From positions 1-46,758 of the forward strand of contig JALSIX010000123.1 in assembly GCA_026989655.1 (NCBI GenBank): DNA of 46,758 bases. The letters run 5' to 3'. A model generated the notes under the pieces. That model was not told the DNA's origin. It did not search any database and saw only the letters and a list, made by a program, of their open reading frames with translations. Shown here piece by piece: positions 1 through 46,758 of the stretch (position 1 is the stretch's first letter; every line of letters starts with the position of its first letter). Position numbers and translations under genes: made by a program. This stretch comes from Caldilineaceae bacterium. Its GTDB lineage: Bacteria; Chloroflexota; Anaerolineae; Caldilineales; Caldilineaceae.

Positions 1-2
1 GC

Positions 3-1409
3 GCCCCCCCGCCCCCCCCCACGGACACGCCCACCGCGACGCCCACCTTCACCCCCACCCCCACGCCCACGGTGCCCACCTACCGGGACGACTTCGAAGA
101 TCCCTCCAGTGGCTGGGGCACGGGGACCGTCCCCCCCTGCAGCTTCCAGTACACCACCACCACGGACGGCGACGGCGTCTACGCCATCCAGGTCTCCCAG
201 GCCGGCCAGATCTGCATCGCGGTGGCGCCCACCGGCCCCCAGCCCGAGGGGGTCTACACGGTGGACGTGTTCAAGAACGGCCCGAACGACAACAGCATCT
301 ACGGGATGGTCTTCGGCCTGGACACGCCGAACATCTCCAACAACAGCCGGTTCTATCTCCTCTGGGTGGACCCCGCGGACCAGACCTACGCCCTGTGGCG
401 GTTCGACCAGGGGAGCTGGACCTACCTGACCGGCGACGGCACCGAGGCCGGGTCCTGGCTCCAAGGGGCCGGGATCATCGGCACCGACAACACCGTCAAC
501 ACCCTCAAGGTCCGACGGGAGGGCGACTCGATCCTGCTCTTCGTCAACGGCGTGTACCTGACCCGGGTGACGGACGATACCCTGGCCGGGAACGGCCATG
601 TGGGCCTGGCCAACTGGTCCTTCTACACCAGCGGCACCAGCGCCATGGCCGGCTTCGACAACATCCAGGTCAACGGCATCGCCCGGGTCTACGCGGACGA
701 CTACAGCCAGGAGGGCAGCGGCTGGTTCCAGGGCACCGCGGAGGTGTGTCAGGCCCTGTACCAGGCCGGCGAGTACGTCACCGCGGTGCAGCCCGACTGG
801 CTGTGCTACTTCGGCGCGCCCACCGGTGCCCAGCCAGAGGGCCGCTTCACCGTGAAGGTCCGCCGAGGAGAGAGCTTCTACCAGACGGCCTACGGCGTCT
901 ACTTCGGTGCCAGCTTCCAGGCCGACGGCACCCTCATCGGCTTCTACACCTTCCTGGTCATCCCGGACACCCAGAGCTACGCCCTGGCCCGGTACACCAA
1001 CCCGGACCTGGGGGGCGCTGGCTGGGAGGCCTACACCTGGGACAGCACGGCCAACAGTGCCTGGCTCACCAGCCCCCACATCAATCCCTCCACCGGGGTG
1101 AACGAGTTGGCCGTGGAGCGGGACGACAGGAGCCTGCTCCTCTACGCGAACGGCCAGTTCCTGGGCGCGTACCCGGACCCGTCCCCCCTGACCGGCGGCT
1201 ACTTCGGCGTGCTCAACTGGTCCTCCCCCTACGATACGGCCATCGCGGCCTTCGACACCTTCCAGGTGGAGGCCTGGGAGCCGGCCAGCGGCATCCTGGC
1301 CGCCGGCGCCTTGGCACCGGCCCAGCCGCTGGGGCTGCCGACCCAGTGGAGCCCGGTGCCCGAGGCCAAGGAGGTTCCCCTCCGGCCCCGGGGCGAGCTG
1401 GAGCGGTAG
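3..1409 (+). CDS. Secreted protein with Thr-Pro linker and two LamG/concanavalin-like domains (5' partial)
   Basis: The reading frame is open from the left edge, so the N-terminus lies outside the window. The first ~23 codons are a Pro/Thr-rich linker (repeated TPT/ATPT units), a type of extracellular spacer very common in Chloroflexota. The GTG at 72 is only an internal codon. Two homologous ~200-residue halves follow. Each opens with a DDF or DDY strand motif, carries a 'VNGVYL'/'ANGQFL' strand pair and a 'GLANWS'/'GVLNWS' turn, and ends in 'FDNIQV' or 'FDTFQV'. This is the pattern of concanavalin-like (LamG/DUF1080-type) beta-sandwiches that bind glycans or cap surface enzymes. No catalytic residues are recognisable and any enzymatic domain would be upstream. 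The C-terminus is a short Pro-rich tail with no sorting signal. The function is probably extracellular carbohydrate or surface binding, which is inference. Confidence 0.75.
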   Translation, partial: APPPPPTDTPTATPTFTPTPTPTVPTYRDDFEDPSSGWGTGTVPPCSFQYTTTTDGDGVYAIQVSQAGQICIAVAPTGPQPEGVYTVDVFKNGPNDNSIYGMVFGLDTPNISNNSRFYLLWVDPADQTYALWRFDQGSWTYLTGDGTEAGSWLQGAGIIGTDNTVNTLKVRREGDSILLFVNGVYLTRVTDDTLAGNGHVGLANWSFYTSGTSAMAGFDNIQVNGIARVYADDYSQEGSGWFQGTAEVCQALYQAGEYVTAVQPDWLCYFGAPTGAQPEGRFTVKVRRGESFYQTAYGVYFGASFQADGTLIGFYTFLVIPDTQSYALARYTNPDLGGAGWEAYTWDSTANSAWLTSPHINPSTGVNELAVERDDRSLLLYANGQFLGAYPDPSPLTGGYFGVLNWSSPYDTAIAAFDTFQVEAWEPASGILAAGALAPAQPLGLPTQWSPVPEAKEVPLRPRGELER

Positions 1410-1453
1410 CGGGCAGGATCTCCGGGGCACCCTGGCCGTTGTCCATGCAAACG

Positions 1454-1482
1454 GTCGGCCCGGCAGCGCTTGCCGGGCCGAC
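1454..1482. terminator. Perfect 12-bp hairpin between convergent genes
   Basis: An inverted repeat GTCGGCCCGGCA / TGCCGGGCCGAC flanks the loop GCGCT. It lies 45 bp after the secreted-protein stop and 56 bp after the stop of the minus-strand response regulator. There is no long T-tract on the plus side; on the minus side a short TTT follows. It is probably a bidirectional terminator. Confidence 0.6.
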
Positions 1483-1538
1483 CCATCCCGTATTCGGGAC
1501 CGCTGAGGGAAGGACGCAGGGGAGAGAGCCGGTGGCCC

Positions 1539-2321
1539 TTACTGGGTGGGGGCCCGTTCCTGGGAAGCGGCTCGGCCCGCGTCGGTGGAGGAGGCCGCCT
1601 GCTCCGAGCGCCTGCGGAAGTCCACGAACCGGTAGCCCAGCCCCCGTTCGGTGAAGATATAACGGGGACGGGATGGGTCCTCCTCGATCTTCTTCCGCAG
1701 GTAGGTGATGTAGAGGCGCAGCAGGTGGTTGTCGTTCACGTACTCGTGGCCCCAGGCCTTGGTCAACAGCACCTCGTGGGGGACCACCCAGCCCGCGTTC
1801 TCGATGAGGGTCATCAACAGGCGGTACTCGGTGGGGCGCAGGCCGATGCGCTTGCCGTTCACAATGACATCCCGCCGATTCACGTCCACCTGGAGCCGGT
1901 CATCGATCCGGATGATGGGCTCGTTCAGGTAGGGGTGGGCCTGCTCGAAACGGCGCAGGACCGCGCGGATGCGGCTGAGCAGCTCCCGAGGGCTGAAGGG
2001 CTTGGTCACGTAGTCGTCTGCCCCCAGGTCCAGGCCCCGGATCTTGTCGTCCTCGTCCGAGCGGACGGTGAGCATGATCACCGGCACATCGCTGATCTCC
2101 CGGATCCGCTTGAGGGTCTCGAACCCGTCCAGCCCGGGCATCTCCACGTCCAACAGCACCAGGTCCGGCTGGTGGTCCCGGAGCTTCTCCAGGGCCTCGA
2201 AGCCGTCCCCCGCCTCCAGGGTCTGATAGCCCTCCAGGTCCAGGTTCATCTTGACGAAGCGCCGCATCCGGGGTTCGTCGTCCACGATGAGGATGGTCTT
2301 CTGTCGCTGTGGCTGTGTCAT
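1539..2321 (-). CDS. OmpR/PhoB-family response regulator (orphan)
   Basis: This is a two-domain DNA-binding response regulator of 260 aa. The N-terminal receiver domain (about residues 9-125) shows the acidic pair in '[10 protein letters not shown]', the phospho-acceptor Asp in '[10 protein letters not shown]', the Thr in 'VIMLTVRSD' and the Lys in '[10 protein letters not shown]'. The C-terminal winged helix (about 140-240) has the typical 'LRPTEYRLL' and 'ERGLGYRF' signatures. The start was set at the ATG preceded by an AGGGAAAGG Shine-Dalgarno on the minus strand, not at the longer in-frame extension. A clear extended -10 promoter and a 14-bp palindrome lie upstream. No histidine kinase gene is adjacent, so its partner is elsewhere. 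The target genes are unknown. Confidence 0.93.
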
Positions 2322-2442
2322 GGGTGGGCCCTTTCCCTGGGGTGCCGGCGGAGGCCAGCGGAACAACGGTCTACGAGGCCCGGGTCCGGCAGGGAGCAGA
2401 CCGTGCACCTCGCCTTCGTGGTCCCCTGGCCCTCTGGGATAG

Positions 2443-2451
2443 ATTATACCA
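2443..2451 (-). promoter_or_regulatory. Extended -10 promoter of the response regulator
   Basis: Reading the minus strand, TGG is followed by a perfect TATAAT (extended -10). No good -35 is visible at 17 bp. Transcription would start near 2436, giving a leader of about 115 nt to the response-regulator ATG at 2321. Confidence 0.6.
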
Positions 2452-2487
2452 CACCCGGCTCCCGGCCTCTAGGGCAGCCCTGTAGGG

Positions 2488-2501
2488 TGGGGTATACCCC
2501 A
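2488..2501. promoter_or_regulatory. 14-bp perfect palindrome, candidate operator
   Basis: TGGGGTATACCCCA is fully self-complementary. It is centred about 46 bp upstream of the TATAAT of the response-regulator promoter, a typical activator position. Autoregulation is possible; this is inference. Confidence 0.4.
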
Positions 2502-2576
2502 GAGCCATCGTAAGATAAGCGTCCCATCCCTGCAGGTGTGGGCGCAGGCCCTGGGGTTTCAGAGCCCGACCGCCGT

Positions 2577-2600
2577 GGCACATCCCCTCGGGGATGTGCC
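2577..2600 (-). terminator. Hairpin downstream of murJ
   Basis: An 11-bp inverted repeat GGCACATCCCC / GGGGATGTGCC with a 2-nt centre lies about 100 bp after the murJ stop. No T-run follows on the minus strand, so termination is uncertain. Confidence 0.4.
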
Positions 2601-2696
2601 GGGCGTTCCGGGGGAGGGGTGAGCCCACTCGGCAGCCCTGCTCGCCTCCATGTCCGTCCGCCCCAGGGATGGCCCGCCGCGGCCCTCCCCTGGCGC

Positions 2697-4334
2697 TCAT
2701 CCGCGGCCCACGCCCGCCACCTCCCGCCGCAGCAGCGCGAGGACCCAGCGCAGCTCCGGCGTGCGCAGCAGCCCGTGGAGCCCCAGGTAGCTGAGGCCGG
2801 CCACGGCCAGCCCAACCAGCCCAGGCAGCCACCCCTCCGGGAGGCCGCCTGGGGAGATGGACGCCATCTGCCGGGCAGCTCCTCCGGCCAGCAGGGCCAT
2901 CACCCCGCTGACCCCCACCACCCGCAGCAGGCTGCGGGCCAGCTCGTTCCAGGCCAGGGAGCCGAGCCGTCGCTGGAGCAGGAGCAGGAGCACGGCCATC
3001 TCCAGCGTGGTGGCCACCGTGTTGGCCAGGGCCAGGCCCCCGTAGCCCAGCCAACGGATCCAGAGGAGGCTGAACAGGATGTTGAGCCCCATGGCGGCCA
3101 TGCCCACGGCCACGGGGGTGCGGGTGTCGTGGAGCGCGTAGAAGGCCCGCACCGCGAGCTCCACCACCGAATGGGCCACCAATCCCAGGGCATAGAACTG
3201 GAGGGCATAGGCCACGGCCTGGGTGCTCTCCGAGGTGAAGTGGCCCCGTTGGAACAGGATCTGGATCAGGGGAACCCTCAACACCAGCAACACCAGGGTG
3301 GCGGGCACGGTGAGAAAGATCATCCACTGCAGGAGACGCAGGAGGGCACTGCGCAGGGCCGGGGTCCGGCCCGCAGCCACCTGGGCCGCGAAGGTGGGAA
3401 AGGCCACCGTGGCCATGGCCTGGGCGAAGATCCCCTGGGGCAGAAGCATGAGCAGCCAGGCGAAGTTCAGGGCACTCAGGCTCCCCGGGGGGAGCCGGCT
3501 GGCCAGCAGGGTGTTGACCAGGAAGTTGAGCTGGACGAAGAAGAGGCCAAGCACCCGGGGAGCCATGAGCCGAGCGACCTCCCGCACCCCGGGATCCCCC
3601 AGGGCCAGGCTCGGTCGATAACGGACCCTCTGGCGCACCAACCCCGGCACCTGGACCAGAAGATGGCCCGCCGCGCCGGCCACCACTCCCATCACCAGGC
3701 CGTGGACACCGTAGCGGGGCGCCAGCCACCAGGCCCCGGCCACGATGGCCAGGTTGTAGACCACCGGCGCCGCCGCGGGCAGGAGAAAGTGCTGCAGGGC
3801 GTTCAAGGCCCCCATGAAGAGGCCGCTGGCCCCGAAGAGCACCGAACTGACCAACATCCAGCGCATGAGCCCTGCGGTCAAGGCCTGTTGGGCAGGCGAG
3901 AAACCCGGCGCGATGACATGGGCTACCAACGGCTCGGCCAGGAGGGCCATCAGGCCGGCCAACACCACCAGGAGCAACACCACCAGGTTCAACACCCGGC
4001 TGAAGAGAAGCCACGCACCTTGCCGGTCGCCCTGGACCCAGATCTCGGCAAAGGTGGGGATGAAGGCGCTGCCCAGAGCGCCTCCGGCCACCAGCTGGAA
4101 GAGCAGATCCGGGATCCGAAAGGCCGCCAGATAGGCATCCAGCTCCGGGCCGGTACCGAACCGAGCCCCGATGACCATCTCCCGCAACAGACCGGTGGCC
4201 CGGCTGAGCACGAAGAAGGCCATGACCACCAGGGCCGCCCCGGCCAGACGGCGGGAATCCAGGGTAGGGCCGCTCGGCGGATCGGCCGGCGGATCGACGG
4301 CCGCAGACGCCGCCTCAGACAGCTCCGAAGCCAT
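2697..4334 (-). CDS. murJ: Lipid II flippase MurJ (MviN family)
   Basis: An integral membrane protein of 545 aa with about 14 hydrophobic segments, matching the length and pattern of MurJ. MurJ flips the peptidoglycan precursor lipid II across the cytoplasmic membrane. Family features seen are the first helix with 'LSRATGLLREMVIGARFG' (the conserved Arg cluster of MviN/MurJ), 'AYLAAFRIPDLLFQL', 'GALGSAFIPTF' and 'FFVQLNFLVNTLLAS'. A ~25-residue Pro/Ala-rich cytoplasmic N-terminus precedes helix 1. The ATG at 4334 is adopted because no stronger start is evident. It is transcribed toward the response regulator but separated from it by 375 bp, and it is divergent from the gene at 4467. Confidence 0.93.
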   Translation of the reverse strand: MASELSEAASAAVDPPADPPSGPTLDSRRLAGAALVVMAFFVLSRATGLLREMVIGARFGTGPELDAYLAAFRIPDLLFQLVAGGALGSAFIPTFAEIWVQGDRQGAWLLFSRVLNLVVLLLVVLAGLMALLAEPLVAHVIAPGFSPAQQALTAGLMRWMLVSSVLFGASGLFMGALNALQHFLLPAAAPVVYNLAIVAGAWWLAPRYGVHGLVMGVVAGAAGHLLVQVPGLVRQRVRYRPSLALGDPGVREVARLMAPRVLGLFFVQLNFLVNTLLASRLPPGSLSALNFAWLLMLLPQGIFAQAMATVAFPTFAAQVAAGRTPALRSALLRLLQWMIFLTVPATLVLLVLRVPLIQILFQRGHFTSESTQAVAYALQFYALGLVAHSVVELAVRAFYALHDTRTPVAVGMAAMGLNILFSLLWIRWLGYGGLALANTVATTLEMAVLLLLLQRRLGSLAWNELARSLLRVVGVSGVMALLAGGAARQMASISPGGLPEGWLPGLVGLAVAGLSYLGLHGLLRTPELRWVLALLRREVAGVGRG

Positions 4335-4362
4335 GACGAATTTCCACCCAGACGAACGAATG

Positions 4363-4371
4363 TGCTAGAAT
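4363..4371 (+). promoter_or_regulatory. Extended -10 promoter for the gene at 4467
   Basis: TGC followed by TAGAAT forms an extended -10 in the murJ-divergent gap. TTCCAC about 18 bp upstream is a weak -35. Confidence 0.45.
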
Positions 4372-4466
4372 CAGGCTGATCGGCCGAACCCAGATCGCGG
4401 TGTTCCGTTCCACGTCCCGCGATCCAGATCCCTGTTCCAGACCACTATGCCACGGGAAACATCGCC

Positions 4467-5279
4467 GTGTCCAAGACACACCTCTACATGAACGCCTGGC
4501 GAGAGATCTTGGCCCGGGTCTTCGCCGAGACCCGCACCCAGACCAATGTGAGCCCCGAATGGCTGGTCAACCCCGCCACCCGCCGCCGCCTGAAGCTGGA
4601 CTACCTCTTCCCGGACATCGGGGTGGCCGTGCGCTTCACAGGGCTCATGGCCAAGGGCCAGCGCCGCAAGAGCGACTGGGAGATCCTGGAGGAACGGCAG
4701 CGGGACGAGACCCGGGCCGAGCTGTGTCGTCTCCATGGCATCCAACTGGCCGTCATCGATCCCCTGGAGGAACCGGCCAAACAGATGGACCGCCTGCTCA
4801 CGGTCCTGGGACGGGCCAGCCGGCTCCTCTCCCAGGACGGAGCACGCCGCAGCCGTCGACGGGCTGCCATGGCTGCCCTGGCCCGGGCGCAACGAGAGGC
4901 CAACCACCTGCGTCAGCGCCTGAGCCGGAGGCCGACACAGACCGTGGCCACCCTGGCCGAGGCCTGGCGGGACCGGGAAGCGGGCCTGGCTGCCGCCCTG
5001 GACGACACGCCTCCACCCACTCCTCAGGTCCCCGAGGGCCATTGGGCAGCCCTCCTGGACCTGACCCCTGGCGACCGGGTGGCCCACGAACGTTTCGGCC
5101 AGGGTGTGGTGACCCGAGTCCAGGGAGAGGGGGATGCACGCCGGATCACGGTGTTGTTCGACGGGGATCGAGAACGTTCCCTGTTGATCCGCCTGGCTGC
5201 GGACAAGCTCCGCCTGCCGAACCGGACGTCGGGACAGCCCCTCCAGGAGACCGGCCCTTCCACCGGCTCTCCGCCGTGA
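4467..5279 (+). CDS. Uncharacterised protein: nuclease-fold-like N-terminus plus UvrD/PcrA-type tudor-like C-terminus
   Basis: 270 aa from a GTG; an alternative ATG lies at 4488, and neither has a convincing Shine-Dalgarno. Residues ~40-100 ('KLDYLFPDIGVAVRF' ... 'RQRDETRAELCRLHGIQLAVID') resemble the strand-strand-helix core of Vsr/DUF559-type PD-(D/E)xK proteins. The E-x-K position reads V-R-F, so catalysis is doubtful. Residues ~110-165 are very rich in Arg and Ala, possibly helical. Residues ~198-250 ('PGDRVAHERFGQGVVTRVQG' ... 'ITVLFDGDRE') look like the tudor/KOW-like module at the C-terminus of PcrA/UvrD helicases, which contacts RNA polymerase. A role near DNA repair or transcription is inference. 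It is convergent with the rhomboid gene. Confidence 0.72.
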   Translation: MSKTHLYMNAWREILARVFAETRTQTNVSPEWLVNPATRRRLKLDYLFPDIGVAVRFTGLMAKGQRRKSDWEILEERQRDETRAELCRLHGIQLAVIDPLEEPAKQMDRLLTVLGRASRLLSQDGARRSRRRAAMAALARAQREANHLRQRLSRRPTQTVATLAEAWRDREAGLAAALDDTPPPTPQVPEGHWAALLDLTPGDRVAHERFGQGVVTRVQGEGDARRITVLFDGDRERSLLIRLAADKLRLPNRTSGQPLQETGPSTGSPP

Positions 5280-5284
5280 TGGCT

Positions 5285-5306
5285 CCTGGGTCCGTCGGGA
5301 CCCGGG
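5285..5306. terminator. Hairpin between convergent genes
   Basis: CCTGGGTCC / GGACCCGGG with loop GTCG forms a 9-bp stem with one G-T pair. It lies between two convergent stops (5279 and 5345) and has no T-tract. Confidence 0.4.
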
Positions 5307-5344
5307 CTCGGTCGGGGCAACGGAGAGGCCAGGCAGCAGAGGGG

Positions 5345-6145
5345 TCAGCGCCACCGGACGATGCCGGCCACCAGGCCGGCGCTCACCAGGGCCAAGCTGA
5401 GCAGAAACCAGGCTGTCTCGGCCAGAAGGCGCCTCTCCCGCTGGAGCATGTTGATCCCGGGGCGCACTCGAACCGGTGGACGATAGCGGGGCAGCAGCCC
5501 CCAGGCCGCGACCGTGCCGCCCACCAACCCGCCCAGATGGCCCCAGTTGTCCACGTTGGCCAGGCTGGCCCCGAGCGCCAGGTTGAGGACCAACACCACC
5601 ACCATGGACTGGAGGACCTGGCGGCCCTGTTCGCCGAAATAGTGGCGGTAGCGGTAGAAGTAGAGGATGGTGGCGCCCAGCAGGCCGAAGATGGCCCCGG
5701 AGGCTCCCGCGGAGGGGTAGATCGAGAGGGCGAAGCTGGTGACGCTGCCGGCCAGCCCGGAGATCAGGTAGATGGCCAGGAAGCGGAGATGGCCGAAGTG
5801 TCCCTCCACCAGGGGGCCCAACATGAAGAGGCCGATCAGGTTGGCGATCAGGTGGAAGGGGCCGATGTGGAGCAAGGTCGCGGTGAAGAGCCGCCACCAC
5901 TGGCCGGCCAGGATGAGCTCGTTCACCTTCATGCCCAGCACCAGGAGCACCCGGCTGTCCACTGGGCCGGTCCAGAGGCCGAACAGCCACAGGCCCACCA
6001 GGAACTCCAACACGAAGACCAGGATGAGCAGCCCCGCCAGGATTCGGGTCACCGTGGGCGGGGCCAGTGGGATGGCAAAGCGGGGGCGTTCGGCGACGCC
6101 CTCCAGGGCGGGTGGGCGAGAAGGGTCCACGTCCATGCCGTCCAT
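5345..6145 (-). CDS. Rhomboid family intramembrane serine protease
   Basis: 266 aa with about seven hydrophobic segments. The rhomboid hallmarks are present: 'WWRLFTATLLHIGPFHLIAN' in the L1/TM2 region, the catalytic Ser149 in 'GASGAIFG', and the paired His203 in 'DNWGHLGGL'. Together they form the Ser-His dyad that cleaves transmembrane substrates inside the membrane. A cytosolic N-terminus of ~30 residues precedes the first helix, and there is one extra C-terminal membrane segment. The start is 3 bp after the gmk stop, so it is probably co-transcribed with gmk. An alternative start, three codons in, is at 6136. The substrate is unknown. Confidence 0.92.
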   Translation of the reverse strand: MDGMDVDPSRPPALEGVAERPRFAIPLAPPTVTRILAGLLILVFVLEFLVGLWLFGLWTGPVDSRVLLVLGMKVNELILAGQWWRLFTATLLHIGPFHLIANLIGLFMLGPLVEGHFGHLRFLAIYLISGLAGSVTSFALSIYPSAGASGAIFGLLGATILYFYRYRHYFGEQGRQVLQSMVVVLVLNLALGASLANVDNWGHLGGLVGGTVAAWGLLPRYRPPVRVRPGINMLQRERRLLAETAWFLLSLALVSAGLVAGIVRWR

Positions 6146-6148
6146 GGT

Positions 6149-6829
6149 TCAGAGGCGGACCGGAGACCAGTCCACCCGGCACTTCTCCGCGGTGATGATG
6201 CTGACCACCTTGTCCACGGTCTCGTCCAGGTGGTTCTCCCGGTTCACCACCACGTATCGGAACTCCCGTACCCGGCGCATCTCCTGGCGGGCGGTCTCGA
6301 TCCGGCGCTGCAGCCTCTCGGGGCTCTCGGTCTTGCGGGAGCGAAGGCGGCGGATCAGCTCCTCCTCGCTCTCCGCGGTGAGGAAGATGGTCACCGCGTT
6401 GGGGATCAGCCGACGGATGGTGGCCGCCCCCTGGACGTCGATGCGGAGGATCACGTCCTTGCCGCTTTCCAGCGCGGCCCGGACGTGGGCCTTGGGGATG
6501 CCCTTGTACTCGCCGTAGACCAGGGCGTGCTCCAGCAGCTCGCCCGACCGGATCATGGTCTCGAACTGGTCCTGGCTGACGAAATGGTAGTCCACCCCTT
6601 CCTGCTCGCCCGGCCGCATGGGTCGGGTGGTGGCCGTGACCACGAAGTAGAAGGGCAGGTTGCGTTCCTTCATGCGGCGGATGGTGGCGTCCTTGCCCAC
6701 ACCGCTGGGGCCAGAGATGACCACCAGCACAGGCCGGGGCGCGTTGAGCCGGCGATACAGATCGGGAAGGGGCTCGTCCTCCGCCGTGACCGGGGAACCC
6801 TGCACGGCTCGTTCGGGGAGTGGGGTCAC
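6149..6829 (-). CDS. gmk: Guanylate kinase
   Basis: Phosphorylates GMP to GDP with ATP, feeding GTP and dGTP synthesis. 226 aa from the GTG at 6829, chosen because AGGAG lies 6 nt before it. The ATG at 6850 has AGGAA directly abutting it and is less likely, and a TTG at 6910 is less likely still. The P-loop is 'GPSGVGKD' (residues ~40-47), with Asp where Ser/Thr is usual. The GMP-binding segment 'TRPMRPGEQEGVDYHFV' and the lid region 'RKTESPERLQRRIE' are typical. The ~30-residue N-terminal extension is longer than in E. coli. It is the first gene of a gmk-rhomboid unit. Confidence 0.95.
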   Translation of the reverse strand: MTPLPERAVQGSPVTAEDEPLPDLYRRLNAPRPVLVVISGPSGVGKDATIRRMKERNLPFYFVVTATTRPMRPGEQEGVDYHFVSQDQFETMIRSGELLEHALVYGEYKGIPKAHVRAALESGKDVILRIDVQGAATIRRLIPNAVTIFLTAESEEELIRRLRSRKTESPERLQRRIETARQEMRRVREFRYVVVNRENHLDETVDKVVSIITAEKCRVDWSPVRL

Positions 6830-7077
6830 CGCTCTCTCCTGATGTGCCATTTCCTGGCGGCCGCGTGGGCTGCTTCCGGCGCGCCTGTCCCACGATCCCG
6901 GGCGCTGCAATGGCCGCTGTAACGATCAGACGGCTACAATATACGATGGCCTGATCACGATGGCCTGCACGCCACCACGGCCGGAGGGGCATGGAGCCGG
7001 GAGGATCCCCTCCGGCATGTTCCACAAGTATAGTCCAAAGGACGGACGAGCGAAAATCCCACGAGGAGGTCGGTGCT

Positions 7078-7494
7078 GTGCCCATCTACGAGTACTACTG
7101 CTACGACTGCCGCAGACGGATCAGCGTCTTCTTCCGCTCCTTCAGCGAGGCCCAGGAGGGCGAGGCCACCTGCCCCCACTGCCAGGGAAGGCGGCTCCGC
7201 CGCCTGGTGAGCCGGGTGCGGGTACTGCGCTCCGAGGAGAGCCGGCTGGAGTCCATGGCCGACGATCCGGCCCTCCTCTCGGGCCTGGAGAGCGAAGACC
7301 CCCGCGCCCTGGCCCACTTCATGCGCCGGATGAGCGAGGAGATGGGGGAACCCCTGGACGACGAGCTCAGCGAGGTGGTGGACCGCCTGGAGGCCGGCGA
7401 GAGCCCGGAGGAGATCGAGCAGTCCATGCCTGAACTGGCCGGTGAAGAGGCCCCCGGAGGGGACCTGGGCAACGATCTGGGGGACGACCTGTGA
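7078..7494 (+). CDS. FmdB-type zinc-ribbon protein
   Basis: 138 aa from the GTG at 7078, which has GAGGAGGT 7 nt upstream; an in-frame ATG at 6991 lacks this support. The first 40 residues form a zinc ribbon: 'VPIYEYYCYDCRR' carries CxxC and 'CPHC' carries the second pair. This is the FmdB/CxxC_CxxC_SSSS putative regulatory-protein fold. The remainder is acidic and helical, with 'SESRLESMADDP'-like segments and a Gly/Asp-rich tail, and has no assigned function. Unlike the second FmdB protein in this window (44784-45056), it lacks the 'HFKGSGWYITD' motif. It may be a nucleic-acid or metal-sensing protein; no role is established. Confidence 0.85.
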   Translation: MPIYEYYCYDCRRRISVFFRSFSEAQEGEATCPHCQGRRLRRLVSRVRVLRSEESRLESMADDPALLSGLESEDPRALAHFMRRMSEEMGEPLDDELSEVVDRLEAGESPEEIEQSMPELAGEEAPGGDLGNDLGDDL

Positions 7495-7522
7495 GCCCCC
7501 AGGCCGTCCGAATGCCCCGGCT

Positions 7523-7539
7523 CCCGGACGCCTTCCGGG
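7523..7539 (+). terminator. Weak hairpin after the FmdB gene
   Basis: CCCGGA / TCCGGG with loop CGCCT, 28 bp after the stop. It has no T-tract. Confidence 0.3.
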
Positions 7540-7733
7540 CCTCGGTAGGCTTTCCCCATCGCCTGGCCCTGCATAGCGATGGATACACAGGATGTTGAGA
7601 TCGGACATGATCTTCCAAAAGGGACAGGGCAGGACCATCGCCCTCTACAGGGCCACCGCCGGGACCTCACTTCTTTTCGTTGAATTCGGGTTGCGATCTG
7701 TGTGGAAGCCCAGGGAGCAGATCTCCAGGACCT

Positions 7734-7763
7734 TTGACATCCTTTTTCATCCTGTGCTACACT
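7734..7763 (+). promoter_or_regulatory. Sigma70-type promoter P1 upstream of pyrG
   Basis: A perfect TTGACA, an 18-bp spacer and TACACT, with TGC before the -10 (extended). The start would be near 7770, about 500 nt before pyrG. It would therefore make a long leader or a separate small RNA carrying the repeat array. Confidence 0.65.
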
Positions 7764-7880
7764 AGCTTACGCGGCCGGAGCAGACGGTCGCCTCGCTCGA
7801 CAGGCGTAGGGCGCCCCCGCGAGGCCCTTCTGTGGAACCGGGCTCCAGGGACAGGGCGTCCTCTGGAGAACTCTCCGGAC

Positions 7881-7956
7881 AGGGGGACCTCCAGGGGCAT
7901 CTTCTAGGGGAACATCTTCTTAGGGGAAATATGTCGAGTTAGGGGAACATGTCGAG
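7881..7956. repeat. Five AGGGG-headed imperfect tandem repeats
   Basis: AGGGG recurs at 7881, 7893, 7906, 7922 and 7941, with spacing growing 12, 13, 16, 19. The last two units (7920-7938 and 7939-7956) are near-identical: each is TTAGGGGAA then A(T) or C, followed by ATGTCGAG, differing by one insertion and one substitution. Units two and three share the ATCTTCT ending. It lies between the two pyrG promoters. Confidence 0.6.
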
Positions 7957-8016
7957 AAGGCGTACGGCACCCGGAGAACGTGTGTCCGTAAGCCATTCGG
8001 CAGAGGTGGCTTAGAC

Positions 8017-8032
8017 GATTCTACGTAGAATC
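8017..8032. promoter_or_regulatory. 16-bp perfect palindrome, candidate operator
   Basis: GATTCTACGTAGAATC is fully self-complementary and ends 4 bp before the -35 of the proximal pyrG promoter. Outer arms AGGTGG (8004-8009) and CCACCT (8032-8037) could extend it as an RNA hairpin in a P1 transcript. It could be a dimeric-repressor or activator site; the factor is unknown. Confidence 0.5.
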
Positions 8033-8036
8033 CACC

Positions 8037-8064
8037 TTGCAGCAGGCCACAGATGTAGTATAAA
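8037..8064 (+). promoter_or_regulatory. Proximal pyrG promoter P2
   Basis: TTGCAG, a 16-bp spacer and TATAAA. The start would be near 8071, about 200 nt upstream of the pyrG ATG. It directly abuts the 16-bp palindrome. Confidence 0.6.
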
Positions 8065-8224
8065 GAGACCAAAACGGATGCGGTGCACTACACCAACGGA
8101 ACTGCTGCTTCTGCCCCTCCTTTCTGCCCGATAGCAACGGAGAGTGGATGGGAACGCCGAGCTTGCACGGTCCATCCCTCCCGAGCAGTACCGACCTCCC
8201 CTGTGCGATTCCTGACCGGAGTGA

Positions 8225-9961
<1,737 letters not shown>

Positions 9962-10023
9962 GGCATGTTCCCCGGCGCCAACGGGATGCCAGTGAACCCA
10001 TACACTGAAGAGGAGCAGTCCAT

Positions 10024-10794
10024 ATGGCCGGTCATTCGAAATGGGCCAACATCAAACGCAGGAAACAGGCTGTGGACATCGCCCGGGGCAAGATCTTCAC
10101 CAAGCTCTCCCGGGAGATCCAGGTGGCCGCGCGGGAGGGAGGTCCGGATCCGGAGGCCAACGTGCGGCTGCGGCTGGCCATCGAGAAGGCCCGGTCGGAG
10201 AACATGCCCAAGGAGAACATCGAGCGGGCCATCCGCCGCGGCGCGGGGCTGGAGAAGGGCGCGGCCGAGTACGAGCAGGTGCGCTACGAGGGCTATGGCC
10301 CCCATGGGGTGGCCATCCTGGTGGAATGCCTGACCGACAACCGCAACCGCACCATCAGCGAGGTCCGGCGCCTCTTCACCCGGGCCGGGGGCAACCTGGG
10401 CGAACCCGGCTCGGTGGCCTGGCAGTTCGAGGAGAAGGGCTACATCGCCGTCCAGCTCCAGGACGAGGACGGCTCTCCTCGGGGCCTGGATCCGGAGGCC
10501 GTCTTCGAGGCCGCCCTGGAGGCCGGAGCCGAGGACGTGGAGATCTCCGACGAGGTGGTGGAGATCTACACCGAACGGAACGAGCTGTCCCAGGTGGCCC
10601 AGGCTCTGGAGGCCCAGGGCTTTCCTCCCGACACCACCGAGCTGATCATGCAGCCCAAGGCCACCCTCCAGCTGGCGCCCGAGGCGGCCGTCTCCGTCCT
10701 CGGCCTGGTGGAGGCCCTGGAGGAGCTGGACGATGTGAACAAGGTCTACCACAACCTGGAGATCACGGATGAGATCGTGGCCCAGTTTGCCTGA
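10024..10794 (+). CDS. yebC: YebC/PmpR-family regulatory protein (TACO1 family)
   Basis: 256 aa, the usual length. The start 'MAGHSKWANIKRRKQ' is the family signature, and the later 'ARSENMPKENIERAI' and 'NRNRTISEVRRLFT' motifs match all three domains of YebC. Members act as transcriptional regulators or as ribosome-associated factors easing polyproline translation; which applies here cannot be told from sequence. AGGAG lies about 9 nt before the ATG. It sits directly upstream of ruvC, the widespread yebC-ruvC-ruvA order. Confidence 0.97.
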   Translation: MAGHSKWANIKRRKQAVDIARGKIFTKLSREIQVAAREGGPDPEANVRLRLAIEKARSENMPKENIERAIRRGAGLEKGAAEYEQVRYEGYGPHGVAILVECLTDNRNRTISEVRRLFTRAGGNLGEPGSVAWQFEEKGYIAVQLQDEDGSPRGLDPEAVFEAALEAGAEDVEISDEVVEIYTERNELSQVAQALEAQGFPPDTTELIMQPKATLQLAPEAAVSVLGLVEALEELDDVNKVYHNLEITDEIVAQFA

Positions 10795-10881
10795 GCCCGG
10801 GCCCAAGCCCCCCCAGAGGAGGGAAAAGCACCCAGAGAAATTCCACAGAGGCAGCGAAGGAAGGGAAAGGAAAACCGTTCC

Positions 10882-11418
10882 GTGACCGTTCCCGCGCGAC
10901 CGGACGTCCATGTGGAGCGGACCGTGTTGGGCATCGACCCGGGGACTGCGACCACGGGGTACGGCGTGGTCACCCGGCATCCGGACGGGAGGCTGGAGCT
11001 GCAGGCCTGTGGGGTGATCCGAACCGGGCCCGACCAGCCCATGCCGTTGCGCCTCCGGGAGCTCTTCCTCGATCTCCGCCGGCTGATCCAGGAATTCCAG
11101 CCCCAGGAGCTCGCGATCGAGGAGCTCTTCTTCGGGCGGAACGTCACCACGGCGCTCTCCGTGGGACAGGCTCGTGGGGTTGCTCTCTTGGCAGCCGCCC
11201 TGGACGATCTCCCTGTGTTCGAATACACACCGGCAGTGGTAAAACAGACATTGACCGGATACGGCCGGGCTGACAAACTACAGATACAGCACATGGTGCA
11301 GGCCGTGCTGGATCTTGCCGAGCCACCCCAGCCCGACGACGCGGCCGATGGCGTAGCCATTGCACTCTGTCATCTCCAGCACGTCCCATATCAGGCCCTA
11401 TTTCATGGCTCGTCATAG
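10882..11418 (+). CDS. ruvC: Holliday junction resolvase RuvC
   Basis: A Mg2+-dependent endonuclease that resolves Holliday junctions with RuvAB. 178 aa from a GTG with AAGGAAA upstream. Catalytic acids are visible: Asp19 in 'LGIDPGTATTGYG', the Glu in 'AIEELFFGRN', and the Asp pair in 'QPDDAADGVAIALCH'. The segment 'TPAVVKQTLTGYGRADK' is the conserved DNA-contacting region. Codons around 11210-11290 are visibly more AT-rich than in neighbouring genes. It precedes an inserted response-regulator gene and then ruvA; ruvB is not in the window. Confidence 0.97.
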   Translation: MTVPARPDVHVERTVLGIDPGTATTGYGVVTRHPDGRLELQACGVIRTGPDQPMPLRLRELFLDLRRLIQEFQPQELAIEELFFGRNVTTALSVGQARGVALLAAALDDLPVFEYTPAVVKQTLTGYGRADKLQIQHMVQAVLDLAEPPQPDDAADGVAIALCHLQHVPYQALFHGSS

Positions 11419-11436
11419 CCGAGAGGTGATCCCCCC

Positions 11437-12243
11437 ATGGCAGAGCTCAACACATCTCCACAGCGATCGCCGCACATCCTGGTGGTGGAGGACGAGAAGT
11501 TCCTCCGCAACCTGCTGATGGTCTCCTTGGAGCGCGCAGGCTACCAGGTGACCGCGGTGGCCACCGGCCCGGACGCGCTGAAGGTCTTCCGCCCCGACCA
11601 CTTCGATCTGGTCCTCCTGGACATCATGATGCCCGAGATGGACGGCTTCACCGTCTGCACCGAGCTCCGCAAACGGTCCGACGTGCCCATCGTCATGCTC
11701 ACCGCGCTGAACGGGGTGGACGACATCGTGAAAGGCTTCGAGCTGGGCGCCGACGACTTCGTGACCAAACCCTTCACCTTCAAGGAACTCTATGCCCGGC
11801 TCCAGGCCATCCTGCGTCGGGTCCGCTGGGCGAACCAACAGTTCACCCACCAGATCCTGGACTTCGGCGAGATCCTGCTCAACGACATGGAGCGGACGGT
11901 CCTGGTCCGGGACGAGGAGGTGCACCTGACCCCCATCGAATACCAGTTGCTGCGCTACCTGATGCGCAATCCCAACCGCCCCATCTCCAAGGACGAGCTG
12001 TTCCGGGAGGTCTGGGGCTATGAGTTCACCGGCGGCACCAACCTGGTGGAGGTGGCCATGCGTCGGCTGCGGGAGAAGGTGGAGCGGAACCCCTCCGCGC
12101 CAGAGCTCCTGGTCACCGTGCGCGGGGTGGGCTACAAGTTCATCCCACCGGCCCCACCCTCCCCCTCTCAGGTGAACCCCTCGGCCCAGACCGCGCCCCC
12201 CGCAGATCCCCACTCCTCATCCCTGAGCACCACCCCTCCATGA
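11437..12243 (+). CDS. OmpR-family response regulator inside the ruv cluster (orphan)
   Basis: 268 aa. The receiver domain (residues ~13-125) has 'ILVVEDEKFLRN', the phospho-acceptor Asp in 'LVLLDIMMPEMDG', the Thr in 'IVMLTALNG' and the Lys in 'FVTKPFTF'. The C-terminal winged helix (~140-235) has 'LTPIEYQLLRYL' and 'TVRGVGYKF'. It ends in a ~30-residue Pro/Ser-rich disordered tail. GAGAGGTGAT upstream of the ATG is a good Shine-Dalgarno. The gene is 18 bp after ruvC, and its stop overlaps the ruvA start by 4 bp (ATGA), so the two are translationally coupled. No histidine kinase is nearby. A response regulator between ruvC and ruvA is not the common arrangement. Confidence 0.94.
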   Translation: MAELNTSPQRSPHILVVEDEKFLRNLLMVSLERAGYQVTAVATGPDALKVFRPDHFDLVLLDIMMPEMDGFTVCTELRKRSDVPIVMLTALNGVDDIVKGFELGADDFVTKPFTFKELYARLQAILRRVRWANQQFTHQILDFGEILLNDMERTVLVRDEEVHLTPIEYQLLRYLMRNPNRPISKDELFREVWGYEFTGGTNLVEVAMRRLREKVERNPSAPELLVTVRGVGYKFIPPAPPSPSQVNPSAQTAPPADPHSSSLSTTPP

Positions 12244-12824
12244 TCCGACTTCTGCGGGGGGCCGTGCTGGCCGTCGAGGCCAGCCATCTGGTGGTGGAGC
12301 TCGGCCAGACCGGCGTGGGGCTCCAGATCTTCGTCCCCGAACCCACCCGGGCCCGCCTGCGACCCGGAGACCCGGTCACCCTCCACACCCATCTCCACGT
12401 CCGCGAGACCGAACTCAGCCTCTACGGCTTCGAGCGCCCCGAGGAGCTCTCCCTCTTCGAGCTGTTGCTGGGCGTCAGCGGCGTGGGACCCAAGGTGGCC
12501 CTGGCCGCGGTGAGCACCCTCTCCCCGGAAGCGTTCCGCATGGCTGTGGCCAACCGGGAGGCAGCCGTGGTGGCCCGGGTCCCGGGCATCGGCAAGCGGA
12601 CCGCGGAGAAGATCCTGGTGGAGCTCCAGGGCAAACTGGCGCCGCCCCCCCAGGAGCTGGAGGCTCTGGCCCAGGTGATGGACGCGGACGTGGAGGTCAT
12701 CGAGGCCCTGACCGCCCTGGGCTACAGCCTGGTGGAAGCCCAACGGGCGGTCCAACAGATCCCCCCGGAGATCACCGGGGTGGAGGAGCGCCTGCGGGAG
12801 GCCCTGCGCCTCTTCGGGGCCTGA
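12240..12824 (+). CDS. ruvA: Holliday junction branch migration protein RuvA
   Basis: 194 aa, normal length. It binds four-way junctions as a tetramer and loads the RuvB motor. The N-terminal OB-fold begins 'MIRLLRGAVLAVEASH'; the helix-hairpin-helix segments appear as 'GVSGVGPKVALAAVS' and 'VARVPGIGKRTAEKIL'; the C-terminal RuvB-binding helices contain 'VIEALTALGYSLVEAQRAV'. The start ATG overlaps the response-regulator stop by 4 bp. No strong terminator is seen after it, only GC-rich inverted segments. Confidence 0.97.
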   Translation: MIRLLRGAVLAVEASHLVVELGQTGVGLQIFVPEPTRARLRPGDPVTLHTHLHVRETELSLYGFERPEELSLFELLLGVSGVGPKVALAAVSTLSPEAFRMAVANREAAVVARVPGIGKRTAEKILVELQGKLAPPPQELEALAQVMDADVEVIEALTALGYSLVEAQRAVQQIPPEITGVEERLREALRLFGA

Positions 12825-13254
12825 ACCCCTCCCAGCCTCCCCCGGCTCGGAGGAGGGGGCGGTCACCGGTACGACCCCGGCGGACGTGGCGCAGCCCCCA
12901 CCTTGCCGACGATGTTGAAATACACCCGCCTCTCCCCAAGCCTTTGACAGGGCCGAACCCCTCTCCTATAATGGAACCCAGCCCTTCCGGCCCACGTCCT
13001 GTCGTGTGGCCGGTGGAAGCTCAACGGTGGACGAGGCAGCCCGGCGCAGGGGCGCGAACACGGACAGACCGGGAGATCACGCCCATACGGCCCCCACCAG
13101 GGCCACTGGCTGACGGCCTCGGGCTCCCCAAACCCTTGCCGCAACCCTTCGTCCCCAGCCATCGGCCCCGGAACCCCCTTCCACGGGAAGGACGGCGCGA
13201 CCGGCGGCGAGCCCAACCGTTCGGCGAAACCCATTCGGAGAGAAGAAGAGATCC
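12825..13254. other. 430-bp region between ruvA and efp
   Basis: No gene is supported. It contains a consensus promoter at 12944-12972 and the resulting ~275-nt leader of efp, which is G/C-rich without a recognised riboswitch. Nothing else is seen. Confidence 0.6.
12944..12972 (+). promoter_or_regulatory. Perfect-consensus sigma70 promoter upstream of efp
   Basis: TTGACA, exactly 17 bp, TATAAT: full consensus at both elements. The start would be near 12979, giving a leader of about 275 nt to the efp ATG. Confidence 0.75.
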
Positions 13255-13818
13255 ATGGCCGAGGTACAGCACCTGCGAAGAGGAAACATCTTTGTGGAAA
13301 ACGGTCAGCTCTGGCGGGTCCTGGACTACCAGCACATCAAGATGGCCCGGGGAGGCGCCACCATTCGTCTGAAGTTGCGCAACCTGCGCACCGGCGCCAC
13401 CGTGGAACGGACCTACAACAGCGGTGCCCGGGTGGAGGACATCCGCCTGGACGCCCGGACAGTGGAGTACCTCTACAACGACGGGGAGCTCTACCACTTC
13501 ATGGACACGGAGACCTACGAGCAGATCGCCCTGCCCCGAGAGGCCCTGGAAGGGGTCCTGGAGTTCATGAAGGACAACCAGACCGTGGAGGTGGAGTTCT
13601 ACGAGGGAGAGCCCATCAGCGTGCAGCTCCCCACCACGGTGGACCTGAAGGTCACCTGGGCCGAGATGGCGGTGGCCGGCGACACGGCCAACAACCCCAC
13701 CAAACAGGTGGAGCTGGAGACGGGCTACCGCCTCCAAGTCCCCATGTTCGTCCAGGAAGGGGACATCATCCGCGTGGATACCCGGACCGGCGAGTACGTG
13801 ACCCGGGTCCAACAATAG
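13255..13818 (+). CDS. efp: Translation elongation factor P
   Basis: 187 aa with the three beta-barrel domains of EF-P, which relieves ribosome stalling at polyproline stretches. The conserved tip loop of domain I reads 'HIKMARGGATIRLK'. Arg32 occupies the position of the modified Lys34 of E. coli, and the number matches Arg32 of EarP-type EF-P. The C-terminal 'VELETGYRLQVPMFVQEGD' and 'TRTGEYVTRV' are standard. GAGAGAAGAAGAG lies before the ATG, and a perfect-consensus promoter lies ~280 bp upstream. No earP, epmA/epmB or ymfI gene is in the window, so the modification is unknown. Confidence 0.97.
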   Translation: MAEVQHLRRGNIFVENGQLWRVLDYQHIKMARGGATIRLKLRNLRTGATVERTYNSGARVEDIRLDARTVEYLYNDGELYHFMDTETYEQIALPREALEGVLEFMKDNQTVEVEFYEGEPISVQLPTTVDLKVTWAEMAVAGDTANNPTKQVELETGYRLQVPMFVQEGDIIRVDTRTGEYVTRVQQ

Positions 13819-13893
13819 ACCGCCGGCCCGGCTCCGGAGAGCCCTGGCCGGTGGCAGCGATGAGGACGGCGCGGCCGCGGGGCTCTCCTCGCG

Positions 13894-13916
13894 GCCGTTG
13901 CGCTTCCTGCAACGGC
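13894..13916 (+). terminator. Hairpin between efp and gnd
   Basis: GCCGTTGC / GCAACGGC with loop GCTTCCT. A competing stem GGCCGCG (13873-13879) / CGCGGCC (13890-13896) shares its 5' arm. It has no T-tract. Confidence 0.4.
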
Positions 13917-14047
13917 GCCCTGGTCCCGGCTCCTCCCCCGATCCGGGGGGAGGACTTCCGCCTTTCACCACGCTCGACCACGGGTACACAGAGAGGCAGA
14001 TCGCGTTCCCCCTCATCGCCCACGCCCCCTTCGGAGGAGGCTCCCCA

Positions 14048-15517
14048 GTGAGTTCCCACCATCCTCAGGCAGACATCGGCCTCATCGGCCTGGCCGTCAT
14101 GGGCCAGAACCTGGTCCTGAACATGGTCGATCACGGCTTCCGGGTGGCCGTCTACAACCGCACCACCCGGAAGGTGGACGAGTTCCTCCAGGGCCCGGGC
14201 CAGGGACGGGAGATCCTCGGCGCCCATACCCTGCCAGAGCTGGTGGCCGCGCTCCGGCGCCCCCGGAAGGTGATGCTCATGGTGAAGGCCGGCCCCCCGG
14301 TGGACGCGATGATCCAGCAGCTCATCCCCCTCCTGGAGCCCGGCGACATCATCGTGGACGGCGGCAACTCCCACTACCAGGACACCACCCGCCGGGTCCA
14401 CGAACTGGCCGACCGGGAGATCCTCTTCGTGGGGGCCGGCATCTCCGGGGGCGAGGAGGGCGCCCGCCATGGCCCCTCCATCATGCCCGGCGGCCGAGAG
14501 GAGGCCTGGCCTCACCTCCGGCCCATCTTCCAGGAGATCGCGGCCAAGGTCGCGGACGGGACCCCCTGCTGCGACTGGCTGGGCCCCGAGGGCTCCGGCC
14601 ACTTCGTCAAGATGGTCCACAACGGCATCGAGTACGGCGACATGCAGCTCATCGCCGAGGCCTACGACCTCATGGCCCATGGCCTGGGCCTGGGCCACGA
14701 CGAGATGAGCGATGTCTTCGCCGAATGGAACCGAGGCGCGCTGAACTCCTACCTGATCCAGATCACCGCGGAGATCCTGGCCTTCCGAGACCAGGACGGC
14801 CAGCCCTTGGTGGAGAAGATCCTGGACACCGCAGGGCAGAAGGGCACCGGCCGCTGGACGGTGAGCACGGCCCTGGACATGGGCACCCCCCTGACCCTGA
14901 TCGCGGAGGCCGTCTTCGCCCGGTTCCTCTCCGCCCAATGGCAGGAACGACAGCGGGCCGCCCGGGCCCTGGGCCCGCCTCCGGCCCCGGCCCCTCCCGA
15001 CGGCCAGGCCCAGGGCCTCCTCCAGGATCTGGCCCAGGCCCTCTATGCGGCCAAGATCGTCTCCTATGCCCAGGGCTACATGCTCTTCCGGGCGGCCCGA
15101 GAGACCTTCGGCTGGCCCCTCCCCTACGGCACCATCGCGCTCCTCTGGCGGGAGGGGTGCATCATCCGGGCCGCTTTCCTGGACCGGATCAAAGAGGCCT
15201 ACGACCGGGATCCCGACCTGGACAACCTGCTCCTGGCCCCCTACTTCGCGGCAGCGGTCCGCCAGGCCGAACCGTCCTGGCGCCGGGTGGTGGCCGCCGG
15301 GATCCAATGGGGGATCCCCCTGCCGGCCCTGTCCAGTGCCCTGGCCTTCTTCGACGGCTACCGACGGGAGCGGCTGCCGGCCAACCTGATCCAGGCCCAG
15401 CGGGACTACTTCGGCGCCCACACCTACGAACGGGTGGATCGGCCTCGGGGCCAGTTCTTCCACACCGACTGGACCGGCCGGGGAGGAAGCGCGACGGCCG
15501 GCACCTACACCGCCTAG
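14048..15517 (+). CDS. gnd: 6-phosphogluconate dehydrogenase, decarboxylating
   Basis: Oxidises 6-phosphogluconate to ribulose 5-phosphate and CO2 with NAD(P)+, in the oxidative pentose phosphate pathway. 489 aa from a GTG, with GGAGGAGG ideally placed 7 nt upstream; a longer in-frame ATG is rejected. The Rossmann motif '[13 protein letters not shown]' is followed by '[14 protein letters not shown]', the substrate loop '[19 protein letters not shown]' and the catalytic Lys in '[17 protein letters not shown]'. The long C-terminal helical domain ('[12 protein letters not shown]') marks the ~480-residue type. It is 10 bp upstream of the beta-CASP nuclease gene. Confidence 0.97.
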
Positions 15518-15527
15518 AGGGAGGCCC

Positions 15528-16934
15528 ATGCGACTCACGTTCTACGGCGCCACCCGCGAGGTCACCGGCTCCATGCACCTGCTGGAGGTCAACGGCCAGC
15601 GGATCCTGTTGGAATGCGGCCTGTACCAGGGGCGCCGCGCGGAGACCTACCGCCGGAACCTGGACTTCCCCTTCGATCCCCGGGAGATCGACTGCGTGGT
15701 CCTCAGCCACGCCCACATCGACCACTCGGGCAACCTGCCCAACCTGGTCAAGCAGGGCTTCACCGGCAACATCTGGGCCACCGCGGCCACCCGCAACCTA
15801 TGCGTCTACATGCTCCTGGACAGCGGCCATATCCAGGAGAAGGACGTGGAGTACCTGAACAAGAGACGTCGCCGTCAGGGAAAACCCCCGCTGGAGCCCC
15901 TCTACACCCAGGCCGATGCCCGGGACACCCTGCCCTACTTCGTGGCCGTGAGCCGTCACCGCTCCCTGCCCATCGCGGACGGCGTGCGCCTGACCTACTA
16001 CAACGCAGGACACATCCTGGGATCCGCCTTCGTGGAGCTGGAGATCCGGGACTTCGACACCGGCCGGCAGTGGCGCTTGGTCTTCAGCGGGGATGTGGGG
16101 CGCAAGGAGCTCGCGCTGATCCGCCCGCCGGAGTTCCTCCAAGAGGCCGACATCCTCATCATGGAGAGCACCTACGGCGATCGGCTCCACGGCACCTACG
16201 AGGACGCCCGCCGCAAGCTGGAGGAGGTGGTGTGCCGCACAGCCCGCAGGGGCGGCAAGGTCATCATCCCGGCCTTTGCCATCGGCCGTACCCAGGAGCT
16301 CATCTACCACCTGAACCAACTGGACGCCCAGGGAGACATCCCGCCCCTGCCCGTGTACGTGGACAGCCCCCTGGCCGTGAACGCCACGGATGTCTTCCGC
16401 CTCCACCCAGAGGAGTGGAACCAGGAGGTCCGGACCTTCCTGGAGGAGGGCAACCGGCGCAGCCCCTTCGACTTCCCCCGACTGGAGTACATCCGAGACG
16501 TGCGGCGCAGCAAGCAGCTCAACTTCCTCAACGAGCCGGCCATCATCGTCAGCGCCAGCGGCATGGCCGAGAACGGCCGGATCCTGCACCATCTGCGGCA
16601 CAACATCGAGAACCCGGCCAACACCCTCCTCTTCGTCAGCTTCCAGGCAGAACACACCCTGGGCCGAAAGATCCTGGACGGGGTCAACCCGGTGCGCATC
16701 CTGGGCGAGGAGTACTCGGTGCGGGCCCAGGTGGAGCAGATCGACGGCTACAGCGCCCACGCAGACCAGGCCGACCTCCTGGAGTGGGCGGGCCGTTTCG
16801 ACCGCCGCCGCCTGCAACACCTGTTCCTGGTCCACGGCGAGCCGCCGGCCATCCACACCCTGGCCGAGAAGCTGCGGGAACAGGGCCATCCCCGGGTGGA
16901 GGTCCCCGCCCGGGGGGAAAGCTACACCTTCTGA
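15528..16934 (+). CDS. Metallo-beta-lactamase/beta-CASP RNA-processing exonuclease
   Basis: 468 aa. The N-terminal zinc-dependent core has '[15 protein letters not shown]' (HxHxDH), '[11 protein letters not shown]' and 'FSGDVGR'. The beta-CASP insert carries '[10 protein letters not shown]' and '[16 protein letters not shown]'. The C-terminal RNA-specificity part has '[15 protein letters not shown]', '[14 protein letters not shown]' and 'FLVHGEPPA'. This is the YSH1/CPSF-73-like bacterial class, whose characterised members cut or trim RNA in the cytoplasm. The GAGGGAGG site upstream fits the ATG. It is likely co-transcribed with gnd. The RNA target is unknown. Confidence 0.93.
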
Positions 16935-16943
16935 GCCGGGGAA

Positions 16944-16992
16944 CGGGCCCCACCGGGGCCCGCGGCGGCCCCAGGGGGAGCTGGGGCCGCCG
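16944..16992 (+). terminator. Two abutting GC-rich hairpins
   Basis: CGGGCCCC / GGGGCCCG with loop ACC (16944-16962) is followed immediately by a perfect 12-bp stem CGGCGGCCCCAG / CTGGGGCCGCCG with loop GGGGAG (16963-16992). They lie 10 bp after the nuclease stop. There is no strong T-tract. Confidence 0.55.
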
Positions 16993-17021
16993 TTCCAGAT
17001 CCTCAGGGAGGGAACCGACCC

Positions 17022-18212
17022 ATGGATCTCCGTTTCACCCCCGACGAAACCGCGTGGATCGCGAAGGTCCGAGCGTTCGCCCAGGCCCAGGTGGGCCCCT
17101 ACGCGGCCACCTGGGACGAGGCCGAGCATGTCCCCCGCAGCCATGTGCAGAAGCTGGCCGACTTCGGCCTCTTCGGCCTGGTGGTCCCCCAGGAATACGG
17201 CGGCCACGGCCGCACTCCCCTGGAGGCGCTCCTGGCCATCGAGGTGGTGGCCGAGCACTGCGGCATCAGCGGGCGGCTGGTGGTGGACCACAACTTCGGC
17301 CCCACCGGCCTGATCCGCCACTACGGTTCCGAGGCACAGCGGCGCCACTGGCTCCCGCGCATCGCCCGGGGCGAGGTGCTCACCAGCATCTGCATCACCG
17401 AACCGGAGCACGGTTCCGATGCCAACCGGCTGGAGACCCGGCTGGACCCAGACGGCCGGGGAGGCTATCGGCTCAACGGCCACAAACGCTGGATCACCGG
17501 CGCGGGGGAACGGGAGCTCTATGTGGTCTTTGCCCGTTTCGGCGACACCCCAGGCAGCGACGGCATCGGCTGTGTCCTGGTCCCGGCCGACAGCCCCGGC
17601 GTGGAGAACGGCCCTCGGGAGCCCACCCTGGGCCTGCGGGGCATCCGAGAGGCGGAGCTGATCTTCCGGGACGTGCCCGTATCCCCGGACCAGATCCTGG
17701 TCCCGGCCGGCCCAGGGAGCTTCCGAGCCCTCATGCGGGCCTACAACGGCCAACGGGTGGGCGCAGCCATGGTGGCCACCGGCATCGGGGTGGCCGCGCT
17801 GAAGGCCGCCCTGGCCTACGCCCAACAGCGGCACCAGTTCGGCCGCCCCATCGCGGACTTCCAGGCCATCCAGTTCCGCCTGGCGGACATGGCCATGCAG
17901 TTGGACGCGGCCCGCTACCTGTGCTATCGGGCCATCCAGAGCGGTGACCCCCCCGAGCGCTACGCCGCGGGCGTGGCCAAGACCTTCGCCGCGGAGACCG
18001 CCATCGCGGTCACCAACAGCGCACTCCAGGTCTTCGGCGGCAACGGATACAGCCGCCACTATCCCATCGAACGCCTCCTGCGGGATGCCCGCATGTTCAC
18101 CCTGGGCGGCGGAACCGTGGAGATCCAGCGCCTGGGCATCGCCCGAGAGCTGGTCCGTGCCGGCTACAGCCCCCTGGAGCCATGGCTGGAACCCGCCTCT
18201 TCCTCGGCCTGA
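17022..18212 (+). CDS. Acyl-CoA dehydrogenase family flavoprotein lacking the usual catalytic Glu
   Basis: 396 aa with the three-domain acyl-CoA dehydrogenase fold. Visible are 'ICITEPEHGSDANRL' (substrate/FAD loop), 'GHKRWITGAG', 'RHQFGRPIADFQAIQFRLADM' and 'LQVFGGNGYSRHYPIERLLRD'. The segment that normally reads GEGTSE/YEGTSQ, with the catalytic base, here reads 'LGGGTVEIQRL', so the base is Gly. The alternative base position of isovaleryl- and long-chain enzymes ('LER') here reads 'NGQRV'. Either another acid acts as base or the enzyme catalyses a different reaction. GGAGGG precedes the ATG. The end overlaps anmK by 31 bp. The substrate is unknown. Confidence 0.9.
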   Translation: MDLRFTPDETAWIAKVRAFAQAQVGPYAATWDEAEHVPRSHVQKLADFGLFGLVVPQEYGGHGRTPLEALLAIEVVAEHCGISGRLVVDHNFGPTGLIRHYGSEAQRRHWLPRIARGEVLTSICITEPEHGSDANRLETRLDPDGRGGYRLNGHKRWITGAGERELYVVFARFGDTPGSDGIGCVLVPADSPGVENGPREPTLGLRGIREAELIFRDVPVSPDQILVPAGPGSFRALMRAYNGQRVGAAMVATGIGVAALKAALAYAQQRHQFGRPIADFQAIQFRLADMAMQLDAARYLCYRAIQSGDPPERYAAGVAKTFAAETAIAVTNSALQVFGGNGYSRHYPIERLLRDARMFTLGGGTVEIQRLGIARELVRAGYSPLEPWLEPASSSA

Positions 18213-19408
18213 TGAGCGGCACCTCGGCCGACGGCGTGGACGCGGCCCTGGCCGCCATCTGGACCGAGGAGGGAGCTGTCCGCCTGGAACAGCGGGCCTT
18301 CCTGAGCCGGCCCTGGTCCGCCCAGGAGCGGAAGGTCCTGCAGCGCCTCCTCACGAACCAGGCCACCCCCCAGGAGATCTGCCAGGCCAACTTCGACCTG
18401 GCCCGGGGCTTCGCCCGGGCAGCCCTTGCCCTCCTCCGCACGGCCCGGGTGTCGCCGGACCAGGTGACCGCCATCGGCTCCCACGGCCAGACCGTCTGGC
18501 ACCAGGTGGACGAAGAGGGCCGGGTCCACAGCACGCTGCAGATCGGCGAGCCCGCCGTCATCGCGGAGGAGACGGGCATCCCCGTGGTGGCGGACTTCCG
18601 GGTGGCCGACGTGGCCGCGGGCGGCCAGGGCGCCCCCCTGGTGGCCGTCTTCGACTGGATCCTCCTGCGCCCCCCCCAGGGAATGGAAGGATGGCGGGCC
18701 GTCCAGAACCTGGGCGGCATGGGCAACGTCACCTTCCTGCCCCCCCAGGGAGTGGAGGCCCCTCCCCGGGCCTTCGATACCGGCCCCGGCAACGTGCTCA
18801 TCGACTGGGCCGCCAGCCAGGCCACCCAGGGCCGCCAGCGCTTCGACCAGGACGGCCGTCTGGCCCGCCGGGGCCGGGTCCACCGGGCCCTGGTGGACCG
18901 CTGGCTGGAACATCCCTATTTCCGCCGGCCTCCGCCCAAGACCACCGGGCGGGAGCTCTTCGGCCCGGAGCTGGCGGAGCGCTGGTGGAAGCAGGCCCGG
19001 GGAGAGGGCCTCTCGCCGGTGGATTTCGTGGCCACGGTCACCTGGCTCACCGCGGCCAGCGTCGCGGACGCCTACGCCCGTTTTGCGCCCGGGCGGATCG
19101 AGGAGACGGTCCTGGGCGGCGGAGGCACCTACAACCCCACCCTGCGGCGCTGGATCGCCCAGGCCCTGGAGGAGCGGCTGGGGCGCGCCATCCCGGTGCG
19201 CTGCCACCGGGAGCTGGACACCCCCCAGATGGAGGATGCCGCCAAGGAGGCCCTGGCCTTTGCCCTGTTGGCCGCCCTCCACTGGGACGGCCGGCCGGGC
19301 AACCTGCCCGCGTGCACCGGTGCCCGGGGCCCCCGGGTGCTGGGGAAGTGGGTGCCGGCCCCGGGACGGGAGACCCTGGGGCCAGGCCGTCTGGCCCCAG
19401 GCGCGTAG
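18182..19408 (+). CDS. anmK: Anhydro-N-acetylmuramic acid kinase
   Basis: Converts 1,6-anhydro-MurNAc from peptidoglycan turnover to MurNAc-6-phosphate, using ATP and water. 408 aa against the usual ~370-390. ASKHA-fold motifs: 'FLGLMSGTSADGVDAAL' at the N-terminus, 'IGSHGQTVWHQ', 'VADFRVADVAAGGQGAPLV', 'AFDTGPGNVLID' and 'VLGGGGTYNPTL'. The extra length is a C-terminal Gly/Pro-rich tail. It starts inside the acyl-CoA dehydrogenase gene (31-bp overlap), so the two are probably co-transcribed, although no metabolic link is evident. MurQ (etherase) is not in the window. Confidence 0.95.
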   Translation: MAGTRLFLGLMSGTSADGVDAALAAIWTEEGAVRLEQRAFLSRPWSAQERKVLQRLLTNQATPQEICQANFDLARGFARAALALLRTARVSPDQVTAIGSHGQTVWHQVDEEGRVHSTLQIGEPAVIAEETGIPVVADFRVADVAAGGQGAPLVAVFDWILLRPPQGMEGWRAVQNLGGMGNVTFLPPQGVEAPPRAFDTGPGNVLIDWAASQATQGRQRFDQDGRLARRGRVHRALVDRWLEHPYFRRPPPKTTGRELFGPELAERWWKQARGEGLSPVDFVATVTWLTAASVADAYARFAPGRIEETVLGGGGTYNPTLRRWIAQALEERLGRAIPVRCHRELDTPQMEDAAKEALAFALLAALHWDGRPGNLPACTGARGPRVLGKWVPAPGRETLGPGRLAPGA

Positions 19409-19476
19409 CGGGAAGCCGGGGCCAGAGCGCCCGGCCTCCCATCGTCGTTTGCACCGAGCTCTAGAGGGACGCTACC

Positions 19477-20367
19477 ATGGCCTACACCTTGCAGATCGGC
19501 TCCATCCGCTGTCACATCGTGGACGACGGCCGCCAATGGGTGGATGGGGGCGGCTTCTTCGGTCTGGTTCCCCGGGTCCTGTGGGAACGGGTGGTGCAGC
19601 CGGATGCCCTGAACCGAATTCCGTCCGCGCTCCGCTGTCTGCTCATCGAGTCGGATCGGGGCCTCATCCTGGTGGACACGGCCCAGGGGGACAAGCTGAG
19701 CCCGAAGATGCGTCAACGGCTGTCCATGGAGGAGCGCAACCTACGGCTGGTGTCGGACATCCGCTCGGTGGGCTTCGAGCCCGAGGACGTGGACGTGGTG
19801 CTCCTCACCCACCTGCACGGAGACCATTGCGGCGGCTCCACCCGCTGGGATAGCGACGACGGCTCCCCCGGGCCGGTGGTGCCCACCTTTCCCCGCGCCC
19901 GTTACCTGGTCCAACGGCTGGAGCTGGCCGCGGCCAGCTTCCCCAACGAGCGTACCCGGGGCACCTACTTCCCGGAAAACTGGGAGCCGCTGCAGGAGCG
20001 GGGCCTGCTGGAGGTGGTGGACGGGGATCTGGACCTGGCCTCCGGCGTCCGTACCCAGGTGGTGCCGGGCCACACGGAGAGCATCCAGGTGGTGTGGGTG
20101 GAGAGCGGGGGCGAGAGCCTCCTCTTCCTGGGCGACACGTGCAGCTGGGCCGTACACATGGAACGGCTGGCCTGGATCCCCGCGTACGATATCCTTCCCA
20201 TGCACAGCATCGAGGGCAAGCGCAACCTCCGCCGGGCCGCGCTGCGCCGGGACGCGTTGCTGGTCTTCCAACACGACGACCGAGTGGTGGTGGGGCGCCT
20301 GGAACCGGCGGAGGAGCACCGGGTGCGGGTCGTCCCGGTCATCCAGGAGGGGGACGACGGCCCCTGA
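19477..20367 (+). CDS. Metallo-beta-lactamase-fold hydrolase
   Basis: 296 aa. The di-zinc signature is 'LLTHLHGDHCGG' (HxHxDH), with further ligands in 'VVPGHTESIQVV' and 'FLGDTCSW' and a late His in 'LPMHSIEGKR'. This resembles the lactonase/AttM-like or general quinoprotein-hydrolase branch; the substrate cannot be deduced. The AGAGGGA site lies before the ATG. It follows anmK by 68 bp and converges on the SIMPL-domain gene. It is probably cytoplasmic, since there is no signal peptide. Confidence 0.88.
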   Translation: MAYTLQIGSIRCHIVDDGRQWVDGGGFFGLVPRVLWERVVQPDALNRIPSALRCLLIESDRGLILVDTAQGDKLSPKMRQRLSMEERNLRLVSDIRSVGFEPEDVDVVLLTHLHGDHCGGSTRWDSDDGSPGPVVPTFPRARYLVQRLELAAASFPNERTRGTYFPENWEPLQERGLLEVVDGDLDLASGVRTQVVPGHTESIQVVWVESGGESLLFLGDTCSWAVHMERLAWIPAYDILPMHSIEGKRNLRRAALRRDALLVFQHDDRVVVGRLEPAEEHRVRVVPVIQEGDDGP

Positions 20368-20464
20368 TGGACCGGCCCAGGGACTTCGGGCGCCCGGGGA
20401 AAGGCCCGGCCGGGCCCCCGACCGACGGGAGCCGCGGCGGGGACCGTTCCCGCACGGGCCCACC

Positions 20465-21226
20465 TCATTCCTGGGGCGACGCCTCCAACGCGTAGGTGAT
20501 CTGGATCTGGGAGGTCAGCTCCAGCTCGCCCGGGCTGATGGGGCCCGCGCCGCCCCCCAGCTCCAGCCCCTTGGCCAGGGGCACGCCGAACATGCCGGGA
20601 GGCCCGCCGATCACCTCGCTGATCTGGAGCACATCGCCCACCGTCTTCCCCGTCAATCCGGCCAGCTCCTCGGCCTTTCGGCGGGCGTCCTCCACGGCCT
20701 TGGCCCGGGCCTCGGACTCCGCGGCCCGGGGATCCGACAGGGTGAAGGTGATGCCGTAGATGTTGTTGGCCCCCGCGGCCAGCGCGGCGTCCAACACCGC
20801 CCCCACCTGGTCCAGCTCCCGGATGGTGACCATCACCGTGTTGGAGACCCGATAGCGGATATCCCCGGCCATGGGCCCCTCGAAGCCCCGGTCGGCCCAC
20901 ACGCTGTAGCCGCTGGTCTGGATGTCCGTGGGATCCACGCCGGCGTCGGTGAGCGCGGCCAACACCGCGTCCATGAGCTCACGGGTGGCCTGGGTGGCCT
21001 CCTCCACCGTGGGGTAGACCACCTCCACACCGATGACGGCCTGGGCGATGTCCGGTTTGATGCGCACAGTCCCCTGGCCCACCACGGTCACCGTACGGGG
21101 CAGATCGGGGGCCTTGGGGGCCGGGGCCTGGGCCTGCAACAGCCGAGGCGAGGTGGCCGAAGCGAAGAGCCAGGCAGCCGCCAGGACGAGCACACCGAAC
21201 AGGGCCAAAGGCTTGGAACGGGTCAT
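20465..21226 (-). CDS. SIMPL (DUF541) domain secreted/periplasmic protein
   Basis: 253 aa from the ATG with a near-perfect AAGGAGG 7 nt upstream; the long in-frame extension runs through the neighbouring gene and is rejected. The N-terminus is a signal peptide or anchor (positively charged 'MTRSKP', a hydrophobic stretch, then an Ala/Gln-rich site near residue 33). The SIMPL/DUF541 domain follows: 'TVTVVGQGTVRIKPDIAQ', 'YSVWADRGFEGP', 'NTVMVTIRELDQVG', 'NNIYGITFTLSDP' and 'ARAKAVEDARRKAEELA'. The family (YggE, BP26) is exported and linked to oxidative stress or channel-like assemblies, but its mechanism is unclear. A strong terminator separates it from the upstream operon. Confidence 0.92.
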   Translation of the reverse strand: MTRSKPLALFGVLVLAAAWLFASATSPRLLQAQAPAPKAPDLPRTVTVVGQGTVRIKPDIAQAVIGVEVVYPTVEEATQATRELMDAVLAALTDAGVDPTDIQTSGYSVWADRGFEGPMAGDIRYRVSNTVMVTIRELDQVGAVLDAALAAGANNIYGITFTLSDPRAAESEARAKAVEDARRKAEELAGLTGKTVGDVLQISEVIGGPPGMFGVPLAKGLELGGGAGPISPGELELTSQIQITYALEASPQE

Positions 21227-21280
21227 GGGGATTCCTCCTTTGCAGGTGGATGGAATCGGAGAGGCGGAGGAAGGTCGACA

Positions 21281-21339
21281 GAACAGAAAGACAAAGCGTC
21301 CGGCTGCAGCGGGCCCTGCCCTCCGCAGCCTAGACGCTT
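21281..21339 (-). terminator. Strong rho-independent terminator
   Basis: On the minus strand, a two-tier stem (AAGCGTC/GACGCTT, then GGCTGC/GCAGCC with a small internal loop) is followed by TGTCTTTCTGTT. It is placed 34 bp after the stop of the metallophosphoesterase-like gene and would end the operon that begins at 27232. Confidence 0.75.
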
Positions 21340-21372
21340 GACGTCTTCCCCGGGTTCCACCCTTTGGGAACG

Positions 21373-22173
21373 CTACTGGGTCACCCGCTCCGGCAGGCGC
21401 TCGAAGCGGACCTCGTCGTGTCTGGTGTCCAGGATGGCGTAGTGGCCGTCCTTCAGCCAGCCCGGATTGATCACCAGAGTGCTTCCCAGGCGGGCCGTGC
21501 CCTGGCCGTCTCGGGCGCTGCCCACAAAGGCATAGGCCGGGGCCTCGCTCTTGATCAGGTGGTTGACCATGGTGTGGCCCACATGGTTCCCGTTCTCCAG
21601 ATCCAGGTTCTGCCATCGGGGCGGTGTGTGGAAGATCAGGGCCGGGTTCTGCTTCACCTCCACCTGGCGCAGCAGGTCGAAGGCAAACTGGGCCTCCCAT
21701 TCCGGATAGACCAGCACGAACCGGTTCTCCCGGAAGTTGGGATCGCTGGTCAGGCCGCCGCCGAAGCCGGCAAAGGCCAGGTTCTCGCCCGCCAACACCG
21801 AGAAGGCCCGATGGACCACGTCCACCTGGGGCATGACCACCTCGTGGTTCAGGCCGGCCTGCAGGAACAGACGCTCCGGGGCATCCAGGTAGCCGGGAAC
21901 CACGAAGACCGGGATCCCGTACCGGCCCACCCGATCGAAGAAGCCCTCGAAGGCCTTCACCGCGATCTCCTCCAGCCTGTGCAGGGCCTCCTCGGCCATC
22001 TCCGGCTGATGGCCGTTGGTCCGGGCGGCCTCGAAGGCCTGGGTCCGGGCATCGTCGGGGATGATGTTGCCGCAGAAGACCATGGCCCGGACATCCTCCC
22101 GTCGGATCACCTCGGCCAACTGATCCAGGCGCTCGACAGCCCCTCGTAGGTCCGACGTCACCAGGATGCGCAT
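21373..22173 (-). CDS. Calcineurin-like phosphoesterase-fold protein with degenerate metal site
   Basis: 266 aa from the ATG at 22173, preceded by AAAGGAGGTGA; a GTG inside that Shine-Dalgarno is rejected. The order of metallophosphoesterase motifs is recognisable, but most ligands are altered. D-x-H reads 'SDLRG', GDxxD reads 'CGNIIPDD', GN-H-D reads 'PGYLDAP', the middle His survives in 'FHTPP', and GHxH reads 'VGSARDG'. 'TLVINPG' is conserved. It is therefore probably not a normal dinuclear-metal phosphatase and may instead be a binding or regulatory protein (inference). It is the last gene before the strong terminator and is downstream of the mannose-1-phosphate guanylyltransferase fusion. 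Confidence 0.82.
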   Translation of the reverse strand: MRILVTSDLRGAVERLDQLAEVIRREDVRAMVFCGNIIPDDARTQAFEAARTNGHQPEMAEEALHRLEEIAVKAFEGFFDRVGRYGIPVFVVPGYLDAPERLFLQAGLNHEVVMPQVDVVHRAFSVLAGENLAFAGFGGGLTSDPNFRENRFVLVYPEWEAQFAFDLLRQVEVKQNPALIFHTPPRWQNLDLENGNHVGHTMVNHLIKSEAPAYAFVGSARDGQGTARLGSTLVINPGWLKDGHYAILDTRHDEVRFERLPERVTQ

Positions 22174-22368
22174 GGTCCTCACCTCCTTTCCCGTGAGCCT
22201 GCGTCACCGGGTGTGCAAGCGCCACCCACTCGGATGTCCACCCATCGCGCTGCCCGCCCTGGAACGGTTCCACCAGGCACCCAGGGCCCACGGGCCGATC
22301 TGCCGGCCCTCTGCCTCCAGGGTAACACGGCTGCGCGAACAGGAGATAAGCGGAACGTTAACGGTTCA

Positions 22369-24915
22369 TTAGAGAAACGCGGACTCCAGCTCGGGCAGGG
22401 ACGAGGACTGGCTGCGGACCATCTCCTGGACCAGGGCCACGTACTCGTTGAGGAGAGCGATGGCCCGGGCCGTGGAGCCGGCCTCCACCGAGACCTCGAA
22501 GAAAGGGCGATCGGGGCTGGGCGCGATGTAGACCCATTCCTCCGGGCTCAGGTGGATCTTCAGGCCGTCGAGGGTCTCCACCTCCTGGTGCTGGAAGCGC
22601 TGGTTCAGCAGGCGCATGATGGCCCCCTTGATCTCCCAGGGGCACTTCACCCGGTCCTCGGCCAGGTGGAACGGGGGCAGGTAGGCCACCACCTGGCTGG
22701 CAGGCATCTCCCGTTTGGCCAGGTACTCCAGCAGGCGGACCGTGGCCATCAGGCCGTCCACCGCGGGCATGAAGTCGGGGAAGATGAAGTTGCCCGTGCC
22801 GTCCAGGGCCAGGACCACCTGGGGCTGGGTGGAGGCGGCCATCAGGCTGTGGAGGTCCCGTCGAGTGCGGAGGATCCGGGCGTCGTGCCAGGCGGCCACC
22901 TGGTCGAAGGCCCGGGGCAACACCACGGGGATGGCCACCACCTTGCCCGGGTGCAGGCGTAGGGTCAGCTCCATGAGGAGGAGGGAGGCCACCAGGCTGT
23001 CCAGCACCTGGCCCTGCTCGTCCACCACGAAGATCTTCTCGCCCCCCACGTCCAGCTTCACCCCGACCAGCACGTCCAGCGCGTGGAGGATCTTGGCCAT
23101 GCGCTGGAGGTGGCTCTGGAAGGTGTCCTGGAGCACGGCCAGCTTCGTCTCGTCCACCAGGCCGTTGAGGGGCAGGAAATCCACCCGAAGCTGGTTGAGG
23201 ATGGTGGAGAGGACGTCGCCGGCCAGGCCGTGGGAGTAGTCCACCACCAATTGGCTGTCGAAGCCCTCCAGATAGGCCCGATCCACGTGCTCTAAGAAGT
23301 CCTGGATGTAGCGCTCCACCGGCTCTCGGGCGTAGTTGATCCGGCCGATCTCGTCCAGGTAGGCCCGGCGGAAGTCCTCCCGGAAGAAGATCCGCTCGAT
23401 GGCCCGCTCCTGGGCGGGGCTCTGGTTCAGGCCCTGGGCGTCGATGAAGCGGATGTCCACCACCCGCTGGTCGAAGGGGCTCAGGCGCACGTGGATGCCC
23501 GCCTGGGTGGAGGGCTCGTGGCGGACGAAGTGGCGGGCCACCGGGATGGGCACGGTCCCCAGATCCCACACGTGGATCCCTGCGCTGGGGAGACCGCTGA
23601 TCAGGGCCCGCTTCAGCATCCGGGAGCTCCGGTGGGCATCCCGGTTGATGGCCACGTAGCTCCCCAGGGGCAGGGTCGCCCCCAGGGCACTGCCCAGCTT
23701 GGCCGCGAACTCAGGCGTCAGGTCCACGTTGACCACCCCGGTGACGCCGTACTTGCTGAAGAGGGAGCGACGGCCCTGGCTGCCCCAGATGATGCTGTGA
23801 CGGACCACGGCGCCGGGCTCCACCTCCTTGTTGGGCCACAGTTTCACCCCCGCGTGGATCACCGCGTTCTCGTCCAGCACGCAGTTGTCGCCGATCACCG
23901 CCCCCTCGTAGATCACCACCCCGCTCTTGACGCTGCACTGCCGGCAGATGATGGCCCCCCGGATCTCGCAGGCCTCGCCCACATAGGTGTTGCGCCACAT
24001 GACGCTGTGCTCCACCCGGCTGTAGTTGTCCACCACCGTGTAGTCCCGGATCACCGCGGGGCCGTGGATGGAGACGCCGGCCTTCAGCTTCACCGCGTTT
24101 CCCAGGTAGACAGGGCCGAAGATCTGGGCATCCGGCGCGATCTCCACGTCCCGCCCGGTCCACACGCCGCCCCGCTGCTGGGCCCCCAGGGGCTGGGGCA
24201 GGCGCACCTTGCCCTGGAGCACGTCGGCATTGGCCCGCATGTACTCCTGGATGGTGCCCACGTCGCACCAGTAGCCCTGGGCCACGTGGCCGTACAGGGG
24301 CGCTCCCTGCTCCAGAAGCTGGGGGAAGAGCTGGGTGGCGAAGTCGAAGGGCTCATCCGGGGGGATCTGGGCCAGCACCTCCGGCTCCAGGACGTAGATG
24401 CCGGTGTTCACCGTGTCCGAGATGACGTTGCCCCAATCGGGTTTCTCCAGAAAGCGGACGATACGTCCCTGTTCGTCGGCCACGATGACCCCGTACTCCA
24501 GGGGATTGGGCACCCGGTAGAGGGTCAGGGTGGCCAGGGCACCCTGCTGGCGGTGGGCCTCCAGGATGGCCTTCAGGTCGAAGTCCGTCAGGGCGTCGCC
24601 GCTGATCACCAGGAAGGTATCGTCCAGATGGGCCGCCGCGTTGCGCACCCCGCCGGCAGTGCCCAAGGGCGACTCCTCCACCACGTAGACGATGGAGATG
24701 CCCCACGCGCTTCCGTCGCCGAAGTAGTCCTGGATGGCGGTGGGCATGTACTGCAGGGTCATCACCACCTCGGTGATCTCGTGATGCCTGAGCAGATCCA
24801 GGATGTGGGCCAGGACCGGCTTGTTGACGATGGGGACCATGGGCTTGGGGCGCCCCACAGTCAGTGGACGGAGCCGGGAACCCTCGCCCCCTGCCATGAC
24901 GACGGCTTTCATCAT
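22369..24915 (-). CDS. Mannose-1-phosphate guanylyltransferase fused to a degenerate phosphomannomutase-like domain
   Basis: 848 aa. Residues 1-~235 form an NDP-sugar pyrophosphorylase: '[13 protein letters not shown]' (nucleotide loop), '[13 protein letters not shown]', '[12 protein letters not shown]' (metal Asp), '[14 protein letters not shown]'. Residues ~250-370 are left-handed beta-helix hexapeptide repeats. Residues ~385-848 have the phosphohexomutase fold, but all four active-site loops are changed. TASHNP reads 'RLSPFD' (~477), DGDADR reads 'DVGGEK' (~621), GExSGH reads 'DGTGNF' (~705) and RPSGTEP reads 'APSPDRP' (~795). It likely makes GDP-mannose (or another NDP-sugar) for glycans, with the mutase half structural or regulatory. 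AGGAGGG precedes tandem ATGs at 24915/24912; the first is used. Confidence 0.88.
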
Positions 24916-25045
24916 GGGGAACGGCCCTCCTCTCTCCGGTCCATGCTTCCGGACCGACAACACGGGGGATGGCACGTGGCCCCGACAGCGGGCCTGGACG
25001 TCTCGAACCCCCTTCTCCGGGACCATCTGGGCCCACTGCCCGAGG

Positions 25046-25897
25046 TCAGATGGGCGGCCAGGGGAAGTTGCGTCCCCAGGGGTAGGGCTCGGGATAACGT
25101 TCCCGGGCCAGCAGCTTCGCCAGGCGTCGGCCCAGGGCCTCCTGTTCCGCGGTGCTCAGCCACCGGTACAGGGGGGCCAACACCGCTTCCTCCTCCTGCC
25201 ACAGCCGGGCCAGCCGTCGTAGGTCCTCCAACAGGGCCGACTCGATGGGCTCGCCGGCATACTCCCAGATCACCGTGCGGAGCTTGGGCTCGTGGTGGAA
25301 ACAGATCCCGTGGTCGATGAGCCACAGGCGACCGTCCGGGTCGATCAGACAGTGGCCGCTCTTGCGATCCGCGTTGTTGACCACGTAGTCGAAGAGGGCC
25401 GTGCGGCGAAAGGCCAGGGCGAACCGGGCGTCCTCCTGGACCGCGAAATAGTGGACCTGGGGATCGTGGGGGATGAAGAGCTGGAGGCTGCCCAGGCCTC
25501 GCGGAGCCTGGGAACGGAGCACCGTCGGCGGCACCAGGTTCCAGCCCAGGGCCCTGCTCACCCAGAAGGCGGCCGCCTCCCGCAAGCAGAGGGTCCCTGC
25601 CGGGAAGTCCCACAGGGGGCTCTCCCCGTGCCGGGGCTTGTAGACGGCCAACAGCTCCACCCCGTCCAGGCATACGGTGGCCAGGAAACTGTAGTTGGAG
25701 CTGTAGGGCAGCAGCCCCTGGAGGGCCATGTGGCCATGGGCCAGGATCTCCAGCGTATCCTCGAAGGTGAGGGCCGAGGCCTCCCGGGCATCCGGGGGCT
25801 CTGCCCTGGGGGAGGGGGAAGCGGCCTGGGAGCCTCCTGGATCCGAGGGGTCCAGGGAGTTGCCGTGGTGCGGACGAGGGGGCTCGATGGACGACAT
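25046..25897 (-). CDS. SCO1664-family protein, PI3/4-kinase/HipA-like fold
   Basis: 283 aa. After a ~40-residue Pro/Ser-rich start come kinase-like elements: Lys87 in '[16 protein letters not shown]' (ATP-binding Lys), '[17 protein letters not shown]', the catalytic-loop-like '[14 protein letters not shown]' (Asp177) and the DFG-like '[11 protein letters not shown]' (Asp195). The spacing matches PI3/4-kinase- and HipA-like small kinases, and I recognise the family as SCO1664, which has no assigned substrate. No Shine-Dalgarno is clear for the ATG used, so translation may depend on the DUF3090 gene 24 bp upstream; a later start would trim the disordered leader. It is the third gene of the phosphatase-DUF3090-SCO1664 trio. 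Confidence 0.85.
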
Positions 25898-25921
25898 GGG
25901 TCGGCGGGGGCACGGCCCCGG

Positions 25922-26464
25922 CTACAGGAACAGCGGGAAAGCGTGTCCGTTGGTGCGGGGGCAGAAGTGGCCATCCGGATCGATGGGCTCGCCACATAGG
26001 GGGCACAGGGGCCGCCCCCGGGCCACCACCTCCAGGGCATGTTCGCTCAGGGCACGCATCTGGGCCCGGGTGGCGTAGAAGCGGGCCCGGGGCAGATCGG
26101 CCTCGGGTTCGTCCTCCCGGCTGGGAAGAGCCTGGAGGACCAACACCACCCGGTCCAGGTCTTCATCGTATCCCAGCCCCATCTGGCCCACCCGAAAGGC
26201 CGGGCGAATGGGCTCCTCCAGGTGTAGGGCCTGGGATGGAACCGAGCTGGAAGTGGCCCGTTCTGGATAGCGGGCCTCCACGTCCTCCAGGAGCTCCAAC
26301 ACCGAGGCGGCCAACGCGGCCACCTGCTCCTTCTCCAGGATCAGGGTCACCAGCCGGCTCCCCTGGCGGGCCTGGAGGAGGAAGGTGCGGTTGCCGGGCT
26401 CGCCCACCGCATCGGCCACGATGTGCTGCACGGCATCGAAGTCAAACACGTAATGTGGAGCCAT
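25922..26464 (-). CDS. DUF3090 family protein with C-terminal zinc knuckle
   Basis: 180 aa, the usual family size. Family features are 'YVFDFDAVQHIVADAVGEPG' at the start, 'TLILEKEQVAALAASV' in the middle, and the C-terminal 'CPLCGEPIDPDGHFCPRTNGH'. The last carries CxxC plus Cys and His, a probable zinc site. No biochemical function is known. It sits between the histidine phosphatase (51 bp upstream) and the SCO1664 gene (24 bp downstream), the same partners I recall for DUF3090 in Actinobacteria. The Shine-Dalgarno is weak. Confidence 0.88.
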   Translation of the reverse strand: MAPHYVFDFDAVQHIVADAVGEPGNRTFLLQARQGSRLVTLILEKEQVAALAASVLELLEDVEARYPERATSSSVPSQALHLEEPIRPAFRVGQMGLGYDEDLDRVVLVLQALPSREDEPEADLPRARFYATRAQMRALSEHALEVVARGRPLCPLCGEPIDPDGHFCPRTNGHAFPLFL

Positions 26465-26515
26465 AGCCCTGTGTCCTGCCCGAGATGCGCCGTGGATCTC
26501 CGGGGAAGGAAGCGC

Positions 26516-27232
26516 TCAATCGGCCACCTTCTCCGCCTTGTCCTCTGGCCATTGGACCGCCGGAAACTCCCCGGTCTCGTTCATGCGCAGGAGCCGAGGC
26601 CCGTAGCGGTGGAAGGCCAGCAGGCTCACCGAGCCGTTGTCGATCTGGATGCGCTGGAACAGGTCCAGAGGGATGCCCAGGTAGAAGGCCAGGGCCGTCC
26701 GGATCACGTCCCCGTGGGCAAAGACCGCCACGGCCTGGCCCACGTGCTCCCCCCGGATCCGCTCCAGGGTGGCCACCACCCGGCTCTGGACCTCTCGCAG
26801 GGTCTCCCCGCCCGGGAAGCGGAAACCACTGGGATAGACCTGGACCAGGGACCACTCGGCCCGTTTGCCCAACGCCTTCAGATCACCCCCCTCCCAGTCG
26901 CCGAAGTCCACCTCCAGCAGACCCGGTTCCTCCCGGATCGGGAGCTCCAACGCCTCCGCCAGGGGAGCCGCGGTCTCCACGCAGCGTTCCAAGGGGCTGG
27001 AGTAGATGGCCGAGAGGGGCTGCTTCCGGAGCTGGTGGGCGATGCGGGCTGCCTGCTCCCGGCCCCGTTCATTGAGGTGGACGCCCGGCATGCGGCCGGC
27101 CAGGACGCCCGTTCGATTCCACTCGGTCTGGCCGTGGCGGACGATGAACAGGTAGGTCGTCCGCTCTGGGACGGAAGGGGTAGGGGCCTGGCCGTCCTGC
27201 CCAGGCCCCGGTTCGCGGGTATCGGTGAGCAA
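26516..27232 (-). CDS. Histidine phosphatase family protein (phosphoglycerate mutase-like)
   Basis: 238 aa from a TTG at 27232, supported by GGAGGGGAGG 5-6 nt upstream. Branch-1 histidine phosphatase motifs are present: the phospho-accepting His in 'LFIVRHGQTEWNRTG', 'IYSSPLERCVETA', the acid in 'EVDFGDWEGG' and the second catalytic His in 'AVFAHGDVIRTALAFYLG'. The substrate is not deducible (sugar phosphate, nucleotide or small molecule). It leads the operon with DUF3090 and SCO1664 genes, so it may reverse a phosphorylation made by the kinase-like SCO1664 protein (inference). A strong promoter is 70-100 bp upstream. Confidence 0.9.
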   Translation of the reverse strand: MLTDTREPGPGQDGQAPTPSVPERTTYLFIVRHGQTEWNRTGVLAGRMPGVHLNERGREQAARIAHQLRKQPLSAIYSSPLERCVETAAPLAEALELPIREEPGLLEVDFGDWEGGDLKALGKRAEWSLVQVYPSGFRFPGGETLREVQSRVVATLERIRGEHVGQAVAVFAHGDVIRTALAFYLGIPLDLFQRIQIDNGSVSLLAFHRYGPRLLRMNETGEFPAVQWPEDKAEKVAD

Positions 27233-27302
27233 TGGCGCCTCCCCTCCACAGGGTCTGGACCGACGGACAGCAACGAACCGGACACGGTTCCATGTGTCCC
27301 CT

Positions 27303-27331
27303 ATTGTACCGGAGGGGGTGGTTCTTGTAAA
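27303..27331 (-). promoter_or_regulatory. Promoter of the phosphatase-DUF3090-SCO1664 operon
   Basis: On the minus strand, TTTACA, exactly 17 bp, TACAAT. The start would be near 27296, giving a ~64-nt leader to the TTG start of the histidine phosphatase. It may drive five genes down to the terminator at 21281-21339. Confidence 0.7.
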
Positions 27332-27468
27332 CCTTCACGCCCTTTACCGAAACGGCCAGGTTGCGCCCGGTCCCGGGATGTCGGCGGCGGCCGCCCCCTC
27401 TCCAGAAGTCCCCAGACACATGGGCCCAGGACCCTTTCGGGAACAGGGGTGGGCTCCGACCCGGCCCC

Positions 27469-28965
27469 CTATCCGGTGGGCAGGGCATGGAAGGTCGGGC
27501 GCAGGGCCGGGTACAGGTCCCGGTAGAGGGTGTAGAGGAGCCGATAGCCCTCCACGTGCTCAGGCCGAGGGGCAGTGGTGCCGGTGAGTCGGATCCCCTG
27601 CCGACAGGCGGTGGCCACATCGGGCCAGAAGCCCACCCCGACGCCGGCCAGCAAGGCCGCCCCATAGGCCGCGCCCTCGGTGGTGTGCACGGTGGCCAGC
27701 TCGGTGGCCAGGACATCGGCCAGGATCTGCCGCCACAGGGGGCTCCGGGCCCCGCCGCCGCTGATCCGTACCTGGTGCACCGGACCCAGCCCGGCCTCCT
27801 GCATGAGTGCGAAGCCATCTTTCAGGCCAAAGGCCACCCCCTCCAACACCGCTCGGGTCATGTGGGGCTGGGTGTGGCGCACGGTGAGGCCCACAAAGGC
27901 CCCTCGGGCCAAGGGGTCGGAATGGGGTGTGCGCTCGCCGGTCAGGTAGGGCAGGAAGAGGAGCCCCTCGCTTCCCGGTGGCACGGCCTCCGCGGGGGCC
28001 AGGAGCTGTGGGTAGGGCTGGCCCGGGGCCAGGGTGTCCCGGTACCAGCGCAGGCTGCCCCCCGCGGAGAGCATGACCCCCATCAGGTGCCACTTCCCCG
28101 GCACCGCATGGGGAAAAGCGTGGACCCGTCCCGCTGGGTCGTAGACCGGTCGGTCCACGGTCGCGAAGACCACCCCGGACGTGCCCAGGGTGAGCGCGAC
28201 GATGCCCTCCTCCACCGCGCCCACCCCCACCGCCTGGGCGGCCTGGTCGCCACCGCCGGCCACCACCGGGATCCCGGGCCGGAGCCCCGTGGCCTGGGCC
28301 GCCTCCGGGGTGAGCTGACCGGTGACCTCGGGCCCCTCGTGGGTTCTGGGCAACCAGTCCGACGGGATCTCCAGCGCGGCCAACACCGAGGGGGACCAGT
28401 CCCGGGCCTCCAGATCCAGGAGCAGGGTGCCTCCGGCACCGGCCTTGTCCGTGGCGAAGATCCCGGTGAGCCGGTAGCGGATGTAGTCCTTGGGCAACAG
28501 GATCCGATGGATCCGACGGAAGCGCTCGGGCTCATGTTCCCGCACCCACAGGACCTTGGGCGCGGTGAAGCCGGTCTGGGCATCGTTGCCCGTGATGCGG
28601 ATCAGCTCCCCTGGGCCCACCCGGGCGCGGATGGCCTGGCACTGGGGGCCGGTCCGCTGGTCGTTCCACAGGATGGCGGGCCGCAACACCTCTCCGGCCG
28701 CGTCCAGGAGGACCAGGCCATGCATCTGCCCGGTGAGACCGATCCCCTGGATCTCGCGAGGGGTCACGCCGGCCTCCTGCAGGACCTGGCGCAGGCTCTT
28801 CACCGTGGCCTCCCACCACAGGGCGGGGTCCTGTTCGCTCCACAGGGGCCTGGGCGTGTCGAAGGCGTACCCGTGGGCAGCCACGGCCACGATGTCTGCC
28901 CGGGCATCCATGAGGAGGGCCTTGGTGGCGGTGGTGGAGACGTCGATGCCGAGGGTGTAGGGCAT
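27469..28965 (-). CDS. xylB: Xylulokinase
   Basis: Phosphorylates D-xylulose to xylulose 5-phosphate with ATP. 498 aa, the usual length. FGGY-family elements: 'YTLGIDVSTTATKALLMD' (phosphate-1), 'GIGLTGQMHGLVLLD', 'RPAILWNDQRTGPQ', the catalytic Asp in 'VAGGGDQAAQAVGVG', 'TLGTSGVVFA' and 'RISGGGARSPLWRQILAD' (adenosine motif). The GGAGGTG before the ATG overlaps the xylA stop, so translation is coupled to xylA 13 bp upstream. It is the last gene of a xylose unit. Confidence 0.95.
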   Translation of the reverse strand: MPYTLGIDVSTTATKALLMDARADIVAVAAHGYAFDTPRPLWSEQDPALWWEATVKSLRQVLQEAGVTPREIQGIGLTGQMHGLVLLDAAGEVLRPAILWNDQRTGPQCQAIRARVGPGELIRITGNDAQTGFTAPKVLWVREHEPERFRRIHRILLPKDYIRYRLTGIFATDKAGAGGTLLLDLEARDWSPSVLAALEIPSDWLPRTHEGPEVTGQLTPEAAQATGLRPGIPVVAGGGDQAAQAVGVGAVEEGIVALTLGTSGVVFATVDRPVYDPAGRVHAFPHAVPGKWHLMGVMLSAGGSLRWYRDTLAPGQPYPQLLAPAEAVPPGSEGLLFLPYLTGERTPHSDPLARGAFVGLTVRHTQPHMTRAVLEGVAFGLKDGFALMQEAGLGPVHQVRISGGGARSPLWRQILADVLATELATVHTTEGAAYGAALLAGVGVGFWPDVATACRQGIRLTGTTAPRPEHVEGYRLLYTLYRDLYPALRPTFHALPTG

Positions 28966-28978
28966 GGGGGCACCTCCG

Positions 28979-30142
28979 TCAGCGCACGCCCAGCAGCAGC
29001 TCCACGACCAGCTGGTCCAACGCCTCGTAGGGTTTGCCTCGACGCCCCAGGGCCGCACGGTCGAAGGGGTGGGCCTTCAGGGCCTGGGCCCTCTCCCGGG
29101 TGTAGGATCCCAGGTAAGGGGCCATGGCGCCCTCCTCCCCGCGGATCTCGGCCAACAGCTCCTGGATCTCCCGGTCCTCCCGGAAGCGAGCGGCCTTCTC
29201 CGCCAGGATCAGATAGGTGCGCATGCATCCCCGGGCGAAGGCCTTCACATCCTCGTGGTCCGAGGTTCGGTAGGCGTGGGCATCGAAGTGGCGAGGCCCG
29301 TCGTAGCCCACCTCTTCCAGGAACTGGACCAGCCAGAAGGCCTGCTTGATGTTGTGGGAGCCGAAGCGGAAGTCCTGGTCGTAGCGGGAGAAGTTCTGGT
29401 CGTTCAGATCGATGTGGAAGAGCTTGCCCGCGTCCCAGGCCTGGGCCACCCCGTGCATGAAGTTCAGGCCGGCCATGTGCTCGTGGGCCACCTCCGGGTT
29501 CACCCCCACCATCTCCGGGTGGTCCAGGGTCTCGATGAAGGCCAGCATGTGTCCGGTGGTGGCCAGGTAGATGTCTCCCCGGGGCTCGTTGGGCTTGGCC
29601 TCCAGCGCGAACTTCAGGTCGTAGCCCTGGTCGAGCACGTACTCACAGAGGAAGTTCAGGCACTCTCGGTAGCGCTTCAGGGCCTCCACCGGGTCCTTGG
29701 CCGCGTCCGTCTCCACACCTTCCCGACCGCCCCAGAAGACGTAGACCCGCGCGCCCAGTTCCACGCCCAGGTCGATGGCCCGCATGGTCTTCTGCAGGGC
29801 ATAGGCCCGGACCTCGGGATCGTTGCTGGTGAAGGCCCCGTCCCGGAAGGCCGGATCGCTGAAGAGATTGGTGGTGGCCATGGGCACCACCAGGCCTGTG
29901 TCGTCCAGGGCCTTCTGGAACTCCCGGACGATCCGATCCCGCTCCACCGGCGTCGCGTCGATGGGGACCAGGTCGTTGTCGTGGAAGTTCACCCCCCACG
30001 CGCCCACCTCGGCCAACAGGTGGACCAGCTCCACCGGGGAAAGGGCCGGACGCACCGGCTCGCCAAAGGGATCCCGGCCCACGTTGCCCACGGTCCACAG
30101 GCCAAAGCTGAACTTGTGCTCGGGTCGGGGCTCGTACGCCAT
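28979..30142 (-). CDS. xylA: Xylose isomerase
   Basis: Interconverts D-xylose and D-xylulose in a TIM barrel with two divalent metals. 387 aa, matching the short (class I, Actinobacteria/Thermus) type. Motifs: the catalytic His in '[10 protein letters not shown]', '[10 protein letters not shown]', the Lys/Glu pair in '[15 protein letters not shown]', '[16 protein letters not shown]', '[16 protein letters not shown]' and 'RHFDAHAYR'. The start is the ATG 9 nt inside a GTG that lies in the GGGAGGTGAG Shine-Dalgarno. The amidohydrolase gene is 42 bp upstream and xylB immediately downstream. No xylose-specific regulator or transporter is in the window. Confidence 0.96.
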
Positions 30143-30184
30143 GGCTCTCACCTCCCTGGGATGTGGATGGACGGGAGCAAGGAT

Positions 30185-31036
30185 TCAGGCAGTCTCCAGG
30201 CGGTAGAAACGGGCCGCGTTGTCCCGGAGGATCTTCCGCCGATCCCCGGGGTCCAGAGAGGTCAGGAGATCCTGCACCACCTGGAACCAGCGTCGGTAGG
30301 TCGCGGCCAGGGTCACCACGGGCCAGTCGGAGCCGAACATGAGCCGATCCGGGCCGAAGCACTCCAGCACATGGTCCATGTACGGACGCAGGTCCTGGGG
30401 TGTCCAGTGGCTGGGGTCGGCCTCGGTCACCATTCCCGAGAGCTTGCAGTACACCCGGGGATGGGCGGCCAGCTCCCGGATCTGGCTGGCCCAGGGCTCC
30501 CACAGGTGTTCCCGGATCCCGGGTTTGCCCACATGGTCCAGGACGAAGGAGACCTCCGGGCAGGACTCCACCAGGTAGAGGACATCGTCCATCTGGCGGT
30601 GGTAGACGCAGATGTCGAAGCTGAAGCCGTACTCGGGCAACATCTTCACACCCCAGATGAAGTCCGGATCCCGGGCAAAGCCCAGGGGCTCGGACTGGAT
30701 CAGCCGACGCACGCCCTTGACCAGGGCAAAGTCCCGCAGGGCCAGCAGATGCCCCCGAACCCGCTCCCCCTTCTCCAGAGGGGCATGGGCCACGATGCCC
30801 CGGATCCGAGGCTCCTCCTGGGCCAGTTCGCTCACCCAGCGGACCTCATCCAGGGCCTGGTGGGGGTGGCAGTCGGCCTCCACGAAGATGACCGCCTCCA
30901 GGTCCAGTCCTCTGGAGGCCTCCTGCAGGTCTGGAGGCCGGTAGGCACGGTGGATGGCCGGGACCGTCTCCAGCCAGTCGTAGCGCAGGCGACGGGGATC
31001 CCAGAAGTGGACATGGCTGTCGATGTAGGAGGTCAT
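30185..31036 (-). CDS. Amidohydrolase-2 family protein, probable sugar lactonase
   Basis: 283 aa TIM-barrel hydrolase. The first metal-type motif is 'YIDSHVHFWDP'; later come 'VIFVEADCHPHQALDEV', 'FVLDHVGKPGI', 'VYCKLSGMVTEAD' and the Asp in 'LMFGSDWPVV'. These match the L-fuconolactonase/L-rhamnonolactonase/2-pyrone-dicarboxylate lactonase group. Given xylA and xylB downstream, hydrolysis of an aldonolactone from a pentose or deoxyhexose is plausible, but the substrate is inferred. The GGAGGG site lies before the ATG. It is separated from the upstream acyl-CoA dehydrogenase gene by 138 bp with a hairpin. Confidence 0.88.
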   Translation of the reverse strand: MTSYIDSHVHFWDPRRLRYDWLETVPAIHRAYRPPDLQEASRGLDLEAVIFVEADCHPHQALDEVRWVSELAQEEPRIRGIVAHAPLEKGERVRGHLLALRDFALVKGVRRLIQSEPLGFARDPDFIWGVKMLPEYGFSFDICVYHRQMDDVLYLVESCPEVSFVLDHVGKPGIREHLWEPWASQIRELAAHPRVYCKLSGMVTEADPSHWTPQDLRPYMDHVLECFGPDRLMFGSDWPVVTLAATYRRWFQVVQDLLTSLDPGDRRKILRDNAARFYRLETA

Positions 31037-31145
31037 GGCACGCCCTCCGGAGGAAGTCTGGAGAGGAAAGGTCGACCGCGATCTCCCCGAGGCTCCGGCG
31101 CTTCCGGCCCTTGCGGCCGGGCATCCGGCCTCTGGAGCCCAGGGA

Positions 31146-31162
31146 GGGTCCGTTCCGGACCC
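31146..31162 (-). terminator. Hairpin after the acyl-CoA dehydrogenase gene
   Basis: GGGTCC / GGACCC with a 5-nt loop lies 12 bp after the stop. No T-tract follows, so read-through into the lactonase gene is possible. Confidence 0.35.
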
Positions 31163-31174
31163 AGGGCCGGTGGT

Positions 31175-32320
31175 TCAGGCCTGGCGGAGCAGCCGCCGCG
31201 CGATGACCAGGCGCAGGATCTCGCTGGTTCCCTCGCCGATGGTCATCAGGCGCACGTCCCGGTAATACCGCTCCACCGGATACTCCCGGCTGTAGCCGTA
31301 GCCGCCATGGATCTGGATGGCCTCGTAGCAGGCCCGCTCCGCGGCCTCGGACGCGAAGAGCTTGGCCTGGGCGGCCTCCACGGTGTAGGGCTTCCCTGCG
31401 TCCTTCAGCCAGGCCGCCCGGTACATGAGCAGCCGGGCCGCGTCCAGTTGGGTGGCCATGTCGGCCAGCTTGAACTGGATGGCCTGGAAGTCCGCGATGG
31501 GTTGACCAAAGGCTCGGCGCTCTCTGGCGTAGGCCCGGGAGGCCTCATAGGCGGCCCGTCCCAGGCCCAGGGCACAGGCTGCGATGGAGATCCGCCCGCC
31601 GTCCAGGGTCTTCATGGCCTGGATGAAGCCCTGGTTCAGCCCCCCCAACAGGTTCGCCGCGGGGATGCGGCAGTCCTGGAAGAAGAGCTGGCTGGTGACC
31701 GATCCCTTGAGCCCCATCTTGGGCTCGTTCTTTCCCGGGGTGAAGCCGGGGGTGCCCTTCTCCACCAGGAACATGGAGATGCCATGGGCCCCCTTTCCAG
31801 GTTCGGTCACCGCGACCACCACCACCACATCGGCGACGGCACCGTTGGTGATCCACATCTTCTGGCCGTTGAGCACCCAGTGGTCGCCGTCCCGGACCGC
31901 GGTGGTGCGCAGGCCGGCCGCGTCGGAGCCGGATTGGGGCTCGGTGAGGGCGAACGCGCCCAGCCCCCTGCCCGAGGCCAGAAGGGTGAGATACCGCTGC
32001 TTCTGCTCCGGGGTGCCGAACCACTGGAGGGGGGCACAGGCCAGGGAGATGTGGGCCGCGTAGCTCAGCGCGGTGGAGCCACACGCGGCCGCGATCTCCT
32101 CCACGGCCAGGGCGTAGGAAACCGTGTCCGCGCCCACACCGCCGTACTCCTCCGGCACAGGGAGCCCCAGGAGCCCCAGCTCGCCCATCTTCTGGAAGAT
32201 CTCCGCGGGGAAGGCCTCGGCTTCGTCGATGCGGCGGGCTTGGGGGGCGATCTGTTCCTGGGCGAAGCGCCGCACCATCTCCCGGATGGCCCGCTGCTCC
32301 TCGTTGAGTTGCAGATCCAT
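31175..32320 (-). CDS. Acyl-CoA dehydrogenase
   Basis: FAD-dependent alpha,beta-dehydrogenation of an acyl-CoA. 381 aa, normal length. Visible motifs: 'AFALTEPQSGSDAAG', 'GQKMWITNGAVAD', 'LDGGRISIAACALGLG', 'RRAFGQPIADFQAIQFKLADM' and 'IHGGYGYSREYPVERYYRD'. The catalytic base Glu is present in 'TIGEGTSEILRL', unlike in the related gene at 17022. It most resembles short/branched-chain enzymes, but chain-length preference cannot be read. GAGGAGG precedes the ATG, and an extended -10 promoter lies within the 3' end of the upstream gene. Confidence 0.95.
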   Translation of the reverse strand: MDLQLNEEQRAIREMVRRFAQEQIAPQARRIDEAEAFPAEIFQKMGELGLLGLPVPEEYGGVGADTVSYALAVEEIAAACGSTALSYAAHISLACAPLQWFGTPEQKQRYLTLLASGRGLGAFALTEPQSGSDAAGLRTTAVRDGDHWVLNGQKMWITNGAVADVVVVVAVTEPGKGAHGISMFLVEKGTPGFTPGKNEPKMGLKGSVTSQLFFQDCRIPAANLLGGLNQGFIQAMKTLDGGRISIAACALGLGRAAYEASRAYARERRAFGQPIADFQAIQFKLADMATQLDAARLLMYRAAWLKDAGKPYTVEAAQAKLFASEAAERACYEAIQIHGGYGYSREYPVERYYRDVRLMTIGEGTSEILRLVIARRLLRQA

Positions 32321-32371
32321 GCGATCCTCCTCGATCGACGGAGAGGGCGACTCCTCTCGAGCGAAGGCCAG

Positions 32372-33403
32372 CTACCCCGATTGTACCACAGAGGCCCGGC
32401 CCGTCGGAGACGAAGAGCCGGCTTCGGGCCCCGGGGAGAGGGCCCGGGCCTCTGGGAAGAGATCCGCGATGGTCTGCACGGTCCGCATCACAAAGGGCGT
32501 GCCGTCGGGGAGGGTACGGTGGTAGGCCAGGTAGCCGCCGGGGCCGGCGTGGGCCATGGGGCCGAGGCAGCGGAAGACCACCTTGCCGGCCCGCAGGGCC
32601 CGGTTCCAGGCGGAGTACCACAGGAAAGGCCAGCGCCCGGGGAAGAGGAGCCAGCCCAGCCAGTGGAGGCGATCCCGGGTGCCGTAGAGATGGACCATGC
32701 GGTCCATGGCCAACAGCCCGGGATCGCTGCCGAAGATCCCACCCAGGGAGACGATGACCAGGGGGCCCTCCACCAGGGGCTTCAGGTAGGTGGCCGCGCC
32801 CACCGCGATCTGGGCGGCGCCGCTGTAGCCGATCAGCACCACGGGAACGGGCTCTCGGGGATCGAATCCCCGGGAGCGGAGCGCCCGGTACATGACCTGG
32901 GCCACGGCCTGGTTGTAGATGGGGCCGTAGCGGCGATCCACGGAGATGGCGATCTGCCAGATGTTGCGGATGTTGATCAGGTAGCCGGCCAGCCGCTCCA
33001 GCCGGTTGGGGCTCAGCTTGCGACGGAGGGCCCAACGCCAGATGGCCGCGAAGAAACGCTGGCCGGTCAGGGGCAGGTTGTTCACCGAATAGGGGAAGAC
33101 ATCGTCGATGATCTCGGCCCGGGGCATGGCCTCCCGCAGGAGGGCCAGGAAGCGCTGCTCCCGCCGGCTCAGGGTCTCGTCCGAGGCCCGACTGATGCCG
33201 GAGAGGTAGATGGCGAAGAGGGCTACCTCGGCCCGAGGGGTGGGCTGGGCCGAGGGCTCTCCCTCGTCGGGCTCACCCAAGGGCTCGCCGAACCATCCGG
33301 CCCACCATCCCAGGGCCTCGAAAGGGGCCAGAGCGGCCCATACCACCAGACCGATGAGAGCAATGCCCAGGAGGACGAGCAGGTTCTCCACCGGCTCAAC
33401 CAT
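32372..33403 (-). CDS. Membrane-anchored protein with alpha/beta-hydrolase-like core, function unknown
   Basis: 343 aa. A single N-terminal membrane segment ('LLVLLGIALIGLVVWAAL') is followed by a cytosolic or exposed domain. The segment 'VPVVLIGYSGAAQIAVGAA' has the strand-GxSxG-helix form of a nucleophile elbow, and 'PLVIVSLGGIFGSDPG' follows as a further strand. A matching His is not certain, so catalysis is unproven. No named family is recognised. The start was set at the ATG after GAGGGAGG; it overlaps the stop of the upstream membrane-protein gene by 8 bp, so the two form a coupled pair. A Ser/Pro-rich tail ends the protein. Confidence 0.72.
   Translation of the reverse strand: MVEPVENLLVLLGIALIGLVVWAALAPFEALGWWAGWFGEPLGEPDEGEPSAQPTPRAEVALFAIYLSGISRASDETLSRREQRFLALLREAMPRAEIIDDVFPYSVNNLPLTGQRFFAAIWRWALRRKLSPNRLERLAGYLINIRNIWQIAISVDRRYGPIYNQAVAQVMYRALRSRGFDPREPVPVVLIGYSGAAQIAVGAATYLKPLVEGPLVIVSLGGIFGSDPGLLAMDRMVHLYGTRDRLHWLGWLLFPGRWPFLWYSAWNRALRAGKVVFRCLGPMAHAGPGGYLAYHRTLPDGTPFVMRTVQTIADLFPEARALSPGPEAGSSSPTGRASVVQSG
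32380..32388 (-). promoter_or_regulatory. Extended -10 promoter of the acyl-CoA dehydrogenase gene
   Basis: Minus strand TGG then TACAAT; no clear -35. The start would be near 32373, about 53 nt before the ATG. It overlaps the 3' end of the upstream coding region. Confidence 0.45.
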
Positions 33404-34208
33404 GCCCGGCCTCCCTCTCGTCCCGGAAGGCATCCGGCTCTCCCGGCGATCGGGCCCGATGGAGCCGTTCCCGGATCCGCTGCACCAACACCCCCTCCGC
33501 CACATCCCGGAGGGTCCAGCGGAACTCGATGCCGGCCGTGCGCTGTTGCAGCCACCGCTCCAGCCGTCCCACCGGACGGCCCAGGGTCCGGCGCCACACC
33601 TGCACCCCCAGCCAGCCCAGGCCGCTGCAGGCCGCGGCCTCCCACAGGCTCATGCCCAGGCTGGCACTGACGGCCACCACGGTGGCCAGCAGGCTCCACA
33701 CCGCGATGGCCAGCGCGAAGAGGCTGCCCAGATAGGGAGTCAACACGAAGAAGCCCAGGAGCTGCGGGGCATAGGCCAGCCCAATGGCCCGGGCCAGCAC
33801 CAGGTAGGGCAGGGTGCGGCCGAAGCCATATCGGGCGATGAGCCAGATGGTGCCCGTCCAGAAGAAGAAGCCCACCACATGGGTGATGGCCGAGACCCAG
33901 AGGGCCAACACGAACCGACGGGGACGAACCTGGTTGATGAAGAGCACCAGGCTCTGGGCCAGGGCCTCGGACAGGCCGGCCAGAGCCACCACGGCCAGGG
34001 CCAGGGTGAGCCCCTGTGGATCCCACAGGACAGCCCGGTAGACGGCTGGATCCAGGGCCAGGGCATGGCGTATCCACTCTCCCCAGGAGAACACCGCTTC
34101 CTCCAGCCGGCTGGGCTGGCCGCCAGCCAGGATACAAGCCAGGGACAGGCCAAAGGGGGCGACCCGATCGGGCCATCGGCCAAGGAGTCGGTCGCGTCGT
34201 GCCGCCAC
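33396..34208 (-). CDS. Multipass membrane protein, possibly Yip1-like
   Basis: 270 aa with about five or six hydrophobic segments between residues ~60 and ~205. The pattern 'LARAIGLAYAPQLLGFFVLTPYLG' followed by a Trp-containing helix and an Ala/Ser-rich last helix resembles the Yip1-domain family. The N-terminus and the last ~60 residues (Arg-rich) look cytosolic. It starts at a GTG without a clear Shine-Dalgarno. It overlaps the next gene by 8 bp. The function is unknown; an acting pair with the hydrolase-like protein is inferred from the overlap. Confidence 0.7.
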   Translation of the reverse strand: MAARRDRLLGRWPDRVAPFGLSLACILAGGQPSRLEEAVFSWGEWIRHALALDPAVYRAVLWDPQGLTLALAVVALAGLSEALAQSLVLFINQVRPRRFVLALWVSAITHVVGFFFWTGTIWLIARYGFGRTLPYLVLARAIGLAYAPQLLGFFVLTPYLGSLFALAIAVWSLLATVVAVSASLGMSLWEAAACSGLGWLGVQVWRRTLGRPVGRLERWLQQRTAGIEFRWTLRDVAEGVLVQRIRERLHRARSPGEPDAFRDEREAGHG

Positions 34209-34581
34209 CAGACTCTAACATTCCAGACCCGGGATGTCAACGCGGACGGGTCCGCCGGGATATCTCAGCATCGTCGGCAAGTGGAGGTTCCTGTCCCCCC
34301 CGGTGCAGGGAGGGAAGCGAACATGGGGCTCTTCGTTGCCTTGGGAGGCCCACGCGCCACACCCGCCGGTGGCGCACCGATGACCGCCCCTCCACAGCCA
34401 GGAACCGGAAGCCGGTCCAGGCCCCACCGGCCTCTCCTGGGCCGTCGCAGGTTCCAGGCCCTTGGACAGGGCCTCGGTTTCGGGTTCCCCGGCGGGCCTA
34501 TGCTATACTTTAACGGATCCAGCCGCACCGGCACACGGCTCTGGGCCGCATGCCCGCATCCCTGGACTCGTGGGAAAGACC
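34209..34581. other. 373-bp divergent region upstream of mtaB
   Basis: No gene is supported. It contains the mtaB extended -10 promoter at 34501-34509; the leftward gene's promoter is not clear. I see nothing else. Confidence 0.55.
34501..34509 (+). promoter_or_regulatory. Extended -10 promoter of mtaB
   Basis: TGC followed by TATACT; no consensus -35 at normal spacing. The start would be near 34516, about 66 nt before the ATG. Confidence 0.5.
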
Positions 34582-35994
34582 ATGCGCATCTACCTGGATC
34601 AACTGGGCTGCCGCCTGAACTTCAGCGAGAACCACACCCTGGCCGGGCGCCTCCGGGCCGCCGGCCATCGGATCGTGTCCCGGCCGGAGGAGGCCCAGGT
34701 GATCGTGCTCAACACCTGCGCGGTGACCGGGGAGGCCGCGCGCAAGAGCCGTCAGGCCGTGCGCCACCTGCATCGGCGCAACCCCCGAGCCCGCATCGCG
34801 GTGACCGGCTGCTACGCGACCCTCCAGCCCGAGGAGGCCGGCACCCTGCCCGGGGTTGCCCTGGTCGCGCCCAACCCCGCGAAGGAGATGCTCCACGCCC
34901 TGTTGGAGCCCTGGAGCGCAGAGCTGGAGGACCCTGACGATCTGGCCCGCATGCAGCCGGACGGGGTCCCCTTGCCGGATCCCCTCCCTCCGGTGGGCGA
35001 GCAATGGGGCCGGACCCGGGCCTTTGTCAAGGTCCAGGACGGATGCGACAACCGTTGCACCTTCTGCATCGTGACCGTCCTGAGGGGCCACAGCCGCAGC
35101 CGCCCCCTCCCGGAGGTGGTGCAGGAGGTCCAACGGCTGGTGGAGGCCGGCTACCAGGAGGCCGTGCTCACCGGAGTGCACCTGGGCGCGTACGGCCGAG
35201 ACCTTCCCGGAGAGGCGCGTACCGACCTGAAGGAGCTGGTGGCGGCCATCCTGGCCCACACCGACCTCCCCCGGCTGCGGCTGAGCAGCCTGGAACCCTG
35301 GGAGCTGGCAGACGGCTTCTTCGACCTGTGGGCCCGCTGGCCCGGCCGGCTCTGTCCACACCTGCACCTTCCCCTACAGGCCGGCTCGGATGCCCTCCTC
35401 CGCCGAATGGCCCGGCGATGCACCACGGCCAGCTATCGGGCCCTGGTGGCCGAGGCCCGCCAGGCCATCCCCGATCTGATCCTGACCACAGACCTGATCG
35501 TGGGCTTCCCCGGCGAGACGGAGACGGCCTTCCAGGAAGGGCTGGCCTTTGTGGAGGAGATGCGCTTTGCCCATGCCCATATCTTTCCCTTCAGCCCCCG
35601 GGCAGGCACGGCTGCAGCCACCTTCGACGGACAGGTGAGCCCCGGGGTGAAGCGGACCCGAGCCCGCCGGCTCCGCCAGGTGGTGGAGCAAACCGGCCGG
35701 GCCGAACGGGAACGCTTCGTGGGCACCGCCCGACCGGTCCTGTGGGAGGGCCAGGGGGAACCGGTGGAGGACCGGCCCCACATGCGCCTGTGGACCGGCC
35801 TGACCGACAACTACCTGCGGGTATTGGCCCATGCACCGGCCGGTTTGGACCTGCACAACCGGATCACCCGGACCCGACTGGAGACCCTCCACGGGGAGAC
35901 CCTGTTCGGCATCCCCGAGGTGTCCGGGATCGCCGCACAGGAGCCCGAGCCAGGGCCCTTTCCAGCCCCAGAATCGATCAGGGTGAAAGAGTAG
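34582..35994 (+). CDS. mtaB: tRNA (t6A37-C2) methylthiotransferase MtaB
   Basis: A radical-SAM enzyme converting t6A37 to ms2t6A in ANN-decoding tRNAs. 470 aa. The UPF0004 domain starts '[16 protein letters not shown]' with further cluster Cys in '[11 protein letters not shown]' and 'VTGCYAT'. The radical SAM CxxxCxxC is in '[18 protein letters not shown]'; '[13 protein letters not shown]' and '[11 protein letters not shown]' are typical of MtaB rather than MiaB or RimO. A C-terminal TRAM-like region follows. The start is the ATG giving the canonical N-terminus; an upstream in-frame extension is rejected. It lies 3 bp before the tricorn-protease start, so the two are coupled. Confidence 0.95.
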
Positions 35995-35997
35995 ACC

Positions 35998-38900
35998 GTG
36001 TCTTCCGGATACTATCGATTTCCGACCATCTGCTGCACGGACCGCATTGCCTTTGTCTCCGAAGACGATCTGTGGGAGGTCCCGGCCCAGGGCGGGCTGG
36101 CTCGCCGCCTGACCACCACCCGGGGCGCGGCCACCTACCCCATGTACGACCCCACCGGAACCTGGCTGGCCTTCGTGGGGTTCGAGGAGGGCCAGCCCGA
36201 TGTCTACGTGATGCCCGCAGAGGGTGGCGAGGCTCACCGGCTCACCTACCTGGCCAGCGACTGCCGCATCCTGGGCTGGGACCCGGCCGGCACCCACATC
36301 CTCTTCACCAGCAACTACGGCCAGCCCCATCGCTCTCTCTACGAGATCTACCGGGTCGCAGTGGACACGCCCAACGGCCAGGTGGAGCGCCTGCCCTATG
36401 GCCCGGCCCGCTCCATCGCATTCGGCCCGGGCGATCGGGTGGTGTTGGGCCGCAACACCGGCGATCCAGCCCGCTGGAAGCGCTATCGGGGGGGCACCGC
36501 GGGTCAGCTCTGGATCGACCTGGAGGGCAACGGATCCTTCCAGCGCTTCCTGGCCGAGCTCCAGGGCAACATCGCCTCGCCCATGTGGATCTGGGACCCG
36601 GAGAAGCCGGAGGATCTGGGCCGCATCTACTTCATCAGCGACCACGAGGGGATCGGAAACCTCTACAGCGCCCGCCCCGACGGCTCGGATCTCCGGCGGC
36701 ACACGGACCACGAGGACTACTACGCGCGGAACCCCTCCACCGACGGCACCCGCATCGTCTACCATGCCGGCGCGGACCTCTACCTGTACCACATCCAGGA
36801 GGAGCGGGTGGAACAGGTCCAGGTGGACTACCGGAGCCCTCGGGTGCAGCGCATGCGCCGGTTCGTCTCCCCGGGCCGCTACATGGACGGCGCCCACCTG
36901 AACCCCAAGGGCACCCGCCTGGTGGTGACCACCCGAGGCAAGCTCTACGCCTTCGGCAACCACGAGGGCCCGGTCCTACAGCTCGGAAAACGGGACGGCG
37001 TCCGCTACCGGCTGGCCGCCTACCTCAACGACGGCCGACGCATCGTCACAGTGAGCGATGAACCCGGTGAAGAGGTCCTGGAGATCCACAGCATCGAGCC
37101 CGGAGTACCGCCCCGCCGCCTGGACAGGGTGGCCTTCGGCCGGGCCGTGGACCTGGTGGTCTGCCCCACCGCGGACAAGGTGGCCCTGACGAACCACCGC
37201 CACGAGCTGCTGGTGGTGGATCTGGAGACCCAGGAAGTGATCCAGGTGGACCGAAGCCCCTGGCGCCGGATCGCCGGCGTGGACTGGTCGCCGGACGGGC
37301 GGTGGCTGGCCTACGGCTTCAGCGCCACCCTGCAGACCACGGAGATCCGGCTGTACCGCCTTCCCGAACCCCAGGCCGAGGACCCCGAACTTCGGCAGGG
37401 CAAGAGGGTGGTGGCCACCCGCCCCGTGCTGCACGACGTGCGTCCTGCCTTCGACCCCGAGGGCCGTTTCCTGTACTTCATCTCCTATCGGGAGTTCAAC
37501 CCGGTCTACGACAGCCTCCACTTCGACCTGGGCTTCCCCCGGGGCGCGCGGCCCTATCTCCTCCTGCTCCAGGCAGACCAGCCCAACCCCTTCGTCCCTC
37601 AGCCAGACGGGACAGAGCCCCCCAAGGTCACCGAGGAGGATGCCCCGGACGAGGAGGACGGGGACGATGTGGAGGAGGATGTGGGCCCGGAGGAAGAAGA
37701 GGACGCGGAGGAAGAGGGGGACGAGTACTCCGAGGAGGACCCGGACGAGGGGCTCTCGGATCCCGGAGAGGAGGGGGAGCGGCCCGAAGGGGCCCGAGAC
37801 GGGGATCCCCGGCACGCCGGGAGGCCTTCCTCCAGCCCCTCGGAGGAACCCGACGCCGAGAGGACGGCCCAGGAGGTCTCGGAGTCGGCGGAACCGACCT
37901 CGGGAGAGGGGAAGGGCGCCCGCCGGATCTCCCGGCTGCGGATCGACCTGGAGGGCATGGAGAACCGGGTGCTGGCCTTCCCCGTGCCAGAGGGGCGCTA
38001 CGGCCAGATCCTGGGCATCTCCGGCAAGGCCCTGTTCACCCTCTTCCCCATCAAGGGCACGCTCCCGGGGGAAGACGACGAGGAGGAAGAGGAGGTGGGC
38101 GGGCTCCTGCGGATGTGGCACTTCGGGGAGTTCAAGGCCGACACCCTGGCCCACAACGTGAGCTGGATCCAGCTCTCCCGGAACCGGAAGAAACTCCTCT
38201 ACGGCAGCGACCATGGGCTTCGGGTGATCAAGGCCGGGGAGAAGCCCACCAACAGCGGGCCGCCCCGGCGAACCGGGTGGATCGAGCTGGACCGCGTCAA
38301 GGTCTCGGTGGACCCCCAGAGCGAGTGGGAGCAGATGTTCCGGGAGGCCTGGCGGCTCCAGCGGGACCACTTCTGGACCGAGGACATGTCCCAGGTGGAC
38401 TGGCGACTGGTCTACGAGCGTTACTTCCCCCTGATTCGGCGGGTGAGCTGTCGCAGCGAGTTCAGCGACCTCATGTGGGAGATGCAGGGCGAGCTGGGCA
38501 CCAGCCATGCCTACGAGTTCGGCGGCGACTACCGCCCCCGGCCTCGGTACGACCAGGGCTTCCTGGGCGCAGAGCTGGCCTGGGACGGGGAGGTGGGCGG
38601 CTACCGGATCCGGGACTACATCGCGGGCGACCCCTGGGATCCGGAGGCCCACTCGCCCCTGGCCGCGCCCGGGGTGGACGTCCAGGTAGGGGACGTGATC
38701 GTGGCCGTCAACGGCCAGCCCGTGAGCCGGGAGGTGAGTCCTCCCCAGCTTCTGGTGAACCTGGCCGGCCAGGAGGTCCAGTTGACCCTGGTGCGGCCCG
38801 GCGAGGGCTCCGAGGCAGCCGTGGATTCCGAGGCCTCCTCCCCCACCTATCGGGTGGTCACGGTGCGCACCCTCCGTTCGGAGCTGCCGGCCCGCTACCG

Positions 38901-39588
38901 GGCCTGGGTGAACGCCAACCGGGAACAGGTCCACCGGGCCACCGGAGGTCGGGTGGGCTATGTCCACATCCCGGACATGGGGCCCCGGGGGTTCGCGGAG
39001 TTCCATCGGGGCTACCTGGCGGAGATCGACAAGGACGCGCTGATCGTGGACGTGCGCTTCAACGGCGGCGGCCACGTGAGCGCCCTGATCCTGGAGAAGC
39101 TGGCCCGGCGACGGCTGGGCTACGACGTGCAGCGCTGGGGCGGGATCGCGCCCTATCCGCCCGAATCGGTGGCGGGCCCGCTGGTGGCCCTGACCAACGA
39201 GTACGCGGGGAGCGACGGCGACATCTTCTGCCACAGCTTCAAGCTGTTGGGCCTGGGCCCGCTCATCGGCAAACGGACCTGGGGCGGCGTCATCGGCATC
39301 TGGCCTCGCCATGCCCTGGTGGACGGCACCGTGACCACCCAGCCGGAGTTCAGCTTCTGGTTCCAGGACGTGGGCTGGAACGTGGAGAACTACGGCACGG
39401 ATCCGGACATCGAGGTGGACATCACTCCCCAGGACCATCAAGCGGGTCGGGACACCCAACTGGAACGAGCCATCCAGGAGATCCTTCGCCTGTTGGAGGA
39501 GAAGCCGCCCCTGCGTCCCCCGGATCTCCGCACCCGGCCCAGCCGGGCTCTGCCCAAGCTGCCTCCCCGCCCGGGGGAGAAGAGATAG
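35998..39588 (+). CDS. Tricorn-type S41 protease with acidic insertion
   Basis: 1196 aa from a GTG. Residues ~1-310 and ~315-720 are beta-propeller (WD40/TolB-like) repeats that gate the tricorn chamber. The C1 domain, PDZ ('[18 protein letters not shown]') and C2 domain follow. The catalytic set of tricorn protease is visible: Ser836-His837 in '[13 protein letters not shown]', the nucleophile Ser1072 with Asp1073 in '[11 protein letters not shown]' and Glu1130 in '[12 protein letters not shown]'. A strongly acidic, disordered stretch (~residues 544-640, Asp/Glu runs) interrupts the second propeller, and a smaller acidic patch lies near 695. It would degrade oligopeptides downstream of the proteasome or Lon. 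It is cytoplasmic (no signal peptide). The Shine-Dalgarno is weak, so it is probably coupled to mtaB. Confidence 0.92.
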
Positions 39589-39636
39589 CCTCTGGCCGCC
39601 GGAGCCCCCAGGCGGCCGGGGCCCCGGTGCCATCGC

Positions 39637-39659
39637 CCTGGCCCGAACTCCGGGCCAGG
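39637..39659 (+). terminator. Hairpin between the tricorn and mrp genes
   Basis: CCTGGCCCG / CGGGCCAGG, a perfect 9-bp stem with loop AACTC. It has no T-tract, so it could attenuate or stabilise the message rather than terminate. Confidence 0.4.
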
Positions 39660-39689
39660 CCTGAGCCCGAAAGGAGTGTGCACAGAACC

Positions 39690-40757
39690 ATGGCCGAAGC
39701 ATCCATGCAGTCCATTGTGGAGGAAGTGCGCCGGGCCCTGAGCACGGTGATGGAGCCCGAGCTCCATCGAGATCTGGTCTCCTTGAACATGGTCCGGGAC
39801 ATCCAGGTGACGGGTTCGCCGGAACACCCGGCCATCGCCTTCACCCTCATGCTGACCACGCCGGCCTGTCCACTGCGGAGCCAGATCGAGGCAGACGCGA
39901 TCGCGGCCGTTCGCCAGGCCCTGCCCCAGGCAAGCGCGGTGGAGGTCCGCTTCGACTCCCAGGTCCGGGGCGATCCCCGGATCGCGCAGAAGCTGCGGGT
40001 GCCCATCAAGAACATCGTGGCCGTGGCCAGCGGCAAGGGCGGGGTGGGCAAGAGCACCATCAGCGTGAACCTGGCCGTCAGCCTGGCCCTGGAGGGGGCC
40101 AGGGCCGGGCTCCTGGACGCGGACATCTACGGGCCCAACATCCCCATGATGATGGGGGTGGACAAGATGCCTCCGGTGGAACGGGGCAAGATCGTGCCGG
40201 CCCAGGCCCATGGGGTGGAGTTCATGAGCATGGGCTTTCTGTTGCCGGCAGATCAGGCCCTGATCTGGCGGGGCCCCATGCTCCACAAGGCCATCCAACA
40301 GCTCTTCACCGACGTACGCTGGGGCGAGCTGGACTATCTCATCGTGGATCTGCCGCCGGGCACCGGCGATGCCCAGCTCTCCCTCGCACAGATCGCGCCC
40401 CTGACCGGCGGCATCATCGTCACCATGCCCCAGATGGTCTCCCTCGCGGATGCCCGGCGGGGCGCGGCCGCGTTCCAGCAACTGGCCGTGCCCATCCTGG
40501 GGGTCATCGAGAACATGTCCGGCGAGATCTTCGGCACCGGCGGCGGCGAGACCATCGCCCAGGAGCTGGGAACCGAGTTCCTGGGACGGGTCCCCTTGGA
40601 TCCCCAGGTCCGGGTGGGGGGAGACGCGGGACAGCCCATTGTGGTGGCCCACCCGGAGAGCCCGGCGGCCCAGGCCCTGCGCACCCTGGCCCGGAAACTG
40701 GCTGCCCGGATCAGCCTGGTGGGGCAGCAGGACGAGCCCGAACTGCGGATCCTCTAG
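39690..40757 (+). CDS. Mrp/Nbp35 family Fe-S cluster carrier ATPase
   Basis: 355 aa. The N-terminal MIP18/DUF59 domain (~residues 5-85, '[14 protein letters not shown]') precedes the P-loop NTPase with deviant Walker A '[17 protein letters not shown]', '[16 protein letters not shown]' (Walker A'/switch I), '[20 protein letters not shown]' (Walker B) and '[10 protein letters not shown]'. The segment '[17 protein letters not shown]' lacks the CxxC found in many homologues, so cluster transfer would need other ligands. AAAGGAG lies 13 nt before the ATG, rather far; an in-frame GTG at 39678 is too close to it. It is about 100 bp after the tricorn gene. Confidence 0.93.
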
Positions 40758-40761
40758 CCGT

Positions 40762-40790
40762 TTGACGGGGAGGGCGAAACCTGTTATAAC
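40762..40790 (+). promoter_or_regulatory. Promoter of the dksA-like/upp operon
   Basis: TTGACG, exactly 17 bp, TATAAC, with TGT before the -10. The start would be near 40797, about 60 nt before the ATG. Confidence 0.7.
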
Positions 40791-40858
40791 GTGTCCGCAT
40801 TCCGAGACGGTGGCTCTGTGGTTCCGTTCCCAGCGCGACGACGCGCAGTGAGGTGCAC

Positions 40859-41239
40859 ATGACCCCCAAGGACATCACCGAGAAGGAGCGTGCCCGGCTG
40901 TTGGAGGAGAAGCGCCAGGTGGAGGAGGAATTGGCCCACCTGCGAGAGGCCATGCAGGGCGAAGTGGACATCGAGCCCGACGAAGGCGATGCGGAGCTCT
41001 TCGAACGGGAGAAGACCGCAGCCCTGATCATGGTGCTGGAGCGCCGCCTCCTGGACATCGAGAAGGCCCTCCGAGCCATCGAGAGGGGACAGTACGGCAT
41101 CTGCGAGCGGTGTGGCAAGCCCATCGAGCCGGAACGGCTGGAGGCCAAACCCGACGCGACCCTGTGCATCGAATGTCAGCGCGAGGTGGAGGCGCGCAAC
41201 CGTCGTCGCCCCGGTGGCCGTCCGCTGAACCGATGGTAG
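40859..41239 (+). CDS. DksA/TraR-family zinc-finger protein
   Basis: 126 aa. An N-terminal helical hairpin rich in Glu/Lys/Leu (residues ~5-80) precedes the zinc finger 'YGICERCGKPIEPERL' ... 'LCIECQREVEARNR', with two CxxC pairs. The layout matches the DksA/TraR (YteA-like) family, whose members bind the RNA polymerase secondary channel. The acidic coiled-coil tip of DksA is not clearly conserved ('EPDEGDAELFE' is nearby), so ppGpp-type control is uncertain. GAGGTG lies just before the ATG; an in-frame GTG is inside it. It is 12 bp upstream of upp and shares its promoter. Confidence 0.9.
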   Translation: MTPKDITEKERARLLEEKRQVEEELAHLREAMQGEVDIEPDEGDAELFEREKTAALIMVLERRLLDIEKALRAIERGQYGICERCGKPIEPERLEAKPDATLCIECQREVEARNRRRPGGRPLNRW

Positions 41240-41251
41240 GAGCGCGAGACC

Positions 41252-41908
41252 ATGGCCCAGAACCTCTTCGTCTCCGAGCACCCGCTGGTGGGCCACAAGA
41301 TCACCCAGCTCCGAGACGTGCACACCGACTGCCGCCGATTCCGCTCCATCGTGCAGGAACTGGCCATGCTGCTGGCCTACGAGGCCACCCGAGACATGCC
41401 CACCCGGACGGTTCCGGTGCAGACCCCTCTCACCACCACCCAGGGGCCGGTGGTGGATGCCCAGGTGGGGCTGGTACCCATTCTCCGCGCGGGCCTGGGC
41501 ATGGTGGACGGCATGTTGCACCTGCTGCCCAAGGCCGAGGTGTGGCACCTGGGCTTCTACCGGGATGAACAGACCCTGCAGCCGGTGATCTACTACAACA
41601 AGCTGCCCGAGGACCTCTCCTCCCATCGATGCTTCATCCTGGACCCCATGCTGGCCACCGGCGGCTCCGCCATCGCGGCCACGGAGATCCTCAAGGCCCG
41701 CCGGGTCTCCCAGATCAAGTTCGTGGGGCTCCTGGCCGCACCGGAGGGGATCGCGGCCCTGCACGCGCGACACCCCGACGTGGTGGTCCACGTGGCCGCG
41801 GTGGACGAGCGGCTCACCACGGAGGAGGACGCCCAACAGGGCCTGCCCCCGGGCTTCATCTGGCCAGGCCTGGGGGATGCCGGGGATCGTCAGTTCGGCA
41901 CGGGCTGA
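41252..41908 (+). CDS. upp: Uracil phosphoribosyltransferase
   Basis: Salvages uracil with PRPP to UMP. 218 aa against the usual ~209. Motifs: '[13 protein letters not shown]' at the start, '[16 protein letters not shown]', the PRPP loop '[17 protein letters not shown]' and the uracil-binding end '[17 protein letters not shown]'. GGAGCG lies before the ATG. It is co-transcribed with the DksA-like gene 12 bp upstream. A GC-rich hairpin follows, shared with the convergent lipA. Confidence 0.96.
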
Positions 41909-41940
41909 GGCTCCGCCCCGGAGGTCGGGACGGGGGATCC

Positions 41941-41965
41941 GGCGGCCCGGCCTGTTCAGGCCGCC
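41941..41965. terminator. Hairpin between convergent upp and lipA
   Basis: GGCGGCC / GGCCGCC arms enclose a small GGCCT/AGGCC stem. It overlaps the lipA stop codon. Confidence 0.35.
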
Positions 41966-42930
41966 CGAGGGCTGAGGTGGGCCTGGCCGTCCGCGTGGTA
42001 GCTGCTGCGCACCAGGGGGCCGCTCTCCACCCAGCGGAAGCCCCGACGCAGCCCCTCTTCCCGGAGCCGATGGAACTGCTCCGGGGTGTAGTAGGCCTGG
42101 ATGGGCAGGTGGAAGCGGCTGGGCTGCAGGTACTGGCCAATGGTCATGACGTCCACCCCATGGGCCCGCAGGTCGTCCATCACCTGCAGGATCTCCTCCC
42201 AGCGTTCCCCCAACCCCACCATGAGACCCGACTTGGTGACGGTCTCCGGGTCCATGGCCTTGGCCCGGCGGAGCAGCTCCAGGGAACGGCGGTACTTGGC
42301 CTGGGGCCGCACCGTCCGGTAGAGCCGGGGCACGGTCTCGATGTTGTGGTTCAGGATCTCGGGCCGAGCCTCCATCACCACCTGGAGCGCGTCCCAGTCG
42401 CCCTTGAAGTCGGGGATGAGGACCTCCACGGTGCACCCGGGATGGAGCTGTCGGATCCAACGGATGCTCTCCGCGAAGACCCAGGCACCGCCGTCCGGCT
42501 GCTCATCTCGGTTCACGCTGGTGAGGACCGCGTGGCGCAGGCCCATGGCCCGAACACTCTCGGCCACCCGTCGGGGCTCGTCGGGGTCCAGCGGAAGGGG
42601 ACGGCCGGTCTTGATCTTGCAGAAGCCGCAGCTTCGGGTGCACGTGTCCCCCATGAGCAGGAAGGTGGCCGTGCCTCGCCCCCAGCACTCGCCGATATTG
42701 GGGCACATGGCCTCCTCGCACACCGTGTGCAGGTGCTTGCCCCGAAACAGCCCCTTCAGCGCCTGATATCTGGGCCCCTGGGGAGGGCGCACCCGCAGCC
42801 AGGGGGGGCGGCGCCCCCGGGTGAGCTGGGCCGGGCCGTCGGTGGGACCCGCCGGAAGGGGCTCCAGGCGGATGGTCCCCCACGCGTTGTGCTCGGTCCG
42901 GGCCGCTGGAGCCTGGGTGGACATGGACAT
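41956..42930 (-). CDS. lipA: Lipoyl synthase
   Basis: A radical-SAM enzyme inserting two sulfurs into octanoyl groups of lipoyl domains. 324 aa. The auxiliary cluster Cys are in '[16 protein letters not shown]', the SAM cluster CxxxCxxC in '[16 protein letters not shown]', and the C-terminal ligand Ser in '[11 protein letters not shown]'. '[13 protein letters not shown]' and '[16 protein letters not shown]' are family signatures. A ~45-residue N-terminal extension precedes the conserved 'RPPWLRV'. The ATG at 42930 starts 2 bp after the stop of the YggX-like gene, so the pair is coupled. Alternative start ATG at 42924. Confidence 0.96.
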
Positions 42931-42932
42931 CC

Positions 42933-43250
42933 CTACTTGCGGGGTGCGACGCCCTTGGCCGGCGCGCCCTTGGCCCCGGGAGTCCCCTCAGGGGTCCATC
43001 CCTCGGGCATCTGGGCCCCTTCGCCGAAGAAGAACTCCTCCATCTGCTCTTCCAGGAACTGGCGGGCCGCGGGGTCTCCCAGGCTCAGGCCGTAATGGTT
43101 GATCACGATGACCGAGTAGTCCATCCACATCTGCCAGGCCTGTTGGGAGACGTTCTCGTAGATCCGCTGCCCCAGTTCCCCGGGGTACGGAGGCCGTTCC
43201 AGCCCGGGCAGTTCCCGGCCCAGTTTCACACAGTGCACCATGCGGGGCAT
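42933..43250 (-). CDS. YggX-like Fe(II)-trafficking / oxidative-damage-protection protein
   Basis: 105 aa from the ATG with AGGAG 7 nt upstream. The core matches YggX: an early Cys in '[14 protein letters not shown]', '[21 protein letters not shown]', '[21 protein letters not shown]' and 'EGWTPEG'. A Lys/Pro/Ala-rich ~15-residue tail is extra. YggX supports Fe-S clusters under oxidative stress in enterobacteria. Its placement directly before lipA, an Fe-S enzyme, fits an iron/cluster role here (inference). A perfect-consensus promoter lies upstream. Confidence 0.9.
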
Positions 43251-43290
43251 GTTCTCTCTCCTAGCGTCCAATAGAGCCAATCGGTGGCCC

Positions 43291-44274
43291 TTGGATTATA
43301 GTCCCGGCCCCAGAGGCCTGTCAAAAGGGCTGCGGATCCTCTTCCTGGGCATGGACGGCCCCCTGAGCCGGGCGGTCCTGGCCGGCCTCCTGGCCCAGGG
43401 CCATCCCGTGGTGGCCATGTTGCGTCCCGGTTCAGGCCCTCTACGCGCCGTCCATGGCGGCGGCTCCCGAGCCCCTCAGGCCGGGGAGCTGCTTCCCCTG
43501 GTGGATCCCCAGGTGCAGGCCACCGCCTCAGGGCTGGCCCATCGTGAGGGAATCCCGGTCTACACCACCGGCGATCCCCGGAGCGAAGCGATCCACGCCT
43601 GGCTGGCGGAGCTGGCCGTGGACGTGGCCTGTGTGGCCTGCTTCAGCCTCCGCCTTCCCGGAAGCCTGTTGGCCCTCCCCCGCCTGGGCTTTCTGAACGT
43701 CCACCCTTCCCTGTTGCCGGCCTATCGGGGCCCAGCCCCCCTGTTCTGGCAGTTCCGCCACGGCGTGGATCCGGTGGGCGTCACGGTCCACTGGCTGGAC
43801 GAGGGCCTGGACACCGGGGACCTGGCCGCCCAGGCGTCCCTGCACCTGCCCGAGGGCATCTCCGGCCCCGAGGCCGAGGTGCGGTGCGGGCGGCTGGGCG
43901 CCTCCCTCCTGGGCCAGGTGTTGGCCGAGCTGGCCCAGGGCCGGGCCCCCCGCACCCCGCAGCCTCCCGGGGGGAGCTACCACCCGGCCCCCACTCCCGA
44001 GGACTTTCGCCTGGATCCAGGCGACTCCGCCCGACAGGCCTTTCGCTTCATGCGGGGAACGGCCCACTGGGGATATCCCTACCCGGTGACCGTGGGGACC
44101 AGGACCCTGCATCTGCTCCAGGCCCTGGCCTGGACCCCAAGCCCGGATCCACCGCCCCTCCGGGTGGAGCGGGAGATCGCCCACATCCCGTTCAGGGACG
44201 GCACGCTGATCGCGACCCACTTCCGATGGCCCTCTTCCGGAACGGCTGGAGCCAGGCCTCAGCGGAAGAGGTAG
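43291..44274 (+). CDS. Formyltransferase family protein (methionyl-tRNA formyltransferase-like)
   Basis: About 327 aa. The Rossmann-type core starts 'LRILFLGMDGPLSRAVLAGLL'. The formyl-transfer triad Asn-His-Asp is present in 'GFLNVHPSLLPAYRG' and 'WLDEGLDTGDLA'. A shortened Fmt-like C-terminal part includes 'FMRGTAHWGYPYPVTV'. It could be Fmt or a sugar-amine formyltransferase; 'GHPVVAML' in place of the usual Fmt start makes true Fmt uncertain. The start is unclear. TTG at 43291 is used, but ATGs at 43240/43249 are antisense to the YggX gene, and the next ATG (43351) would remove the first beta-strand. The 3' end overlaps the convergent small membrane-protein gene by 16 bp. Confidence 0.78.
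   Translation: MDYSPGPRGLSKGLRILFLGMDGPLSRAVLAGLLAQGHPVVAMLRPGSGPLRAVHGGGSRAPQAGELLPLVDPQVQATASGLAHREGIPVYTTGDPRSEAIHAWLAELAVDVACVACFSLRLPGSLLALPRLGFLNVHPSLLPAYRGPAPLFWQFRHGVDPVGVTVHWLDEGLDTGDLAAQASLHLPEGISGPEAEVRCGRLGASLLGQVLAELAQGRAPRTPQPPGGSYHPAPTPEDFRLDPGDSARQAFRFMRGTAHWGYPYPVTVGTRTLHLLQALAWTPSPDPPPLRVEREIAHIPFRDGTLIATHFRWPSSGTAGARPQRKR
43295..43324 (-). promoter_or_regulatory. Perfect-consensus promoter of the yggX-like/lipA operon
   Basis: Minus strand TTGACA, 18 bp, TATAAT. The start would be near 43288, a ~38-nt leader. It overlaps the 5' end assigned to the divergent formyltransferase-like gene. Confidence 0.75.
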
Positions 44275-44636
44275 CGCTCCTCCACGCTGTGCTCGCGAAG
44301 CTCACGGTCCTGGCGCAGGAGCAGGGCCGCGGTCATCCGGGTGTTCTCCTCGATGGCCAACTGCACCAGGATCTGCTCCGCGAGGGCGTAGAGGAGCAGA
44401 AACCCGATCAGCCCCGCCAGGACCAGAGCCAGCCCTACCAACACCACCCCGCCGGGGCCCATCCACAGGGGCTCTGGACGAAACCCCTGCTCCACCAGCA
44501 GGTTTCGCATCCAAGGGGCCGCCACGGCCAGGGCAATGGCGGTCAACAGGGAGAGCAGGAGCCCCATCCAGGCCAGGACCTTGAACACCGTGCTCAGGAA
44601 ACGCAACACGCCGAAACGACGAGGGACCGTGACCAT
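44259..44636 (-). CDS. Small two-helix membrane protein, function unknown
   Basis: 125 aa from the ATG with AAGGAGG upstream. Two hydrophobic segments are clear: residues ~13-40 ('VFKVLAWMGLLLSLLTAIAL') and ~64-90 ('GGVVLVGLALVLAGLIGFLL'). A C-terminal cytosolic helix follows, with 'IEENTRMTAALLLRQDRELRE'-like charge. I recognise no family. It follows the FmdB-like gene after a strong terminator (44723-44758), so it probably has its own promoter. It overlaps the formyltransferase-like gene tail to tail. Confidence 0.7.
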   Translation of the reverse strand: MVTVPRRFGVLRFLSTVFKVLAWMGLLLSLLTAIALAVAAPWMRNLLVEQGFRPEPLWMGPGGVVLVGLALVLAGLIGFLLLYALAEQILVQLAIEENTRMTAALLLRQDRELREHSVEERYLFR

Positions 44637-44722
44637 GGCTTCCTCCTTGTCCCGGGAAGAGATGCTCCTTCCCACAGCCTTCCCCGGAACCGGTCCTGGC
44701 CTCTTGTGGAGGCCGGGCCGGC

Positions 44723-44758
44723 AAACAAAACACCCTTGCGGCAGGGTCCGCAAGGGTG
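44723..44758 (-). terminator. Strong rho-independent terminator after the FmdB gene
   Basis: A perfect 11-bp stem CACCCTTGCGG / CCGCAAGGGTG with a 6-nt loop, followed on the minus strand by TTTTGTTT. It lies 25 bp after the FmdB stop. Confidence 0.85.
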
Positions 44759-44783
44759 AAGGGATGACCGCGATGAAGGCCGT

Positions 44784-45056
44784 TCAATCTTCGGAAGTGG
44801 ATGAGGACGTGCTGGACTCCTTGGTCCCGCTCTCCTTCTTGTTCTTGGCGTCCTCTCCCCCGGCGCCGTTGCGGTCCTTTCGGCTATCGGTGATGTACCA
44901 CCCACTGCCCTTGAAGTGGATGGCCGGGAGGCCCACCCGTCGCTTGACCGCCTGGGCCTGGCAGCGAGGACAAGGAGGGAAATCGCTGGTGGAGAACGGA
45001 AGGATACGCTCAAACTCGTGACCACACTCCTGACAGACGAACTCGTAGATCGGCAT
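44784..45056 (-). CDS. FmdB-family zinc-ribbon protein
   Basis: 90 aa. 'MPIYEFVCQECGHEFERIL' with CxxC, then 'FPPCPRCQAQAVKRRVG' with the second CxxC, form the FmdB zinc ribbon. The classical tail motif 'PAIHFKGSGWYITD' is present. A Lys/Glu/Ser-rich disordered tail ends the protein (SSTSSSTSE). AAGGAGGATC precedes the ATG. The family is annotated as putative regulatory proteins from the FmdB name; a direct function is not established. It is a single-gene unit ending at a strong terminator, divergent from the penicillin-acylase gene. Confidence 0.93.
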   Translation of the reverse strand: MPIYEFVCQECGHEFERILPFSTSDFPPCPRCQAQAVKRRVGLPAIHFKGSGWYITDSRKDRNGAGGEDAKNKKESGTKESSTSSSTSED

Positions 45057-45080
45057 GGCAAGATCCTCCTTCGATACACC

Positions 45081-45109
45081 TTGAACTTTGCCGACAGGAA
45101 TACTATACT
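45081..45109 (+). promoter_or_regulatory. Promoter of the penicillin-acylase-family gene
   Basis: TTGAAC, exactly 17 bp, TATACT. The start would be near 45116, about 100 nt before the ATG. The -10 region also reads TATAGT on the minus strand, so divergent initiation is possible. Confidence 0.6.
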
Positions 45110-45214
45110 TGAATCCATTCCCGCCCGGCCTGGATAGAGTATAGCCGGCTCCTCATTTTTTGTCGAATTTTCCCGGTACCACAAGGGCTTTCGCCGCCCA
45201 AGGAGTGTTCTCCC

Positions 45215-46758
45215 ATGCGATGGTTCGGTCGTCTGCTGCTGGGCCTGGCCCTCCTGGTGGGCCTGGCCCTGGCCGGGGGCTGGCTCTACCTCCGCACCAG
45301 CCTCCCCCAGACCTCCGGTCCGGTTCGGCTGGCCGGCCTGGATGGACCGGTGACGATCGTCCGGGACAAGGACGGCATCCCCCACATCCGGGCCACCACC
45401 GACCGAGACGCCTACTTTGCCCAGGGATACGTCCATGCCCAGGATCGGCTGTGGCAGATGGAGATGAACCGGCGCATCGGCCACGGCCGGCTGAGCGAGG
45501 TCCTGGGCCAGGACACGGTGGACACGGACAAGTTCCTGCGTACCCTGGGCGTGAGTCGGGCCGCCCGGAAGGCCTGGGAATACCTGGATCCCCAGGTCCA
45601 GGAGGCCCTGCAGGCCTATGCCCAGGGAGTGAACGCCTGGCTGGACCAGGGCCATACCCTGCCCCCCGAGTTCCTGATCCTGGGAGTGGACCCAGAGCCC
45701 TGGACGGTCTACGACTCCCTGGTATGGGCCAAGATGATGGCCTGGGATCTGGGCGGCAACTACGATGTGGAACTGCTGCGGGCCAAGCTGGTCCAGGCCC
45801 TGGGACCGGAGCGCACCGCGCAGATCCTGCCCCCTTACCCGGAAGATGGCGTGGACATCCTGGATGCCGAGACGCTGGATCTAGGGGGCATCCAGGGGAT
45901 CGAGGCTCTCCTGACCTTGGACAGCCAGATCCAGGAGATGACAGGCCTGGGGGGGCTGGATGTGGGCAGCAACAACTGGGTGGTGGCGGGCAGCCGTACC
46001 GCCACCGGGATGCCCTTGCTGGCCAACGATCCCCATCTGGCAGCCAGCATCCCATCCATCTGGTACCTGAACGAGCTGAAGGGCCAGGAACTCCACGTGA
46101 CCGGTGCCAGCCTGCCGGGGCTCCCAGGTGTGGTCATCGGCCACAACGGGCGCATCGCCTGGGGCGTCACCAACGTGAACCCGGATGTCCAGGACCTCTA
46201 CGTGGAGCGCATCCATCCCCAGAACCCCAACCAGTACGAGGTCAACGGAGAGTGGGAGGAGATGGAGATCGTGGAGGAGTGGATCGGCGTCAAGGGTGAG
46301 GACCCCATCCGCTGGGCGGCCCGGAGCACCCGCCACGGCCCCCTGATCAGCGACGTCCTCGAGGACGCCACCATGCCGGTAGCCCTGCGCTGGACGGCCC
46401 TGGACCCGGACGACACCACCTTCGCGGCCTTCTACTGGCTGAACCGGGCCACCGACTGGGAGAGCTTTCGGGACGCCCTCCGGCTCTACGTGGTCCCCTC
46501 CCAGAACTTCGTCTACGCGGACGTGGACGGAAACATCGGCTACATCGCGCCCGGCCGGATCCCCATCCGGGCCCAGGGCGACGGTACCCTGCCGGTGCCG
46601 GGCTGGACGGACGACCACGAGTGGATCGGGTTCATCCCCTTCGACGAACTGCCCCAGGCCTTCAATCCTCCAAAGGGCTACGTGGTGACCGCGAACAACC
46701 GGGTGGTGGACGATCGCTACCCCTACCTCCTCTCCACCGATTGGGCACCGCCCTACCG
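45215..46758 (+). CDS. Penicillin acylase (Ntn-hydrolase) family protein, 3' partial
   Basis: At least 514 codons, open to the right edge. An N-terminal signal or anchor segment ('LLLGLALLVGLALAGGWLYL') shows export. 'LDGPVTIVRDKDGIPHIRA' opens the alpha chain, and 'YFAQGYVHAQDRLWQMEMNRR' is the family signature. The autoproteolytic site is 'DVGSNNWVVAG' with Ser252 as the N-terminal nucleophile of the beta chain. 'LLANDPHLAASIPSIWYLNEL', 'GVVIGHNGRIAWGVTNVN' and 'YVVTANNRVV' follow. Members cleave amides such as beta-lactam side chains or acyl-homoserine lactones; the substrate cannot be told. AAGGAG lies 8 nt before the ATG. Confidence 0.94.
   Translation, partial: MRWFGRLLLGLALLVGLALAGGWLYLRTSLPQTSGPVRLAGLDGPVTIVRDKDGIPHIRATTDRDAYFAQGYVHAQDRLWQMEMNRRIGHGRLSEVLGQDTVDTDKFLRTLGVSRAARKAWEYLDPQVQEALQAYAQGVNAWLDQGHTLPPEFLILGVDPEPWTVYDSLVWAKMMAWDLGGNYDVELLRAKLVQALGPERTAQILPPYPEDGVDILDAETLDLGGIQGIEALLTLDSQIQEMTGLGGLDVGSNNWVVAGSRTATGMPLLANDPHLAASIPSIWYLNELKGQELHVTGASLPGLPGVVIGHNGRIAWGVTNVNPDVQDLYVERIHPQNPNQYEVNGEWEEMEIVEEWIGVKGEDPIRWAARSTRHGPLISDVLEDATMPVALRWTALDPDDTTFAAFYWLNRATDWESFRDALRLYVVPSQNFVYADVDGNIGYIAPGRIPIRAQGDGTLPVPGWTDDHEWIGFIPFDELPQAFNPPKGYVVTANNRVVDDRYPYLLSTDWAPPY

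Follow-up and report, generated by a model that had tools for sequence, protein, structure and literature searches.

Background

The closest described counterparts of the locus reported here are three catalogued protein families of unknown function, namely the branch-1 histidine phosphatases of the MSMEG_4193 family (TIGR03848; hereafter P), the DUF3090 proteins (TIGR03847/PF11290; D) and the SCO1664 family (TIGR03843; S). The literature that we searched describes neither a joint function for these families nor a biochemical assay of S or of D. SCO1664 has been noted as invariably near mshC (PMC4255298). Rv2135c of Mycobacterium tuberculosis, which on gene order and family name is presumed to be a homolog of P, is an acid phosphatase with no mutase activity that was found in membrane fractions and was weak on all substrates tried, with a Km of about 10 mM (PMC3866925). 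MSMEG_4192 and Rv2134c, which gene order suggests are DUF3090 proteins, turn up in transposon screens with dibucaine and rifampicin (PMC10127668, PMC11329110), and MSMEG_4192 also in a ClpC1 interactome; these appearances are hints that do not assign a function.

At the level of predicted structure, the nearest systems are the type II PI4-kinases, Fam20, Helicobacter CtkA and the HipA-like kinases in the case of S, and the PUR-domain proteins, such as Pur-alpha and Borrelia Bpur, in the case of D. The type II PI4-kinases have a Cys-rich, palmitoylated membrane segment between the Lys and the C-helix Glu.

Here we analyze a trio of P, D and S genes in a window of 46,758 nucleotides, the whole stretch of DNA under study, from a Caldilineaceae bacterium of the Chloroflexota (contig JALSIX010000123.1). 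The same gene order in two phyla points to one ancient phosphorylation module, and the reading that we favor, to which we assign a probability of roughly 0.45, is that the trio is an ancient and mainly vertically inherited system for reversible phosphorylation. The preliminary description of this DNA had presented the trio as its best candidate for an undescribed system. As regards the linkage itself this has to be withdrawn, because both the three families and their association with mshC were already catalogued.

Results and discussion

Organization of the locus

P (26516..27232, 238 aa), D (25922..26464, 180 aa) and S (25046..25897, 283 aa) are three consecutive genes on the minus strand, running from 27232 to 25046, with gaps of 51 bp between P and D and 24 bp between D and S. 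They are preceded by a strong predicted sigma-70-like promoter, TTTACA-N17-TACAAT, on the same strand (27303..27331), which agrees with the consensus at 10 of 12 positions and is the only promoter-like site in the interval 24800-27500 (0.0 ± 0.2 in shuffled sequences). The coordinates, strand and spacing given in the preliminary description are exact. The P gene opens with a TTG start codon, and its leader sequence has a GGAGG-type ribosome site ahead of it. Each protein is a member of its family above the curated NCBIfam cut-off: P scores 214.5 bits against TIGR03848 (cut-off 203.85), D 188.5 bits against TIGR03847 (117.25) and S 256.1 bits against TIGR03843 (172.4). The corresponding Pfam assignments are His_Phos_1 for P, DUF3090 for D (PF11290, 178.1 bits, cut-off 27) and PI3_PI4_kinase for S (PF00454, 34.1 bits, cut-off 27.1). 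On the same strand, the genes for xylulokinase and xylose isomerase immediately precede the trio (27469-30142), and 133 bp downstream begins a gene for an 847 aa fused sugar-1-phosphate nucleotidyltransferase/phosphomannomutase-like protein (22369-24912).

Conservation of the gene neighborhood in two phyla

Of 149 Actinomycetota genomes, 67 have D, 68 have S and 73 have P, the last counted at E ≤ 1e-40; all genomes with D carry S and all genomes with S carry P. The order P-D-S is present on one strand at 65 of the 67 D loci, in line with the statement in the preliminary description that these families are neighbors in Actinobacteria, and the two others lie at contig edges with S on another contig. 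One genome of this phylum that has the full trio also encodes a second P-S pair without DUF3090 (G264, contig C17, 152948-154262). Among 251 Chloroflexota genomes D was found in 163 and S in 142, with both present in 133, D only in 30, S only in 9 and neither in 79. Given these 30 and 9 genomes, along with Kocuria, which retains P and S without D, the trio is not obligatory as a set. Among the 148 Chloroflexota D loci listed, S is adjacent in 82 and the whole trio is present in 37, making the full trio patchier than in Actinomycetota. In many Chloroflexota families P either lies far from D or falls under the threshold; in several it is located elsewhere, and several have D alone. The P counts for this phylum are lower bounds, because the phosphatase threshold was strict.

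When the named loci of both phyla are taken together, P-D-S is found on one strand in 56 of 79, and S is accompanied by P, D or both in 75 of 79. The presence of D and S is correlated in each phylum (Fisher p of 3e-42 in Actinomycetota and 2e-29 in Chloroflexota), these values being inflated by the relatedness of the genomes and therefore descriptive only. No other neighbor family in 80 named loci is as conserved as the trio, the next commonest cluster being an ABC-transporter ATPase family in just 10. Functional hints from this ATPase, homoserine dehydrogenase, etfAB, an MgsA-like AAA ATPase, DAG kinase and GDPD were dropped because each occurs in at most 10 of the 80 loci. The linkage is far beyond chance. 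Its strength is that the gene order persists in two phyla although the surrounding genes differ, and in both phyla the three genes form a coherent operon, contrary to the possibility raised earlier that the three families might rarely co-occur outside close relatives.

The tree of S mostly tracks taxonomy, and in it the window sequence groups with two Caldilineaceae loci (support 100/98), which identifies the host as a member of the Chloroflexota. Three loci labeled Rokubacteria also have the trio (L104, L109 and L140); the one included in the tree, L140, nests inside Actinomycetota, which may reflect transfer or a binning error.

The phosphatase and its fusion to DUF3090

R32, H33, R83, H173 and D175 of P are invariant in 29 aligned sequences and the catalytic set is complete, in agreement with the earlier assignment of a branch-1 histidine phosphatase with both catalytic His residues. 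The window protein resembles Rv2135c as a presumed member of the same family, one that acts as an acid phosphatase and not as a mutase (PMC3866925), and differs in having RHG where Rv2135c has RHA. At one locus, L086 (6344-7904), a single ORF encodes P followed by a tail-less DUF3090-like domain; the junction has no internal Met, and a separate DUF3090 gene lies next to the ORF. A second possible P-D fusion, at L106, is less certain, as translation of D could begin on its own at an internal Met. Indirectly, the L086 fusion speaks for an association between P and D.

The properties of P also bear on the main rival of the reversible-phosphorylation module, a metabolic pathway in which S and P catalyze successive rather than opposing steps on a small molecule and D is a binding or chaperone subunit. 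P is closest to small-molecule phosphatases: it resembles alpha-ribazole phosphatase and PspA at scores under their cut-offs and, in the PDB, phosphoserine phosphatase 1; Rv2135c hydrolyzes small phosphates, and the genes are mostly present in one copy per genome. However, Rv2135c performed poorly with all the small substrates offered, and no further pathway enzyme is conserved nearby, given that the next neighbor cluster reaches only 10 of 80 loci. We consider a metabolic pathway somewhat unlikely.

S is a predicted atypical kinase

A single-sequence search recovered no solved structure for S or D, and both were modeled with AlphaFold2. The model of S, built from 78 sequences, has a mean pLDDT of 89.3; among PDB structures it comes closest to PI4KIIα/β (Z 19.3 over 226 residues, 3.5 Å), followed by Fam20 (15.9), CtkA (14.3) and MavQ (10.2). 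A profile of the S family compared with PDB sequences gave weak similarity to the same proteins, FAM20A being the top match (E 5.7e-5) and PI4K type 2-beta the next named (E 1.1e-4), with the catalytic Asp-Arg (DR) and IDNG/LDNA motifs of the three aligned. K87, E107, D177 and D195 are invariant in the 78 S sequences, and the predicted fold together with this Lys, Glu, catalytic Asp and metal Asp places S among the protein-kinase-like/PI3-PI4-kinase folds. The preliminary description had singled out Lys87, Asp177 and Asp195 and had envisaged that they might not align with a kinase active site; in both the predicted structure and the profile alignment they do. His182 is likewise invariant and occupies a position that is Asn in PI4KII (PI4K2B) and Glu in FAM20A, so that metal binding by S may be different. 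We accordingly describe S as a predicted, probably active atypical kinase of the PI4KII/Fam20/CtkA fold.

A HipA-type toxin-antitoxin system can be set aside: HipA_2 scores 13.4 bits against the window S, under the Pfam cut-off of 27, and in place of a HipB-type HTH antitoxin the partners of S are a phosphatase and DUF3090.

If S were instead a bacterial phosphoinositide kinase, P would dephosphorylate the lipid or its head group. The type II PI4-kinases are the closest fold, 70 of the 78 S proteins match Pfam PI3_PI4_kinase, and both the membrane fractions in which Rv2135c was found (PMC3866925) and the dibucaine and rifampicin screens in which MSMEG_4192 and Rv2134c, DUF3090 proteins by gene order, appear (PMC10127668, PMC11329110) would fit a lipid substrate. 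Unlike the type II PI4-kinases, S has a stretch of just about 20 residues, a single Cys among them, between K87 and E107, and thus lacks the Cys-rich palmitoylated segment; in addition to the His182 replacement of the catalytic-loop Asn, this leads us not to class S as a PI4-kinase, although it resembles an atypical kinase. The next folds, Fam20 and CtkA, moreover include protein kinases, and inositol-phosphate synthase is absent from at least 13 of the S-bearing Chloroflexota genomes in the sample, some of them near complete. An inositol-lipid substrate is not required for the trio. Ino1 is of no use as a predictor of S, because it is nearly universal in Chloroflexota (225 of 251 genomes), and our literature search on the context of prokaryotic PI3/PI4-kinases returned nothing specific. 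An inositol-lipid module is therefore distinctly improbable, and the module for reversible phosphorylation would more plausibly act on another kind of target.

DUF3090 has a predicted PUR-like core

The AlphaFold2 model of D (mean pLDDT 90.6) consists of a two-repeat core of beta-sheets and helices with a C-terminal CxxC...C tail. VIA-align places PURA and Pur-alpha repeats I-II at the top, with Z of 9.6 to 9.3; the alignment to PURA (9.6) covers 112 residues and lies three units above the next different fold, at 6.5. Foldseek alone gives a weak match (E 0.0077), and Whirly and MRP1/MRP2 are further, weaker matches. An internal duplication within D is suggestive only: the two helices align (EKEQ/TRAQ) with an hhalign score of 22.1, which was exceeded, at 24.7, by one control out of 60 with shuffled columns. 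We regard a PUR-like fold of the core as moderately supported by the model. D differs from PUR-domain proteins in its acidic composition and its extra zinc tail. The zinc site, which the preliminary description had stressed, is indeed present in the window protein as CxxC...C, but it is variable, being absent from 13 of 73 relatives, and is ruled out as the hallmark of the family; the flanking GR and NG residues are mostly kept.

The PUR-like model raises the alternative that D binds single-stranded RNA or DNA in the manner of PUR or Whirly, with S and P controlling D or its complex by phosphorylation. The structural matches named above, PURA and the Pur-alpha repeats as well as the weaker Whirly and MRP1/MRP2, are all nucleic-acid binders, and bacterial PUR proteins, e.g. 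Borrelia Bpur, are reported to regulate expression (PMC3764826). Against such a regulator, D is acidic (median pI 4.7, with 71 of 73 proteins under 6), no sequence profile connects it to PUR proteins, and a common fold by itself shows no function. Furthermore, the D alignment has no invariant Ser, Thr, Tyr or His, making D an unlikely-looking phosphorylation target. We hold this nucleic-acid role to be highly doubtful, and the reversible-phosphorylation module would more readily have D as a partner of its enzymes.

The association with mycothiol genes

A place in mycothiol synthesis, with P as the missing MshA2 phosphatase and S as a helper, is suggested by the reported proximity of SCO1664 to mshC (PMC4255298). 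Consistent with this, of the 12 Actinomycetota genomes whose MshC exceeds the cut-off, 10 have it no more than 0.9 kb from S, and S is present in 27 of 27 genomes of this phylum that encode either MshC or a protein resembling it (≥390 bits). To this extent the earlier statement that the trio lies near mycothiol genes stands; as a general feature it does not, for the association is secondary and confined to part of the Actinomycetota. Of 68 S-bearing Actinomycetota, 41 are without any MshC-like protein, the MshC cut-off is passed by none of the 251 Chloroflexota genomes, the window's own genome has no MshC-like match at E 1e-105, and in Chloroflexota there is hardly any correlation between S and MshC-like proteins (62 of 96, p 0.05). 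Presence and adjacency in both phyla therefore lead us to reject mycothiol as the primary function of the trio, which is very unlikely indeed.

As a separate observation, an MshC-like protein with a length of about 400-450 aa is encoded in 96 of the 251 genomes from Chloroflexota. It scores 355-409 bits, which is under the MshC cut-off of 485 but above many lower matches at roughly 300 bits; these bacteria may have a mycothiol-like ligase or a second CysRS-like enzyme. The window's own genome encodes an MshA-like glycosyltransferase (contig C86, 56699-57922; 393.8 bits, cut-off 462.5).

Conclusions

In the module that we favor, S would be a soluble atypical kinase, probably an active one, that uses ATP to phosphorylate a target, and P would strip phosphate from the same target or act in the same pathway, thereby opposing S. 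D would be a non-catalytic, PUR-like partner serving as scaffold or regulator for the enzymes, and most directly for P. The target would be a protein or a soluble metabolite in preference to an inositol lipid. More tentatively, the trio may be a chromosomal, vertically inherited signaling module shared by Actinomycetota and Chloroflexota, with a kinase of the PI4KII/Fam20 type, its own phosphatase and a PUR-like adaptor jointly controlling a common target, unlike two-component systems or Hanks-type kinases.

If this is right, mycobacteria, streptomycetes and Chloroflexota would have in common a kinase-phosphatase system not described before, whose atypical kinase is eukaryote-like and whose gene order has been preserved in two phyla. 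The usual association with mycothiol would then be a poor guide to what the P, D and S families do, and three long-standing families of unknown function would gain testable roles.
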